Below, piece by piece: positions 1 through 64,000 of a stretch of 64,000 nt of DNA (the stretch's first letter is position 1; each line of letters starts with the position of its first letter). The notes below the pieces were generated by a model, which saw nothing but the letters and a program-made list of their open reading frames with translations, did no database searches and was not told the DNA's origin. The DNA lies in contig NZ_CP139304.1 in the NCBI RefSeq assembly GCF_034092415.1, positions 1,348,001-1,412,000 of the forward strand, given 5' to 3'. The position numbers and the translations under genes were made by a program. This stretch comes from Prochlorococcus sp. MIT 1341. Lineage in GTDB: Bacteria; Cyanobacteriota; Cyanobacteriia; PCC-6307; Cyanobiaceae.

Positions 1-684
1 TGATTCAGCTGCTCCCATTTTTTGACTAGGTCTGTGCAGAAGATCAATCAGTTCCTCATCAACATTGCACCCACTTGGGTATGCCTGTCTAAGTACTTTT
101 TGAATTACAGTGCGATTGGCTGCATTTCTAAATAAGCTATTGCTGAGCCATCTTTGGCGGACGATCGTTTTTAGGAATGGTCTGACTATTCGCATCCAAT
201 ATTTCTGCTCACTAAGGCGTTTGTCATCCATAGTTCTTTGTGCACAATCTATAAGAATGATTTCTGCACATGTCTTGGTTAGATGTTGTGCAGCAGTGAG
301 TGCAACTACACCACCTATGGAGTTTCCCACTAGAATAACTCTATCTTTAATAATTTGTTGGCAAAAGTTAGCCACCTGTTCTCCCCAGGAGTCAAAGCAA
401 TAACAGAAATCTTTTTCCTCTGTCGGTTCCTCTTTTAGTCTTGCTTTTGGTTTACTGCTATTACCAAAACCAATGAGATCAATAGCAAAGCAGTTTGTTT
501 TGTTTGCTATAAAATTTTGATTGTGACGCCAATGCTCTTTGGATGCTCCAAAGCCGTGTATTAACAAAACAGCCGGTAGTTCATTGCTTTTTGAACCCTT
601 GCTTGTCCAGGCAATATTGTGACCTTTCCATTCCCATATACCATGTTTTAAATGATTTGAGTTTGGAAAAGTTTTTTCCGACAT
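1..684 (-). CDS. Alpha/beta hydrolase fold protein, C-terminus cut by window edge
   Basis: An open frame begins with ATG at 684 and runs off the left edge, giving 228 codons. The N-terminal half has the alpha/beta hydrolase features: LLIHGFGAS followed by a HWRHN motif (oxyanion-hole region), an AIDLIGFGNSSKP strand, and the nucleophile elbow GNSIGG (Ser). The catalytic His lies beyond the window, so completeness cannot be judged. It resembles the complete hydrolase at 33477-34427 in the HGFGAS, HWRHN and GNSxGG motifs and in the NVDxxL...LHRPS segment, so the two are probably paralogues. The substrate is unknown; cyanobacterial members of this group are usually annotated only as hydrolases. 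Confidence 0.85.
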   Translation of the reverse strand, partial: MSEKTFPNSNHLKHGIWEWKGHNIAWTSKGSKSNELPAVLLIHGFGASKEHWRHNQNFIANKTNCFAIDLIGFGNSSKPKARLKEEPTEEKDFCYCFDSWGEQVANFCQQIIKDRVILVGNSIGGVVALTAAQHLTKTCAEIILIDCAQRTMDDKRLSEQKYWMRIVRPFLKTIVRQRWLSNSLFRNAANRTVIQKVLRQAYPSGCNVDEELIDLLHRPSQKMGAAES

Positions 685-865
685 TGTTTAAAGGTATTTT
701 TAGTGAAAGAAGATTGAAGAGGAAAACTTGAGCCGTTGATGTTTGTCTTTCTTTGCAGCCATTAATATGTTTAATCTTGCTGAATTATACGGTATTTTTG
801 CTGTTAATTGCTATTAGTTCCTAAGGAGAAAATTTAATGACTTGGAAATTAAAGATTAATTATTG

Positions 866-1996
866 ATGGATACTATTATTTCATTCAAATATGTTCGTGA
901 AAGAGTTCTGGATTGGTGGGCTGTTTATGGCCGTCATGATTTGCCTTGGAAAAAGGCTTCGGATCAATTCGATTTGAAGCCTTCTCACGAACAAACTACT
1001 TGTGAACTAGATCCATATCGAATTTGGATTGCTGAAATCATGCTTCAGCAGACCCAAGTTGGTGTGATGTTGCCTTTCTGGAAGAGATGGATGGATGCTT
1101 TTCCTAATGTTTCTTTGCTTGCTGAAGCGCCTTTAGAAGAGGTCCTTCTTATTTGGCAGGGACTCGGCTACTACAGGAGAGCTCATAGTATTCATAGAGC
1201 ATCAATGAATTTAAAAGGTGATGCTTGGCCTCGCACTTTGCAAGGTTGGATGCTTTTGCCGGGTATAGGTCGTACAACTGCTGGAAGCATTCTTTCTAGT
1301 GCGTTTAATTTGCCTTTCCCCATACTTGACGGGAATGTTCGACGTCTTTTGACGAGATTAACTGGATGTAAAGAACCCCCTTCAAAATCAGTTGATTCGA
1401 GGCTTTGGCGATTGAGTTTTTTGTTGTTGGATAAGGAACGACCACGGGATTTCAATCAAGCTCTAATGGATCTTGGAGCTTTAGTTTGCACGTCACGTAA
1501 TCCAAAATGTTCTTTATGTCCTCTTGTTGAAAGGTGTTTTGCGTACTCTATTGGCCAGCAAAGTAGTTTCCCAGTGAAAATGGAATCAAGAAGGTTGTCC
1601 ATTCAAGTGATAGGCGTAGGAGTGATTTTTAATCAGAGGGGGGAAGTCCTTATTGATCAGAGAAAGAATGATGGATTGTTGGGAGGGATGTGGGAATTCC
1701 CGGGAGGAAAGCAAGAACAAGGCGAACCGATTAAATCAACAGTTTCGCGAGAAATCATTGAGGAACTTGCGATTACCGTTGAAGTTGGCGAAGAATTAAT
1801 TTCTTTTGCTCATGCTTATAGCCATAAAAGATTGCGATTTGTGGTTCATATTTGCGAATATGTTAGTGGAGAACCAAAGCCACTAGCCAGTCAACAAGTT
1901 CGATGGGTTGAGCCTAAATCTCTTAATAAGTATCCATTTCCAGCTGCTAATACAAAGATTATTGATGCGTTAATGAATTATATAAAATCCATATAA
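866..1996 (+). CDS. mutY: A/G-specific adenine DNA glycosylase MutY with C-terminal Nudix-like domain
   Basis: Base-excision repair enzyme that removes adenine mispaired with 8-oxoguanine. The 376-residue protein has the HhH-GPD fold: the catalytic Glu in IAEIMLQQTQV (about residue 57), the LPGIGRTTAG helix-hairpin-helix (about 130-140), the catalytic Asp in ILDGNVRR (about 155), and a C-X6-C-X2-C-X5-C iron-sulfur motif (Cys 208, 215, 218, 224). The C-terminal domain recognises 8-oxoG in this family, and here it carries an almost complete Nudix box at about 281-303 (GGKQEQGE...REIIEEL). ATG at 866 is used; an in-frame TTG lies one codon upstream. Confidence 0.95.
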   Translation: MDTIISFKYVRERVLDWWAVYGRHDLPWKKASDQFDLKPSHEQTTCELDPYRIWIAEIMLQQTQVGVMLPFWKRWMDAFPNVSLLAEAPLEEVLLIWQGLGYYRRAHSIHRASMNLKGDAWPRTLQGWMLLPGIGRTTAGSILSSAFNLPFPILDGNVRRLLTRLTGCKEPPSKSVDSRLWRLSFLLLDKERPRDFNQALMDLGALVCTSRNPKCSLCPLVERCFAYSIGQQSSFPVKMESRRLSIQVIGVGVIFNQRGEVLIDQRKNDGLLGGMWEFPGGKQEQGEPIKSTVSREIIEELAITVEVGEELISFAHAYSHKRLRFVVHICEYVSGEPKPLASQQVRWVEPKSLNKYPFPAANTKIIDALMNYIKSI

Positions 1997-2044
1997 TTTT
2001 TTTATTAGCTTTAATTTATCCCTTATATTAAAGTTTATTTGTCA

Positions 2045-3052
2045 GTGACTAGAACTTTGCCAGTTGTTGCCTGCCTTGGTGAGGCATTAGTGGATCGCTT
2101 AGGACCCTTAGGTGGAGATCCATTAATAGATAAACCTGTTATTGATTGTTTTGGTGGTGCACCAGCCAATGTTGCATGTGGTCTTGCAAAATTAGGGACC
2201 AATGTTGCTTTTATAGGCCGTTTAGGTAGTGATGTTATATCAGATAAATTTAGGAATCTAATGAAAATTAGAGGTGTTAATATAATTGGATTACAGACTG
2301 ATTTCAAGAGACCTTGCCGGATTGTATTAGTACGTAGAAGCAACTGTGGAGAGAGGACTTTTAATGGGTTTGAAGGAGATCAGGGTGATGGTTTTGCTGA
2401 TCAAGCACTTGATATAAATCAATTAAAAGAGACATTCCAGATACTGTCTAAAAAGGTTTCCTGGTTGTTAATAGGATCTATTCCTTTGGCGAGTCCAATA
2501 TCTCGAGAGGCTTTACATTGGATTGTTGATATGGCTATTAAACAAGGGATTAATATTGTATTTGATGTGAATTGGCGGCCAACTTTCTGGAATCCCAATA
2601 TGGATCCAACTACAGGACCAAATTTGCTTTCTATAAAAGAGATTACATATCTTTTTGAGTGCGCATCTTTGCTAAAACTTGCTAGAGAGGAGGCGCTATG
2701 GTTTTTTGAAAATGATGACCCTAAAAAGATATCATTATCCTTATCAAAAAAACCTGATGTGGTTATTACAGATGGTGCCAGACCTATTAATTGGTTTTTG
2801 GGTGGTAACTCTGGTCAAACAGCAACAATAGTACCAAAAGTTGTTCAAGATACTACGGGAGCAGGTGATGCTTTTATGGCAGGATTTCTTCATAAATTAG
2901 CTTTAGACTCTTATTCTGAAAATAAAACTATTGACTTCCATGAAGTTGTTCGTTTTGCAGCCGCATGTGGTGCGATTACATGTTCTGGATCTGGAGCAAT
3001 TGACCCTCAACCCACTCAGGCTGAAGTAGAGAAATTTTTGAATTTTATTTGA
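2045..3052 (+). CDS. PfkB-family carbohydrate kinase (fructokinase-like)
   Basis: ATP-dependent sugar kinase of the ribokinase/PfkB family, 335 residues. The N-terminal part has the family signature GGAPANVACGLAKLG and a second Gly-rich GRLGSDV segment. The C-terminal signature DTTGAGDAFMAGF contains the catalytic Asp and anion-hole glycines. The full-length similarity pattern suits fructokinase, but the substrate cannot be fixed from sequence. No ATG is available: GTG at 2045 is chosen, with TTG at 2039 as the alternative. The 3' end overlaps the convergent tsaE gene by 37 bp. Confidence 0.85.
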   Translation: MTRTLPVVACLGEALVDRLGPLGGDPLIDKPVIDCFGGAPANVACGLAKLGTNVAFIGRLGSDVISDKFRNLMKIRGVNIIGLQTDFKRPCRIVLVRRSNCGERTFNGFEGDQGDGFADQALDINQLKETFQILSKKVSWLLIGSIPLASPISREALHWIVDMAIKQGINIVFDVNWRPTFWNPNMDPTTGPNLLSIKEITYLFECASLLKLAREEALWFFENDDPKKISLSLSKKPDVVITDGARPINWFLGGNSGQTATIVPKVVQDTTGAGDAFMAGFLHKLALDSYSENKTIDFHEVVRFAAACGAITCSGSGAIDPQPTQAEVEKFLNFI

Positions 3053-3534
3053 GGTCTTTTTAAATATGCTCTACGACCACCATTTGGTTCGTATTGTATT
3101 TCTATGACTAATGCTTCAACTAAGTTTAGGCTTAATCTTTCGGGCCATTCTACTACTATGATTGCTCTTTTTGCTTTGGCCTCTTCTTCCTCTTGCAGGA
3201 ACAATTGATTGGCTGAATCAATATTTTCGATTCGATATAGGTCTAAATGTATTAACGCAAAGGTTTCTCCTTGGTAATGTTGTGAAAGGGCAAATGTCGG
3301 GCTTGTAATGGGTTCATATATTCCTAATCCCAAGGCAAGACCTTGAACAAGAGAGGTTTTTCCAGCCCCAAGAGGTCCTTTAAGGAGGAGAATTCCAACA
3401 TTGTCGAGTTCTGAAACAAGAGATTCTCCAAGTTTTTTTGTACTGGCTAAATCTTTGAGGATTAAACCTTTATCAGTAGATTGGCTCTTAGGTGATTCGG
3501 AAGCCTTTGAGCTTTCGTCGTGTTTCTCTTTCAC
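3016..3534 (-). CDS. tsaE: tRNA threonylcarbamoyladenosine biosynthesis ATPase TsaE
   Basis: Small P-loop ATPase needed, with TsaB, TsaC and TsaD, for the t6A37 modification of ANN-decoding tRNAs. The Walker A motif [13 protein letters not shown] lies at about residue 54-66, followed by the family motifs SPTFALSQ and HLDLYRI, and a VVEWPERL motif near the C-terminus. At 172 residues it has an extra Ser/Lys-rich N-terminal tail of about 25 residues, so a later start is possible. It converges on, and overlaps by 37 bp, the PfkB kinase gene. Its 5' end faces ahcY with a spacer of only about 24 bp. Confidence 0.93.
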
Positions 3535-3558
3535 ATTTTCCTCTCAAGAGCTCTAACC

Positions 3559-4989
3559 ATGGTGGCAGCGAAAGTCTCAAATTCCCTAATTCAGCAAACC
3601 CCTAATTTCGTTGTCGCGGACATGGAATTAGCCGACTTTGGACGGAAGGAGCTTGCAATAGCTCAAACTGAGATGCCTGGTTTAATGGCCCTTAGGTCGA
3701 AGTATGGGGATGAACAGCCTCTTAAAGGAGCGCGTATTGCTGGAAGTTTGCATATGACCATTCAGACAGGAGTTTTAATTGAAACTCTTGTCTCGTTAGG
3801 TGCGGAGGTTCGTTGGGCTTCGTGCAATATTTTTTCTACACAAGATCATGCTGCTGCGGCTATTGCTGCTACAGGAGTCCCCGTTTTTGCTGTCAAAGGT
3901 GAGACTTTAGAGGAGTATTGGAAATATACACACCATATTCTTGAATGGGGTGATGGAGGCTCACCCAACATGATTTTGGATGATGGAGGTGATGCAACTG
4001 GGTTGGTAATGCTTGGATCGAAGGCAGAATCAGAACCTGCTGTATTGGATAACCCGAATAATGATGAAGAGGTCGCATTATTTGCTTCTATTCGAAGCAA
4101 ATTAAAGGAAGATTCATCTTTTTATTCACGAATTAAAAGGACTATTCAAGGTGTAACCGAAGAAACCACAACGGGTGTGGCACGCCTCTATCAGATGCAT
4201 AAACGAGGTGAGTTAGTTTTCCCAGCGATTAACGTTAATGATTCAGTTACTAAAAGTAAGTTTGATAATCTTTATGGGTGTAGAGAGTCCTTAGTAGATG
4301 GAATTAAACGAGCTACTGATGTAATGGTTGCAGGCAAAATTGCTCTTGTATTGGGCTACGGAGATGTAGGGAAAGGTTCAGCTCAATCCTTGAGAGGATT
4401 GGGTGCAACTGTCATGATTGCTGAAATTGATCCAATATGTGCTCTTCAGGCTTCAATGGAGGGTTATCGGGTTGTAAGATTGGAAGAAGTAGTTCAAGAT
4501 GTAGATATTTTTGTTACTGCAACTGGAAATTTTCAAGTAATACGACATGAGCATTTGATTCGCATGAAGGATGAAGCTATTGTTTGTAATATTGGTCATT
4601 TTGATAATGAGATTGATGTAGCTTCATTGAAGAATTATGAGTGGGAATCAATAAAGCCTCAAGTAGATCATATAACTTTGCCGAGTGGAAATAAAATTAT
4701 CCTTCTTGCTGAAGGTAGATTGGTAAATTTAGGTTGTGCAACAGGTCATCCAAGTTTTGTAATGAGCAATTCATTTACGAATCAGGTTTTAGCCCAAATA
4801 GAGTTGTTTACTAAAAAAGATAAATATGAAAATCGAGTTTATGTATTGCCAAAGCATCTTGATGAAATGGTTGCTCGATTACATCTTGATAGGATTGGAG
4901 CAAGGTTAACTGAGTTAACAGAAACTCAAGCCAAATATATAAGTGTTCCCGTTGAAGGTCCTTATAAGCCAGATCACTATAGATATTGA
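3559..4989 (+). CDS. ahcY: S-adenosylhomocysteinase
   Basis: Hydrolyses S-adenosylhomocysteine to adenosine and homocysteine, relieving product inhibition of methyltransferases. The 476-residue protein shows the N-terminal [17 protein letters not shown], the [14 protein letters not shown] substrate-binding region, and the NAD-binding domain with [13 protein letters not shown] and the Rossmann motif [10 protein letters not shown]. The C-terminal tail PYKPDHYRY is the classic family end. ATG at 3559 is preferred over the in-frame 3520 codon because homologues start near this MVAAK segment and 3520 would overlap the tsaE 5' end. Confidence 0.97.
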
Positions 4990-5010
4990 CAACTTGATAG
5001 GAATTAAGGC

Positions 5011-5670
5011 ATGGATTTCTCTGATTTTATTTCGCAATTACCTCAATTAATTGGACAAGCTGTTGCAGCCAATCAATGGATGGGATATTTGGCAATTTTT
5101 TTGGCAATGTTTCTTGAAAACTTATTCCCGCCAATTCCCTCTGAATTGATAATGCCACTAGGTGGATTTTATGTTCATCAAGGTCAATTGCAGCTTTTCC
5201 CTGTTGTTCTTGCTGGTTTATTAGGTACTTTGCTCGGAGCTTTTCCCTGGTATTACATTGGCCGATTTGCAAATGAAGAACGCTTAGAAGCATGGTTAAG
5301 GCGAAATGGTCGTTGGATTGGCATTAGTCCTGATGAGTTGTCAAGGAGTAGAAGCTGGTTTAGTCGATATGGTTCTTTATTAGTTTTTTGGGGAAGATTA
5401 GTTCCAGGTATTAGAACATTAATTTCTGTGCCTGCAGGAATAGAACTAATGCCATTGAGCCCATTTTTACTTTGGACAACGGCAGGGAGTTTTATTTGGA
5501 CATTACTTCTTACCCTCGCAGGATTTGCGTTAGGTGAGAGTTATAGTTCTGTTGAAACTTGGATTGAGCCTGTTTCTAAGATTATAAAGACTTTGCTTGC
5601 AACTTTATTAATAATTTCCTTTTGTTGGTTGATCTTTCGAGCTTGGAATAGAAGAAATAATAATCATTGA
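5011..5670 (+). CDS. DedA family inner-membrane protein
   Basis: Polytopic membrane protein of the DedA/SNARE-associated (VTT) family, 219 residues. It shows the conserved ENLFPPIPSELIMPLGG segment (about 35-52) and the GRLVPGIRTLISVPAG motif (about 129-144), both characteristic of the family. Hydrophobic segments follow at the C-terminus. DedA proteins are linked to membrane lipid homeostasis, including undecaprenyl-phosphate or phospholipid translocation, but the substrate here is not determined. It starts 21 bp after ahcY on the same strand and could share its transcript. Confidence 0.9.
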   Translation: MDFSDFISQLPQLIGQAVAANQWMGYLAIFLAMFLENLFPPIPSELIMPLGGFYVHQGQLQLFPVVLAGLLGTLLGAFPWYYIGRFANEERLEAWLRRNGRWIGISPDELSRSRSWFSRYGSLLVFWGRLVPGIRTLISVPAGIELMPLSPFLLWTTAGSFIWTLLLTLAGFALGESYSSVETWIEPVSKIIKTLLATLLIISFCWLIFRAWNRRNNNH

Positions 5671-5686
5671 TTATTTTTTTGCCTTA

Positions 5687-6058
5687 TTAAAAAGGCACTT
5701 CGTCTTGATTCGGAGAATTACTGTAGCCACTTCCCTCTTGGTCCCTTTTCGAACCCATTAGTTCTAGGCGTTCAACACGAACTACAGGCTTACTTCTTTC
5801 TTCACCATTATTTTTGTCATTCCAGCGATCCAATTTAAAGCTGCCAACAACACCAATTAGTGAACCTTTTTTAACGTAGTCAGCTGCAACTTGTGCTTGT
5901 TTTCCCCAAATTTCTAGGTTGAACCAGTCTGGTTCTTCGTCGCGACTTCTTCGATTAACAGCCAAGGTTAGGTTCGCGACAACGCTACCTGATTCGAAGT
6001 ACCTAACGTCAGGGTCTCTGCCTGCCCGACCGACTAATGTGACGGAATTAACACTCAT
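5687..6058 (-). CDS. ssb: Single-stranded DNA-binding protein
   Basis: Binds single-stranded DNA at replication forks and in repair. The 123-residue protein is a single OB fold beginning MSVNSVTLVGRAGRDPDVRY, with WFNLEIWGKQAQVAADYVKKG and the GSFKLDRW strand, and ends in the acidic tip DEVPF that SSB proteins use to recruit partners. It converges with dedA (16-bp gap) and is divergent from mreB, with about 140 bp between the two start codons. Confidence 0.95.
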   Translation of the reverse strand: MSVNSVTLVGRAGRDPDVRYFESGSVVANLTLAVNRRSRDEEPDWFNLEIWGKQAQVAADYVKKGSLIGVVGSFKLDRWNDKNNGEERSKPVVRVERLELMGSKRDQEGSGYSNSPNQDEVPF

Positions 6059-6200
6059 TTCTCAAAAAGGTAATGGTGATTTTATTAATAATGGGGGAAT
6101 TTACAGTCAAATAACTATAGGAGTTTTATCTATTAAAGCTTTACTTCATTGGGTTTAATTCCAACTGCCCCTATGATTCGCCGGATTGGCTCTTTCACTC

Positions 6201-7253
6201 GTGTTTTTTAGACGCTTCAAGCTATCCAGGGATATTGGTATTGACCTGGGGACAGCGAATACTCTGATTTACGTATCAGGGAAAGGAATTGTCCTTCAGG
6301 AGCCCTCTGTTGTTGCAATGGATTTAGAGGAAGGGGTTCCGTTGGCTGTTGGTGATGATGCCAAGTTGATGCTTGGTAGGACACCAGGCAATATTCGCGC
6401 TGTTAGACCTTTGCGTGATGGTGTTATTGCTGATTTCGATGCAGCTGAACAGATGCTTAAAAGCTTTATTCAGAAATGCAATGAAGGTAGAGGAATTATT
6501 GCTCCCCGTTTAGTAGTTGGCATACCTAGTGGAGTCACAGGTGTTGAACGACGGGCTGTAAGAGAAGCTGGTATGGCAGGTGCTCGAGAGGTTCATTTAA
6601 TCGATGAACCTGTTGCAGCAGCCATTGGCGCAAAGTTGCCTGTTACTGAACCTATAGGCACGATGATTGTTGATATTGGTGGGGGGACTACTGAAGTTGC
6701 TGTAATGAGTTTGGGAGGAACAGTTTTAAGTGAGTCGGTTCGCGTGGCTGGAGATGAGATCAATGATTCGATAGGAACGTATCTAAAGAAAGTTCATAAT
6801 CTTGTTGTTGGAGAGCGCACGGCTGAGGAAATTAAAATTCGTATTGGATCAGCTTTTCCTGACAATGAGTTTGATTTGCAATCAATGGATGTGAGGGGTC
6901 TGCATATGCTTTCTGGCTTACCACGCTCGGTAAATCTTCAAGCTGGTGATTTACGTGAGGCTATGGCTGAGCCACTAAACAAAATTGTTGATGCAGTAAA
7001 AAGAACTCTTGAACGCACCCCTCCTGAGCTTGCTGCTGACATTGTTGATAGAGGCATCATGTTGGCTGGTGGTGGAGCTTTAGTAAGGGGGATAAGTGAT
7101 TTAGTTAGCCATGAAACCGGGATCTTTACCCATGTAGCAGAAGACCCTTTGCTTTGTGTCGTAAATGGATGTGGCCAAGTCTTGGAGGACTTCAAGAGGC
7201 TTAGGCGGGTTCTTGATACTCCTGAATTTGCTAGGTCTGCTGTTAAGAACTGA
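6201..7253 (+). CDS. mreB: Rod-shape-determining protein MreB
   Basis: Actin-like filament protein that organises the elongasome for lateral wall growth. The start of the protein, FFRRFKLSRDIGIDLGTANT, holds the phosphate-1 motif. Further ATP-binding motifs are the VVDIGGGTTEVAV region (phosphate 2) and GIMLAGGGALVRG (adenosine site). With GTG at 6201 the protein has 350 residues and aligns with the usual MreB start; TTG at 6186 would add five residues. It is first of a tight mreB-mreC-mreD run (5-bp gap to mreC). Confidence 0.96.
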   Translation: MFFRRFKLSRDIGIDLGTANTLIYVSGKGIVLQEPSVVAMDLEEGVPLAVGDDAKLMLGRTPGNIRAVRPLRDGVIADFDAAEQMLKSFIQKCNEGRGIIAPRLVVGIPSGVTGVERRAVREAGMAGAREVHLIDEPVAAAIGAKLPVTEPIGTMIVDIGGGTTEVAVMSLGGTVLSESVRVAGDEINDSIGTYLKKVHNLVVGERTAEEIKIRIGSAFPDNEFDLQSMDVRGLHMLSGLPRSVNLQAGDLREAMAEPLNKIVDAVKRTLERTPPELAADIVDRGIMLAGGGALVRGISDLVSHETGIFTHVAEDPLLCVVNGCGQVLEDFKRLRRVLDTPEFARSAVKN

Positions 7254-7258
7254 TTTAG

Positions 7259-8005
7259 ATGAGAGCTCAGTTGTGGCGAGCTTCTCAGCGTTGGCGTTTG
7301 TTACGTCGTTTAGCTCCTTGGTTATTTTTAACTACAGCTCTTGTTGCAGTTCGATTTACCAAGGGTGCTGTTTTTTCTGATTTCTATGCATTATTTACAA
7401 AACCATTTTGGCCTGGTCAGGCTCAAAGGGAATGGATTGAAGGCGCCTTAAAGGTAGAACAAAAAGCGAAATTAAATTTGCTTCAGCAGGAAAATGATCG
7501 CCTTAAGTTATTGCTTTCTTTGGATAGTAAGACTAAAGCTAAAGGACTGATTTCTGCAGCAGTTATTTCTCGTAGATATGGAGGGTGGTGGCAACAATTA
7601 GAAATTGGTAAGGGACTATTGAATGGAATAGCTAAGGATGATGTAGTCATTGGTCCAGGTGGACTAGTTGGGAGAGTTAGTAGTGTTACGCCAGTAACCT
7701 CTCGAATCCTTTTATTAACTTCTCCTGCTAGCAAAGTTGCAGTTTGGGTGTCTAGAAATCAGCAACATGGGATGTTGATCGGTAATGGAACTAATCGACC
7801 TCAATTGGTTTTCTTAAATACTGAACCAAAGGTTGCGCCAGGAGATCTTGTGAGTACTTCACCAATCAGTACTTTGATGCCTCCTAATCTGCCTGTAGGA
7901 GTCATTCAATCTATTGATGCTGGTGCGTTACCTTCTCCGATAGCAAATGTTCAATTGATTGCCCCTCCTGAAGCTATTGATTGGGTTCAAGTCAGGACGC
8001 GCTGA
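7259..8005 (+). CDS. mreC: Rod-shape-determining protein MreC
   Basis: Periplasm-facing scaffold of the elongasome. The 248-residue protein has one membrane segment near the N-terminus (about residues 19-35, LAPWLFLTTALVAVRF), a coiled-coil stretch (about 60-85, rich in Lys, Glu and Gln with the LLQQENDRLKLLL heptads), and the beta-rich MreC core containing the VVIGPGGLVGRV segment. It starts 5 bp after mreB, and its stop codon overlaps the mreD start in an ATGA. Confidence 0.93.
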   Translation: MRAQLWRASQRWRLLRRLAPWLFLTTALVAVRFTKGAVFSDFYALFTKPFWPGQAQREWIEGALKVEQKAKLNLLQQENDRLKLLLSLDSKTKAKGLISAAVISRRYGGWWQQLEIGKGLLNGIAKDDVVIGPGGLVGRVSSVTPVTSRILLLTSPASKVAVWVSRNQQHGMLIGNGTNRPQLVFLNTEPKVAPGDLVSTSPISTLMPPNLPVGVIQSIDAGALPSPIANVQLIAPPEAIDWVQVRTR

Positions 8006-8535
8006 TGCTCAAGACTTTTTATAAGACTTCTTGGTGGCTGTCATTGTTGACAGTCCCTTTTTTAACTCTCTTGGCTCCTAAGTGGTTAAGTGTTGCAGGA
8101 GTGGGACCTTGTTGGGCTGTGTTGTGGTTATTGCCATGGTCTCTTGAAGAAGGCATGTTTGCCGCTGTCATGGCTGGGTTTTTTCTTGGTTTGTTATTAG
8201 ATGCACTTAGTGTTGGTGGAGCAACCCTTATGCCTGTATTAATGGCACTTGGTTTCTGGTGGGGTTGGTTAGGAAGATATGGATCAGTGATTGAGGGGAC
8301 ATTAAATTTGGGTCTTCTGGCTTGGTTGGGATCAGTTTTTTCTAGTCTTAGTTTATTGGTACAGATTGTACTTTTCCATCATGATCATCCGAGTAATATA
8401 ATTATTAGTTGGGCATGGCAAACCTTAATCATTCAATCTGTTCTAACAGGTTTGTCTGCACCATTGATAAGTTCTGGGTTTTTGGTGTTGTTAAGACGAA
8501 GGAAGTTGAGAAAAAGCTTTAATTCGGATGCTTAG
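8005..8535 (+). CDS. mreD: Rod-shape-determining protein MreD
   Basis: Integral membrane partner of MreC, 176 residues with about five hydrophobic segments. The LDALSVGGATLMPVLMA stretch resembles the LDxxxxxxxG region of MreD proteins. Primary conservation in this family is weak, so the call rests on size, hydrophobicity and position directly after mreC. ATG at 8005 overlaps the mreC TGA, which suggests translational coupling. Confidence 0.88.
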   Translation: MLKTFYKTSWWLSLLTVPFLTLLAPKWLSVAGVGPCWAVLWLLPWSLEEGMFAAVMAGFFLGLLLDALSVGGATLMPVLMALGFWWGWLGRYGSVIEGTLNLGLLAWLGSVFSSLSLLVQIVLFHHDHPSNIIISWAWQTLIIQSVLTGLSAPLISSGFLVLLRRRKLRKSFNSDA

Positions 8536-8838
8536 AATATTCATATTTTTTGAACTTCTAAAAAAGATTTTTTGCTGTTCTTGTTTTCGAAGGATATTGA
8601 GTATGATTCTTTGAAAGATTTCAAGAACTGTTTCGAGATTCAGCTAATCAAGGATGAGGCTAAAGATTAAGGGGAATGCAGACCTAACAAGTCTCATGAG
8701 AAATTAGTTGAAAAATTAAGTATAAATACGTAAGTGTAAAACCTTAAAAAATTTGGAAAAAGGCTTCTTTTTGATCTTTTTAGCGCCTTTTGATTTTGTC
8801 GAAAGTATATAGTTGATTTTCTTTATGAGGAATTGCTG
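8536..8838. other. Intergenic region upstream of rpaB
   Basis: About 300 bp without a gene between mreD and rpaB. It is AT-rich. A 7-bp inverted repeat AAAAGGC/GCCTTTT (8758-8764 and 8785-8791, 20-nt loop) followed by GATTTTG lies in the probable rpaB leader. A GAGGA ribosome-binding site precedes the ATG at 8839 by 7 bases. The length suggests rpaB has its own promoter, but no convincing -35/-10 pair or RpaB-type operator could be placed by eye. Confidence 0.4.
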
Positions 8839-9651
8839 ATGCGTGGGGGCGGTTCATCCCATTTAGAAAGCATTAATAGCTCAGCTGATCAGAAGGGCCC
8901 AGTGAACCCAAAGGCCACTCTTTTGGTGGTTGATGACGAACCAGCTGTATTACGTGTTCTAGTAACTCGCCTTCAGTTAGCCGGTTACAAGGTTTTGTCC
9001 GCTGAGGATGGTGAACAGGCACTAGAAGTATTTCATCGGGAGTCACCTGATTTAGTTGTGCTAGATGTGATGCTTCCAAAATTAGATGGCTTCGCAGTTT
9101 GCAGAAGACTTCGAGCAGAGTCATGTGTTCCGATTATTTTTTTAACAGCCTTAGAGGCAATCTCAGAAAAAGTTGCAGGTTTAGATTTAGGAGCTGATGA
9201 TTACCTTTCAAAACCATTTAGCCCTAAAGAATTAGAAGCAAGGATTGCAACTATTCTCCGCAGGGTAGGTCCTGGGACTTCAATTGCAGAGCCCCGAGAA
9301 CTTCCAGTAGGTCAAGGAGTTCTCAGAGTGGGTGATTTAGTAGTTGATACGAATCGAAGGCAGGTAAGTAGAGCTGGAGAACGTATTGGATTGACCTATA
9401 CCGAATTTAGTTTGTTAGAGCTTTTGTTTAGAGAGCCAGGACGAGTAGTGCCAAGAGCAGAGATTCTTGAACAGTTGTGGGGCTATCCTCCACGTCGTGC
9501 TGCTGATCTCAGAGTTGTTGATGTTTACGTTGCAAGACTGAGAGGAAAGCTTGAGCCAGACCCAAGAAATCCAGAATTAATTCTTACGGTACGAGGTATT
9601 GGTTACGCTTCTCAAAGAATGGGTGAATTCCCTGCGGTTATAGCCAGTTGA
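8839..9651 (+). CDS. rpaB: OmpR-type response regulator, RpaB/Ycf27-like
   Basis: Two-component response regulator of 270 residues. The receiver domain has the acidic pair VVDDE, the phosphoacceptor Asp in LVVLDVMLPKLDG, the Thr of FLTAL and the Lys of YLSKPFSP. The winged-helix DNA-binding domain ends with the RVVDVYVARLRGKLE and NPELILTVRGIGY segments typical of RpaB. In cyanobacteria RpaB controls high-light and photosystem I genes downstream of the kinase NblS. The gene is sometimes named rpaA in Prochlorococcus annotations, but the C-terminal domain looks like RpaB. A GAGGA ribosome-binding site supports the ATG at 8839. Confidence 0.82.
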   Translation: MRGGGSSHLESINSSADQKGPVNPKATLLVVDDEPAVLRVLVTRLQLAGYKVLSAEDGEQALEVFHRESPDLVVLDVMLPKLDGFAVCRRLRAESCVPIIFLTALEAISEKVAGLDLGADDYLSKPFSPKELEARIATILRRVGPGTSIAEPRELPVGQGVLRVGDLVVDTNRRQVSRAGERIGLTYTEFSLLELLFREPGRVVPRAEILEQLWGYPPRRAADLRVVDVYVARLRGKLEPDPRNPELILTVRGIGYASQRMGEFPAVIAS

Positions 9652-9656
9652 TAAAC

Positions 9657-9680
9657 CCATTGGTCAATGGCTTTTATTTG
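9657..9680 (+). terminator. Weak possible terminator after rpaB
   Basis: Six-base perfect stem CCATTG/CAATGG with a 2-base loop at 9657-9670, followed by CTTTTATTTG. It lies just after the rpaB stop codon. The stem is short and the T tract is interrupted, so the call is tentative. Confidence 0.35.
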
Positions 9681-9722
9681 TCCAATTAACCGGCAATATT
9701 ACGCCCGTGTGCTTTGAAGGCC

Positions 9723-11228
9723 TTGTCTGATCTTCGTGAGACCCGTCTTGAAAAGTCTCAAACCCTTAGGGATTTAGGAAAGGGTCCATATGCAATGCGT
9801 TTTAAAAAAACGCATTCTGCTTCTCAATTACAAGAAGATCATATTGACCTTGGTAAAGGCCAAGAGCTTGATTTAGAGGTTGCTATAGCCGGTCGGGTTA
9901 TGGCTAGGCGAGTTTTGGGGAAACTGGCTTTTTTTACACTTGCTGATGAGACAGGGCAAATACAGCTTTTTTTGGAGAAGGCAATCCTTGAATCCGTGAG
10001 TTCTAAAGGGGAGAAATTAAATGCTTTTAAAGAGCTAACAACCCTTGTAGATGTAGGAGATTGGATAGGTGTGTATGGAACTTTAAGAAGAACTGATAGA
10101 GGTGAACTCTCTATCAAGGTAAGGAAATGGGAAATGCTCAGTAAATCATTACAGCCTCTGCCTGATAAATGGCATGGTTTGTCCGATGTCGAGAAGCGCT
10201 ACCGGCAAAGATATTTGGACTTAGTTGTTTCTCCTCAATCTCGTGAAACTTTTAGAAGGCGTGCACTTACGGTGAGATCTATTCGCCGATGGTTAGATAA
10301 ACGAGAATTTTTAGAGATTGAGACACCTGTTTTGCAGTCAGAGGCGGGAGGTGCGGAGGCCAGACCTTTTGTAACTCATCACAATACGCTTGATCTCCCT
10401 CTTTATCTTCGAATTGCTACGGAGTTGCATCTTAAAAGGTTAGTTGTGGGTGGTTTTGAGCGTGTTTATGAACTAGGTAGAATCTTTCGTAATGAAGGAG
10501 TTAGCACAAGACACAATCCTGAATTCACATCTGTAGAGATTTATCAGGCTTTTGCTGACTACATCGACATGATGAAACTTACCGAAGAGTTGATTTCTTC
10601 AGTTGCTTTAGATGTTTGTGGGTCAACAAAAATTTCCTATCAGGGAAATGTGATTGATTTGTCATCCCCTTGGAGAAGGGCCACGATGCATGAGCTGGTT
10701 CAAGAGGCTACGGGGATTGATTTCAATACATTTAGTGATCAAAGAGATTCTGCGGCGGCGGCAATGCAATCGATCGGCCTAAACGTTCCAGAAGCTGCTG
10801 ACACAGTTGGACGTTTATTAAATGTTGCGTTTGAAGAAGCAGTTGAACCTAATTTGATTCAGCCAACATTTGTTCTTGATTACCCCATTGAGATTTCTCC
10901 CTTGGCTAGACCTCATCGCAACAAGCACGGGCTTGTTGAACGTTTTGAGCTATTTATTGCTGGAAGGGAAACTGCAAATGCATTTAGCGAATTGATAGAC
11001 CCAATTGATCAACGGGAGCGCTTTGAGGTCCAGCAACTTCGACGGCAAGCTGGTGATTTGGAAGCTCATGGTGTTGATGAAGATTTTCTTCAAGCACTTG
11101 AGGTTGGTATGCCTCCGACAGGAGGCTTGGGGATTGGGATTGATCGCTTGGTGATGTTGCTCACTGATAGCCCATCTATTAGGGATGTGATTGCATTTCC
11201 TCTACTTCGACCGGACTCAAGGACATAA
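9723..11228 (+). CDS. lysS: Lysyl-tRNA synthetase (class II)
   Basis: Charges tRNA-Lys. The protein has an N-terminal OB-fold anticodon-binding domain ([18 protein letters not shown]) and a class II catalytic core: motif 1 around [12 protein letters not shown], motif 2 [18 protein letters not shown], and motif 3 [13 protein letters not shown] near the end. No ATG exists at the 5' end; TTG at 9723 gives [12 protein letters not shown], which matches the usual start of picocyanobacterial LysS, while TTG at 9714 would add three residues. It has 501 residues, a normal length. Confidence 0.95.
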
Positions 11229-11286
11229 TTCACACAGATGGAACCATCAAAGTGGATAATTGATGTAGTGGCAATGTCCTTAAGAG

Positions 11287-11550
11287 ATGAGTGGTGAGCG
11301 CGTAGGTTTCCGCTTCAAGCACACCGATGCGGTGGTCAAGCGCAATCCCCAGGGCCGTTCGCGGCGAGGCTGGGTTATTGAACCTGTTGAACAGACCACC
11401 AGCAGAGGTACCAAGATGCCGGCTTATCGCATCCGATGGCGCGATAGTGAAAGACCAGAAATTGTGCTGCAGCATATGCTGATAGCTGATCCTGATCCAA
11501 CACCTCCCCCAGAGAATGTGAGTCTTGAACCACCAGCTCCAAAAAGCTGA
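11287..11550 (+). CDS. Small conserved-looking protein of unknown function
   Basis: 87-residue protein not recognised. The N-terminal half is basic, with KRNPQGRSRRGWVIEPVE; the middle (AYRIRWRDSERPEIVLQHML) looks like a small beta-barrel or SH3-like fold, and the tail is Pro-rich. The coding sequence is visibly richer in G and C than the genes on either side, with many GCG, CGC and GGC codons in the first 120 bases. It follows lysS on the same strand by 58 bp. A nucleic-acid-binding or adaptor role is only a guess. Confidence 0.7.
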   Translation: MSGERVGFRFKHTDAVVKRNPQGRSRRGWVIEPVEQTTSRGTKMPAYRIRWRDSERPEIVLQHMLIADPDPTPPPENVSLEPPAPKS

Positions 11551-11636
11551 GTTTTCTTCTTGACTTTATAAATCATGGATGCTGCATGATTGGCAGGAAT
11601 TAGATTTCTCCGATTATGATTTCAGTCAGCACACCT

Positions 11637-11879
11637 TCAATGTGGGTTGGCAGCTTTTGTGATTATAGGATTTTCGACTTCTTGTTTTAAGAAAGTAACA
11701 GCTGCTTCCTTCGAGTTCAAAAGCAGCTGAGTGATCTTGGCCAGGTATTTATCCTCAATGCCTTGTTCAGTTAGGTTTTCAAAGGTTGATTTGTAAAGAT
11801 CTTCGATTTGAGTGATCATGTTTTCTCTGATTACTCGAATTTTTTCACGTTGTTCGTTCTGGCTCATTTTTTTGTTCAC
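11637..11879 (-). CDS. Small helical protein of unknown function
   Basis: 80-residue protein, not recognised. It is charged and probably all alpha-helical (runs of Lys/Glu with leucine spacing such as NLTEQGIEDKYLAKITQLLL). No membrane segment or signal peptide is visible. An internal Met at residue 5 (MSQNEQ) is an alternative start at 11867. It lies downstream of smpB on the same strand, with about 70 bp between them. Codon use matches the AT-rich neighbours, and the uninterrupted frame in a gene-sized gap supports a real gene. Confidence 0.6.
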   Translation of the reverse strand: MNKKMSQNEQREKIRVIRENMITQIEDLYKSTFENLTEQGIEDKYLAKITQLLLNSKEAAVTFLKQEVENPIITKAANPH

Positions 11880-11952
11880 CCGTGACCGTGGAAATTAATA
11901 GACTTTTTCAAAAAACCATTGCAAGGAGAGATGTTTTTCAATGTGAATGTGG

Positions 11953-12450
11953 TTAATATCTTGCAAGAGCATTTCTTGTCTCAACCTTAGCTTCCTTATT
12001 CTTTTCGGCCTGTCTTTTATCATGAAGTTTTCGACCTTTAGCAATACCTAATGAAACTTTGATCCATGAGCCTTTTAAGTGAAGATTTAATGGAATTAAT
12101 GTTAACCCTTTTTTTTCAATTTGATTTTTTAATTTTTTAATTTCTCTACGGTGAGCAAGTAATTTTCGTATTCGTAATGGTTCATGATTAAAATAACTAC
12201 CCGAGTGACTATTTGGTGATATGTGAACATTGTGCAGGTGTAATTCGCCTTTACGAATTAGACAGAAACCATCTCTAAGATTTGCCTGGCCAGCTCTAAT
12301 TGACTTAACTTCTGTTCCCAATAGCTCGATTCCAGTTTCAAGGGTTTCAAGGATTTCATACTGATGTCTGGCGAGGCGATTATCGGCCAAAAGTCGTTGG
12401 GCCTTTAATCGTTCTTTAGCATTTGCTTTTTTACCTTTTTTTTTACTCAT
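11953..12450 (-). CDS. smpB: SsrA-binding protein SmpB
   Basis: Binds tmRNA and delivers it to stalled ribosomes for trans-translation. The 165-residue protein shows [29 protein letters not shown] in segments typical of SmpB, then LRDGFCLI, and a basic C-terminal tail ([15 protein letters not shown]) that inserts into the mRNA channel. ATG at 12450 (MSKKKGKK) is preferred to 12477. It is divergent from ruvB, with about 50 bp between the two start codons. Confidence 0.96.
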
Positions 12451-12500
12451 GAGATTTAGAGAATGCTCCGAATGCATTCAGTTTTAAGTACCCTTGCAAC

Positions 12501-13559
12501 ATGGCGATTGTCTCTTCTGGTGACGGCAGCCCGTCTTCAAAATCTTCCAGGTCCAGGCCTAGGGTGATGGATGCTGCATTGTCGCAAGAAGATCAGCTGA
12601 CATCAATAGAGGATGGTCTTAGGCCTCGATCTTTACAGGATTACATTGGACAATCAGAGTTGAAGCAGGTTTTGGAAATCGCGGTTAAAGCTGCGTTAGG
12701 GAGAGGAGATGCTTTAGATCATGTTTTGTTGTATGGCCCCCCTGGCTTAGGGAAGACAACAATGGCACTAGTTCTGGCAGAAGAGTTGGGAGTTAGGTGT
12801 CGTATCACTAGTGCACCCTCGCTTGAGAGACCCCGTGACATCGTTGGACTGTTAGTAAATATGCAACCAAGAGAAATGTTGTTTATTGATGAGATTCATC
12901 GTCTTTCCAAAGTTGCCGAAGAACTTTTGTATCCCGCTATGGAAGATCGAAGGCTTGATATAAATGTTGGGAGGGGGACAACTGCACGTACACGAATGCT
13001 TCAGTTGGCTCCATTTACACTTGTGGGTGCAACCACGAAGGCCGGCTTGCTTAGCTCTCCTTTGAGAGATCGTTTTGGATTGATTCAAAGGTTAAATTTT
13101 TATCAATTGAATGAACTTCACTTAATCGTTGAGCGAACAGCCGGATTAATGAACTTACCTTTAACTAATAATGCCTCTAAGGAGATAGCTTTGCGTTGTA
13201 GAGGTACCCCAAGAATTGCCAATCGACTTTTGCGAAGAGTTCGAGATGTTGCATCGGTAAAAGGTCGAGAATCCTTCATTGATGAACGATTAGTAGATGA
13301 GGCTTTGTCTCTTCATAGTGTTGATAGAAAAGGTCTTGATTCGAATGATCGTCGTTTGATGAAATTAATTCTTGAATCTTTTGATGGTGGTCCAGTGGGT
13401 CTTGAGACAATTGCCGCTGCTCTTGGTGACGATCCAAATACACTTGAATCTGTTGTAGAACCATTCCTTCTTCAATTAGGCTTTTTAAAGCGCACCAATA
13501 GAGGCAGAGTAGTTACAAATGAAGGGAGGAGTCATCTTGGTTGGCCAGATGGAAAATGA
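12501..13559 (+). CDS. ruvB: Holliday junction branch-migration helicase RuvB
   Basis: Hexameric AAA+ motor that, with RuvA, migrates Holliday junctions. The 352-residue protein has a short Ser-rich N-terminal extension, then [12 protein letters not shown], Walker [12 protein letters not shown], Walker [10 protein letters not shown], sensor 1 [17 protein letters not shown], and a C-terminal winged helix. Its stop codon overlaps the next start in an ATGA, implying coupled translation with the TPR gene. Confidence 0.97.
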
Positions 13560-14368
13560 TTTATTTATTTAGTCAAAGTTTTCAAGGTTTAGTTTTAAAC
13601 CTGTTTTTATGTTTGTATTTATTTGTTGGCATGGTCCAACCCTTACAGGCTTCGTCTTCTCTAGGAGTAAAACAAAAGTTTGAAACAGCTCTTCAAACTA
13701 CTAATGATGGTGATTTCCCTAAAGCACTGATTCTTTGGAATGAGGTTCTGGAAATGACACCGAATGATTCTGCTGCTTTGAGTAATCGTGGAAATGTTCG
13801 TTTGGTGCTTGGTGATCCAAATGGCGCGATTCTTGATCAGACAAATGCTTTGAAGTTGAGCCCTTTTGAAATAGATCCGCATCTAAATCGTGGGATTGCG
13901 GAAGAGGCTCTTAAAGATTGGGACTCGGCAATTATCGATTACAAATGGATACTCGAAAGAGAGCCTGATAATGCTTCTGCTCTTTATAATCTCGCAAATG
14001 TTTCTGGCTTCAAGGGTGATTGGGACCAAGCGAAGGCATTATTTAGTCAGGCTGCTTTTGCCAGACCTGGCTTCGCTTTGGCTCGTTCTAGTAAGGCTTT
14101 GTCTGATTATCAGTTGGAGCAATTTGATGATGCAGAAGTTGAGCTAAGAAATCTCATTAGAAGGTATCCGATGATGGCAGATGCCCGTGCTGCTCTAAGT
14201 GCTTTGTTATGGCGAAAAGGGTTTTATGGTGAAGCGGAAAGCAATTGGGCGGCTGCTTCAGGCCTTGACAATCGCTATAGGCAACGTGATTGGCTATTGA
14301 AGATTCGTCGTTGGCCACCTCGACCTACCGAGGATTTGATGGCTTTTCTAGCTTTAGAGAAACCATGA
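13556..14368 (+). CDS. TPR-repeat protein with N-terminal signal or anchor segment
   Basis: 270-residue protein starting at ATG 13556 within the ruvB stop codon. The N-terminus has a hydrophobic segment ending in an AxA-like site (about residues 5-34, ...[10 protein letters not shown]), so it is probably exported or membrane anchored. The rest consists of tetratricopeptide-like repeats, for example [19 protein letters not shown] and [20 protein letters not shown], which act as protein-interaction scaffolds. Its target is unknown. The stop codon overlaps the next gene's start (ATGA at 14365). Confidence 0.88.
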
Positions 14369-15543
14369 GTAATTTTTCTTCGTCCTCTTTTGCTACAGAG
14401 CTTGAGAAAATTCAGTCTGAATTACTAGAAATCCGGAGACATTTGCATGCGCATCCTGAGTTAAGTGGTGAGGAGCATCAAACTGCCGCATTAGTTGCTG
14501 GTGATCTTAGAAGTCATGGTTGGGAAGTTCGAGAGGCTGTTGGTCGAACAGGTGTCCTGGCTGAGTTTGGACCTGATACAGGACCATTAGTTGGCGTTCG
14601 AGTGGATATGGATGCATTGCCTGTTGAAGAAAGAACAGGTTTGCCATATTCCTCTAAACGAATCGGATTAATGCATGCTTGTGGTCATGATTTACATACT
14701 TGTATAGGCATTGGCATTGGCAGACTTCTTGCCCAAGAAGCTTCGTTATCTGCACGGGTCCGTTTGTTATTTCAACCAGCAGAAGAATTAGCTCAGGGCG
14801 CGAGATGGATGAAAGAAGATGGAGCGATTAATAATCTAGAGGCTCTTTTTGGGGTTCACGTTTGCCCATCTTTACCCGTCGGTACGATTGGTGTGAAAGG
14901 TGGTCTTTTGACAGCTGAAGCTGGTGAATTGGAAATTGAAGTTTTCGGAGAAGGAGGGCATGGAGCAAGACCTCATGAGTCAATTGATGCGATATGGATT
15001 GCAGCAAGAGTTGTAGCAGGTCTCCAAGAGGCCATTAGTAGACGTTTGGATGCTTTGAATCCAATTGTGATTAGTTTTGGTCGAATTGAAGGAGGGAAAG
15101 CTTTTAATGTGATTGCAGATCGTGTTCGTTTACTTGGGACAGTTCGTTGTTTAGATTCTTCATTAACGGAAAGTTTGCCTATATGGATTGAAGAAATTGT
15201 TCAGGGCATTTGTTCTACTTTTGGAGCTACAGCTGTTGTTAGGTATCGAAGAATTGCTCCACCTGTTTATAACGACCCGGAACTTACATCTATTTTAGAA
15301 AAGGCTGCTATTGAGGTATTAGGGCAAGAAAAGGTGTTGCAGCTAGATAGGCCTTCGCTTGGTGCAGAGGATTTTGCAGAGCTTTTAGTGACTGTTCCTG
15401 GCACGATGTTTCGTTTAGGAGTCGCAGGAAAGACTGGATGTGCTCCTTTACATAATGGTAATTTTTGTCCAGAGGAAAGCAGTTTATTTTTTGGCATTCG
15501 AGTAATAATGGCTACTTTGTTAGCTTGGATGAAAATAAATTAA
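14365..15543 (+). CDS. M20D family amidohydrolase / N-acyl-amino acid hydrolase
   Basis: Metal-dependent amidohydrolase of the IAA-amino acid hydrolase/hippurate hydrolase/aminoacylase type, 392 residues. Metal-binding features include ALPVEERTGLPY, HACGHDLHT, FQPAEELAQGARWM and, near the C-terminus, LGAEDFAELL. The family cleaves N-acyl or N-aryl-acyl amino acids, or trims peptide amides; the substrate is unknown. ATG at 14365 overlaps the TPR gene stop, making a ruvB-TPR-amidohydrolase run joined by two 4-bp overlaps. Confidence 0.93.
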   Translation: MSNFSSSSFATELEKIQSELLEIRRHLHAHPELSGEEHQTAALVAGDLRSHGWEVREAVGRTGVLAEFGPDTGPLVGVRVDMDALPVEERTGLPYSSKRIGLMHACGHDLHTCIGIGIGRLLAQEASLSARVRLLFQPAEELAQGARWMKEDGAINNLEALFGVHVCPSLPVGTIGVKGGLLTAEAGELEIEVFGEGGHGARPHESIDAIWIAARVVAGLQEAISRRLDALNPIVISFGRIEGGKAFNVIADRVRLLGTVRCLDSSLTESLPIWIEEIVQGICSTFGATAVVRYRRIAPPVYNDPELTSILEKAAIEVLGQEKVLQLDRPSLGAEDFAELLVTVPGTMFRLGVAGKTGCAPLHNGNFCPEESSLFFGIRVIMATLLAWMKIN

Positions 15544-15555
15544 CGTTAAATTACT

Positions 15556-15786
15556 TTGTCGCGATCTTTCAAACTCCTGAGTAACATTTGGCTCTCACTT
15601 GCAGCACCTCTGCTCATTTTGATTTCTATTTTTGGCTTAACTCAGAGGCATGAGACCAATCGACTGCAATCATTGCCTGCGTTTTTGGTAGGAACTGGGT
15701 TGATTGTTAGTAGTGCAGCTAGTAGAAAGCTTCGACGTTCAAAAATCTTGTTGGCATTAAGAGATGTTGATGGAAAGGGTCTATGA
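15556..15786 (+). CDS. Small two-segment membrane protein of unknown function
   Basis: 76-residue protein with two hydrophobic segments (about 10-27 and 41-55), the second ending in a cluster of basic residues (RKLRRSK). It resembles the short cyanobacterial membrane proteins grouped as DUF3188, although this assignment is from memory of the family's pattern. The start is TTG at 15556, 12 bp after the M20 hydrolase gene. Confidence 0.65.
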   Translation: MSRSFKLLSNIWLSLAAPLLILISIFGLTQRHETNRLQSLPAFLVGTGLIVSSAASRKLRRSKILLALRDVDGKGL

Positions 15787-15930
15787 GTTCAATCCCCCCT
15801 CCATATGTAGTTTTTCATTTGTGTCGTATGGAAAGTCATTGCAATCAATGTTGATATTTTTTGAAGATCCGATAAAAAAATTCAAATACATAATTGCTGC
15901 TTGGGGTTCAAAAAGTCGCTAGCTTTTAAA

Positions 15931-16018
15931 CACACTAGGGGTGCTAAGAGAAGCATTGCCTCTCTGGCTGAGATCACACCCTCTGAACCTGATCTGGGTT
16001 ACGCCGGCGAAGGGAAGT

Positions 16019-16019
<1 letters not shown>
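15931..16019 (+). promoter_or_regulatory. TPP (thi-box) riboswitch upstream of thiC
   Basis: The segment contains the conserved thi-box elements in order: AGGGGTGC (15937-15944), GGCTGAGA (15966-15973), ACCCTCTGAACCTGATCTGG and the following GTTA (15978-16001), and GCCGGCGAAGGGA (16003-16015). A short P1 stem CACT/AGTG (15933-15936 and 16016-16019) closes it. TPP binding should lower expression of the thiamine pyrimidine gene thiC downstream. The aptamer lies about 60 nt before the thiC start codon. Confidence 0.96.
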
Positions 16020-17478
<1,459 letters not shown>

Positions 17479-17562
17479 ACTGTTTTGGATAGATTGAATT
17501 TTTGATATCGGAGATTAGCAGCTTGAATACTGGCACTTATTTACTTAAGCTACTTTTGACTT

Positions 17563-18513
17563 TTAGTCAATCAAGTGTTCTTTGAACCACTTTATAGTTT
17601 TATTTAAACCTTCATTAAGATTGATCTTAGGCTCCCACTCCAGCTCTTTTTTCGCTAATTCGATAATAGGCTGTCTTTTCAGTGGGTCATCGCTTGGTAG
17701 GGGCTTCATTATAAGGCGTAGTTGTGGGTTAACTTTTGAACGTATTAATTCAGCTAATTCTCTAATTGTAAATTCTTCAGGGTTACCCATATTGACAGGA
17801 CCTTCATATTGACCATTCATAAGTAGAACCATACCTTCAATAAGATCATCTACATAACAGAATGATCTTGTCTGATTTCCATCTCCATAGATAGTAATTG
17901 GCTCATTTCTCAAGGCTTGGGTTACAAAATTACTGATAACTCGTCCATCCTTGGGGAGCATTCTTGGTCCATATGTATTAAAGATTCTGATCAACCTTAT
18001 TTCTGTATTGTGCATTCTTTTGTAGTCAAAGCAAAGAGTCTCAGCGATTCTTTTCCCTTCGTCATAACAACTTCTTGTTCCTAGAGTATTGACTGACCCT
18101 TTATAGGTTTCTGGTTGAGGATGTATCTCAGGATTACCATATACTTCGCTTGTGCTGGCAAATAAAAGCCTCGCTCCAACCCTTCTTGCTAGGCCAAGCA
18201 TATTGTATGTTCCAAGAAAACTTGTTTTGGCAGTTTTAATTGGATTGAATTGGTAATGGATAGGAGATGCTGGACAGGCTAAATGCCAAATTCTGTCAAC
18301 TTCCAGACGAATTGGTTCGGTTACATCATGACGGATTAATTCGAAACGCGGATGTCCAATCCATTGCGAGACATTAGCTTTTATACCAGTAAAATAGTTG
18401 TCTAAACAGATAACCTCTTCGCCTTGATGCATTAGCTTATCTATTAGATGTGAACCTAGAAATCCTGCTCCTCCAGTTACAAGATTTCTATGATAGGTAT
18501 TTTTGTTTGCCAT
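17563..18513 (-). CDS. NAD-dependent sugar epimerase/decarboxylase, UDP-glucuronate decarboxylase-like
   Basis: Short-chain dehydrogenase of the extended type, 316 residues. It has the NAD motif [10 protein letters not shown], the [18 protein letters not shown] and [16 protein letters not shown] segments, the active-site YxxxK in CYDEGKR, and [11 protein letters not shown]-type and [18 protein letters not shown] motifs. This set is typical of UDP-xylose synthase, making UDP-xylose from UDP-glucuronate for polysaccharide or glycoprotein synthesis. A dTDP-glucose dehydratase role is less likely. ATG at 18513 is preferred over 18540. Confidence 0.88.
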
Positions 18514-18579
18514 AATTTTATCTTGTTTTTGACTGTGCATGTTTAGGTTTGATTTGTGTTTTTCAATTTGCTTCGATAA

Positions 18580-18627
18580 GAAAAAGCATACCTAGCCAAT
18601 TCTAAGTAGACGTTGGCTAGGTATGCT
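18580..18627 (-). terminator. Intrinsic terminator after tkt
   Basis: A perfect 15-bp inverted repeat, AGCATACCTAGCCAA (18585-18599) and TTGGCTAGGTATGCT (18613-18627), with a 13-nt loop. On the minus strand it is followed by TTTTTCTTATCG, so it should terminate tkt transcripts about 37 bp past the stop codon. The plus-strand side lacks a matching T run. Confidence 0.88.
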
Positions 18628-18663
18628 GAATCAGAATAATTCTGATAATTAATCATTAATTAA

Positions 18664-20673
18664 TTAACCAAGAAGAGCTTTGGCTTTGGTAATTACATTT
18701 TCTACAGTGAATCCAAATTTTTCCATACAAGTTCCACCTGGAGCAGATGCACCAAAGCTCCCCATCGTAATACTGTCACCATCAAGGCCAATATATTTAT
18801 GCCAGCCGAATGATTCTGCAGCTTCAACAACCAGTCTTTTTCTTATTGAATTTGGCAATACTGCCTCTTTGTATTCTGTAGATTGCTCTTCAAAAAGTTC
18901 AACACAAGGCATTGAAACAACCCTTACATTGTGCCCTTCAGAAGATAGTTGTTTGCTTGCTTGAACACATAGATCAAGCTCGCTTCCTGTTCCTATTAAA
19001 ATTAGATCAGGCTTGCTTTCACAATCAACTAGTACATATCCACCTAGTGCAACTTTGTCTATAGAAGAATTCACTTGATTTGCCATACCTTGTCTGCTTA
19101 AACAAAGAGAGCTAGGACGGTTTCGATTCTTGATGGCTACTTTGTACGCCCCACTTGTTTCGTTGCCATCACCAGGTCGGAAAACGAGCATGTTTGGAAT
19201 TGCTCTGAGCGATGGAATTGTTTCTATTGGTTGATGAGTTGGACCATCTTCCCCCACTCCTATTGAGTCATGAGTTAGTACATAGATAACACCTAATTCG
19301 CTGAGAGCTGAAAGGCGCATAGAACCTCTCATGTAGTCAGCAAAGACAAGGAATGTTCCCCCATAAGGAATTAGCCCACTTTTGTGATATGCAATTCCAT
19401 TGAGAATTGCTGCCATTGCATGTTCTCTTACCCCAAAGTGTAAATAACGTTTGTTCGGAGTTTCTGCTTGAAAAGATCCTGTCTCACCTTTAATGTCAGT
19501 GTAATTTGAATGAGTAAGATCTGCTGATCCGCCGATTAATTCGGGTAGATTTGGCCCTAATTCTCCAAGGCATATTTGCGAGTGTTTACGGGTTGCAAGC
19601 CCTTTGTCATTTTCGGTATAGGTTGGAAGATTTTTATCCCAGTCTTTTGGTAGTTCTCCACGTAGCATTCTTTCAAATTCTTTTGCTTCCTGAGGATATT
19701 TCTGACGGTAATTAGCTAGGGACTCATTCCATTTAGACTCAGCTAATTCACCTTTTTGAATTGCTTGCCTGAATTGATCATAGACTTCCTGAGGAATCTC
19801 AAATGGTGGAAAATTCCAATCCAGTTGTTTTCTTGTAAGGGCTGCTTCCTCCTCTCCGAGGGGAGCACCATGTACACCTGCAGTATCACTTTTATTAGGC
19901 GAACCATATCCAATAGTTGTACTTATTTTTATGATCGAAGGTTTATCGATGACTGATTTTGCTTCTGAAATAGCTTTTGCAATCGAATTGATGTCACTAT
20001 TTCCATCCTTTACATGTTGAACATGCCAGCCATAGGCTTCATAACGCTTTAAAACATCTTCCGTAAATGATACATCTGTACGTCCATCAATAGTTATTTG
20101 GTTGTCATCATAAAGCGCTATTAATTTTCCTAATTTAAGATGACCAGCTAATGAGCATGCTTCAGCCGATACACCTTCTTGATTGCATCCATCTCCCATT
20201 ACTACGTATGTGAAATGATCAACAATTGTTGAGTCAACTTTGTTGAATTTTGCAGCGAGATGTGCCTCTGCAATGGCTAAGCCCACAGCATTAGATATGC
20301 CAGCGCCTAGTGGACCCGCTGTAACTTCTACTCCGGCTGTTTCAAATGTTTCTGGGTGGCCTGGTGTGCGAGACCCCCATTGTCTGAATTGCTTTATGTC
20401 TTCTATTGAGACTGATTCATAGCCAGTTAGGTGAAGCAGTGCATATAGCAGCATGCAGCCATGACCAGCGGATAGGACAAAGCGATCGCGATTAAACCAA
20501 TTAGGATTTTTGGGATTGTGGCTAAGAAATTTATCCCAGAGGGCATAACCCATTGGAGCGCAGCCCATAGGAAGGCCTGGATGGCCGCTATTGGACTTGT
20601 TTACAGCATCTACTGCGAGCATCCTGATGCTGTTAACGCAGAGTGTGTCAAGGGAAGCGGGCGCTGCGACCAT
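18664..20673 (-). CDS. tkt: Transketolase
   Basis: TPP-dependent enzyme of the Calvin-Benson cycle and pentose phosphate pathway that transfers two-carbon units between sugar phosphates. With the start at 20673 the protein has 669 residues. It shows the N-terminal [13 protein letters not shown], the TPP-binding [13 protein letters not shown]...LIALYDDN segment, the SLGHHGV-type HGAPLGEEE region, and [18 protein letters not shown] in the pyrimidine domain. The open frame extends upstream to 20790, into the fabF 3' end, but homologues start at MVAAPAS. It is in the fabF-acpP direction and may be co-transcribed with them. Confidence 0.97.
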
Positions 20674-20740
20674 GGTTTTAATGGGGGAATGCGTAGATAG
20701 ATGAGGTTTATGGAGAGGGATGGCGGCGGTTGAAGCCCGC

Positions 20741-21988
20741 TTAGGACATCCTTCGGAATGCAAGGCAGACGTTGTGGCCTCCGAACCCAAATGAGTTCGA
20801 CAGCACTACTTTTAGGCTGCTTTCTCTTGCAGTATTAGGCACGTAGTCCAGATCACAGTCGGGATCAGGATTGGAGTAATTGATTGTTGGTGGGATTACT
20901 TGGTGCTTTAGCGCAAGCACACATGCCACTGCTTCAATCCCACCAGACCCACCAAGAAGATGGCCAGTCATAGATTTTGTTGAACTAACTGGAAGTTGTT
21001 TGGCTTTATCACCGAAGACTTTTTTGATAGCGGCACTTTCATTGCTGTCATTGGCAGGAGTACTCGTTCCATGAGCGTTGATGTAATCAACCTCTTGGTG
21101 GTTGAGTTTTCCGTCTTGAAGGGCTAAACGCATTGCTTCAGCACCACCGATTCCACCAGGTGTTGGGGATGTGATGTGATGAGCATCGCAAGTGGTCCCA
21201 TAGCCAACAATTTCTGCATGAATTGTTGCTCCTCTTGATTGTGCATTTTCAAGGGTTTCGAGGACCAAAATACCTGCTCCTTCTCCAATCACGAAACCAT
21301 CTCGTTCAGCATCAAAAGGTCTGCTAGCCGAGCAAGGATCGTCATTTCGGAAAGATAAGGCTTTGGCACTAGCAAAACCTGCTACCCCAAGAGGGGTAAT
21401 GCTTGCTTCGGCACCACCACAAATCATTGCATCTGCTTTTCCAAGTTGAAGCAATCGAAAAGCATCGCCAATAGCATTGGAACCAGCAGCACATGCAGTA
21501 GCAACTGCAGAACTAGGACCTTTCGCTCCCAATGCTATTGCGGCAAGACCCGTGGCCATGTTTGGGATCATCATGGGCACGGTGAAAGGGCTTACTCGAC
21601 CAGGACCTTTTTCGGCGAGGACATGGGCTTGACTTTCCATCGTTAATAAGCCACCCACGCCAGATCCAATAATGACTCCAATACGTGGAGCATTTTTGTC
21701 ACTAATAGTTAACCCTGAATCTTGGATAGCTTGTTTTGCAGCAATTACGCCAAATTTTGAGAATCGATCCCATCTTTTCGATTCTTTTGGCTCAATAAAG
21801 GTTGTTGGATCAAAGTCCTTGACCTCTGCAGCAAAACGACATGCATGGGCAGCAGCATCAAATAAGGTGATTGCTGTTACGCCATTGCGACCTGAAGTAA
21901 GGCCATCTAGATAGGCCTTGACGCTATTCCCGATCGGCGTTATCGCACCGAGGCCTGTGACCACAACGCGATGGAGACCCTCCACCAT
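20741..21988 (-). CDS. fabF: 3-oxoacyl-ACP synthase II
   Basis: Condenses malonyl-ACP with acyl-ACP in fatty-acid elongation. The 415-residue thiolase-fold protein has the catalytic Cys in [14 protein letters not shown], the two active-site His residues in [11 protein letters not shown] and [14 protein letters not shown], and the C-terminal [16 protein letters not shown]. It lies 8 bp downstream of the acpP stop codon, so the two genes form an acpP-fabF operon, with tkt 67 bp further along. Confidence 0.98.
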
Positions 21989-21996
21989 TGTGCTCC

Positions 21997-22239
21997 TTAG
22001 GATTGCTTGTCTTCGATGTACTTGACAGCATCCCCGACAGTGGCGATACCTTCGGCAGCCTCGTCAGGGATTTCTATATCAAATGCCTCCTCAAGAGCCA
22101 TTACAAGTTCAACAGTGTCGAGGGAGTCGGCACCTAGGTCGTTTTGAAAGTTAGACGCAGGCTTGATTTCGCCAGCTTCTACGCTGAGTTGCTCAGCAAC
22201 GATGGAACGTACTTTTTCGAGAATCTCTTCCTGGGACAT
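21997..22239 (-). CDS. acpP: Acyl carrier protein
   Basis: Carries fatty-acyl chains on a 4'-phosphopantetheine arm. The 80-residue acidic protein has the attachment Ser in [16 protein letters not shown] and a normal four-helix length. ATG at 22239 ([10 protein letters not shown]) is chosen; an upstream in-frame ATG at 22263 would add eight residues not found in homologues. It is first of acpP-fabF and divergent from psaC, with about 140 bp between the two start codons. Confidence 0.97.
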
Positions 22240-22315
22240 ATCCGTGAAGATAGGACTCCGCATCCTACGAGCTCATGGTCTGTAGTTAACAACAGTGACG
22301 GCAGAGCTGTGAAAT

Positions 22316-22330
22316 TGTCCCAGAGGGACA
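22316..22330 (+). promoter_or_regulatory. Small hairpin in the psaC upstream region
   Basis: Perfect 6-bp stem TGTCCC/GGGACA with an AGA loop, 48 nt before the psaC ATG in the acpP-psaC divergent space. If the psaC transcript begins upstream of it, it would be a 5' leader hairpin; it could also mark the promoter region. No experimental basis is visible, and the role is unknown. The psaC ribosome-binding site is AAAGGA just before the ATG. Confidence 0.3.
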
Positions 22331-22335
22331 TTTGA

Positions 22336-22623
<288 letters not shown>

Positions 22624-22679
22624 TTTTCCAATTCTTTGGATAAAGGGGGGTTCTTTTTTTCGGTTTACCCCATAAGCTC

Positions 22680-22702
22680 AGCCCGGCGCTGCCGGGCTTT
22701 TT
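22680..22702 (+). terminator. Intrinsic terminator of psaC, abutting glmS
   Basis: Perfect 8-bp GC-rich stem AGCCCGGC (22680-22687) / GCCGGGCT (22691-22698), with a 3-nt loop and a T run (22698-22702). It ends only 3 bases before the glmS ATG at 22706, so it occupies the place of the glmS ribosome-binding site. Confidence 0.93.
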
Positions 22703-22705
22703 GTT

Positions 22706-24610
22706 ATGTGCGGAATTGTTGCTGTTATTGGTTCAAGGGAAGCGGCACCTTTGCTTCTGGAGGGACTAAAACAGTTGGAATACCGTGGATACGATTCCGC
22801 TGGTCTTGCAACTGTTACATCTTCCTCAAAGGGGACGGATGGAATTCTTACCTGTCAACGAGCAGAGGGGAAGTTAGTTAATCTTACTGCTCTTGTTGAG
22901 CAAAAGGGTTCTGCAGGTCATTTAGGCATTGGCCACACAAGATGGGCTACACATGGCAAACCTGAGGAGAGGAATGCTCATCCGCATAGAGATACTTCAG
23001 GGAATATTGCAGTAGTACAAAACGGCATTATCGAAAATCATCGAACTTTGAGAAAAGATCTTGAAGCTGAAGGAGTTACATTTACTTCTGAAACGGACAC
23101 TGAAGTAATTCCTCATCTTATTGCAAGGGAATTGGACCGTTTGCAAATGGAAGGCCGAATTGCAAGTGGAGCAAGCTTATTAGCTGCAGTTCAGAGGGCT
23201 TCTATGCAATTGACCGGTGCATATGCTCTTGCAGTTGTTTGGTCAAAAGCTCCTGAAGCTTTAATTGTTGCAAGAAGGCAAGCTCCTTTACTTATTGGTT
23301 TAGGGGAAGGGGAATTCCTTTGTGCAAGTGATACCCCAGCTCTTGCGGGGTTTACTCGAACAATTCTTCCAATGGAGGATGGTGAAATTGCTTTGTTAAC
23401 TCCTTTAGGAATTGAGTTATACGATTCTGAGGGGAATAGAAAACAGCGAAGCCCGACTTTGTTGAGAGGTTATGAGCATGTTGCTGATAGGCGACATTTT
23501 CGTCACTTCATGTTGAAGGAAATTCACGAGCAACCTGAAATAGCCGAATTATGGGTTACAAGAAACCTTCCTGAAGGACTTTCTCCACGAAACCCTGTTG
23601 CTTTGCCCTTTGACGAGGCTTTTTATGAAGGTATAGATCGTGTTCAAATTTTAGCTTGTGGGACTAGTCGCCATGCAGCATTGGTCGGTGCTCATTTATT
23701 AGAGCAATTTTCAGGGATACCAACTTCTGTGTTTTACGCGAGTGAATTTAGATATGCTCCTCCCCCTTTAGAGCCAAATACGTTGACAATTGGGGTCACT
23801 CAGTCTGGTGAGACAGCTGATACCCTTGCAGCTCTTCTGATGGAAGCTGATAGAAGGGATGCACATGGGGATAAGGCTTTTGCTTCGCGTCAGTTAGGAG
23901 TAACAAATAGACCTGAAAGTTCATTGGCAAGGCAAGTATCGAATGTTCTTGATATTGGAGCTGGTATTGAAGTTGGCGTAGCTGCCACTAAAACATTCCT
24001 TGGTCAATTGCTTTCTTTTTATGGTCTTGCATTAATGTTTGCTGCTCGCAGAAAAAGCCGTACTGATGATGAAATATTAGAACTTATAAATGAACTGAGA
24101 TCTGTTCCAGATCAATTGAGGGGGTTAATCCAAAAACATGACAAGTTATCAGAAGCTATTGCTCCTCGTTTTGCTGAGACAAAAGATGTAATTTTCTTAG
24201 GAAGAGGAATAAACTACCCTATTGCTCTTGAAGGAGCTTTGAAATTGAAGGAAATTAGCTATATCCATGCAGAGGGTTATCCAGCTGGAGAGATGAAGCA
24301 TGGTCCAATCGCTTTGCTTGATCCTTATGTCCCAGTAATATCAATTGCGATGCCCGGTGTTGTCTTTGATAAGGTTCTAAGTAATGCTCAAGAAGCAAAG
24401 GCGAGAGATGCACAGTTAATTGGCATTGCACCAGAAGGTCCTGATACAGAGATTTTTGACGAGTTATTAGCTTTACCTAAGGTTAGTGAATGGGTAAGCC
24501 CATTATTTTCTATTATTCCAATGCAATTACTTAGTTACCACATTGCAGCTCATAGAGGACTTGATGTAGACCAACCGAGGAATTTGGCTAAAAGCGTTAC
24601 TGTTGAATAA
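22706..24610 (+). CDS. glmS: Glutamine-fructose-6-phosphate aminotransferase (isomerizing)
   Basis: Makes glucosamine-6-phosphate from fructose-6-phosphate and glutamine, the first step toward UDP-GlcNAc for peptidoglycan and surface glycans. The 634-residue protein begins with the mature N-terminal nucleophile CGIVAVIG (Cys2), has the GHTRWATHGKP glutaminase region and two SIS domains (ACGTSRHAALVGAHLL; GRGINYPIALEGALKLKE), and ends with the classic DVDQPRNLAKSVTVE. The start is fixed by Cys2. No Shine-Dalgarno sequence is available because a terminator hairpin lies immediately before the ATG. Confidence 0.98.
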   Translation: MCGIVAVIGSREAAPLLLEGLKQLEYRGYDSAGLATVTSSSKGTDGILTCQRAEGKLVNLTALVEQKGSAGHLGIGHTRWATHGKPEERNAHPHRDTSGNIAVVQNGIIENHRTLRKDLEAEGVTFTSETDTEVIPHLIARELDRLQMEGRIASGASLLAAVQRASMQLTGAYALAVVWSKAPEALIVARRQAPLLIGLGEGEFLCASDTPALAGFTRTILPMEDGEIALLTPLGIELYDSEGNRKQRSPTLLRGYEHVADRRHFRHFMLKEIHEQPEIAELWVTRNLPEGLSPRNPVALPFDEAFYEGIDRVQILACGTSRHAALVGAHLLEQFSGIPTSVFYASEFRYAPPPLEPNTLTIGVTQSGETADTLAALLMEADRRDAHGDKAFASRQLGVTNRPESSLARQVSNVLDIGAGIEVGVAATKTFLGQLLSFYGLALMFAARRKSRTDDEILELINELRSVPDQLRGLIQKHDKLSEAIAPRFAETKDVIFLGRGINYPIALEGALKLKEISYIHAEGYPAGEMKHGPIALLDPYVPVISIAMPGVVFDKVLSNAQEAKARDAQLIGIAPEGPDTEIFDELLALPKVSEWVSPLFSIIPMQLLSYHIAAHRGLDVDQPRNLAKSVTVE

Positions 24611-24611
24611 G

Positions 24612-26066
24612 TCAACTTAGACGCACTTGGTTTATCCTTTTATACCTATCTTCGAATCTAACGATATCATCCTCACCTAGGTAGGCACCACTTTGTATTT
24701 CGATTAATTCCATAGGCATTTTTCCTGGATTTGTTAATCTATGCTTACACCCTAGCGGTATATAAGTACTTTCATTTTCTCCTAATAATTGTTGTTCGCC
24801 ATCACGTTCAATCATTGCAGTTCCTTTTACTACTATCCAGTGTTCTGCTCGATGATGATGCATTTGCAGTGAAAGACTTTCACCAGGCTTAACTACAATT
24901 CTTTTAACTTGCCATCGAGTATCTTCTACAACGCTGGTGTAATAGCCCCATGGACGATATATTTTGCGATGAGCTTTTCCCTCTGGGCTGCCGTCTTCCT
25001 CTAGTTGTTTTACGATATTTTTGACATGCTGTGATTGACTTCTATCAGCAATTAAAATAGCATCATCAGTCTCTACAATTATAAGGTCTTTCAGACCAAG
25101 ACCAACAATAAGTCGATGCTCACTTCTGATATAGCAATTTTGTATGTTTTCAGAAATAACTCGACCTAAGGAACTATTACCATTGGAGTCTTTTTTTGCT
25201 GTTTCCCATAATGCATTCCAGCTTCCAACATCACTCCATCCTGCATTTAGTGGAATAACACTTCCTAGTTGAGTTTTTTCCATAACAGCAACATCAATTG
25301 GAACATTTGGACAATTTGCGAAAGCTTCTCTTTCAAGTCGAAGAAATTCCATATCTGGCATTTCGTTTTCAAGTGCAGCTCTACAAGAACTAACAATTTC
25401 TGGCGCTAGTCGCTCTAGTTCACTGAGAATTGCACTGGCTTTAAAGAGGAAGATTCCGCTATTCCACGTAAATCTGTTATCAGAAAGAAATTCTTGTGCT
25501 TTTTCTTTATTAGGCTTTTCGAAAAAGTTCTCAATAGGCATGTCGATGCGCTCATGTCCATTAGGGGCTTTTCCAGCTTCTATATATCCGTAGCCAGTTT
25601 CAGGGCATGTTGGGACTATCCCGAATGTAACTAGGCGTCCTTCTTCTGCAGGTTTACGACCGACTTGGATTGTTTGACGAAATTCTTCGCAGTTTTGAAT
25701 TAAATGATCTGCTGATAACACTAGAAGAAGAGGATCATTGCCTCTTTCGGTTGCTTGAAGGGCAGCAACGGCTATAGCAGGGGCTGTATTACGTCCAATG
25801 GGCTCCAAGAGAATGGTTTTTGGAGAAACGCTGATTTGGCGCATTTGTTCTGCAACGATGAAGCGATGATCTTCATGGCAAATCAATATTGGATCAGTGA
25901 GCCCTTTTAGGCCCTGAAGCCTTTTTTGCGTTTGTTGTAAAAGCGTTTCACCTTCAACTCCTCCAAGAGCCCAATATTGCTTTGGATAACTTGCTCTGGA
26001 AAGAGGCCAAAGACGTGTACCTGTTCCACCGCAGAGGATTACAGGGATTAGGGGTCTGATTTCCAC
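24612..26066 (-). CDS. manC: Mannose-1-phosphate guanylyltransferase / mannose-6-phosphate isomerase
   Basis: Makes GDP-mannose for polysaccharide, glycolipid or compatible-solute pathways. The 484-residue protein has an N-terminal nucleotidyltransferase with ILCGGTGTRLWPLSRASYPKQY, the SADHLI motif, ENFFEKP and WNSGIFLF, and a C-terminal type II phosphomannose isomerase cupin (RPWGYY...VKPGESLSLQMHHHRAEHW). It converges on glmS with a 1-bp gap and no evident terminator between the two. The bifunctional architecture is normal for this family. Confidence 0.95.
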   Translation of the reverse strand: MEIRPLIPVILCGGTGTRLWPLSRASYPKQYWALGGVEGETLLQQTQKRLQGLKGLTDPILICHEDHRFIVAEQMRQISVSPKTILLEPIGRNTAPAIAVAALQATERGNDPLLLVLSADHLIQNCEEFRQTIQVGRKPAEEGRLVTFGIVPTCPETGYGYIEAGKAPNGHERIDMPIENFFEKPNKEKAQEFLSDNRFTWNSGIFLFKASAILSELERLAPEIVSSCRAALENEMPDMEFLRLEREAFANCPNVPIDVAVMEKTQLGSVIPLNAGWSDVGSWNALWETAKKDSNGNSSLGRVISENIQNCYIRSEHRLIVGLGLKDLIIVETDDAILIADRSQSQHVKNIVKQLEEDGSPEGKAHRKIYRPWGYYTSVVEDTRWQVKRIVVKPGESLSLQMHHHRAEHWIVVKGTAMIERDGEQQLLGENESTYIPLGCKHRLTNPGKMPMELIEIQSGAYLGEDDIVRFEDRYKRINQVRLS

Positions 26067-26123
26067 TCTTTAAGGGATTAGTCTCTTAAGAATCGCGCAA
26101 AAAACTTCATTTTGTCGATCTCT

Positions 26124-26657
26124 TTATAGATCTAATAAACCCTTCGGTGGAGTGAGTTTTAGCCAGCCTTCTTTAAGGTTCACTTCTGGAACTATTTCTT
26201 TAACAAAGGGGATTAATACTTTTTTCCCATTTAAAAGCTCGACTTCTAAGAGGTCATTCCCCGCACTTTCAAGGCCTTTAACTTCGCCTATGGAGGCTTC
26301 ATGTTTGTTGAGGCAGACTTTAAGACCAATTAAATCTAGAAAATGAAACTCATTTGGTGCAAGTTTAGGACGATTACCAGTAGGCACTAAGAGGCTTTTA
26401 CCAATTAAGCCTTCAGCTTGATCTCGATTGTTGATTCCTGCGAGCTTCACCACATAAAGGGATTTACCTGGGATAAGTCTTCCAGAAATTAATTCGATTA
26501 CCTTTGGTGGGGATCCTTTCATTGTTGATATCCAGCGCTTTCCTGCTTTTGTAAAGCGTTCTGGAAAGTCAGTACTAGGATTGACTCGAATTTGACCTTG
26601 CAAGCCTTGGGCAGCAACAATCTTGCCAATTGTCAGCCAGTTTTCAGTTTGAGACAT
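26124..26657 (-). CDS. rimM: 16S rRNA processing / ribosome maturation factor RimM
   Basis: Assists assembly of the 30S head near ribosomal protein S19. The 177-residue protein has the RimM beta-barrel (IGKIVAAQGLQGQIRVNPSTDFPERF) followed by the PRC-barrel with FHFLDLIGLKV, the GNDLLEV segment and VLIPFVKEIVPEVN. ATG at 26657 is chosen; a GTG at 26672 would add five residues. It is divergent from ndhS, with about 50 bp between the two start codons. Confidence 0.95.
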   Translation of the reverse strand: MSQTENWLTIGKIVAAQGLQGQIRVNPSTDFPERFTKAGKRWISTMKGSPPKVIELISGRLIPGKSLYVVKLAGINNRDQAEGLIGKSLLVPTGNRPKLAPNEFHFLDLIGLKVCLNKHEASIGEVKGLESAGNDLLEVELLNGKKVLIPFVKEIVPEVNLKEGWLKLTPPKGLLDL

Positions 26658-26708
26658 TTTCACTAGGTTCACACGATAATGTCTTGAATGATGTTTTGAG
26701 TAGATTCC

Positions 26709-26894
26709 ATGCCAAAAAAGGAAGTTCCAATTCTGCCTGGTTCAACTGTGATTGTGAAAGATTTATCTTCTATCTATAAGGGTTACACTGGTTTTGTGCA
26801 AAGAATTAGTTCTGGAAGAGCCGCAGTTCTTTTTGAGGGCGGTAATTGGGACAAGTTAGTTACTATTCCTCTAGAGGATTTAGAGTTGTCCTAG
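26709..26894 (+). CDS. ndhS: NDH-1 ferredoxin-binding subunit NdhS (small SH3-like protein)
   Basis: 61-residue protein with LPGSTVIVKDLSSIYKGYTGFVQRIS and AVLFEGGNWDKLVTIPLEDLE, the pattern of NdhS (Ssl0352/CRR31), an SH3-like subunit of the cyanobacterial NAD(P)H dehydrogenase-like complex that helps bind ferredoxin for cyclic electron flow. The assignment rests on the WDKLVT and VLFEGGNW motifs and on size. It is a single gene between divergent rimM and convergent rnc. Confidence 0.8.
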   Translation: MPKKEVPILPGSTVIVKDLSSIYKGYTGFVQRISSGRAAVLFEGGNWDKLVTIPLEDLELS

Positions 26895-26953
26895 TTCTCT
26901 CTTGCCTGGACGACTTTCTCATTGATTCCATATGATTATGTTTTTTATTTAAA

Positions 26954-27724
26954 TTAATCTTTATCATTTTTTGTGTTATTTCTTTTTAGTTTCTCCAGGG
27001 CTTGACGAGCTGCTTCTTGCTCAGATCCACGCTTAGATCTACCCCAGCCAAAGCCTAATGACTCTTCATTTAGATATACTCTGGAAAAGAATCTTTTTGG
27101 ATTTCCATGATCAAGATTCTTTTCTTCACTTCTATAAACCGGAACCGATTTTCTTTTCGATTGACACCATTCCTGTAGGGCTGATTTGCAGTTATAATTT
27201 TCGGGATTAGCTAGTATAGATTCGCTTTCCTTGATCCAATATGGGGTCAACCATGTATGGATAGGTTCTAGATCTTCCCAATATTGATATATAGCTCCAA
27301 TCAAGGCTTCTGTCGCTTCTGCTTGCAGTGTTGATTTCCCAAAACTATCACCTGCTGCTTTTTTCCCAATAATTAGTACTTCTTCAATTTTGATTTGTTC
27401 GCCCACTTCCGCGAGCCATCTGTCACTAACTAGTTGGGCCCTTAGTGCGGATCTTTCGCCTACATTCATTTTTGGAAAGTGACGTTCAATGAACTCTGAA
27501 GCCACAAGTCTCAACACAGCGTCGCCAAGAAATTCTAATTTTTCATGATTCTTTGGTTGGTTGGCAGAGGTATGGGTGAGTGCTTCGTCTATTAAATCAA
27601 GGGATTCTGTTTTTTTTCTTGAAGGAGAGTTGCTAGAAAAATGGTCAATTTTTAGTCGACGCAAAAACTCTCTTAATGCGGTTACACGTTGAATCGTCAT
27701 TCTTCTTGAGCTTGAGTCTTTCAT
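26954..27724 (-). CDS. rnc: Ribonuclease III
   Basis: Cleaves double-stranded RNA in rRNA processing and regulation. The 256-residue protein has the RNase III signature NHEKLEFLGDAVLRLVASEF with its catalytic acidic residues, a second acidic site in ATEALIGAIY, and a C-terminal double-stranded RNA-binding domain (SALQEWCQSKRK...SEQEAARQALEKL). The N-terminal extension before the nuclease domain is Lys/Arg rich. It lies 79 bp downstream of rnpB on the same strand. Confidence 0.96.
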   Translation of the reverse strand: MKDSSSRRMTIQRVTALREFLRRLKIDHFSSNSPSRKKTESLDLIDEALTHTSANQPKNHEKLEFLGDAVLRLVASEFIERHFPKMNVGERSALRAQLVSDRWLAEVGEQIKIEEVLIIGKKAAGDSFGKSTLQAEATEALIGAIYQYWEDLEPIHTWLTPYWIKESESILANPENYNCKSALQEWCQSKRKSVPVYRSEEKNLDHGNPKRFFSRVYLNEESLGFGWGRSKRGSEQEAARQALEKLKRNNTKNDKD

Positions 27725-27802
27725 GAGATTTTTTATTAATAGTTCCCATTAGCAGAGTGTTTCTAATTATGTATCTTTGGCTTTTTTTGAGTTGAATAGG
27801 GA

Positions 27803-28188
27803 GAAAGCAGGTAGTAAGCCGGGTTCTGTTCGCCCCACAAAGGAGCGGGTGATCATCTATCTGGGACTACTGTTTCCAGTAGCCTCTAGCGGCTCATACT
27901 GTGGAACGAGGTAGATGGCGATTCTTCGTTCCTAGGCCTTGCTCCTAGCCGGGGTTTACCTAGCCAGCACCTCTCGATGCTGCTGGTGCGCTCTTACCGC
28001 ACCTTTGCACCCTTGCCTGTTCCATGGAAATGGTCATCGGCGGTGTGTTTCTGTGGCACTATCCTCACGGTCACCCGCACTGGGCGTTACCCAGCAAGCT
28101 TGGCCATCGGGGAGCCCGGACTTTCCTCAATCGATCCTTGCTGTTAAAAAACAGCAACATTCGATCGTGATCACCTCTCCTGCTTTCA
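27803..28188 (-). ncRNA. rnpB: RNase P RNA
   Basis: Catalytic RNA of RNase P, bacterial type A. Read on the minus strand it starts GAAAGCAGGAGAGGTGATC, contains GAGGAAAGTCCGGGCTCCC early, CAGTGCGGGTGACCGTGAGG, GTAAGAGCGCACC and the GGTAAACCCC segment, and ends CAGAACCCGGCTTACTACC with the closing arm that pairs with the 5' end. These are the universally conserved elements in the right order. The ends are approximate (within about 5 nt). Confidence 0.97.
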
Positions 28189-28225
28189 AGGTCCATAATG
28201 CCCTCTGAAGAAACTTTCTTTCAAT

Positions 28226-28299
<74 letters not shown>

Positions 28300-28397
28300 T
28301 AATGGATGATTTAATTCGTTTGAGTGGTCGGTACTACATCTGGGGGAGTGGTCAATTTCTACACTGCCGCTAGCGTTGGATTAGTGAATCAGTCTCC

Positions 28398-28727
28398 ATG
28401 ACACAGCTTCACGATTTACGGCTACGTCTTCTTGTTCAACAAGAAAGTGAGAACATTGCAAATGCTCAACCTTCAGACTTGGATCTTTCAGTGGTCCAGG
28501 CAAGGTGTCTTTGTTGGCTTGCCCTTTTGGCTGAGGCTCATGAGGATCAGGCCAGCGATGCTGAACGCAGGGGGGACACTGAGCAAGCCATGGGTTGGTT
28601 TGCAGATTCAATGCGACTTAGAGATGTGATTCAAGTTGTTACTACCATTGAGATCCCTTTGCCTGATTCCATTGAAGGTGATCCATCAGAGGGCGATTCT
28701 TTTGATGATTCCTCGATGGCGGCATAG
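28398..28727 (+). CDS. Conserved-looking hypothetical protein, 109 residues
   Basis: Not recognised. The protein is acidic and probably mostly alpha-helical. It has a Leu-rich helical core (LSVVQARCLCWLALLAEAHEDQASDAERRGDTEQAMGWF, shown here only by its parts: LALLAEA and EQAMGWFADSMRL) and an acidic, Ser-rich tail. No membrane segment is visible. The ATG at 28398 is the first in a frame open to the stop codon. It follows tRNA-Arg and precedes another unknown gene by 36 bp on the same strand. Confidence 0.65.
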   Translation: MTQLHDLRLRLLVQQESENIANAQPSDLDLSVVQARCLCWLALLAEAHEDQASDAERRGDTEQAMGWFADSMRLRDVIQVVTTIEIPLPDSIEGDPSEGDSFDDSSMAA

Positions 28728-28763
28728 TAGATGTCATGATAGTGAAGAGCTATAGGGACTTCG

Positions 28764-29219
28764 GTGCCTCAAGAGCCCTGCCAATGCCCTGACTGTCAAA
28801 AGTTTTATCGGGAGCATGATCGATTAATTCGAGAGTTCCCAACCTTGCGGCAGCAACAAGAACTCAATTGGGCTGCTTTGCAGTCCTTCAGAACTCTTGC
28901 AGGAAGAGTGCTTGAAGATCTCCAGAAACATCATTCACTCGAAAGTAGTGAATCTGGGAATGATCCCTCTTCTGACGACTCAAATACGCAGGATGTAGAT
29001 GTCTTGCAGCAAGCTATTGCTGATCTTGAAAATATTAATGCTCACCTCTATTCAGTGGAAGCACTTATGGAGAGAGTTTTTGATGTAAAAGTTCCTGAAG
29101 AGGTTGAAGGAAAGTTTCGGGAATTAGCGGGTGAGTTAGCTCCAGACCCATTGAATGTTGATCGATTGCGATTGAATAGGCTTTTGCATCAGACTCCTGA
29201 CTTGCCAGATAGAGGTTGA
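28764..29219 (+). CDS. Hypothetical protein with N-terminal CxCPxC motif
   Basis: 151-residue protein not recognised. The N-terminus holds CQCPDCQKF, a three-Cys cluster that might bind a metal, followed by helical, charged sequence with coiled-coil potential and a Ser/Asp-rich linker at about 60-77. The C-terminal half contains VEALMERVFDVKVPEEVEGKF. The start is GTG at 28764. It converges on glgP with about 28 bp between stop codons. The Cys motif and the conserved-looking frame support a real gene; function is unknown. Confidence 0.65.
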   Translation: MPQEPCQCPDCQKFYREHDRLIREFPTLRQQQELNWAALQSFRTLAGRVLEDLQKHHSLESSESGNDPSSDDSNTQDVDVLQQAIADLENINAHLYSVEALMERVFDVKVPEEVEGKFRELAGELAPDPLNVDRLRLNRLLHQTPDLPDRG

Positions 29220-29247
29220 TTTTTCTATTTTTTAAAACTCTTTTCAG

Positions 29248-31770
29248 TCAACGTACATCACAGGTAATTTCTACTGGAAGAGGCTCTACTTTCCAAATCT
29301 TTTCGCAGTATTCACGAATCGATCGATCTGATGAGAAAAAACCCGATCTAGCAGTATTTAGTAATGCCATTCTGTTCCATTGTTCTGGGTTGTTCCACGC
29401 CTGACTGACATTGTCTTGAGCCCTTAAATAATCTGCAAAATCAGCCATTACAAAAAATGGGTCTTCTCCTTTTAAGTTATTGAGAATTGGACGAAATAGA
29501 TCTCCATCACCATTACTAAAGTGGCCAATTTCAATTAGACGAATTGCTTCAGCGAGTTCTGGTAAAGCTTTGATATATTCGCTTGGGTTATAACCACTAC
29601 TGCGAAGTTGCATGATCTCAGATTCTGTTTTTCCAAATAGAAAGAAGTTCTCTTTGCCAACAAGCTCACGGATCTCAATATTTGCGCCATCTAGTGTGCC
29701 AATAGTAAGGGCACCATTCATTGCAAATTTCATATTTCCAGTCCCTGAAGCTTCCTTTCCTGCGGTTGAAATTTGTTCAGATAAGTCCGTAGCTGGATAT
29801 ACTTTCTCGCCAAGCTTTACATTGTAATCTGGAAGGAAGATAACTCTTAATAGGCCATCCATATCTGGGTCTGAATTAATAATATCAGCGATGCCATTGA
29901 TTAGTCTGATTATTAACTTAGCCATATAATAACCAGGTGCGGCTTTGCCGCCAAAAATTATGGTTCGAGGAGCTATAGCTGTTGAAATACCATTTTTAAT
30001 TCTAAGATATTGAGCAATTATTTGTAGAGCATTTAAGTGTTGCCGCTTGTACTGATGTATTCGTTTTACTTGTACATCAAACATGCTTGCTGGGTCTACT
30101 AAGACTCCTGTTTGCCTATGAATATAACCTGCTAGCTGTCTTTTACCTAGAAGTTTAGTTGCTCTAAAATCAGTTAAAAAATTTGTGTCATTCACTTTTT
30201 CTTCAAGCTTTTTAAGCAGTTCCATGTTAGTAATCCATTCTTCCCCTAATTGTTTATCAAGTAATTCAGAAAGAGCTGGATTTGCTAAAGCAACCCATCT
30301 ACGGGGAGTAACACCATTAGTGACATTTGTAAATTTATTGGGCCATAACTTTGCGAATTCAGGAAATAACTGTCTTTTAATTAAATCAGAATGTAGAGCT
30401 GCTACACCATTTACTTTTTGAGCTCCAATTGTTGCTAAGTTTGCCATTCTAATTGCTTTGCAATTATCTTCATCAATAATTGATAATTTTCTAAGGATTA
30501 AATCATTTCCTGGATATCTTAGCCTGACTTGTTGTAGAAATCTTCGGTTGATTTCATAAATTATTTCTAGATGACGAGGTAAAAGACTTTTGAAGAGATT
30601 TAAATCCCATTTTTCTAATGCTTCTGGTAGAAGAGTGTGGTTGGTATAAGCGACTGATTTTGTTGTTATGTCCCAAGCTTTGTCCCACTCAAAGTGATGA
30701 ATATCGATAAGAAGACGCATTAGTTCTGCAACTGCAATTGCTGGGTGCGTGTCATTAAGTTGAACGGTCCAATGCTTTGGAAAATCTTCTAGTGGAAGAG
30801 ATCTTTTGTCCATGCTCCTCAACATGTCCTGCAAAGAGCAGCTCACAAAGAAATGTTGTTGTTTTAATCGAAGTCTTCGTCCTTCATCTGTTCCATCATT
30901 TGGATATAAGACTTTAGAAAGTGTTTCGGATCCAACTTTTTCTTCAACTGCTCCGTAATAGTCTCCAATATTGAAGGCATAAAAATCAAAGCTTTCTGTT
31001 GCATCGGCCCTCCATAGCCTTAGCCGATTACAAGTGTTGACTTTATATCCAAGCATTGGCACATCGTGTGGAACCCCAATTGCATGTTCAGCGGCTACCC
31101 AGCGAGAACGATATTTTCCTTTCTCGTCAATGTAATTTTCAGTATGTCCTCCAAAGCCCACTAAACATGATTCATCTGGTTGGGGGAGCTCCCATGGCCA
31201 TCCTCCTTTGAGCCATTTATCAGTTACTTCCACTTGCCAGCCATTCCGTATTAGTTGATTAAAGATTCCAAATTCGTAACGGATTCCGTATCCGATCGCA
31301 GGCACTTGAAGACTCGCAAGAGATTCCATATAGCAAGCTGCTAGACGTCCAAGGCCACCATTGCCCAGGCCAGGTTCTTCCTCTACCTCTAAAATATGAT
31401 TAAGTGATTCAATACCAAAACGGTTGAGTGCCTGCTCTGCTTCTTTTTGAATACCAAGATTCAAAAGGTTGTTATTTAGTTGTGGACCAATTAAAAATTC
31501 TGCAGATAAATAAGCAACGCTTTTTTGAGGTCTTGCTCTAATTGCTTCAAGAGTTGCCAAATAGCGCGTCATCAGACGATCTCTTATGGCATAACTCAAA
31601 GCCATGTATAGATCATGAAGACTTGCTGTTGGGGCAAGCTTTCCTAAGGTAAAAAAAAGGTGTTCTGTCATGCCATCAAAGACGGCATTTGCATCGATTC
31701 CTGCTCTCTCTGGGTCTGCGTAGCAGCCTGGGGTTGGAAGACGCAGGTCTAATGGCTCGGAATTGCTCAT
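29248..31770 (-). CDS. glgP: Glycogen phosphorylase
   Basis: PLP-dependent enzyme that releases glucose-1-phosphate from glycogen, used at night or when light is low. The 840-residue protein has the N-terminal AYLSAEFLIGPQLNNNL, GNGGLGRLAACYMESLA and the catalytic/phosphate region, and the PLP site EASGTGNMKFAMNGALTIGTLDGANIEI near residue 675. Full length is normal. About 244 bp separate its start from the divergent antiporter gene. Confidence 0.97.
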   Translation of the reverse strand: MSNSEPLDLRLPTPGCYADPERAGIDANAVFDGMTEHLFFTLGKLAPTASLHDLYMALSYAIRDRLMTRYLATLEAIRARPQKSVAYLSAEFLIGPQLNNNLLNLGIQKEAEQALNRFGIESLNHILEVEEEPGLGNGGLGRLAACYMESLASLQVPAIGYGIRYEFGIFNQLIRNGWQVEVTDKWLKGGWPWELPQPDESCLVGFGGHTENYIDEKGKYRSRWVAAEHAIGVPHDVPMLGYKVNTCNRLRLWRADATESFDFYAFNIGDYYGAVEEKVGSETLSKVLYPNDGTDEGRRLRLKQQHFFVSCSLQDMLRSMDKRSLPLEDFPKHWTVQLNDTHPAIAVAELMRLLIDIHHFEWDKAWDITTKSVAYTNHTLLPEALEKWDLNLFKSLLPRHLEIIYEINRRFLQQVRLRYPGNDLILRKLSIIDEDNCKAIRMANLATIGAQKVNGVAALHSDLIKRQLFPEFAKLWPNKFTNVTNGVTPRRWVALANPALSELLDKQLGEEWITNMELLKKLEEKVNDTNFLTDFRATKLLGKRQLAGYIHRQTGVLVDPASMFDVQVKRIHQYKRQHLNALQIIAQYLRIKNGISTAIAPRTIIFGGKAAPGYYMAKLIIRLINGIADIINSDPDMDGLLRVIFLPDYNVKLGEKVYPATDLSEQISTAGKEASGTGNMKFAMNGALTIGTLDGANIEIRELVGKENFFLFGKTESEIMQLRSSGYNPSEYIKALPELAEAIRLIEIGHFSNGDGDLFRPILNNLKGEDPFFVMADFADYLRAQDNVSQAWNNPEQWNRMALLNTARSGFFSSDRSIREYCEKIWKVEPLPVEITCDVR

Positions 31771-32014
31771 GAAATGCTTAGAAGTTTTCGCAGGGTTGAT
31801 TCACTTGAAGGGTGGTGTGATTTAGAGAATGCTTTCTATTAGATCAATCGGTAATTTTCAAAAGACGCTAGCTCTACTTTCGTAATCAGTTGGCAAGTGA
31901 CATCAGATCAACACTTGATTAGATGTTGATGATTATCGGAATATCAACTGACTACCATTTTCAAGTCACTCGGTCACGTATGTTTCTTAACTGAGAATTT
32001 CAAGAACAGACCTC
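31771..32014. other. Divergent intergenic region glgP/antiporter
   Basis: About 244 bp between two divergent start codons, so it should hold promoters for both glgP and the antiporter gene. I see AT-rich stretches but no recognisable operator, RNA or repeat. Confidence 0.4.
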
Positions 32015-33388
32015 ATGTGTTTTCCTCCATTCCTTTCAGTACTAAGCACCCATGATGTAGAGGTCGCTGAAACACTGATTGGGGTGATTAATTTCTTACT
32101 TATTTTTGTAGCCGCAAGAACCTTTGCAGAGGTCTTAGTAAGGCTCAGCTTGCCTACGATTGTTGGTGAATTGTTGGCAGGGGTTGTTATAGGTGCTTCT
32201 GGATTGCATTTACTTATGCCACCTACTACTAATGCACAATTGAATGAAGGGTTTGTAAATTTGATAAGTTCATTGGCATCTGTGCCACCTGAAGCAGTAC
32301 CAGATCTTTATTTTGAAACTTTCCCATCACTTCAGGCTGTAGCAACTCTTGGTTTATATGCATTGTTATTCCTTACGGGCTTAGAAAGTGAGCTCGAAGA
32401 GCTTGTTGCAGTTGGTGTTCAGGCATTCACAGTTGCAATGGCTGGAGTGATTCTCCCGTTTGCTTTGGGAACTTTTGGGTTGATGTTTATTTTTCAGGTT
32501 GATTTGATTCCGGCAGTGTTTGCTGGGGCTTCGATGACTGCTACGAGCATTGGAATTACAGCTAGTGTTTTTGGTGAACTTGGTTTTCTCAAAACTCGTG
32601 AAGGGCAGATAGTTATTGGTGCAGCAGTCCTTGATGACATTTTGGGAATAGTTATTCTTGCAGTAGTTGTGGCCTTGGCGACTGGCGGAGCCTTGGAGAT
32701 TGCGCCTATTCTCAAGCTGGTAGGTGCAGCCACTTTATTTGTGATTGGAGCAATCGCTCTCAGTAGAACTGCTGCACCTGGCTTTGATTGGTTACTTGAG
32801 AGGTTGAAAGCTCCAGGGGCAGTGGTTGTTGCCTCTTTTGTCATTCTTGTACTGAGTTGTTTTGTCGCGACGGCTATCGGATTGGAGGCAGCATTAGGAG
32901 CCTTCGCTGCTGGTTTGATTTTGAGTAGCTCAAAGAACAACCATGCGATTCAACAGTCGGTGCTTCCACTGGTTTCTCTTTTCGCAACAATCTTTTTTGT
33001 GTTAGTCGGAGCTGGAATGGATCTGTCTGTGATCAATCCTCTTGATCCAACTAGTCGTTCAGCACTTGTGGTGGCTGGATTTATGTTGATTGTTGCGATT
33101 GTGGGCAAAATTGCTGCAGGTTGGTCTTTCATTATTGATAAACCTACAGATCGGCTGGTTGTTGGACTAGGAATGATGCCCAGAGGAGAGGTTGGTTTGA
33201 TTTTTCTTGGACTTGGGACTAGTGCTGGCTTATTAACACCTTCTCTTGAGGCAGCAGTTTTATTAATGGTTATAGGTACCACTTTTCTGGCACCAGTCTT
33301 ACTAAGAGTTGTTTTAAAGGATAAAACCCCTGGAGGAGGTAATTCCATTCCTGACGATGTAGCCGCAAATCCTGTTGGTCTTGTCTAA
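32015..33388 (+). CDS. CPA2-family cation:proton antiporter
   Basis: Polytopic membrane exchanger of the monovalent cation:proton antiporter-2 (NapA/KefB-like) family, 457 residues with about 12 hydrophobic segments. It contains the LPTIVGELLAGVVIGASGL segment of TM1-2, the paired Asp in AAVLDDILGIVIL expected for proton/cation coupling, and MPRGEVGLIFLGLG near the C-terminus. The transported ion (Na+ or K+) cannot be told from sequence. It lacks a C-terminal RCK/TrkA-N domain. Confidence 0.9.
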   Translation: MCFPPFLSVLSTHDVEVAETLIGVINFLLIFVAARTFAEVLVRLSLPTIVGELLAGVVIGASGLHLLMPPTTNAQLNEGFVNLISSLASVPPEAVPDLYFETFPSLQAVATLGLYALLFLTGLESELEELVAVGVQAFTVAMAGVILPFALGTFGLMFIFQVDLIPAVFAGASMTATSIGITASVFGELGFLKTREGQIVIGAAVLDDILGIVILAVVVALATGGALEIAPILKLVGAATLFVIGAIALSRTAAPGFDWLLERLKAPGAVVVASFVILVLSCFVATAIGLEAALGAFAAGLILSSSKNNHAIQQSVLPLVSLFATIFFVLVGAGMDLSVINPLDPTSRSALVVAGFMLIVAIVGKIAAGWSFIIDKPTDRLVVGLGMMPRGEVGLIFLGLGTSAGLLTPSLEAAVLLMVIGTTFLAPVLLRVVLKDKTPGGGNSIPDDVAANPVGLV

Positions 33389-33476
33389 AGTCCATATCTC
33401 TGAGTGGATTTACTGTGGTCTTCCGGGACTTTGGTCCATAGTTTTTTCACCCTTTTCACAGTTAGCTCATTTTTGA

Positions 33477-34427
33477 ATGTCTTCTTTAGTTGCCAGTCCA
33501 AATTCCCCTTGGAGTTATTTAGGTTTTGACGTCTTTTCAGTTAGTAATACCTCTGAAAATCTCACTTTAGATAGACCTTATAAAGTTAACCCAGCAGTCT
33601 TGCTAGTACATGGTTTTGGAGCATCCACAGACCATTGGCGGCATAACATTCCATTCTTAGCAAGAACCCATGAGGTCCATGCAATTGATTTACTCGGTTT
33701 TGGTAGGAGCGCTAAGCCTTCTGAATTGAATTATGGAGGAGATCTTTGGAAGGATCAGGTTGTTGCTTATGTAAAAGAACGGATTGGAAGACCAACTGTA
33801 ATTGTCGGGAACTCTCTAGGCGGATATGCAGCACTTGCAGCAGGGGCTGCACTTGATACACAATCCGCTGGTGTTGTTTTGCTTAATGCTGCAGGTTATT
33901 TCAGTGATGAAAAGTTTGCGCCTAAGCCGAAGGACCTGAATTCGAGAATTCGCCGAATGATTCTGAAAGGTTTGTCTAGAGATATTTTGGTGAATTGGTT
34001 AATTTATCCATTAATACAACGTCTGATTTTTGAGAACTTACGTAGACCTGCGGCGATTAGGAGAACTCTTCAGCAGGTTTACATTGATTCAACCAATGTT
34101 GATGATGATCTTGTTGAATCAATCCATAGGCCCTCTCTCGATCCTGGAGCATTTCAAGTCTTTCGAAAGGTTTTTCAAGCAAGGGGTTTACAGGGAAAGC
34201 CCTTGGATGCATTGTTTAATGATTTGAAAGCTCCTCTTTTATTGCTTTGGGGTGATAATGATCCATGGTTGAGGAATGCTAAATCTAAACAAGATAAATT
34301 TCGTTTGTTTGCACAAAAGGCCTCTTTAGAATTTAAAGAAGTCCTTATAAATGCAGGACATTGCCCACATGATGAAGTGCCCGACAGAGTTAATGAAGAA
34401 ATGCTTCTTTGGCTTTATCAGAAATAA
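33477..34427 (+). CDS. Alpha/beta hydrolase fold protein
   Basis: 316-residue hydrolase with the oxyanion-hole HGFGAS (about 45-50) followed by DHWRHN, an AIDLLGFGRSAKP strand, the nucleophile elbow GNSLGG (Ser about 113), an Asp in LLWGDNDPWL and a C-terminal His in INAGHCPHDE. All three members of the triad are present. It is similar to the partial gene at 1-684 and to cyanobacterial proteins annotated only as hydrolases. The substrate is unknown. Confidence 0.92.
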   Translation: MSSLVASPNSPWSYLGFDVFSVSNTSENLTLDRPYKVNPAVLLVHGFGASTDHWRHNIPFLARTHEVHAIDLLGFGRSAKPSELNYGGDLWKDQVVAYVKERIGRPTVIVGNSLGGYAALAAGAALDTQSAGVVLLNAAGYFSDEKFAPKPKDLNSRIRRMILKGLSRDILVNWLIYPLIQRLIFENLRRPAAIRRTLQQVYIDSTNVDDDLVESIHRPSLDPGAFQVFRKVFQARGLQGKPLDALFNDLKAPLLLLWGDNDPWLRNAKSKQDKFRLFAQKASLEFKEVLINAGHCPHDEVPDRVNEEMLLWLYQK

Positions 34428-34465
34428 AGTAATTCGAATAATTTTTTTACTTTCAGAACCAAATT

Positions 34466-35314
34466 ATGATTTTTTTGAAGAAAGATTTACCTTACGAACA
34501 TTGGGAAATATCACAAGAGGATACTGGTAACCGATTAAGAATAGTGCCTGAACGTGGCGGTTTAATTACTCAGTGGTTTTGCAATGGTCGTGATGTCATT
34601 TATTTTGATGGAAATAGGTTTTTACAAAAATCTAAAAGTGTTCGCGGTGGGATTCCTATTCTTTTTCCTATTTGTGGAAGTCTTGTCGATGGATCTGTGC
34701 AATTACTGGATCAATCTTTTTCAATACCACAGCATGGATTTGCGAGGGATTGTAAATGGGAGCTGACTCCTACGAAAGATCAAAAAGGTGTTCTGCTTAG
34801 CTTGACTGAAAATAAAAAGACATTATCTCTTTTCCCGTACCATTTCTTAATTGAGATGGAGATATTCCTAATGCAGAGTTCTATTGACTTTAAGATCACA
34901 ATTTTTAATAGAAGTGAAGATATGATGCCTTTTTCTTTTGGTTTACACCCTTATTTTAAGGTAATGGACTTGAAAGAAATAAAAATCGAAGGTTTGTGCT
35001 CTAAGTGTATGAATCATTTAACTATGATCGAAAGTGATACAGAACTTGAACTTTCTTATTTAGAAAAGGGAATCGATTTTCTTTCTAGTCCACTAGAGAC
35101 AGTTACTCTGGTTGACTTTTTGGCGAATAAAAAGATAAAAGTTCTTTTTGAAAAGCCAATGGACCTAGGTGTTATATGGACAGATCCTCCAAGAAGTATG
35201 GTTTGTATAGAACCTTGGACTAGTCCAAGGAATTCATTAAACACTGGCGACCGCCTTCAATTTATTAAGCCTGGCTGTAAGCAAGAAATGAGATGTAGCT
35301 TTCTTGAATGTTGA
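34466..35314 (+). CDS. Aldose 1-epimerase / glucose-6-phosphate 1-epimerase-like protein
   Basis: Galactose mutarotase-like beta-sandwich protein, 282 residues. It shows the GGxPILFP motif (GGIPILFPICG), QHGFARDCKW with the catalytic-type His, a SFGLHPYF motif carrying the second His, and CIEPWTSPRNSLNTGDRL near the end. This family interconverts alpha and beta anomers of sugars or sugar phosphates; YeaD-like hexose-6-phosphate mutarotase is plausible. It follows the alpha/beta hydrolase by 38 bp on the same strand. Confidence 0.83.
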   Translation: MIFLKKDLPYEHWEISQEDTGNRLRIVPERGGLITQWFCNGRDVIYFDGNRFLQKSKSVRGGIPILFPICGSLVDGSVQLLDQSFSIPQHGFARDCKWELTPTKDQKGVLLSLTENKKTLSLFPYHFLIEMEIFLMQSSIDFKITIFNRSEDMMPFSFGLHPYFKVMDLKEIKIEGLCSKCMNHLTMIESDTELELSYLEKGIDFLSSPLETVTLVDFLANKKIKVLFEKPMDLGVIWTDPPRSMVCIEPWTSPRNSLNTGDRLQFIKPGCKQEMRCSFLEC

Positions 35315-36517
35315 TTAACTACTTACTCCAGGCAGTCTACCTATTGCAATTTGATTCTTCGGATCAAATTGTTTTTTAATAGCTTTAATCAAAGCTGCCG
35401 ATGGTGAATTGCTCCAAGCGCTTATTCTATTAATCGTGTTAAATGGTTGAATTAAAATGACAACTTGACCGCCTAACTTTGTTATTTTATTCCTGAGTCT
35501 ACTTATATCATTTGTTGACTTTAAGTAATTGGATGTTTGCGAATTAACTTCCCAACCTTCACCCAGACCTGTTCCTGCTCCGAAACGCCATTCCCAACAA
35601 CTTAGAGAATTCAGTTCTTCACTGTTTATGAGTTCTATGATCATCGATGGGGGCATATTTATACGTAAAAGAAAGTTAATTTTTCTAGTTGAAAGGTTTT
35701 CGCTTGTATTATCTAGATTGGGAGGCCCATCCCATTCTTGATGTTGAGTTTTTAGTTCGTGCTTATTTGCTAGTCTTTGTATACCTTCTATTTGATCTTC
35801 TAACGCTTTATTGGTAACACTTGCTAAGCCTAATTGCAAATGCCATATCTTGATAGTTTCTTTTTTCCAGTCAATATATTCAGGTGTGAAACTTGAATTA
35901 AGTAGCTCAGAACGGAAGGATTCGATGTTTTGCAATTTGCCATTAATAGTTAAATAGCTATGAGCGGATTTGATTGGTTCAGTTCTTAAAGTTAATTGTG
36001 TAATGAATGCCAAGCTTCCCCAACTTCCACAAAGTAATCTCATTAAGTCATATCCAGCAACGTTTTTGACTACTTGGCCACCAGCATGTGCCTCTAATCC
36101 ATCACTACGTATTAGCCCTATCCCAATCAATTGATCGCGCACTCCTAAATGTTTTTGCCGCAAACTTCCTGAAAGGCCCCTAGCAATTAATCCACCAATA
36201 GTGCCAGTGCTTTTGGGTTTCAATATGGGAGAACTACCCCATGGCCAGTCAACTGCAAGCCATTGACCTTTTTCAGAGAGTGTTTTTTGCAGCTCAGTTA
36301 GCGATAGGCCTGCTTCAACCGTAATTGTTAGATCATCTATTGCATGATGGATAATTTGATGTATTCCTCGAGAGCTGATTGCTTGTGAATCTCCATTGAT
36401 GGGAGGCCCCCAATTCATTCGAGTATTCATTCCACAAGGATGCCAGGGCTTGTTTTCTTTATGGAGCTCTGCAACAAGTTCAGCTAGCTCCTGTGATGAT
36501 GTAGGTGCCATTGCCAT
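35315..36517 (-). CDS. glcE: Glycolate oxidase/dehydrogenase FAD-binding subunit GlcE
   Basis: Subunit of the membrane-associated glycolate dehydrogenase (GlcDEF) that oxidises photorespiratory glycolate to glyoxylate. The N-terminal PCMH-type FAD-binding domain shows PWHPCGMNTRMNWG, a Gly-rich ARGLSGSLRQKHLGVRDQLIG loop (split over the FAD site) and AHAGGQVVKNVAGYDLMRLLCG. The protein has 400 residues from ATG 36517; ATG at 36511 and TTG at 36544 are alternatives. It is divergent from the acid-sugar kinase. A glcD gene is not in this window. Confidence 0.85.
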   Translation of the reverse strand: MAMAPTSSQELAELVAELHKENKPWHPCGMNTRMNWGPPINGDSQAISSRGIHQIIHHAIDDLTITVEAGLSLTELQKTLSEKGQWLAVDWPWGSSPILKPKSTGTIGGLIARGLSGSLRQKHLGVRDQLIGIGLIRSDGLEAHAGGQVVKNVAGYDLMRLLCGSWGSLAFITQLTLRTEPIKSAHSYLTINGKLQNIESFRSELLNSSFTPEYIDWKKETIKIWHLQLGLASVTNKALEDQIEGIQRLANKHELKTQHQEWDGPPNLDNTSENLSTRKINFLLRINMPPSMIIELINSEELNSLSCWEWRFGAGTGLGEGWEVNSQTSNYLKSTNDISRLRNKITKLGGQVVILIQPFNTINRISAWSNSPSAALIKAIKKQFDPKNQIAIGRLPGVSS

Positions 36518-36557
36518 GGCATTTTTTTGTGATTCTTGATTCAAGGCACTTGGTGTT

Positions 36558-37913
36558 ATGAAGATTGTTGTGATTGACGATGATCCGACTGGATCTCAGA
36601 CGGTTTATGGATGCCCTTTGTTGCTTTCTTGGGAGTTGAACGTTCTTAGAGAGGGATTGCGAAAAAATACACCATTAATGTTTGTATTAGCTAATTCACG
36701 GGCTTTGCTTGCAGAAGAAGCCTCAAAGCGTATTAAAGATATTTGTTTTGCTTTGAAGGAGGCAATTAGAGCAGAAAACTTATCTCAAAGCGAGGTTTTG
36801 TTAATTAGCAGAGGTGATTCTACTTTGCGAGGTCATTGGGTTCTTGAGCCAAAAGTGATTGCTCAGGAGTTTGGACCCTTTGATGCAACGCTACATGTGC
36901 CAGCTTTTTTTGAGGGAGGTCGTACAACAATTAATGGCGTTCATTTCCTTGATGGCGTTCCTGTTCATATGACTGAATTTGCTTCAGATCAACTGTTCGG
37001 ATATAGCACTAGTGACCTCGCAAATTGGTTGCAAGAAAAAAGTCAAGGCTCAATAGTTTCTTCAACTGTCAAGAAGATAACTCTTACTCAGCTTGATTCT
37101 GCTGTTAATAGTTCCAAGGGAAAGCAAGATTTAAAAAGACTTTTGGACTCTTTTACTGATAATGAACATGTGGTTGTAGATGCCCTTAGATCAGAACAAC
37201 TTTGTGCTTTGGCAGAAGTAGTTAGAAGTTTGATAGGCAAAAAACAATTTTTATTTCGATCTGCAGCTAGCTTTATCAACTCCCTTTCGGAATTAGTTCC
37301 AAGCATTTTGCCGGAAAATGAAATCTCTTCTCTTCGACGCCATGATTCATTTGGCAATTCGTTGCCAGGAATGGTTCTTGTTGGTTCGCATGTGAATTTG
37401 ACTGACTTACAGCTAGAAACACTTCTTGAATGTAATCAATGCATAGGGATTGAATTGCCTGTTGCTAAGCTTGCCACTATATTTAAGACCGAAAAGAAAG
37501 AATTACTTGTGAAGGATTTAGAGTTATATTTTACAACAAGAATTCAAGAACTTCTGACAGAAGGCAAGACACCTGTATTGTATACTACTCGTGGAGAGAT
37601 ATATTTTTCTGAAGTCAAACAAAGATTAGATTTTGGATATTTCCTGGCAAGAATGATGGCTAGAGTTGCAGGCTCTATAGCTCCTAAGTTGGGCTATTTG
37701 ATTAGTAAAGGTGGTGTTACTACAAATGTATTGTTGAAAGAGGGGTTGGATTTAAAATTAGTTCATTTGAGTGGTCAGATCTTGCCTGGACTTTCAATTG
37801 TTATGGCTTCTAGTAAAGGCAGTGTATCGGATTTACCTATTTTGACATTCCCAGGGAACCTGGGGAATAGAGAGACATTAATTCATGCTTGGCGAATTAT
37901 AGAGTCCTGCTGA
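36558..37913 (+). CDS. Four-carbon acid sugar kinase family protein (OtnK/DUF1537-like)
   Basis: 451-residue ATP-dependent kinase of the four-carbon acid sugar kinase family. The N-terminal domain starts with IDDDPTGSQTVYGCPLL and contains ISRGDSTLRGHWVLEP and the PAFFEGGRTTINGVHFL segment; the C-terminal nucleotide-binding domain carries LGYLISKGGVTTNVLL and GQILPGLSIVMASSKGS. Characterised members phosphorylate D-erythronate, L-threonate or related acids; the substrate here is unknown. It sits between glcE (divergent, about 40 bp between start codons) and glcF (convergent, 36-bp overlap). Confidence 0.9.
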   Translation: MKIVVIDDDPTGSQTVYGCPLLLSWELNVLREGLRKNTPLMFVLANSRALLAEEASKRIKDICFALKEAIRAENLSQSEVLLISRGDSTLRGHWVLEPKVIAQEFGPFDATLHVPAFFEGGRTTINGVHFLDGVPVHMTEFASDQLFGYSTSDLANWLQEKSQGSIVSSTVKKITLTQLDSAVNSSKGKQDLKRLLDSFTDNEHVVVDALRSEQLCALAEVVRSLIGKKQFLFRSAASFINSLSELVPSILPENEISSLRRHDSFGNSLPGMVLVGSHVNLTDLQLETLLECNQCIGIELPVAKLATIFKTEKKELLVKDLELYFTTRIQELLTEGKTPVLYTTRGEIYFSEVKQRLDFGYFLARMMARVAGSIAPKLGYLISKGGVTTNVLLKEGLDLKLVHLSGQILPGLSIVMASSKGSVSDLPILTFPGNLGNRETLIHAWRIIESC

Positions 37914-39233
37914 TTTGGCAAGTAATTGCATGGGATGTACCACTTTTAAACTATTATTCAAATGACGACGAATTTGTAGTGTGCATCCTATATTTGCGCT
38001 TGATATTATACTTGCACCTGTCTTTTTAAGGTCTTTTACTTTTATTTTACCAAGTTCATTAGCTTCATTAGGCTGTACCAGGTTGTAGATTCCTGCACTC
38101 CCACAGCAAACCCCTATTTCTTCAACTTCACGGATTAAAAGATTAGGGATCGCTTCTAATAATTTCCTTGGTTGCTGAGAGATTTTTTGACCATGAATCA
38201 TATGACATGGATCATGATATGCAACTTCATATGGTTCGCTGATATCGATTGAATCTCCCAGAGGTTGAAGACTTTCAAGAAAACTTTTTTGCAGTCCTTT
38301 TTTAGTTAGAAATTCATGTATATCAAATACAGGGACTTTGAAAGTATTCTCTACACCGAGAAGTTTCCCATAGGCTTTCATGGTATGTCCACATCCGGAA
38401 GCTGCGATTAAAACAGCATCTATGGCTGGTAAAGGGTCTGACTCTGATTGATTATCTGGTTTTCCAAAATTTTCTACAAGTGTTTTACCTAGCTCGATAG
38501 TCTCCTTCATGAGGCCTTGATGGTGGGCAACAGCTCCACAGCAGCCTTGTTGTCTAGGAATGACAACTTCAAAACCATTGGCTTGTAAGACTGCAAGCGT
38601 TGCTTGGTTAACCTCCGGATCAAAGCAGCGTTGAACGCAACCTAGAACAAGGCCCACTCTGCCTCTATAAGGTCCTTTTGATGGATTAATTTCTGGGAAA
38701 CTGTCTGCAAAGCTTGCCTCAATTAGAGGAGGCATTAAAGCTTCCATCGCCTCAAGTTGTTTGCCAAAAAGCTTTATAAGACCAAATTCACGAAGCATTT
38801 TTTGAAAACTACTGCCTGAATAATTTCTCAAAGCAAATAGAATAGTTCGTAAACGTTTCGGATATGGCAGAACTTGTAGAAGTAATTTTCTAAATAGATT
38901 TTGACAAGGATCTCGCATTCCTACTTCGTTCAATTTTGGTCTTATTGATTCTATTAACTCGTCATAATGTACTCCTGATGGGCATGCACTTACACAAGCA
39001 AAACAGCCTAAACATGTGTCGAAATGATGTGCAATGGTTGCATCTAGTTGAACTTCTCCATTTTCAATAGCTTTAACAGTATGTATTCTTCCTCTAGGTG
39101 AATCCATTTCAGTGCCCAAGACTCTGTAACTTGCACATGTTGGAAGGCAGAAGCCACAATGTATGCAAGGGTCTAGTACGTCTGAATCGAAGTATTTATT
39201 TGTGGCACTTGATGATTCTCTCTTTCCGTCCAT
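37878..39233 (-). CDS. glcF: Glycolate oxidase/dehydrogenase iron-sulfur subunit GlcF
   Basis: Electron-transfer subunit of glycolate dehydrogenase. The 451-residue protein has two N-terminal 4Fe-4S motifs, CIHCGFCLPTC and CLGCFACVSACP, then two CCG domains, seen as QQGCCGAVAHHQG and VCCGSAGIYNL. The pair of 4Fe-4S clusters and the CCG repeats are characteristic of GlcF. It overlaps the 3' end of the acid-sugar kinase by 36 bp. The neighbouring glcE is 1.3 kb away on the same strand. Confidence 0.92.
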   Translation of the reverse strand: MDGKRESSSATNKYFDSDVLDPCIHCGFCLPTCASYRVLGTEMDSPRGRIHTVKAIENGEVQLDATIAHHFDTCLGCFACVSACPSGVHYDELIESIRPKLNEVGMRDPCQNLFRKLLLQVLPYPKRLRTILFALRNYSGSSFQKMLREFGLIKLFGKQLEAMEALMPPLIEASFADSFPEINPSKGPYRGRVGLVLGCVQRCFDPEVNQATLAVLQANGFEVVIPRQQGCCGAVAHHQGLMKETIELGKTLVENFGKPDNQSESDPLPAIDAVLIAASGCGHTMKAYGKLLGVENTFKVPVFDIHEFLTKKGLQKSFLESLQPLGDSIDISEPYEVAYHDPCHMIHGQKISQQPRKLLEAIPNLLIREVEEIGVCCGSAGIYNLVQPNEANELGKIKVKDLKKTGASIISSANIGCTLQIRRHLNNSLKVVHPMQLLAKSAGLYNSPSMN

Positions 39234-39410
39234 GATTTATTTGTATGTATTAGGTTTAGATAAATTAAAATTTTATCTGAGATCTTTAAGATGCATTCCT
39301 GATTGTTACTTTTTTCTGTGTTTCATTCCTTTAATACTGTTCTCAAGCCTCTCTAGGGAGTGTTTTTTTGGTTATCGAATAGAGGCTCGATCTGTTGAGC
39401 AGTTTTTTAT

Positions 39411-40835
39411 CTAAAACCTTTCAATCACAGCTTCTCCAAATCCACTACAACTAATTGCTTCAACAGGTGGATCCATTAGGCGAGCAAGGTCATATGTAAC
39501 TTTTTTATCTGAGATTGATTTGCTTAACCCTTTTGTAATTAGATCTGCTGCTTCTTGCCACCCAAGAAACTCAAGCATCATTACCCCGCTCAAAATCACC
39601 GAACCTGGGTTGATTCGGTTTAGACCTGCATGTTTTGGAGCGGTTCCATGAGTTGCTTCAAAGATCGCTGCCTTATCGCCAATGTTTGCCCCAGGAGCCA
39701 TGCCTAGACCTCCTACAACAGCAGCAGCAGCATCAGATATGTAGTCACCATTGAGATTTAACGTTGCAAGGATTGAGTATTCCTGTGGTCTGGTTTGGAT
39801 TTGTTGGAAGATGCTGTCAGCAATTCTGTCGTCGACTAAAACCATTTCACGCCATTTTCCATGCCCATGACTTTTGCCTATTGCATTTAAAACTTCTTTT
39901 ATTTCTTCGCAAATTGTCTTTTGTTTCTCTGGCGTTAATGATTCATAGCCAGGTTCAATCAGTTTTGCATTTCCTTCGATTCCAAGATGGGGGCTGGAAA
40001 AATCATTTTCAAGAATCCAGCTTTCTCGCTCTGTAACACAAACTTCTCTGAATTCAGTAGTTGCTAATTCATATCCCCAGTCACGAAAAGACCCTTCAGT
40101 AAATTTCATGATATTGCCTTTATGAACAAGGGTGACGTGGCGTTTTTTTTCATTCAGTTTTAGAGCATGTTGAATCGCTTTGCGAATATGTCGTTGGCTG
40201 CCACTCTTACTTACAGGCTTTATTCCTATGCCTGCATCTGCAGGAATTTGTCGATTTCCTAGTTTGCCGTTTGCTGGAATGACAACTTTATTTAGATGTT
40301 CTTTGAGCTTGATCCCGATGGGATCATCACTTTCCCATTCGATTCCCATATAAATGTCTTCCGTATTTTCTCTATACACAATTAAATCAAGGTCCTCTGG
40401 TCTTTTATGAGGACTGGGAGTGCCTTTGTAATAGCGACAAGGGCGGACACAGGAATACAGGTCAAAAATTTGTCGAAGAGCAACATTTAATGATCGAATC
40501 CCTCCTCCTACAGGTGTTGTAAGTGGGCCCTTAATTGCGACACCGTAGGTTTGAATAGCTTTTAGGGTGTCTTCTGGAAGGTATTGATAGGTCCCATATA
40601 GATCACAAGCCTCATCTCCTGCATAAACTTTGAACCATTCGACATTTCGTTTTTTGCCATATGCTCTTTCTATGGCTGCATCGAGCACTCTTTGGGCGGC
40701 AGGCCAAATGTCAACACCTGTACCATCTCCCCGAATAAACGGGATAATTGGGTTGTCAGGTACTTGTGGCTGTCCGTTCAGGAATCTAATAGCTTGTCCT
40801 TTTGAGGGTTTTGTGAGCTTCTCGAATTGCGTCAT
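39411..40835 (-). CDS. icd: NADP-dependent isocitrate dehydrogenase
   Basis: Makes 2-oxoglutarate from isocitrate; in cyanobacteria this is the main source of the carbon skeleton for ammonium assimilation. The 474-residue protein contains PFIRGDGTGVDIWP near the start, ENTEDIYMGIEW and HKGNIMKFTEGSFRDWGYELA, GDYISDAAAAVVGGLGMAPGANIG (Mg/isocitrate and NADP side), and EATHGTAPKHAG. ATG at 40835 (MTQFEKLTKP) fits homologues better than the upstream ATG at 40889. Confidence 0.96.
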   Translation of the reverse strand: MTQFEKLTKPSKGQAIRFLNGQPQVPDNPIIPFIRGDGTGVDIWPAAQRVLDAAIERAYGKKRNVEWFKVYAGDEACDLYGTYQYLPEDTLKAIQTYGVAIKGPLTTPVGGGIRSLNVALRQIFDLYSCVRPCRYYKGTPSPHKRPEDLDLIVYRENTEDIYMGIEWESDDPIGIKLKEHLNKVVIPANGKLGNRQIPADAGIGIKPVSKSGSQRHIRKAIQHALKLNEKKRHVTLVHKGNIMKFTEGSFRDWGYELATTEFREVCVTERESWILENDFSSPHLGIEGNAKLIEPGYESLTPEKQKTICEEIKEVLNAIGKSHGHGKWREMVLVDDRIADSIFQQIQTRPQEYSILATLNLNGDYISDAAAAVVGGLGMAPGANIGDKAAIFEATHGTAPKHAGLNRINPGSVILSGVMMLEFLGWQEAADLITKGLSKSISDKKVTYDLARLMDPPVEAISCSGFGEAVIERF

Positions 40836-40973
40836 AACTTCTTGATTGATTAACAGGCGTTCTTTCGAGCCTATGTCTTTGGGGATCAATTATGTTTGAT
40901 AGTTAGCTCTATAGCTTTTCTCAGCCAAAAAGATGATTGCATTTCAACAACTGAATTGGTTCCTTTAAAGAAT

Positions 40974-41951
40974 ATGATCGATACCTCTTCCTCTGAGACT
41001 GAAAAAATAAACGAAGTATGGGTTGTGGCGGCTTGTTGGAATGAAGAAGCCGTTATATGTCAATTTATTGAAAGGGTGCTTTTACGTCCTGATGTTGCTG
41101 GATTGGTTTTAGTTGATGATGGCTCTACTGATTCGACATTGGAGAGGGTTAGACAGTGGCAGAAAAAATCTGGAGACCAAAAAAATGTTAAAAAGGTTGT
41201 TCTGATTGAATTGACTCGAAATTTTGGGAAAGAGGCAGCAATGCTTGCTGGACTTGATTTTGCGAAAGATTTCTCTGAAGCAGTTGTTTTGATCGATTCT
41301 GATTTACAGCATCCTCCAGAGTTAATTGATGAGATGGTAATAGCATGGCGCTCTGGAGCAGAAATCGTTACTGCGGTAAGGGATGATCGTGATCAAGAGT
41401 CGCTTTTTAAGATAACTAGTGCTGCCTGGTTTTATAAGATTTTTAATCGACTTGTAGATTCTGTTCAACTGATTGAAGGTGCTGGAGACTATCGACTACT
41501 TAGTGCTCCTGTTGTTGAAGCTCTTACGACAATGAGGGAGTTTGGGCGATTTTCAAAAGGGTTAGTTCCTTGGACTGGATATCGGAGCTTTGAGATTAGC
41601 TATAAAAGAGTTATACGTTCTGGAGGTGTTTCTTCGTGGAGCCCTATAAAATTATTTAGTTATGCATTAGATGGAATTTTTTCGTTTTCAGTATTACCTT
41701 TAAAGATTTGGACTTTTCTAGGGATTACAGTCTCATTTGTTAGTTTGATTTATGCATTATTAGTGATTCTACGTACAATTGTTCAGGGAATTGATGTACC
41801 AGGATACGCTTCATTGATAGTCGCTGTTTTATTTCTTGGAGGGATCCAACTCATAGGAATAGGCGTTTTAGGTGATTATATTGGAAGGGTATATGTTGCT
41901 GCAAGAGCAAGACCTCATTACTTTATTCGGCACATATATAATATAGATTAA
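40974..41951 (+). CDS. Family 2 glycosyltransferase, polyprenyl-phosphate sugar transferase type
   Basis: 325-residue protein of the DPM1/GtrB type. The catalytic GT-A domain has AACWNEEAVI, LVLVDDGSTDSTLE, a DxD in VLIDSDLQHPPELI, and GAGDYRLLSAPVVEAL of the dolichol-phosphate mannose synthase group. Two C-terminal hydrophobic segments (KIWTFLGITVSFVSLIYALL and a second near PGYASLIVAVLFLGGIQLIG) anchor it in the membrane. It is expected to move a sugar from a nucleotide to undecaprenyl phosphate; the sugar is unknown. ATG at 40974 is chosen over a TTG at 40896. It converges on the GtrA-YdjC fusion with a 9-bp gap. Confidence 0.88.
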   Translation: MIDTSSSETEKINEVWVVAACWNEEAVICQFIERVLLRPDVAGLVLVDDGSTDSTLERVRQWQKKSGDQKNVKKVVLIELTRNFGKEAAMLAGLDFAKDFSEAVVLIDSDLQHPPELIDEMVIAWRSGAEIVTAVRDDRDQESLFKITSAAWFYKIFNRLVDSVQLIEGAGDYRLLSAPVVEALTTMREFGRFSKGLVPWTGYRSFEISYKRVIRSGGVSSWSPIKLFSYALDGIFSFSVLPLKIWTFLGITVSFVSLIYALLVILRTIVQGIDVPGYASLIVAVLFLGGIQLIGIGVLGDYIGRVYVAARARPHYFIRHIYNID

Positions 41952-41960
41952 CTATATAGT

Positions 41961-43250
41961 CTAATTACTTGATTCTTTCATAAGGATAAGGTCTTTCCAC
42001 TCTTTTTGTCTCCATGGAGAAGAGAAGAACTTCTGTGAATATGGGAATTCATTATGCATTCCCATACTTTCTCCAGGTTCTAAATTTGCTGCTGGATGTA
42101 CCAGAATCATAGGTTGAGTTTGCCATGGATAAACCTGAAGAATTCTTAATTCCATCCAAGCTGACTTTATTGCATTCATGCTCATTTTACCTGTGAAAAG
42201 AACACCCGAAAATCCAGCATTTGTTTTGATGTTTGCTTTTTTAATTTGATTGGATGCAAGGTTGCTAAGAACTTGAAGTGTTAGCCACTTCAAAAAACCA
42301 CCATCTACGCAACTTTTGAGGAGATTCTCAGTTGAAGTATTATTTGGTAAGGGCTCATAAGTTGTTCTAATCCATGACACATCTTCTGTCTTGGAAATTT
42401 CCAGAAGTACATCTAGAACAATTGGTATGAGATGAATATGTTGGTGCCCATCTATTGATATTGAGTCTATCTTTGTCAGCCTTTTAAACTTTTTAATTTG
42501 TGCCAATAGCTCTTTTTTTATTGCAAGTTCTATTTCTCTCCTAAGTGATGCTCTTTTTGGAAGAAAAGATGCAAATAGTAGTTTGCTAAATGTTTGATTT
42601 AAAGAGCCTTTATGATTGGAAAGCTTTCTTACTAGTCTGCTATTACTAACTGCAATCCCTTCAGTTAGAGAAATGTGTAATGTAAGTGGAATTTGTAGTT
42701 TGTTTTTCCATGCATGAATGGCTTCATTGACGGCAATTCCATTTACTAAAAGGCTTGCACTTTGAAGCGCACCAGCTTGTGCAAGAGCGAAAATAGCTTT
42801 GTTTGTTGCGTTCGTGAGTCCTAAGTCATCTGCATGAATAACAGGTGTGGACCGAGGCCTGTGAATCCTGTTAAAGCTGAATTTTGCTGCAAATGACCAG
42901 ATAAATGCATTTATCACTGTTGGTGTGAAAATAAATATCCATGCTGTTAATCGAAGTTGTTCTACCGAGGAGAGCAAGATAGGTAACAAAGTGCAGATAC
43001 TTGTATTGATGGTGAATTGAATTAGAAGCCATCTGCGCGCAAAGCGTTTACCACCAGTGGCCTTCCGAAATGTGTAAAGAGAATGACCCAGATAACTGAC
43101 TAGTGATCCACTTAAAAATCCGATTAGATTACTAGCCCACAAAGCTATCGCTTTACTAAGGATAATTAGCACTATTGCATGTGTTCCAGCAGCAAATAGT
43201 CCAACAATGGAGTACTTGGAGACCTTGACTACTCGTTCAAAAATGATCAT
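41961..43250 (-). CDS. GtrA-like membrane domain fused to YdjC/ChbG-family deacetylase
   Basis: 429-residue fusion. Residues 5-125 form a GtrA-type four-helix membrane domain (KYSIVGLFAAGTHAIVLIIL; SNLIGFLSGSLVSYLGH; FRKATGGKRFARRW), a family linked to translocating lipid-linked sugars. From about 136 a cytosolic YdjC/ChbG deacetylase domain follows, with HADDLGL (Asp 141-142), LHISLTEG (His192) and DGHQHIHLIP (His269-273), the three expected metal-ligand sites. YdjC proteins remove acetyl groups from N-acetylated sugars. ATG at 43250 is chosen; an in-frame TTG lies at 43316. Confidence 0.82.
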   Translation of the reverse strand: MIIFERVVKVSKYSIVGLFAAGTHAIVLIILSKAIALWASNLIGFLSGSLVSYLGHSLYTFRKATGGKRFARRWLLIQFTINTSICTLLPILLSSVEQLRLTAWIFIFTPTVINAFIWSFAAKFSFNRIHRPRSTPVIHADDLGLTNATNKAIFALAQAGALQSASLLVNGIAVNEAIHAWKNKLQIPLTLHISLTEGIAVSNSRLVRKLSNHKGSLNQTFSKLLFASFLPKRASLRREIELAIKKELLAQIKKFKRLTKIDSISIDGHQHIHLIPIVLDVLLEISKTEDVSWIRTTYEPLPNNTSTENLLKSCVDGGFLKWLTLQVLSNLASNQIKKANIKTNAGFSGVLFTGKMSMNAIKSAWMELRILQVYPWQTQPMILVHPAANLEPGESMGMHNEFPYSQKFFSSPWRQKEWKDLILMKESSN

Positions 43251-43410
43251 TCTTGTTGATTCTTCTTGATGGGGATTCTTGCCCTTGCGAAAAAGCTTAC
43301 TTTTAGGGTAAAACAAATTTCAAGAGATTTTTTAAGGATTTTGCTATGAATATTTGGAAGATCCTTAAACATGATATTTCCTTAGAAGCTTTTGAGGGTA
43401 GGAGAGTTTT

Positions 43411-43839
43411 GTGAACGCCTCAGATCATGTTCATAGTATTGATTTAGCCCAAGCTCTTGCATCGTCAGTCACCTTGGTCAGGCGACATTTCCCATCGGCT
43501 TCAGTTAATTTGGCTCCATGGCGTGATGATCCTCAGACGCGTAAGTGGTCAGAAGCAGAAACGCTGGATTTTTCATTTCATTTTCCAGGATGGACTCCTC
43601 GTTTGCAGTGTCGCAGCCTCCTTTTGCAGTTGAGGTTTAGTACAGAAAAGCTCGATTTCAGTAAGCCTTATCTTTTGGGTGTTTTAATACGGGGCATGAC
43701 ATTTGAAGGAGAAAGATGGCGATTGGCTACTGTTGGTGAATGGAACCCTACGGGTCCTTATTTGCCTGAGTCATCACAGCTGATTCTTTTGAAGGAGATC
43801 TGCCGAGATCTGTTCTCTCTTTTCCCACCTTCTAATTAA
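43411..43839 (+). CDS. Picocyanobacterial-type hypothetical protein, 142 residues
   Basis: Not recognised. The protein looks globular and soluble, without a signal peptide or membrane segment. A Trp-rich middle (WSEAETLDFSFHFPGWTP) and the run LRFSTEKLDFSKPYLLGVLIRGM suggest a beta-rich fold. The start is GTG at 43411 with an AGGAG ribosome-binding site 7 bases before it. It lies upstream of ho1 on the same strand, with about 86 bp between, which does not prove a bilin role. Confidence 0.65.
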   Translation: MNASDHVHSIDLAQALASSVTLVRRHFPSASVNLAPWRDDPQTRKWSEAETLDFSFHFPGWTPRLQCRSLLLQLRFSTEKLDFSKPYLLGVLIRGMTFEGERWRLATVGEWNPTGPYLPESSQLILLKEICRDLFSLFPPSN

Positions 43840-43925
43840 CTCTTTCTAACCCTTCCTAACCAAAGTGTTCCTAAAGCCTTCATTGGCTTCTAGCTTCAAT
43901 CTAAATACCTATTGCATGCTGCTCA

Positions 43926-44642
43926 ATGCCGCTTGACCTTGCGAGGCAATTACGAGAAGGGACCCGAAAGGCCCACACAATGGCTGAAAATACTGGGTTT
44001 GTAAGCTGCTTTCTTAAAGGTGTAGTTGACAAGACCAGTTATAGACTACTTATTGCGGATTTATATTTTGTCTATTCAGCAATGGAAGAAGAGATTAGAA
44101 GGTTGTCTGATTTAGGAAATACAATTATTTCTTCTATCGACTTCCCTGAGTTGAGTAGAACTAAGGCTCTTGAACAAGATTTGATTTTTTTCTTTGGCAG
44201 TCAATGGTCAGAAGTAGTTAAACCGACAATTTCAGCCCAAGAGTATGTGGAACGTATTCATTATCTTGCTAAAGAATCTCCCGAGCTTCTTATCGGTCAT
44301 CATTATACGAGATATATTGGCGACCTTTCAGGGGGGCAAATTTTAAAGACAATTGCCAAGAAAGCTTTGAATCTTTCTGAAAATGGAGGCCTAAGTTTTT
44401 ATAATTTTGATTTGATAAATGATGAGAAAGAATTTAAGCAACAATACAGTCAAACACTCAATTCATTGAAGATTGATCAGCCTATGGTGGAATCTATAGT
44501 AGAGGAAGCTAATAATGCATTCAAATATAATATGAATATTTTTCAGGAGCTTGAAGGGAACTTGATTGCTGCGATAGGGAAGGTTGTTTTCCGTTTGTTG
44601 ACGAATAGGAAACGTCCAGGTAGTACTGAGGATAAAACCTAG
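43926..44642 (+). CDS. ho1: Heme oxygenase
   Basis: Ferredoxin-dependent enzyme that opens heme to biliverdin IXalpha, the first step of bilin synthesis. The 238-residue protein has the proximal-His region GTRKAHTMAENTGFV, the YFVYSAMEEE helix, and the distal-helix signature YTRYIGDLSGGQIL. It starts the ho1-pebA-pebB cluster, with about 113 bp before pebA, so co-regulation is likely even if not one transcript. Confidence 0.96.
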   Translation: MPLDLARQLREGTRKAHTMAENTGFVSCFLKGVVDKTSYRLLIADLYFVYSAMEEEIRRLSDLGNTIISSIDFPELSRTKALEQDLIFFFGSQWSEVVKPTISAQEYVERIHYLAKESPELLIGHHYTRYIGDLSGGQILKTIAKKALNLSENGGLSFYNFDLINDEKEFKQQYSQTLNSLKIDQPMVESIVEEANNAFKYNMNIFQELEGNLIAAIGKVVFRLLTNRKRPGSTEDKT

Positions 44643-44755
44643 AATTTCATTTAATAAAAAGTTTTAATATAGATTGCTCAATTTTTTTTAGAGCCTATGC
44701 TTAAGACTGTCTCAACCGCTCTTTGAATATACAGTTATCTAACTAAGCGAGAGTT

Positions 44756-45484
44756 ATGTTTGATACCATGCTAGAGGAATTAAATACTGGTATTCTATTT
44801 CGTGGTGGAGAGCTTATCGAGCTTCCAAATGATATTCAAACTTGTAATAGTAATAAGGGAGATGGGTTTATTAGAAACTGGCTTTGGAATGTTCCGGGAT
44901 TTCGCCGCTGGCGTGTCACTAAGTTAACCGCAGGAGAGAAATTGGAGGTTTTGAATACAGTCGCTTACCCTAATTATGATAATGACCAGCCAATTCTGGG
45001 AGTTGATCTTTTATGGTTTGGAGTTACACGAAAGTTGGTGGCTGTCCTTGACTTTCAGCCTTTAGTTCAGGACCAGGAATATTTCTCAAGACATTATAAA
45101 GGATTGATTTCTTTAAATAGTAAGTTCCCAGAACTTCGTAAGAATGAAAATATGCATTCATTTGACCCAGAGCAATATTTTTCTCCATGGTTGTTATTTT
45201 GTAGAGGGGGACTTGAAGAAGCTAACAACTCACTCCCTAAAGCTTTTAGCTCTTTTTTAACGTGTTATTGGGATTTGAGTAAAGAGATGGTGGATAAATC
45301 TTCGCGATTGTCATCTCAAGAAGTTCGTAAATTGCAAACTCATTATGATATTTATTCTTCTGAGAGAGATCCTGCACATGGATTATTTACAAGTTATTTT
45401 GGTAAGGCTTGGACTGATAAATTTGTACATACTTTCCTTTTTCCTGATAGTAATAATGACGACTCTTCTTTTGAGAGAGAGTGA
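44756..45484 (+). CDS. pebA: 15,16-dihydrobiliverdin:ferredoxin oxidoreductase PebA
   Basis: Ferredoxin-dependent bilin reductase that reduces biliverdin IXalpha at the 15,16 double bond, the first half of phycoerythrobilin synthesis. The 242-residue protein has the FDBR fold: [37 protein letters not shown], a [15 protein letters not shown] segment and [20 protein letters not shown]. It is 12 bp upstream of pebB. Assigned to PebA by order after ho1 and by the [12 protein letters not shown] motif. Confidence 0.92.
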
Positions 45485-45496
45485 ATTTAAGAAAGT

Positions 45497-46267
45497 ATGA
45501 AATTGCGAAATAGAAGTTTGGATCATATCTGCCTTCATCAATGGTATTGGCAAAAATTTATAGATGATGCAATTACATCTGTTTCAAAGTTTAATCTTTC
45601 TCCATGCCCTCTTTCTAGTGAGTTTTTAGATAAGAAAGTGTTATCAGGACCAAGAAATAAACCTTTTCATGTTTCAGTTCAGACTTGGGCTGGTTCAACA
45701 GATAAATTGAAACTTGCTAGAGCAGCTTGCATTAAGGCAGGTGATCATACTGATGTGCTTAATTTTGTTTTAATACCTTCACCTCAATATGATCTACCTT
45801 TTTTTGGAGCAGATTTTGTAAGCCTTCCTTCTGGTCACCTCATAGCACTCGATTTACAACCTGTTTTGAGGAATGACCTAACCCATTTTCGATTACTTTG
45901 GGAAGGTTTGGCTCCAATATTCAACCAATGGAGTAAAGAATTTCCATTTGGTGGAAGGATTCCAGATGAAGCAAAGAAATATTTTTCACCAGGATTCTTA
46001 TGGACAAAACTTCCTTTAGATGTGAACTCTGATCAACTTATTCAAAGTAAACTTCTACCCGCCTTTAATGCATATTTGAGTTTGTATATAGATTTACTTG
46101 AGAAATCAGAATTGGTTTCATCAAAAAGATCTGAACTGCTTTATTCAGGTCAAAAAGAGTATCTTGAATATCGCGCTGCAAAAGATCCAGCTAGGGCTAT
46201 GCTGACCCGCTTTTTTGGTAGTTCTTGGACCGAAGAATATATTCATGAGGTTTTATTTAAGCTTTAG
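45497..46267 (+). CDS. pebB: Phycoerythrobilin:ferredoxin oxidoreductase PebB
   Basis: Ferredoxin-dependent bilin reductase that converts 15,16-dihydrobiliverdin to phycoerythrobilin. The 256-residue protein has the FDBR pattern VSVQTWAGSTDKLKLARAAC, FNFVLIPSPQYDLPFFGADFVSLPSG (the active-site side), the EYLEYRAAKDPARAMLTRFFG end, and a normal length. It follows pebA by 12 bp, so the pair is almost certainly one operon passing dihydrobiliverdin between the enzymes. Confidence 0.94.
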   Translation: MKLRNRSLDHICLHQWYWQKFIDDAITSVSKFNLSPCPLSSEFLDKKVLSGPRNKPFHVSVQTWAGSTDKLKLARAACIKAGDHTDVLNFVLIPSPQYDLPFFGADFVSLPSGHLIALDLQPVLRNDLTHFRLLWEGLAPIFNQWSKEFPFGGRIPDEAKKYFSPGFLWTKLPLDVNSDQLIQSKLLPAFNAYLSLYIDLLEKSELVSSKRSELLYSGQKEYLEYRAAKDPARAMLTRFFGSSWTEEYIHEVLFKL

Positions 46268-46352
46268 CTTCCTGAATTATTGATTAATAATATATCTCTG
46301 GCAAACGTACGCATGCGTCAACTAATATTTGAACTAATAAGCGTTTTGTCTA

Positions 46353-46832
46353 GTGGCTACAAAAATATTATTTGTATGCTTAGGGAATATATGTCGATCT
46401 CCTGCTGCGGAAGGAGTCTTTCTTCACTTGCTTAAGTTGAAGAAGCTTTCTCGAGAATTTGAAGTTGATTCTGCTGGTACAGGAGGTTGGCATGTTGGTA
46501 GCCTTCCTGATAGGAGGATGCAAAAGGCCGCAAATAACAGAGGGATTGAGTTGCCTAGTCTTGCTAGAAAGATTAATAAAAATGATTTAATTAATTTCGA
46601 TTTGATATTAACAATGGATAATGAAAATCTTTGTTCTGTTAAGGCTCTCGCATCAGAGTTGGATTGTCCACCTAAAGCTAAGATTATACCGATTCTAAGT
46701 TTTGGTTCTAATCCTAACCTTACTGAAGTTCCAGACCCTTATTATGGAGGTGATATGGGATTTGAAAGAGTTCTTGATCTACTTGAGGATGCTTGTGATG
46801 GTTTACTAAAGAATTATTCTTCTAATTGCTAG
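46353..46832 (+). CDS. Low-molecular-weight protein-tyrosine-phosphatase
   Basis: 159-residue phosphatase with the P-loop CLGNICRSPAAE near the N-terminus (nucleophilic Cys about residue 9, Arg 15) and the general-acid Asp in VPDPYYGG. It may act on tyrosine kinases that control polysaccharide export or other phosphorylated proteins. It could also be an arsenate reductase-like member, but the DPYYGG motif favours a phosphatase. The start is GTG at 46353. The 3' end overlaps the panC-cmk 3' end by 11 bp. Confidence 0.9.
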   Translation: MATKILFVCLGNICRSPAAEGVFLHLLKLKKLSREFEVDSAGTGGWHVGSLPDRRMQKAANNRGIELPSLARKINKNDLINFDLILTMDNENLCSVKALASELDCPPKAKIIPILSFGSNPNLTEVPDPYYGGDMGFERVLDLLEDACDGLLKNYSSNC

Positions 46833-48366
46833 GCCATACTTCTTGAGGGACTTTCTCTTTAAATAGATCAGCAATAGAATCTACGACTTTTTCTATATTC
46901 ATGCCATCAGTAACTAGTTCAATTGCATCATGAGACTTAATAAGTGGTGAGATCTCTCTTGTCCTGTCTATTTCATCTCTCTGCCTGATTTGTGTTTCTA
47001 TTTCTTCAATACTATCGTGTGTATAGCCTCTATTTTTTAGATCTTCATATCTCCGCCTTGCGCGTTCTTTCGTGGTAGCTGTAAGAAAGATTTTTAATTC
47101 AGCATCTGGAAATACTGTACTGCCGATATCCCTTCCTTCGGCTACTAGACCTCCATTTATACCAAGTGACTTTTGGTGCGTGGTTAACACTTTTCTGACT
47201 GCTTCTTGTTTGGCTATCTCAGAAACAATATTACTAATAGATTGTGAACGTATATCTTCACTTACATCTTTCCCATCTACAAGAATTGATTGTGAACCTG
47301 ATTGGTTCAAATTAAGTTCTAATTGAAGCATTTGAATTGCATCTTTGACTTCATTTTTGTTTTTTGGGTCAATGCCTTTTTGTTGTATAAACCAAGTTAC
47401 TGCTCTGTACATTGCTCCAGTATCGAGATAAAGAAGCCCGACTTTTTTTGCGAAGATTTTAGTAACGGTACTTTTTCCAGCCCCTGCAGGACCGTCAATT
47501 GCAACTATGGGTTTGCGTTCCATGAGGAATTTGTGATCTATAAGTCTGGTTTTGCCACATTTCACTGCAGCAGCTAGCAGACTGATTGTATGGCTTTTTT
47601 GAGCTGTTTGAAGTGTCCAGGGATCTACTAACTCAAGGTATTCGACTTCTAAACCTTCTTGATTGAGTCTCTTTCTCCACTCTTGAAGTTTTATCTTTTT
47701 AGAAGATTTAAACTCTTTTTCTGCTTGAGCCAATAATCTTGGGATTGCAAGAGCTTTTTGACGTTCCTTTGCCGTAAGATATGAGTTTCGAGAGCTAAAT
47801 GCGAGACCATCTTTTTCTCGAAAAGTTTTAACTCCCCTAACTTTTAATGGAAGTTTAAGATCTTTTATGAGTTCTCGGATAATTAGTAGCTGTTGCCAAT
47901 CCTTTTCGCCAAGAACTAAAACCTCTGGTTTGACAAGCGTTAAAAGACGTTCAACTACATTGACAACTCCTTCAAAATGTCCAGGGCGACTGAGACCACA
48001 AAGACTAGAGGCTAAGTTATCTCGTGCGTTCGTTTTCGATAATGATTTCTCATTTTCAGGAAAAATATCTTGAATAGAAGGCGACCAAATTGCCGATGAT
48101 CCAGATTCTTGAGCTACTTTGCAGTCTTTTTGAAAGTTTCGTGGATATTTTTTGAAATCCTCTCCAGGCGCAAATTGTAATGGGTTTACAAACACACTTG
48201 TTAGGACGGAAATAGGTTTTGCTTCGTCAAAATTATGTGCTGCTTTAATCAGCTCACTATGACCTTTGTGCAGAGCTCCCATAGTGGGAACAAAGTAAAG
48301 GTCAAACTTTTGAGCATTGCGCCAGTGACGTAACTCATCATTTGTTCGTAGGATGGAAAAGCCCAG
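46822..48366 (-). CDS. panC-cmk: Bifunctional pantoate-beta-alanine ligase / cytidylate kinase
   Basis: Fusion found in cyanobacteria. The N-terminal PanC half makes pantothenate: FVPTMGALHKGHSELI (HxGH nucleotide site), then VLGEKDWQQLLIIR and the AFSSRNSYL segment. The C-terminal cytidylate kinase half has VAIDGPAGAGKSTVTKIFAKK, LDTGAMYRAVTW and GGLVAEGRDIGSTVFPDA. No ATG, GTG or TTG lies upstream of the MGALHKGH Met (48282), yet the in-frame sequence reads SILRTNDELRHW and extends to a stop at 48378. CTG at 48366 with GAGGTG 5 bases before it is the best start; ATC at 48354 is an alternative. Confidence 0.88.
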   Translation of the reverse strand: MGFSILRTNDELRHWRNAQKFDLYFVPTMGALHKGHSELIKAAHNFDEAKPISVLTSVFVNPLQFAPGEDFKKYPRNFQKDCKVAQESGSSAIWSPSIQDIFPENEKSLSKTNARDNLASSLCGLSRPGHFEGVVNVVERLLTLVKPEVLVLGEKDWQQLLIIRELIKDLKLPLKVRGVKTFREKDGLAFSSRNSYLTAKERQKALAIPRLLAQAEKEFKSSKKIKLQEWRKRLNQEGLEVEYLELVDPWTLQTAQKSHTISLLAAAVKCGKTRLIDHKFLMERKPIVAIDGPAGAGKSTVTKIFAKKVGLLYLDTGAMYRAVTWFIQQKGIDPKNKNEVKDAIQMLQLELNLNQSGSQSILVDGKDVSEDIRSQSISNIVSEIAKQEAVRKVLTTHQKSLGINGGLVAEGRDIGSTVFPDAELKIFLTATTKERARRRYEDLKNRGYTHDSIEEIETQIRQRDEIDRTREISPLIKSHDAIELVTDGMNIEKVVDSIADLFKEKVPQEVWPSN

Positions 48367-48647
48367 TTCAACACCTCATTAGCTTCAGCTTCATTGTGGA
48401 TTGAAATCTTGCAAAAGTGCATTATTGGCCTTCATCAGTTTTGATAGATCAATTTTTCATCTCAGTAACGGAGCTACTGTTTGTTCAGTTCAATCATTCA
48501 TATTTGGCATCGAACCATTGATATGATGCAGAACTTTCAAGATGATTAAAACTGTTTCTTATTTGGGAGCCTTAATGGCTTGAATTAACTAAGGTTTGTT
48601 GGTCCACAATCAAATGAGTAGGACTATTTGCCCAGCTATTTGGAGCT

Positions 48648-49682
48648 ATGGATTACAAGACTTCTGGGGTTGATGTTGAGGCTGGAAGAGCCTTCGTTAG
48701 TCGCATTAAATCGAATGTTGAAGCAACCTTCAGGAAGGAGGTTATAGGGGGGTTAGGAGGTTTTGGTGGACTAATGCGTCTCCCAGAGGGCTTGAAGAAC
48801 CCGGTCTTAGTAGCTGGAACCGATGGTGTGGGGACCAAATTAGAACTAGCGCAAAAATTTAAGCAACATCGCAATGTTGGTGTAGATCTTGTTGCGATGT
48901 GCGTTAACGATGTAATTACCACAGGATCAGAACCACTTTTCTTTTTGGATTACATGGCCACTGGGAAAATTACTCCGGAGGCAATGGAAGAAGTCGTTGC
49001 AGGGATTGCGGATGGATGTAGACGAAGTGGATGCTCTCTTCTAGGTGGTGAGACAGCTGAGATGCCCGGGTTTTATTCGCCTGGGCGTTATGACCTGGCA
49101 GGTTTTTGCGTAGCAGTTGCAGAAGAAGGTTCTCTTATTGATGGTAGTAAAATTGAAGTAGGAGATAAGATTATTGGCGTTGAAAGTAGCGGAGTTCATA
49201 GTAATGGGTTTAGTTTGGTAAGGAAGATATTAGAAATGGTAGATGTCAATGAGGAAACTATTTTTGGAGAAAAAAAATTACCATTAATTACCTCGCTTTT
49301 GGCGCCTACTAAGTTATATGTTCAGTTGGTAAGATCTCTTTTAAAGGATGAGGTCTTTATCAAGGGAATGGCACATATAACTGGTGGAGGCCTTCCTGAA
49401 AACCTTCCTCGATGTCTACCTCATGGTATGAGGGCTTATGTAGATCAGAGTTCCTGGCAGCGACCAGAGATTTTTCAATGGCTCCAGCACTTTGGCCAAG
49501 TTCCAGAAGCAGACTTATGGAACACATTTAATATGGGTATTGGGTTTTGCCTTGTAGTTTCTGAGAGGGATGTCGAGAGGGTTCTTCAGACTTCTACTAA
49601 TGAGGGTTACTCTTCTTTTTGCATAGGCAGTATTGAGTCTTTGCAGGGTAATGAGGAGCTTTTATTGCGGGGCCTTGTTTAA
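48648..49682 (+). CDS. purM: Phosphoribosylformylglycinamidine cyclo-ligase
   Basis: Makes aminoimidazole ribotide (AIR) in purine synthesis, which is also the substrate of ThiC for thiamine. The 344-residue protein starts [17 protein letters not shown] and has [55 protein letters not shown] and [16 protein letters not shown] at 48648 is the family start. It is divergent from panC-cmk across about 280 bp. Confidence 0.98.
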
Positions 49683-49835
49683 AGCACTCAGTCTGCCCTT
49701 TTCTTAATAAATTTTGCTTCGGAGTTGTAAGAGCCTCTTCTTTGAAACGCATTTCTGTATTTCGACTAGTAAAATAAATAGAGACAATCCGATTTACTTG
49801 ATCGGCATCAGCGTCGTTACATTTTCTTTAGATCG

Positions 49836-50480
49836 ATGCCTTACGAGAGTTCTCAACGTTTAACACGGCGACGTAGTTCGGCTGGCCCTGTACCTCCCAA
49901 GAGACCCTTGGGTGATGGTTATGATTTGAATGGTCCAAACCGCTCAGGGGCTAGACCAACTTTTCTGACTCTTCGTGATCATGGCAAGGTCTATGTCGCA
50001 GACATGCCAAATCTTTCTGATGGTCAGTTGGCTCATATTGGAAAGGAAGCGGAAGAGGTCCTTGAAAGTTTGGAAAGACGGTTAAGTGATCTTGAACATG
50101 AGGTTGGTAATGGATTTGGTGATAATGACACCTTTATCAAGGCGTCAACAAAGCGAGATGTAACTCGCAGATTTATTAAGGCAATACAAGATGAGCAAGA
50201 GCACCGTAGTAATAATCCTGCTTTGAGAACGGCTGCATCCGAGTCCTTACCAAGAACATTTCTTGAAGTCGCACGACATAGACTTCCTGGTGCAACTTTT
50301 GATTCATTACTTAGAGAAGCTTTAGCTGCTTGCTCAAAGGAAGAGGAAGTTGAAGAAGCGCCTCCAGCACGAGCTCCAGCTCCAGAACCTCCAAAGCCTA
50401 AAAAGGTTGTTTCATTGCATTCTAAAAACTCTACTTCTATCCCAGTTGTTGTTAGTCCGGATCCTAACCATAAAAGTTAA
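49836..50480 (+). CDS. Hypothetical protein with Pro-rich tail
   Basis: 214-residue protein of unknown function, conserved-looking in sequence character. The N-terminus is basic and Pro-rich (RLTRRRSSAGPVPPKRP), the middle is helical and charged (GQLAHIGKEAEEVLESLERRL and RRFIKAIQDEQEHRSN, coiled-coil-like), and the tail is Ala/Pro/Lys-rich (APAPEPPKPKK). No membrane segment. It may be a regulatory or scaffold protein; nothing in the sequence fixes a role. It lies on its own between purM and the small unknown genes. Confidence 0.68.
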   Translation: MPYESSQRLTRRRSSAGPVPPKRPLGDGYDLNGPNRSGARPTFLTLRDHGKVYVADMPNLSDGQLAHIGKEAEEVLESLERRLSDLEHEVGNGFGDNDTFIKASTKRDVTRRFIKAIQDEQEHRSNNPALRTAASESLPRTFLEVARHRLPGATFDSLLREALAACSKEEEVEEAPPARAPAPEPPKPKKVVSLHSKNSTSIPVVVSPDPNHKS

Positions 50481-50570
50481 CTAATATCCAAATAACTCAC
50501 TTAATAAACAACACTATTATCAAGGTGTTTAAATTAATTGAAATATTTGATAAATAAGAGAGAAATCAAA

Positions 50571-50738
50571 ATGTCAGAAACGAATCCAAAGTTGTATAAA
50601 CCATTAGATGGAGTAGTTTTCCAGGACAATGAGGTTGATATCAAAGGAGCTAACAGGGTACTATGCAACTATTGTTTGCGAACTTCCTCAAATGGAAATC
50701 GATGCATAGGACGATGTGTTGAAGATAGTGAATATTAA
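50571..50738 (+). CDS. Small Cys-rich protein of unknown function
   Basis: 55-residue protein from ATG 50571 (the frame is open upstream to 50538). The C-terminal half carries CNYCLRTSSNGNRCIGRC, a CxxC and CxxxC pair spaced like a small zinc-binding knuckle, although the ligand is unknown. The N-terminal half has KLYKPLDGVVFQDNEV. No signal peptide. The gene is short, so the call depends on the Cys motif and ATG placement. Confidence 0.5.
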   Translation: MSETNPKLYKPLDGVVFQDNEVDIKGANRVLCNYCLRTSSNGNRCIGRCVEDSEY

Positions 50739-50968
50739 TCTCTTATAGATAGTAGAGTTAGAATAGGCATGTAAATGAACATATAAAGAGTTCACTTCTT
50801 TTATCTTTTATGTTGTATATTATTTAGATCCCCAAAAACCAGGCTAATTCAATCTCTAAAAAAAAATATAATCGCTTGCTGGGAGAGCCTTTCTAGAGAC
50901 GATAAATTATTTTTTGATTTAATTAATATGAATGATATAACAAAGTCGCTCTGAAAGAGGGTTTTTCA

Positions 50969-51238
50969 TTATGAGCTTTTTTTGCAACAAGCATATATTG
51001 GCTTATCAGGAATCTCTTCCCCAAACCTGTCAAATTCTCTACCAATCAAATGACATTCTTTTTTCTCTTGGTTTTGCAGAATTCGTGAGAGAGAATTTGC
51101 CTTATTTTTATTATCTAGATTTTTTTCATTATATTTAATTTCGCAGATTTTTATCTCTGCAGAAAGAGGAGCTTGAGCAACAAAAATATTCAACATCAAC
51201 AGAAACAAGATCTTTGTCCAGTTGTTAAGGACAGGCAT
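50969..51238 (-). CDS. Small secreted Cys-containing protein of unknown function
   Basis: 89-residue protein from ATG 51238. A signal peptide is likely: basic NWTK, then the hydrophobic ILFLLMLNIFVAQAPLSA with an AxA-like cleavage site. The mature part has four Cys (KICEIK, KECHLI and a CC pair near the C-terminus), which could form disulfides or bind metal. No family recognised. It lies in the AT-rich patch left of tRNA-Cys and may be strain-specific. Confidence 0.5.
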   Translation of the reverse strand: MPVLNNWTKILFLLMLNIFVAQAPLSAEIKICEIKYNEKNLDNKNKANSLSRILQNQEKKECHLIGREFDRFGEEIPDKPIYACCKKSS

Positions 51239-51370
51239 GATGAGGATCTTCTTTGCTGTTTTTGAATGATAGTTCTTTCCTTGAAAAGTCATGGCAAAAA
51301 TGAGACATTATTTTTCAGCAGGAAAAGTGTTCACTCGATTTCTTTAAACACATGTTAAAATAAGCTTTAC

Positions 51371-51406
51371 AGAACAGTTATTAGAACAGTTATTAGAACA
51401 TTGATT
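51371..51406. repeat. Three tandem 12-bp repeats
   Basis: AGAACAGTTATT occurs twice in tandem (51371-51382 and 51383-51394), followed by a third, diverged copy AGAACATTGATT (51395-51406). The array lies 116 bp before the start of the serine-recombinase-like gene at 51522. Tandem iterons of this length often bind a protein; no ligand is known here. Confidence 0.8.
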
Positions 51407-51491
51407 CGATTGATTAAACTAAAAAAAACAATGAAGAAAAGGAATTTGGAATTTTCTGTAAAACTTTTGACCATTCCTCTTAATTATCACT

Positions 51492-51515
51492 ACTATAGTT
51501 TTAACTATAGTTTTT
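51492..51515. repeat. 12-bp direct repeat ACTATAGTTTT(A/T)
   Basis: ACTATAGTTTTA (51492-51503) is followed directly by ACTATAGTTTTT (51504-51515). Each copy contains the palindrome CTATAG, and each TATAGT is close to a -10 box. The pair ends 6 bases before the TTG start of the recombinase-like gene. Confidence 0.7.
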
Positions 51516-51521
51516 AACAGC

Positions 51522-52166
51522 TTGACAAGCTATCTTTTTAAGCAATCGAACTTCCTTTCTGGTAGGCGATCTTTTAAGGGTTTTCATAGGGCAAAATCGA
51601 TTGGTTATTTTGTTCAAGAAGGATCTGTGAGTGATCAGAAGGTAGAAGATAGCCTGCTGAATATTGGTAGATGTTCGTATGTTTTGAATGATTCTCTTCA
51701 TGAAGATGATTCTGTAACCGAAAGACCAGGATTTTTAATGGTTCTCAATCGTTTAAAAAAGGGAGACGAGCTTGTTGTCGAGAAACTAGATTCCTTAGGC
51801 TTAACGTCAGCAGAAGCAGCTAGGAGATTGCATTTATTACATAACCAAGGGATTTCTCTGAGAACCATTAAAGGAGATTTTGATAGTAGGGAATTGAGCG
51901 AAGCTTCAGAAAAGTTGTTTGCCCTTGTTACAGCGCTATTGGCAATTGGAAGTAATCATGATGAGAAAAATCAGCCCAAAAAAGATGTATGTAAGACACT
52001 AGAAAATAGGAATTTAGGGGGAAGGCCAAGGACGAGTGAAGTGAAAGAAAAGTTGGTTTTACGTCTTCGAGCAGATGGTTTCTCATATCGCTCTATTAGA
52101 GATCAGACTAGTATCTCGCTTTCAACTATTAGAAGAATTATAGCTGAGGAGAAATCAGCTGGTTAA
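51522..52166 (+). CDS. Serine recombinase-like protein with lost catalytic residues and a C-terminal HTH
   Basis: 214-residue relative of serine resolvases/invertases. The N-terminal domain keeps the fold pattern IGYxxx...TERPGFLMVLNRLKKGDELVVEKLDSLG...GISLRTI...KLFALVTALL. However, the catalytic YxRVS motif is not recognisable (GYFVQEGSVS), the LDRLGR arginines are replaced (LDSLGL), and the E-R pair of the linker helix is missing. A Hin-type HTH follows (GGRPRTSEVKEKLVLRLRADGFSYRSI, then SLSTIRRII). It is probably not a recombinase but a DNA-binding regulator. TTG at 51522 is the first usable start. Confidence 0.78.
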   Translation: MTSYLFKQSNFLSGRRSFKGFHRAKSIGYFVQEGSVSDQKVEDSLLNIGRCSYVLNDSLHEDDSVTERPGFLMVLNRLKKGDELVVEKLDSLGLTSAEAARRLHLLHNQGISLRTIKGDFDSRELSEASEKLFALVTALLAIGSNHDEKNQPKKDVCKTLENRNLGGRPRTSEVKEKLVLRLRADGFSYRSIRDQTSISLSTIRRIIAEEKSAG

Positions 52167-52171
52167 TGAGT

Positions 52172-52858
52172 TTAGATGTTATTAGTTACCTGTTTTATTG
52201 AATATATTAATGAGCCTGTCTTTTCATAGATTCTTACTTTTTCTTTTTTGATATGTAAATCAAAAGGATTTGTAAAAATACAAATAAGTATTCTTAGGAA
52301 GGTCCATATACTGTAACTGTTTTCATTATTTTTATTAACAATAACTTGCATCTTTTCTGTTGATAATTGCTTGAGATCTTCGATTATGTCTTTTATTAAA
52401 ATATCATTTTCCTCTAGCGAATTAATTAGTTGAGACCTGCAAGCAGAATTTAAGGTGAATAGCATTTTCTTCAAGGCTCTTGTTGAATGAGTTTTATCTA
52501 GGATTAGTTCTCTAATAATACATTGGTATAAGATTTCCCATTTATAAGGTTCTTCCCTGTAAAGCAGCAAACCAGGTTTATATATTTCTTCGCTATTTAT
52601 TTTTGCTAACCTGTTTTTTTCATCGTTTGAATTTTGTTCTGAGTTCCAATATTCATATAGAGGTGATGACCTTTTTATACATTTAGAAATTTGTTTGGAG
52701 ATATAGTTCCCTTTCATGTAATTACATGCATATTTAAGATTTATTTTAAGAGACCTGTCTAGATTTTGTGAGCTTATACAAGTATATTCTCTTTGAGAAA
52801 GACATTGCACAGAGTGTATTTTGGGGAGAATTCTTAAGTCCTGGTCAAGAAATAACAA
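52172..52858 (-). CDS. Hypothetical protein, 228 residues
   Basis: No recognised family. It is Lys/Asn/Ile-rich, mostly helical, with a hydrophobic segment near the C-terminus (about 187-198, IWTFLRILICIFTN) that may be a membrane-associated helix. The frame starts TTG at 52858, so the start is uncertain. It converges on the recombinase-like gene, with 5 bp between stop codons. It lies in the AT-rich patch beside tRNA-Cys, which suits a strain-specific or transferred gene. Confidence 0.5.
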   Translation of the reverse strand: MLFLDQDLRILPKIHSVQCLSQREYTCISSQNLDRSLKINLKYACNYMKGNYISKQISKCIKRSSPLYEYWNSEQNSNDEKNRLAKINSEEIYKPGLLLYREEPYKWEILYQCIIRELILDKTHSTRALKKMLFTLNSACRSQLINSLEENDILIKDIIEDLKQLSTEKMQVIVNKNNENSYSIWTFLRILICIFTNPFDLHIKKEKVRIYEKTGSLIYSIKQVTNNI

Positions 52859-53044
52859 AGATCCTAATAGATGACTACTTGGTTAGGAAATGGCACACTA
52901 AAAGAGTGTTAAGCCCAATGATGGTTGAGAGAAGGGTACTTCCCGACCAAATTTAAGAGGTAAAAGATCCGTTTATGAGAAAAAGGGACCTATTAATTGA
53001 GTTCTTGCAACTGATCATAGGGATCGGTCTTAAGAAAGGTAAGA

Positions 53045-53115
53045 AGGCGGCACCCAGATTCGAACTGGGGATAAAGGATTTGCAATCCTCTGCCTTACCA
53101 CTTGGCCATGCCGCC
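53045..53115 (-). tRNA. tRNA-Cys (GCA anticodon)
   Basis: 71-nt cloverleaf on the minus strand. The acceptor GGCGGCA pairs with TGCCGCC, discriminator T. The anticodon arm GAGGA-TTGCAAA-TCCTT gives anticodon GCA. The T arm is CCCAG/CTGGG around TTCGAAT. CCA is not encoded. The gene sits antisense just upstream of the LpxB-related gene's GTG start. Confidence 0.96.
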
Positions 53116-53130
53116 CAGAGTGAGTTTCAG

Positions 53131-54390
53131 GTGGTCTCTGCGGATCGTATCAGGCAGAGTAACCAGGCACTATTGGTTCTTTCAAATGGACATGGAGAGG
53201 ATTTAATAGCTCTAAGAGTTTTGGAATCCATCCATAGATTGGAACCTAGCTTGAAGCTTGAAGTAATGCCATTAGTTGGTCAAGGTAAAATTTTTCAATT
53301 GCCAATATCAGAGGGCTGGCTTCGAAAAATTGGTCCGGAAGCCTCTTTGCCTAGTGGGGGCTTTAGTAATCAGAGTCTCAAGGCTTTTGTCTCGGATTTA
53401 TTTGCGGGTTTAACTCTTATTTGCATAGATCAATGGAAGACAATCCGCAGAGCAGCGCGCAAAGGAAATGTAATTCTCGCGATAGGAGACTGCTTACCTT
53501 TGTTCATGGCTTGGAGTAGTGGCTCTTCTTACGGATTTGTTGGTACTCCAAAAAGTGATTACACCTGGAGAAGTGGCCCTGGATATTCTTTGAGCGACTA
53601 TTACCACAACTGGAAAGGGAGTGAATGGGATCCTTGGGAATGTGCATTGATGAGATCTTCACGTTGCAAGCTAGTTGCAGTCAGAGACGCATTGACAGCT
53701 CGTGGTTTAAGGCGGCTCAATGTGATGGCTATTGCCCCAGGTAATCCAATGATGGATGAGTTGCATAGGAACTCTTGCCCTCCTTCGTTGAGGAGTTATC
53801 GAAGAGTCCTTTTGCTTTGCGGGAGCCGTATTCCTGAAGCAATGCGTAATTTTGAGAGATTGCTGATTTGCTTGGAAGATTTGAACCTGAATGAGCCAAC
53901 TGCTGTTTTAGTTGCTCTAGGTTCGGAACCAACCATTGGCCAATTAGCCCTTGTCTTAAAGGCCCAGGGTTATGCCCCAGTAAATATCCAATCTGATGAT
54001 TTTGAATCGCGGTTTTGTTGGGGGAAGAACTCTAGGCTTGTATTGCTTGGCTCTGGGAAATTTGCTTCTTGGGCTGGTTGGGCAGAGGTTGGTATTACAG
54101 CTGCTGGTACGGCTACCGAACAATTAGTTGGGCTTGGAAAACCGGCAGTTTCTTTAATCGGTCCTGGGCCTCAATTTAATCGTGATTTCGCATTGCGTCA
54201 GAGCCGTCTTTTGGCTGGGGCAGTAGAACCATTTACTGATTCAAAGGCTCTTTCAGAAAAATTAAAATTACTTTTGGAGAATCATAAACTTAGGCAGCGC
54301 TTAGGCCTTAGGGGGATTAGGCGCATGGGGCCGTCTGGGGGAAGTAAAGCCTTGGCAGAACTTGTCTCGAGTTGTCTTTTGGGAGTTTAA
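53131..54390 (+). CDS. Lipid-A-disaccharide synthase-related protein (cyanobacterial TIGR03492-type)
   Basis: 419-residue glycosyltransferase-like protein distantly related to LpxB, here called by its pattern: LVLSNGHGEDLIALRVLESI at the start, VILAIGDCLPLFMAWSSG, YTWRSGPGYSLSDYYHNWKGSEWDPWECALM, LLLCGSRIPEAMRNFERL, and ITAAGTATEQLVGLGKPAVSLIGPGPQF near the UDP-sugar site. Its true role in cyanobacteria is unknown; it may act on glycolipids. GTG at 53131 starts just after the antisense tRNA-Cys. Confidence 0.78.
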   Translation: MVSADRIRQSNQALLVLSNGHGEDLIALRVLESIHRLEPSLKLEVMPLVGQGKIFQLPISEGWLRKIGPEASLPSGGFSNQSLKAFVSDLFAGLTLICIDQWKTIRRAARKGNVILAIGDCLPLFMAWSSGSSYGFVGTPKSDYTWRSGPGYSLSDYYHNWKGSEWDPWECALMRSSRCKLVAVRDALTARGLRRLNVMAIAPGNPMMDELHRNSCPPSLRSYRRVLLLCGSRIPEAMRNFERLLICLEDLNLNEPTAVLVALGSEPTIGQLALVLKAQGYAPVNIQSDDFESRFCWGKNSRLVLLGSGKFASWAGWAEVGITAAGTATEQLVGLGKPAVSLIGPGPQFNRDFALRQSRLLAGAVEPFTDSKALSEKLKLLLENHKLRQRLGLRGIRRMGPSGGSKALAELVSSCLLGV

Positions 54391-54446
54391 TAAAGCTTTT
54401 ACGAAAAAGACAAGCAAGATGTATTTTAGTTGTGAGAGGTTTTTTT

Positions 54447-54713
54447 ATGGCCGCAATACAAGATCATGAATACTTAAAGGTTTGTGCTTTGTTGGCTAGG
54501 CACTTAAGTATTAGTCTTTCCTCGGCTCGCAGGCGTGTTGATTTGGTTGCGGCAAAGGAGGGAGCAAGGGATATTCAGTCAAGAAAGAATATCGCGATGC
54601 GTCTTTTAGAAGAAGCACGTTTAGCAATGGCCAATGAAGATTCATCATCCAAGCAATTAGATAATCTGTTAGAAGCTCTAGCTGAGGATGAAAACTTTAT
54701 GGTTGAGGACTGA
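54447..54713 (+). CDS. Hypothetical helical protein, 88 residues
   Basis: Not recognised. Small, charged and helical: HLSISLSSARRRVDLVAAKEG and AMRLLEEARLAMA with an acidic tail (LEALAEDENFMVED). No membrane segment. ATG at 54447 is preferred over upstream in-frame codons that overlap the preceding gene. It follows the LpxB-related gene by 56 bp on the same strand and converges on the RNase D-like gene (12-bp gap). Confidence 0.62.
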   Translation: MAAIQDHEYLKVCALLARHLSISLSSARRRVDLVAAKEGARDIQSRKNIAMRLLEEARLAMANEDSSSKQLDNLLEALAEDENFMVED

Positions 54714-54725
54714 GAAAGAAAAGTA

Positions 54726-55370
54726 TTAATGTTCAAATATATGATTGAAATGCATTCGATCTAGGTTTGAGAGAACAGGAATACATCTGAAGCATTCTTG
54801 TGCAATTTCCCACCTTCCCTCTCTACGAAGCATTTCTTCAAGGCGCATTCTTGCTGGTATGAGGTATCTAGTATCGTTTGCTGCATAAGCCAGTTGTGAT
54901 TCATTCAGATTCTCCATTTTACCCCAGTCACTGCTTTGAGCTTGTTTGTCTAATTCCACTCCTACTAGTTCAAGTATTACTTCCTTTAATCCATGTCTCG
55001 GACTATAAGTACGAGCAAGTCGACTTGCAATTTTTGTGCAGAATATCGAGTTCATTTTTATATCTAATCCTTGCGCCAATGCGGCAACATCAAATCGCGC
55101 AAAATGCATAATCTTCTCTATCGAGCTTGACTCTAAGATTTTCTTCAGTCTTGGTGCGGATCGTTGGCCTTTGTTGATTCTTACGCAAGCAACATTGTCT
55201 TGAGAATCACAAATTTGTACAAGACAAAGCCTGTCTCGCCCATGGATAAGTCCCATGGCTTCAGTATCTACAGCAAGAGTTGATGCTTTCTCATAGCGAT
55301 TTTCCCAGGTCAGATCAAGGTCTTGATCAAATACCTTGAAATTTGCTGGGGTAGAATTTACTTGTGACAT
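54726..55370 (-). CDS. rnd: Ribonuclease D-like 3'-5' exonuclease
   Basis: 214-residue DEDDy-type exonuclease consisting of the catalytic domain only. The motifs are LAVDTEAMGL (Exo I), IMHFARFDVAALAQ (Exo II), and QLAYAANDTRYLIP with the YxxxD of Exo III. It lacks the C-terminal HRDC domain of E. coli RNase D. It probably trims tRNA or other stable RNA 3' ends, which fits the nearby rnpB only in a general way. Confidence 0.9.
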   Translation of the reverse strand: MSQVNSTPANFKVFDQDLDLTWENRYEKASTLAVDTEAMGLIHGRDRLCLVQICDSQDNVACVRINKGQRSAPRLKKILESSSIEKIMHFARFDVAALAQGLDIKMNSIFCTKIASRLARTYSPRHGLKEVILELVGVELDKQAQSSDWGKMENLNESQLAYAANDTRYLIPARMRLEEMLRREGRWEIAQECFRCIPVLSNLDRMHFNHIFEH

Positions 55371-55649
55371 AGTTTCATAGAGCTTAAAAAGACACTTAGA
55401 TTAGTTCCTAGACTAAAAGATTATCTATATTAGTTGAGAATGTTTTTTGTGATGGTTTTTTGGAGGACTAGCTAGCAGGAGTATTCTTAAGGCATTCTAA
55501 TAAGAAAATTATATTTCAGTCTCTATTAAGTTTAGAAAAAACTTTATTTTACTTTGCCTCTTCTATCCGGCATGGCTTAGTTTGGACTTGGCCTAGAATT
55601 TTCTTTACTTCTAAAAGCACTATAAAGGTAGATTTCCTTCTCTTTTCAA
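55371..55649. other. Intergenic region rnd/ccb1-like gene
   Basis: About 279 bp between divergent start codons, so it should hold promoters for both genes. It contains AT-rich runs and a GGACTAGCTAGCAGG patch, but no RNA gene or terminator that I can support. Confidence 0.35.
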
Positions 55650-56204
55650 ATGTCTAAAGTCCTCTCCTCAACTCTTTTATTGACCCTATTATTAGCAATT
55701 GGGTTGGTCTTTTTTCTTCGGGCAGCGAGTAAGGATCGTACAACCGTTGTTGATGTTTTTTCTTCAAAGCCACCAATTGAAGTATTAGATGGAATAAGTC
55801 TTTGGCTAGAAGGAAGGGGATGGATTAGAGATGGTGGGGATTTAGAAAAGAAATTGTTGCGGTTTAGAGGGAGCGTTTCTTCTAGCAATGGACTGGCTAT
55901 TTTATTGTCAATTTATGGAATGGTTGGTTCAGCTTGCTTGGGCTTAGTACTGGTACAGCTTTATCCATTTTTAGGTTGGTGGCCACTTTTGCTTTCTGCC
56001 CTTGGACCTGTTGCCGGTGCTTTTTATCAGCGCAAAGCATCACGAATTGAGGCTGTCGAATTGCGCTTGATTAGTTCTCCCGAAAGTGATAATAGTCAGT
56101 TAAGGGTTAGGGCTCATAGAGATGAGTTGATTGCTATGGAGTTAGAGCTTTCTAATAGCTTAGCTTTAGCAAGCGATGGCTCATTACTGTCCTCTCCTAT
56201 TTAA
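55650..56204 (+). CDS. Cytochrome b6 cofactor assembly protein, CCB1-like (complex C subunit B)
   Basis: 184-residue membrane protein with a hydrophobic N-terminus (VLSSTLLLTLLLAIGLVFFLRA followed by ASKDRTT) and a second hydrophobic region (about 88-129). This pattern matches the CCB1 family, which attaches heme c(i) to cytochrome b6 in the thylakoid membrane. The assignment is from recalled family pattern and should be treated as probable. It is followed directly by the amidase gene. Confidence 0.65.
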   Translation: MSKVLSSTLLLTLLLAIGLVFFLRAASKDRTTVVDVFSSKPPIEVLDGISLWLEGRGWIRDGGDLEKKLLRFRGSVSSSNGLAILLSIYGMVGSACLGLVLVQLYPFLGWWPLLLSALGPVAGAFYQRKASRIEAVELRLISSPESDNSQLRVRAHRDELIAMELELSNSLALASDGSLLSSPI

Positions 56205-56220
56205 AATTCTTGCCTTTACC

Positions 56221-56988
56221 ATGATTAGTTTAAGCAAGAGACTTTCGTTTACTTTGATTGGCATTTTGTTGACTTTTACACCTATTAATTTTGCTAAGCA
56301 ACTCTCAAACTTAAAAGTAGATTCTTTAATCGGTTCACGTGTAAATCTACCTAGTTTCTGGATAGGGAAAGGTCAAATTAATCATGACGTCCATATTTTA
56401 GTTATGGCTGGACATGCTGATTCTCAAGGAATGAATGGTGCTGGCACTTCTGGTTATGTAGTTGATTTAAAAGGTGCTGCCCCAATGGATAGTTCCATGC
56501 GAGATGAATTGTATTGGAATTTACTTGTCTGTAAAGAACTTGTGTTATTAGGTAGACGTTATGGATTAAATATTAGTTTTTATGATCCCGAAATTCGTAC
56601 ATTGGTTGATGCTAATGACCCTAGAACCAATTGGTCAAATGGGTATAGGCATGCTTTGAATGGAGGTTATCCATTGGAAATACACTTTGATGCATATGGA
56701 CCTGATGGCTATGGCTCAGGTTTAATACCTGCTGTTACTGATGATTTGAATAGTATTGATGAAAGCTTGGCCAGTGACTTTGGTCGATATCCTTTACTAT
56801 TTAGGGGAGGGCTCGGTGCACCAAGGAGACAAATTCGAATTCTTGAAATAGGAAAATTAGAAGGTGAACTTGAAGATAGACTTCGAGATGCATCTACTAG
56901 AGATAAAACAATCAGGACTATAGCTATTAGAATTACTAATTCTATTTTAAAAGGTCTAAACAAAGATACTATAACTGTTAAGTTATAG
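56221..56988 (+). CDS. Secreted N-acetylmuramoyl-L-alanine amidase-like hydrolase
   Basis: 255-residue protein of the amidase_3 type. The N-terminus has a signal-like segment (about 6-25). Zinc-site residues fall in the family pattern: His in [12 protein letters not shown] (about 65), Glu in [13 protein letters not shown] (about 96), and His in [11 protein letters not shown] (about 155), with a later Glu in LEIGKLEGE as the likely catalytic acid. It probably cleaves peptidoglycan stem peptides. The surrounding sequence is atypical of AmiC, so the substrate is open. It overlaps the convergent hemF gene by 11 bp. Confidence 0.75.
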
Positions 56989-58090
56989 CATTATTATTTC
57001 GGCATAGTTTCTCAAGATTATTATCATTTAGCCAATCTTGAGGTTGAGTGAAGATATCAGTTAAAAGTGCTTCACGTGATCCAGACTCTGACAAATAACC
57101 ATATTCCCAGCGCGCCAGGGGTGGTAATGACATCAAGATTGACTCAGTGCGACCATTTGTTTGTAGACCGAAAATAGTTCCTCTGTCCCAGACAAGATTA
57201 AACTCTACATATCTGCCTCTTCTATATAATTGAAACTGACGCTCTTTCTCACCAAAATTAAGATCCTTTCTCTTTTCAATTATTGGACAATATGATGGGA
57301 GAAATGCGTTTCCACATGAAGTAGCTAGATTAAATAATGTCTCCCAATGAAAATTTTTTTCTCCAATCTCTCTAGAAATCTTTGCAGTCTTTCCGTCAAA
57401 ATTCTGACCTTTGTATAAATTCCCAGAGCCATTTTGATAATCATAGAAGATTCCTCCTATTCCTCGTGCCTCTTCACGATGCTTTAAGTAGAAATATTCG
57501 TCACACCATGGTTTGAAAACCTTGTGAAAATGTGGGTCAATTGAATCACATGCATCTTTATGTGTTTGATGAAAGTGACGAGCATCTTCAAGAAAAGGAT
57601 AAAAAGGTGTTAAATCTGCTCCTCCTCCAAACCACCACACTGGTCCTGCTTCGAAATAACGGTAATTAAGGTGAACAGTAGGAACATATGGATTCCGGGG
57701 ATGAAGAACCATCGATGTTCCAGTAGCAAACCATTGATGGCCTTTAGCCTCTGGGCGTTGATTCAGGATTGAAGGAGGTAGTTCTTCACCATGGACCTCA
57801 GAAAAATTTACACCTCCTTGTTCAAATATTGTTCCGTCTTTCATTACTCTGGATCTGCCCCCGCCTCCCTCTGGGCGATCCCATGATTCTTCCTGAAATT
57901 TCCCTGTTCCGTCAATTTCTTCAAGACCAGAGCAGATTTTATCTTGAAGATTGAGAACTAATTCACGTGCTCTATCCCTGGAGTTTTCGGGTGGCATTGA
58001 AGAGATTTGGGATGTAGAAGTTGCCTCCTTTTTGTTTGAGGTAGAAATTCTGCCTGGTTTTATAAGATTGTCTATAAAAGAGCGGAACAT
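56978..58090 (-). CDS. hemF: Oxygen-dependent coproporphyrinogen III oxidase
   Basis: Converts coproporphyrinogen III to protoporphyrinogen IX with oxygen, feeding heme, chlorophyll and, through heme oxygenase, bilins. The 370-residue protein contains [39 protein letters not shown] (in parts), [14 protein letters not shown], the [10 protein letters not shown] segment and [22 protein letters not shown]. An N-terminal Ser-rich region of about 30 residues precedes the core. ATG at 58090 is chosen. Confidence 0.95.
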
Positions 58091-58216
58091 GGAGGTCTTG
58101 TGGAGAGAAGTTAATCGTTTAGCTTTTCGTCGAGGGCTTTTCAAATTCCCTTTTCTCACACTAGAACAATATCTTTACACCATTAAGATCAAAGTCCTTC
58201 TTCGGCTAATTAAGTC

Positions 58217-59302
58217 ATGAGTCTTACCAATCAAGTAAATAATATTCTCGGCGAAGTAAAGGATTCTGGAAGTGGGCGTCCTGTTGCTGAGCTGGGGTGG
58301 GTTGATCAAGTTCGTGTAATCCCTCCAAGAGTGATATTGAGAATGAATCTTCCAGCCTTTGCAAATTCTCAAAGGGAGCGAATTGCTCAAGAAATAAGAG
58401 ATTCCTTGTCTAATTTGGATGGCATTAGCGATGTACAGATAGAATTGGCTAATTCTCAATCGCCACCTGATTCACCAATAGGCCAGGCAGGGCATGGTCA
58501 AGTTGCAGAGCCGCAATCTATCCCTGGAGTGAAGAAAGTAATTGCTGTTAGCAGCGGAAAAGGTGGAGTGGGCAAAAGCACGGTTGCAGTAAACCTGGCT
58601 TGTGCATTAGCTAAGCAGGGCTTCAAGGTAGGTCTTTTAGATGCAGATATTTATGGGCCAAATACTCCAACCATGCTTGGAGTGGCTGACCAAACTCCTC
58701 ATGTAACTGGTTCAGGGACTAGCCAAATCATTTCTCCAATCCAAAGTTCTGGTATTTGTATGATTTCGATGGGCCTTCTTATAGAGGAAAGCCAGCCAGT
58801 AATTTGGCGTGGGCCAATGTTAAATGGCATTATTCGCCAATTTCTTTATCAGTGTAATTGGGGAGAACTGGATGTATTAATTGTGGATTTACCTCCAGGA
58901 ACTGGTGATGCCCAATTGTCTTTAGCGCAGGCAGTGCCAATGGTTGGAGTAGTCATCGTGACAACACCCCAGAGGGTTTCATTACAGGATTCCAGAAGAG
59001 GCCTTGCAATGTTTGTCCAGATGGGTATTCCTATTCTTGGAGTTGTAGAAAATATGTCTTTTTTTGTGCCACCTGATATGCCAGAAAAACGTTACGCAAT
59101 ATTTGGCTCTGGTGGTGGAAAGCAGCTGGCACTTGAGAAAGATGTAGATCTATTGGCTGAGATACCTATGGAAATGCCTGTCCAAGAAGGTGGGAATAAA
59201 GGGTGTCCAATTGTAATAGATAAACCTGAATCATTTAGTGCAGATGCCTTTATCAAATTGGCAAAGGTTATATCTCAGAAATCTGGATTAAGTAGTGAAT
59301 AA
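58217..59302 (+). CDS. mrp: Mrp/ApbC family Fe-S cluster carrier ATPase
   Basis: Scaffold or carrier for Fe-S clusters, possibly including photosystem I assembly. The 361-residue protein has an N-terminal DUF59-like domain (VELGWVDQVRVIPPRVILRM in parts), then the deviant Walker A motif SSGKGGVGKSTVAVNLACALA, Walker B-like VLIVDLPPGTGDAQLSLAQ, and VVENMSFFVPPDMPEKRY (the CxxC of other Mrp proteins is not visible). It overlaps rodA by 1 bp (TAATG), implying coupled translation. Confidence 0.93.
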   Translation: MSLTNQVNNILGEVKDSGSGRPVAELGWVDQVRVIPPRVILRMNLPAFANSQRERIAQEIRDSLSNLDGISDVQIELANSQSPPDSPIGQAGHGQVAEPQSIPGVKKVIAVSSGKGGVGKSTVAVNLACALAKQGFKVGLLDADIYGPNTPTMLGVADQTPHVTGSGTSQIISPIQSSGICMISMGLLIEESQPVIWRGPMLNGIIRQFLYQCNWGELDVLIVDLPPGTGDAQLSLAQAVPMVGVVIVTTPQRVSLQDSRRGLAMFVQMGIPILGVVENMSFFVPPDMPEKRYAIFGSGGGKQLALEKDVDLLAEIPMEMPVQEGGNKGCPIVIDKPESFSADAFIKLAKVISQKSGLSSE

Positions 59303-60579
59303 TGCTAAGAATTTTTAGACGGAGTAGTAAAGAAAAGACTTTGCACCCATTAGTTCGGATAAATAAACCCAGGAATACTAACTTCATAATGTGGGCTATT
59401 CCTATTGGTTTGGTCATACTGTCAGGTTGTTTGATTGCGAGCACTCAGAGAAATTCTGACTTTGCTGATTGGTATCAACATTGGCTAACAGCATGTGTTG
59501 GTGTGTTAGTTGCGTTGGGGTTAGCACGTTTACCTTTGCGGAGATACAAGCCATTCTTGTTCCCAATGTATTGTGTAACTGTTCTCAGTCTTATTGCAGT
59601 TCGCGTTATAGGTGTATCTGCTTTAGGTTCCCAAAGATGGTTAAGTTTTGGAGGTATACATTTTCAACCTTCTGAGTTAGCAAAAATTGTAGCGATACTT
59701 CTACTTGCTGCAGTTCTTGAACGCCACCCAATTAGCAAACCTGTTGACTTAATTAGACCATTAGTCGTCATTTCTATCCCTTGGGGCCTTGTATTTGTTC
59801 AGCCTGATTTAGGCACATCTTTGGTATTTGGAGCTGTTCTGATAACAATGCTTTATTGGTCTGGCATGAAACTGGAGTGGGTCGTTATTTTCTTTTCGGG
59901 GCTAATAACTGCCATATTTACTGCAGGATATCCGTGGGGCCTTTTACTCTGGATTCCATTAATTTCACTATTGGCTTATAGAACATTGCCTTTTAGGGTT
60001 ACTTTTGCTTCTTTAATATTTCTGTTTCAGATTCTTATTGCATTCGCCACTCCTTGGATTTGGGAAAATGGGTTAAAAGCTTATCAACGAGATAGGTTAC
60101 TTTTGTTTCTTGATCCTTCCAAAGATCCTCTTGGAGGCGGTTATCATTTACTTCAAAGTACAATTGGGATAGGTTCTGGAGGTTTGTTTGGATCTGGTCT
60201 TTTGCAAGGGGAATTGACAAAACTGCAATTTATTCCTGAGCAGCATACTGATTTTATATTTAGTGCATTAGGAGAAGAAACTGGGTTTTTGGGAACATTT
60301 ATAGTGGTTTTTAGTTTTGCTTTATTGATTTTTGAACTCTTGAAGATCGCAAGAAGAGCTAGAACTGATTATGAATCATTGGTTGTAATTGGCATAGCAA
60401 CTATGGTGATGTTTCAGGTTATTGTTAATATCTTCATGACAATCGGGCTGGGTCCAGTTACTGGGATCCCTCTTCCTTTTATGAGTTATGGGAGGACAGC
60501 ATTAGTGATTAATTTTATGGCAATAGGAATCTGTCTTTCCGTTGCTCGCCAATCATTTTTGAATTCTGAGAACTTGTGA
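59302..60579 (+). CDS. rodA: RodA/FtsW-family SEDS peptidoglycan polymerase
   Basis: Membrane glycosyltransferase that polymerises lipid II in the elongasome, paired functionally with MreBCD elsewhere in the window. The 425-residue protein has about 10 membrane segments, GVSALGSQRWLSFGGIHFQPSELAKI (the conserved extracellular loop), GGGYHLLQSTIGIGSGGLFGSGL, FIPEQHTDFIFSALGEETG and the GLGPVTGIPLPFMSYGRTAL loop near the end. The YHLLQS and SGLLQGE pattern favours RodA over FtsW. It overlaps mrp by 1 bp and the kinase gene by 4 bp. Confidence 0.93.
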   Translation: MLRIFRRSSKEKTLHPLVRINKPRNTNFIMWAIPIGLVILSGCLIASTQRNSDFADWYQHWLTACVGVLVALGLARLPLRRYKPFLFPMYCVTVLSLIAVRVIGVSALGSQRWLSFGGIHFQPSELAKIVAILLLAAVLERHPISKPVDLIRPLVVISIPWGLVFVQPDLGTSLVFGAVLITMLYWSGMKLEWVVIFFSGLITAIFTAGYPWGLLLWIPLISLLAYRTLPFRVTFASLIFLFQILIAFATPWIWENGLKAYQRDRLLLFLDPSKDPLGGGYHLLQSTIGIGSGGLFGSGLLQGELTKLQFIPEQHTDFIFSALGEETGFLGTFIVVFSFALLIFELLKIARRARTDYESLVVIGIATMVMFQVIVNIFMTIGLGPVTGIPLPFMSYGRTALVINFMAIGICLSVARQSFLNSENL

Positions 60580-61955
60580 ATCGTTCTAGGTGCTTAAGTG
60601 CTTTTCACGAAAGAATGGCTCAAGGGCTTACTCCTGGAAAGGTTGATGAAGAGACTGTTCGACGTCTTTGGTGGGCTGCATTAGAGACTCTTCAGGAAGA
60701 TGTTTTGCTACCAATGAATCCATCTTCAGGGATTTGGATAGCCGCTCCACTACCAGCACTTTATGAACCTCGTTTATTAAAACGTTTTAAAGGATGGGTT
60801 TGGGCTCCTGAACAATTAAGCAATTTACATGTTCCTTTTGGAGGCTTTTTGCTCCCTAGCAAAACCAGATCAATATCTCAGCAAAGCATTGCAGATGAAG
60901 GCCACTTTAAAAGGATGCCTTTAAGACAAGATGATGGACAAGATCCATTGTTGATAATAATTACTCCTGATATTCAGGTTGCACTTGCTTTGTCAGGGAA
61001 AAAAGGCGAAAGACACCTCCTTATGAGGAGTGATCCTGATGCTATTGCTGATTTGTTAAAGATTTTGGATTTGAGAATTGATGATGAAGATCATGCTCAG
61101 GCAAATGAATTGCGTCTCGCGTTAGCAGCTTTAGGGCAATTAGAAAGTAATCCTGGCCTTGAACAGTTGTTCTGGCCAAGATTGGCTGAGAGGCTTGCAG
61201 CGATTGCTCCAAGCCTTACGTTGCAAACAATCCCGGATAAATCAAATGAGTCTGAGCCTATTAATGAGCAAACTGCGGAACTGTCACTTTTGGAGGCTAT
61301 TACGCATGAGGTACGAACACCTTTAGCAACTATCAGAACACTGATTCGCTCTCTGTTAAGACGAACGGATCTCCCAGATATTGTTGAAAATCGTTTAAAA
61401 CAGATTGATACGGAGTGTACAGAGCAAATTGATCGGTTTGGTTTGATTTTTAATGCGGCAGAATTACAGCGTCAGCCTCAAGAGACTTCAAGACTGGCAA
61501 GAACTGATTTAGGGAAAATGTTGGAATTGTTATATCCCTCTGCAAGTTATCAATTAGAAAGGAGAGGTGTTCGACTTCGACTCGACATTTCGCCTGACCT
61601 TTCCCATGTATTAAGTGATCCAGAGCGGCTTGAATTGATGCTAGGCGGTCTTATAGATAGAACGAGTCGGGGTCTTCCTCCTGGCTCTAGTCTTACTTTG
61701 AAGCTGCGCCCAGCAGGACATCGATTGAAACTTCAAATACTTATTGAAGAAATTGATCCATATATCAATGGTTGTGCAAGCAAACAACAAAACGCACAGC
61801 TTGGGCCGGTATTAAGTTGGAACCCAAATACTGGCAGTTTGGAACTTACCAAGGCCGCTACGCAACAATTGTTGGCTAGTTTGGGTGGTCGCTTAACAGA
61901 TCGACGTGATAATGGCTTGACCGTGTTTTTCCCAGTTGCGGACTGTAATGTTTGA
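60576..61955 (+). CDS. Sensor histidine kinase with degenerate ATP-binding domain
   Basis: 459-residue protein with an H box, LLEAITHEVRTPLATIRTLI (His about residue 244), but no clear N or G boxes. The N-box region reads RLELMLGGLIDRTS, where the two conserved Asn are Gly and Arg, and no DxGxG segment is visible. The N-terminal third is an unrecognised sensor region without membrane segments. It may be a pseudokinase or scaffold, or use a diverged ATP site. It overlaps rodA by 4 bp (GTGA) and lies before psaD. Confidence 0.78.
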   Translation: MNRSRCLSAFHERMAQGLTPGKVDEETVRRLWWAALETLQEDVLLPMNPSSGIWIAAPLPALYEPRLLKRFKGWVWAPEQLSNLHVPFGGFLLPSKTRSISQQSIADEGHFKRMPLRQDDGQDPLLIIITPDIQVALALSGKKGERHLLMRSDPDAIADLLKILDLRIDDEDHAQANELRLALAALGQLESNPGLEQLFWPRLAERLAAIAPSLTLQTIPDKSNESEPINEQTAELSLLEAITHEVRTPLATIRTLIRSLLRRTDLPDIVENRLKQIDTECTEQIDRFGLIFNAAELQRQPQETSRLARTDLGKMLELLYPSASYQLERRGVRLRLDISPDLSHVLSDPERLELMLGGLIDRTSRGLPPGSSLTLKLRPAGHRLKLQILIEEIDPYINGCASKQQNAQLGPVLSWNPNTGSLELTKAATQQLLASLGGRLTDRRDNGLTVFFPVADCNV

Positions 61956-62072
61956 CTTTTTTAAATTCTTTTAATGTTGACGGGTGTGACGGTTGACCCC
62001 TTGTAGTGTTCTAGGGGAAAAACACGGTGCTAATTTTCATAGGTACCGGAATTACGGATTTAGAGGACAGCC

Positions 62073-62504
62073 ATGGCTTCTGAGGCTTTGAAAGGTAATC
62101 TCCCAAAGAGCATTGCCAGTACAGGTGGGCTTTTAAATTCTGCTGAAACTGAGGAAAAGTACGCCATCACTTGGTCAAGCGGGAAGGCTCAGGCTTTTGA
62201 GTTGCCCACTGGTGGTGCTGCGGTGATGAATGAGGGTGAAAACATCATGTATTTCGCTCGCAAGGAACAGTGTCTTGCTTTGGGAACTCAATTAAGAACT
62301 TCCTTTAAGCCAAGGATTGAAGATTACAAGATTTATCGCATCTTTCCTGGTGGCGATACTGAGTTTCTTCATCCAAAGGATGGTGTTTTCCCTGAAAAAG
62401 TCAATGAGGGACGTCCAGTCGTCAATCACAATCCTCGTCGAATTGGTCAGAACCCCAATCCCTCAAGTCTTAAGTTCAGCGGTAGAAATACTTACGACGC
62501 TTGA
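62073..62504 (+). CDS. psaD: Photosystem I subunit II PsaD
   Basis: Stromal photosystem I subunit that docks ferredoxin. The 143-residue protein contains the conserved [74 protein letters not shown], and [20 protein letters not shown] at the end. ATG at 62073 is the family start. A gap of about 117 bp precedes it and may hold its promoter. trpE follows by about 65 bp. Confidence 0.98.
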
Positions 62505-62569
62505 GCCCTTTTACTCATAATCCTTTAAGGGATTACTAACTTCACGGCAATAGCTGCGAAGGTTCCTTA

Positions 62570-64000
62570 ATGGTTAGTTCTGATCGTTCCTCTTTTTATG
62601 AGGCAGCTTCTAAAGGTTCAAATTTCATTCCTTTAGCCAGGAGTTGGCCAGCTGATTTGGAGACACCTCTCTCAACTTGGATGAAGGTTGGGCAAGGTAA
62701 TCCTCCAGGTGTACTGCTTGAGTCAGTTGAAGGTGGTGAAATTGTTGGACGTTGGAGTGTTGTGGCTAGTAATCCTTTATGGACTGCTAAATGTAGAGGC
62801 GATCGTATGCAAAGGATATGGCGTTGTGGAAAAGAAGAAGAATATGTAGGGAATCCTTTTGAAGGTCTAAGAACCTGGTTGTCTGGATATAAGACAGTTA
62901 CCCTTCCAAATCTTCCTCCTTTAGGACAGCTTTATGGAATGTGGGGATTTGAATTGATTGGTTGGATGGAGCCAAAGGTCATTTCACATGAACGGGGTCC
63001 TAAGGATCCACCCGATGGTGCTTGGATGTTGATGGATAGCATTCTCATTGTCGATCAAGTGAAAAGACTAATAACTGCTGTCGTATATGGAGATCTAACT
63101 GATGGGCAAACTCCAGATGAAGCCTATACAAAAGCTTTTAAAAGGCTTGACGAGCTTGAAAGAAAAATGTCCGACCCCATTCCTTTTAGTCAACCTTTGA
63201 GATGGCAAGAAGCAGTTAAGGAGTATCCAGGGGTCACTAGCAATTGCACACAACAGGAGTTTGAAAGTGCTGTCAAATTGGCAAAGGAACATATTGCTGC
63301 AGGCGATGTCTTTCAATTAGTTCTTAGTCAGCGCTTAGAAGCAAGAGTTGAAAAGCAACCTCTTGATTTGTATCGCAGTTTGCGCATGGTTAACCCTTCT
63401 CCATATATGGCTTTTTTTGATTTTGGAGATTGGCAGTTAATTGGTTCCAGCCCTGAGGTTATGGTCAGGGCAGAGCCTAGCCAGGATGGAATTCTTGCAA
63501 GCCTTAGGCCTATTGCTGGTACTCGTCCTAGGGGTTTAACCCAGGATGAGGATGAGCAGTTAAAAAAAGAGTTATTGGCTGACCCTAAAGAAATAGCAGA
63601 GCATGTGATGCTTGTTGATCTTGGTCGCAACGACCTTGGTCGAGTTAGTAGGCCTGGAAGTGTTTCTGTAAAGCAATTAATGGTAATTGAGAAGTATTCA
63701 CATGTAATGCACATGGTTAGTGAAGTTGAAGGTCTTCTTTCTCCAGAGAATGATGTTTGGGATTTATTAATCTCTTCGTTTCCTGCAGGTACTGTTAGTG
63801 GAGCGCCAAAGATACGAGCTATGCAGTTAATTAACGAATTAGAATCTCAATCACGCGGGCCTTATTCGGGAGTCTATGGTTCTGTGGATTTGACAGGTGC
63901 ATTAAATACTGCAATTACTATTCGCACCATGATTGTTAGCCCTCATTCAAAAGGGGGCTTGCGAGTTCAGGTTCAAGCAGGGGCTGGTGTGGTAGCAGAT
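62570..64000 (+). CDS. trpE: Anthranilate synthase component I, cut by window edge
   Basis: Makes anthranilate from chorismate for tryptophan. The frame runs 477 codons to the window edge. It shows the tryptophan-feedback region LLESVEGGEIVGRWS, then the chorismate domain VFQLVLSQRLEAR, SSPEVMVRAEP, LRPIAGTRPRG, EIAEHVMLVDLGRNDLGRV, FPAGTVSGAPKIRAMQ and GPYSGVYGSVDL, with VQAGAGVVAD at the last bases. The final few tens of residues are missing. The start ATG at 62570 lies 65 bp after psaD. Confidence 0.95.
   Translation, partial: MVSSDRSSFYEAASKGSNFIPLARSWPADLETPLSTWMKVGQGNPPGVLLESVEGGEIVGRWSVVASNPLWTAKCRGDRMQRIWRCGKEEEYVGNPFEGLRTWLSGYKTVTLPNLPPLGQLYGMWGFELIGWMEPKVISHERGPKDPPDGAWMLMDSILIVDQVKRLITAVVYGDLTDGQTPDEAYTKAFKRLDELERKMSDPIPFSQPLRWQEAVKEYPGVTSNCTQQEFESAVKLAKEHIAAGDVFQLVLSQRLEARVEKQPLDLYRSLRMVNPSPYMAFFDFGDWQLIGSSPEVMVRAEPSQDGILASLRPIAGTRPRGLTQDEDEQLKKELLADPKEIAEHVMLVDLGRNDLGRVSRPGSVSVKQLMVIEKYSHVMHMVSEVEGLLSPENDVWDLLISSFPAGTVSGAPKIRAMQLINELESQSRGPYSGVYGSVDLTGALNTAITIRTMIVSPHSKGGLRVQVQAGAGVVAD

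Follow-up and report, generated by a model that had tools for sequence, protein, structure and literature searches.

The logic of loading a sugar onto a lipid carrier, removing an acyl group and flipping the product is already known from the Arn pathway, from NaxD/FlmF2 and from GpgSDF. The FlmF2-NaxD-FlmK system of Francisella resembles the locus described here in having a GtrB/ArnC-like GT2 glycosyltransferase and a YdjC deacetylase encoded by adjacent genes, and flmF2 and flmK have been described as neighbouring loci (PMC4688374); it differs in having no GtrA protein and no fusion, and in having lipid A phosphate as its acceptor. The Arn pathway (ArnC, ArnD, ArnEF and ArnT) follows a similar course of loading, N-acyl removal on the carrier, flipping and transfer, but ArnC has Asn at the position corresponding to residue 113 of the present GT2, which is His. 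ArnD and ArnEF belong to families other than YdjC and GtrA. The GtrA/GtrB/Gtr(type) and CsbB/GtcA/YfhO systems likewise combine a polyprenyl-phosphate GT2, a four-helix GtrA protein and a separate GT-C enzyme (PMC7389260), but they contain no deacetylase, whereas in the present module one protein unites GtrA with YdjC and the two genes are convergent. GpgSDF of Pseudomonas and HexSDF of Clostridioides also unite a glycosyltransferase, a deacetylase and a putative flippase, in one operon (PMC12713373), although these proteins (GT4, COG3233 and UPF0104) are not homologous to GT2, YdjC and GtrA, and the Pseudomonas product is GlcN-PG. HpnI-HpnK pairs a glycosyltransferase with a YdjC-family deacetylase in making a glucosaminyl hopanoid (PMC12583986) but requires hopanoids, none of which are predicted for the genome studied here.

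The window, meaning the whole stretch of 64,000 nucleotides that was analysed, comes from Prochlorococcus sp. MIT 1341 (genome size 1.94 Mb) and contains a GT2 gene facing a gene on the minus strand (41961-43250) in which the GtrA and YdjC domains share a single uninterrupted frame. The features of the locus are as follows.

40974..41951, plus strand: GtrB-type polyprenyl-phosphate GT2, 325 aa; ATG at 40974, alternative TTG at 40896; Pfam PF00535
41295..41303, plus strand: DXD motif, D108 and D110 (GtrB D94/D96), unchanged in all GT2s compared (27 linked to the fusion, 16 not); role from PMC4728340
41310..41312, plus strand: His113, three residues past DXD; Asp in GtrB, Asn in ArnC
41379..41381, plus strand: Arg136, equivalent to GtrB R122 (acceptor phosphate), invariant; mutated in PMC4728340
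41487..41489, plus strand: Asp172 in the conserved GD(F/Y)RLL, aligned to the GtrB GDFRL aspartate and conserved in the GT2 alignment
41616..41618, plus strand: Arg215, equivalent to GtrB R200 (acceptor phosphate), invariant; PMC4728340
41715..41870, plus strand: two C-terminal transmembrane segments, GT2 residues 248-266 and 281-299, by hydropathy
41961..43250, minus strand: GtrA-YdjC fusion, 429 aa; ATG at 43250, alternative TTG at 43316, stop at 41961-41963
41997..42842, minus strand: YdjC/ChbG deacetylase domain, Pfam PF04794, E=2.9e-38
42096..42098, minus strand: His385 (HP motif), invariant; aligns with the HPA motif of CmCBDA
42432..42446, minus strand: His269-x-His271-x-His273 (DGHQHIH), in 83, 82 and 82 of 83 homologues; aligns with DSHHHVH of ChbG 7vi8
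42675..42677, minus strand: His192 (LHxxLTEG motif), 83/83 homologues
42825..42830, minus strand: Asp141-Asp142 (HADD motif), 83/83 homologues
42885..43217, minus strand: GtrA domain with four transmembrane helices (residues 2-31, 37-59, 72-92 and 99-130); Pfam PF04138 and AlphaFold2

The two genes are arranged tail to tail with 9 bp separating their ends; since they are convergent they do not form one operon, and the arrangement does not imply their co-expression. Isocitrate dehydrogenase is encoded upstream of the GT2; past the fusion lie genes for a 142-aa protein of unknown function and for heme oxygenase. None of these flanking genes is an envelope gene. A preliminary description, made from the nucleotide sequence, had reported the fusion facing a GT2, a metal site formed by Asp141-142, His192 and His269-273, and two membrane segments at the C-terminus of the GT2. 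All of these were recovered: both domains score above their Pfam gathering scores in one frame (37.2 bits against 26.1 for GtrA, E=3.7e-9; 132.7 bits against 29.7 for YdjC), the metal-site residues are present in ATG numbering, and the membrane segments were found by hydropathy. A frame-shift or assembly artefact as the origin of the fusion was ruled out, as more than 80 genomes carry it at full length. The alignment of 62 homologues over both domains and the AlphaFold2 model of the whole protein built from them (mean pLDDT 93.2, pTM 0.87), in which four long helices are followed by the YdjC barrel, indicate that the fusion is more than a chance joining.

The YdjC half is the sole YdjC of the source genome, and its metal site was not lost in close homologues, the loss that the preliminary description had named as evidence against it; the residues are essentially invariant among the 83 homologues aligned, with D141, D142, H192, H269 and H385 constant and H271 and H273 each differing once. 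The best Foldseek matches of the fusion model were ChbG (7vi8), CmCBDA (8jqe and 8jqf, structures that carry Mn or Ni) and EF3048 (2i5i), each with a probability of 1.0. The GtrA half has the features of the GtrA flippase family, namely a Pfam score above the gathering score, four transmembrane helices and cytosolic ends. On average over 62 sequences, the loop joining helices 2 and 3 has a net charge of +3 and the segment that follows helix 4 one of +4, with values near zero in the two remaining loops of this half, so that by the positive-inside rule both termini of the GtrA half are predicted to be cytosolic and the YdjC domain would be cytosolic as well, the side on which a deacetylase must work ahead of flipping. 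Positions Y13, G17, N41, R73, W74, Q78, N82, N114 and W118 of the GtrA half are nearly invariant.

The GT2 matches Glycos_transf_2 (PF00535) with E=9e-21, and its closest solved relative is the GtrB protein sll0501 of Synechocystis (267 bits), which produces UndP-glucose (PMC4728340), followed by ArnC (121 bits). The structural features of a GtrB-type GT2 are present, namely a GT-A domain with DXD, the acceptor arginines and two C-terminal transmembrane helices. When the GT2s of the module (n=27) were compared with YdjC-free, GtrB-like GT2s from the same family (n=16), the catalytic residues were identical, and fixed differences near the catalytic motifs were found, among them H113 (Asp in the GT2s without YdjC), G171 and P199. 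Elsewhere in the source genome, a 436-aa open frame with many AEDRKAAxRKA-like repeats (L129:3473-4783; G000:C1:1451472-1452782) lies near another GT2 gene.

The fusion, at full or nearly full length, is carried by approximately 86 of 400 genomes of the family. Among the 400 genomes searched, 83 have both the fusion and an orthologue of the GT2, three have the fusion only and one has the GT2 only; these counts are drawn from related genomes, and the Fisher value for them ignores kinship and is not a real probability. The missing GT2 linkage that had been set beforehand as evidence against the module was thus not seen, with the GT2 present in 83 of 86 fusion genomes. The three exceptions are a contig end (G286), a genome with only a GT2 fragment (G336) and a genome (G052, L064:9589-11883) in which the same convergent position is taken by a GT2 from a different subfamily (31 % identity), which looks like a partner swap or a transfer; in a tree this GT2 clusters with those that are linked to YdjC in other phyla. 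In the both-gene genomes examined the pair was convergent every time, a contig-end case aside. The gene order of the window is common to most fusion genomes, and the linkage there could be inherited order. In four genera (g10, g25, g45 and g52) the neighbours found in the window are absent and the pair is still together and convergent, and static gene order as the sole cause of the linkage was rejected because the pair is retained at unrelated loci. One Synechococcus-type genome (G130, L070:8812-10170) has cleanly lost the YdjC domain and retains the GT2 and a 132-aa GtrA protein, and in its GT2 the GD(F/Y)RLL motif is altered to GDQLILL; this single genome suggests joint decay of the module.

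No full-length fusion was listed outside the family of the window in a search across the phylum Cyanobacteria; in the rest of the phylum YdjC stands alone. In one non-photosynthetic family of the same phylum (f31), nearly all genomes have a YdjC gene that stands by itself and encodes about 290 aa. A phage origin was rejected, a scan of viral contigs having given two matches only, both of YdjC alone. When genome contigs were scanned with the fusion alignment, fusions of full length came only from Prochlorococcus, Synechococcus, Cyanobium and Vulcanococcus, a result that covers the best 80 loci on contigs chosen for having YdjC and so does not establish absence elsewhere; an apparently full-length fusion in Herminiimonas proved to be a pair of neighbouring genes. 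Outside these genera, most of the nearest YdjC genes adjoin a GT2 gene and often a separate GtrA gene too. The three genes are colinear and unfused, in the order GT2-GtrA-YdjC, in Herminiimonas, Polynucleobacter, Psychrobacter and others, and in Legionella the YdjC gene faces GtrA-GT2. The search for further fusions and their GT2 neighbours proposed in the preliminary description thus found them in picocyanobacteria, and found the same gene set unfused in Proteobacteria. Fusions in the reverse order, YdjC-GtrA, each with a GT2 alongside, occur at two loci (L169 and L207), and GT2-YdjC fusions occur in two Deltaproteobacteria metagenome-assembled genomes (L179, 1649-3442; L182, 5242-6855), all of them confirmed with Pfam. 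The GT2 part of the latter two is of a different type, without the DXDLQ[H]P motif.

His113, which directly follows DXDLQ, was noticed post hoc in cyanobacteria and then tested on GT2s of Proteobacteria and other phyla, with all GT2s of 42 YdjC-holding genomes as within-genome controls and 16 cyanobacterial GT2s in addition. It is His in all 29 fusion-linked GT2s and in 41 of 44 GT2s beside YdjC, against four of the 44 GT2s without YdjC nearby, in which Asp (28), Asn (9) and other residues (3) make up the remainder; these counts cover related sequences and few independent changes (six by parsimony over the whole tree). Herminiimonas has one His-type GT2 beside YdjC and four Asp-type GT2s elsewhere, and the divergent GT2 of G052 is also His-type. 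In the tree the GT2s of the module form a clade (support 1.0) whose sister group is made up of cyanobacterial GtrBs of the Asp type (support 0.92), and both sit inside a broader Asp clade (support 0.99), a nesting that implies that His arose again with the YdjC linkage. In Francisella sp. SYW-9 (L175), where a YdjC gene, a His113-type GT2 gene and an ArnT-like gene are clustered in a manner like the module, the GT2 between the YdjC and ArnT-like genes has His and the GT2 beside ftsW has Asp. The pair, with genes matched by context and not by sequence, fits the published Francisella enzymes, one of the galactosamine type and one of the glucose type (PMC8306577). The link between His113 and YdjC is a correlation, and the role of this residue in donor choice is putative; as sll0501, the glucose enzyme, has Asp there, His113 argues against UDP-glucose as the donor of the present GT2. 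The amino-sugar GT2 of the preliminary description therefore stands in part: homology alone is insufficient for it, the nearest characterised enzyme being a glucose GtrB, and the argument that is left is an indirect one from the YdjC partner and the His.

The two genes probably make and export a lipid-linked amino sugar, which a separate GT-C enzyme then transfers. With a UDP-activated N-acetylhexosamine, either GlcNAc or GalNAc, as donor, the GT2 would load the sugar onto undecaprenyl phosphate at the cytosolic face of the membrane. The cytosolic YdjC half would strip the acetyl group, and the GtrA half would flip the amino sugar, still on its carrier, to the periplasmic face. A GT-C enzyme of the DUF2079 or PMT/ArnT-like type, encoded separately, would move it to a surface glycan or to some other acceptor, probably not lipid A phosphate. 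The activities of loading and deacetylation are predicted from family membership and residues, the order of the steps from topology, and the flipping from proposals made for GtrA proteins (PMC7389260); the sugar and its acceptor are likewise inferred, and GlcNAc and GalNAc are indistinguishable. The use of UDP-glucose by the nearest characterised GT2 counts against this pathway, and it is the starting point of a rival reading in which the locus is an ordinary GtrA/GtrB glucosylation system, with the GT2 making UndP-glucose, as sll0501 does (PMC4728340), and YdjC editing an unrelated N-acetylated sugar such as a peptidoglycan or chitin fragment. Chitooligosaccharide deacetylases (ChbG) do occur among YdjC proteins, but this reading is unlikely: a deacetylase is needless for glucose, yet YdjC is fused and the co-occurrence with the GT2 is near-perfect; the GT2 has fixed differences from the sll0501 type, of which H113 follows YdjC in other phyla; and unlinked GtrB-type GT2s of the same family pair with a plain GtrA and no YdjC.

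The lipid-linked amino-sugar pathway may be extended, as a tentative possibility, to an edit-then-export machine in which the deacetylase hands its product to the attached GtrA half and only the amino sugar is exported, with the His near DXD marking N-acetylhexosamine-specific polyprenyl-phosphate transferases across bacteria. A flippase role of GtrA proteins is not fully proven, the evidence for Rv3789 being conflicting (PMC7389260), and the GtrA half could be a mere membrane anchor that brings the deacetylase to the GT2, with another protein flipping the lipid; fusion to a membrane domain would raise the local concentration of a soluble deacetylase. We consider this improbable, as the GtrA half has more near-invariant positions than a bare anchor requires and in Proteobacteria GtrA is a separate gene within the same clusters.

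The preliminary description had proposed that loading, deacetylation and translocation are accomplished by a two-gene module. As a whole pathway the two genes fall short by the last enzyme, since the GT-C acceptor transferase is unlinked here and adjacent in other genera. No linked polytopic acceptor transferase was found beside the pair in the window, whereas GT-C genes adjoin the module in the four genera with relocated loci (g10, g25, g45 and g52), with DUF2079 (PF09852) beside it in L064, L065 and L066 and PMT/PMT_2 in L066 and L067. DUF2079 is present in 79 of the 86 fusion genomes, and of the seven that lack it four are from genus g45, in which the flanks are of the PMT type; it is also present in 89 genomes without the fusion and is not fusion-specific. 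In the source genome, DUF2079 and PMT genes form a cluster (C1:1,052-1,062 kb) that lies 330 kb from the pair and also neighbours a second lipid-sugar synthase, DPM1-GtrA, both points counting against the pathway proposed here. At this locus (L143:8311-17640; G000:C1:1052810-1062139) PMT-type and three DUF2079 membrane proteins surround the DPM1-GtrA fusion. In g10 and g25, the genes immediately next to the module include orthologues of several GT-C genes of this cluster. Because such orthologues and DUF2079 genes flank the module at relocated loci, DUF2079 is the best candidate for the final transferase. We know of no function assigned to DUF2079 enzymes.

A product that stays in the membrane as a free glycolipid, either an amino-sugar phospholipid or a hopanoid, with no later transfer, as in GpgSDF, HexSDF and HpnI-HpnK, has precedents in GlcN-phosphatidylglycerol made by Pseudomonas GpgSDF, which includes a putative flippase (PMC12713373), and in BHT-glucosamine from HpnI/HpnK (PMC12583986), HpnK also being the NCBIfam family that the YdjC half matches best, but it is very unlikely given that the GT2 is a member of the polyprenyl-phosphate GtrB/ArnC family and has retained the arginines for the acceptor phosphate, that the module has as neighbours in other genera genes of the GT-C class, whose enzymes use polyprenyl-phosphate sugars, and that squalene-hopene cyclase was not found in the source genome, which together with the HpnK score of 100.9 bits (cut-off 232.6) led to rejection of the hopanoid pathway. 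For the lipid-linked amino-sugar pathway, an acceptor of the Francisella type, to which the preliminary description had drawn its parallel, is unlikely as well: LpxK was not found in the source genome, and the lipid A of marine Synechococcus is without phosphate, its LPS containing some glucosamine (PMC4515613), so that lipid A phosphate is an unlikely acceptor and a surface glycan is more likely.

What appears to be new is the GtrA-YdjC fusion conserved in picocyanobacteria, the association of GT2, GtrA and YdjC across phyla, and the His marker. No paper naming GtrA and YdjC together was found in the open-access library searched; the architecture may be listed in subscription papers or in domain-architecture databases. 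No description of the predicted positively charged amino-sugar decoration of the picocyanobacterial surface was found in that library either. For galactosamine made by NaxD in Acinetobacter, the enzymes of transport and attachment have not been identified (PMC9431647); in Psychrobacter, Polynucleobacter and Legionella the YdjC and GT2 genes have a GtrA gene as neighbour, and the GT2-GtrA-YdjC linkage offers a candidate for this gap. The residue after DXD (His, Asp or Asn) would be a cheap and testable predictor of the sugar loaded by a GtrB/ArnC-type enzyme, and DUF2079 enzymes may be the acceptor transferases for polyprenyl-phosphate sugars in picocyanobacteria. Few photosynthetic organisms are as abundant as Prochlorococcus and marine Synechococcus, whose cell surface is the part that phages and grazers encounter. 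If the edit-then-export reading is true, GtrA would be the missing flippase of NaxD-type pathways and the picocyanobacteria would gain a cationic surface sugar.
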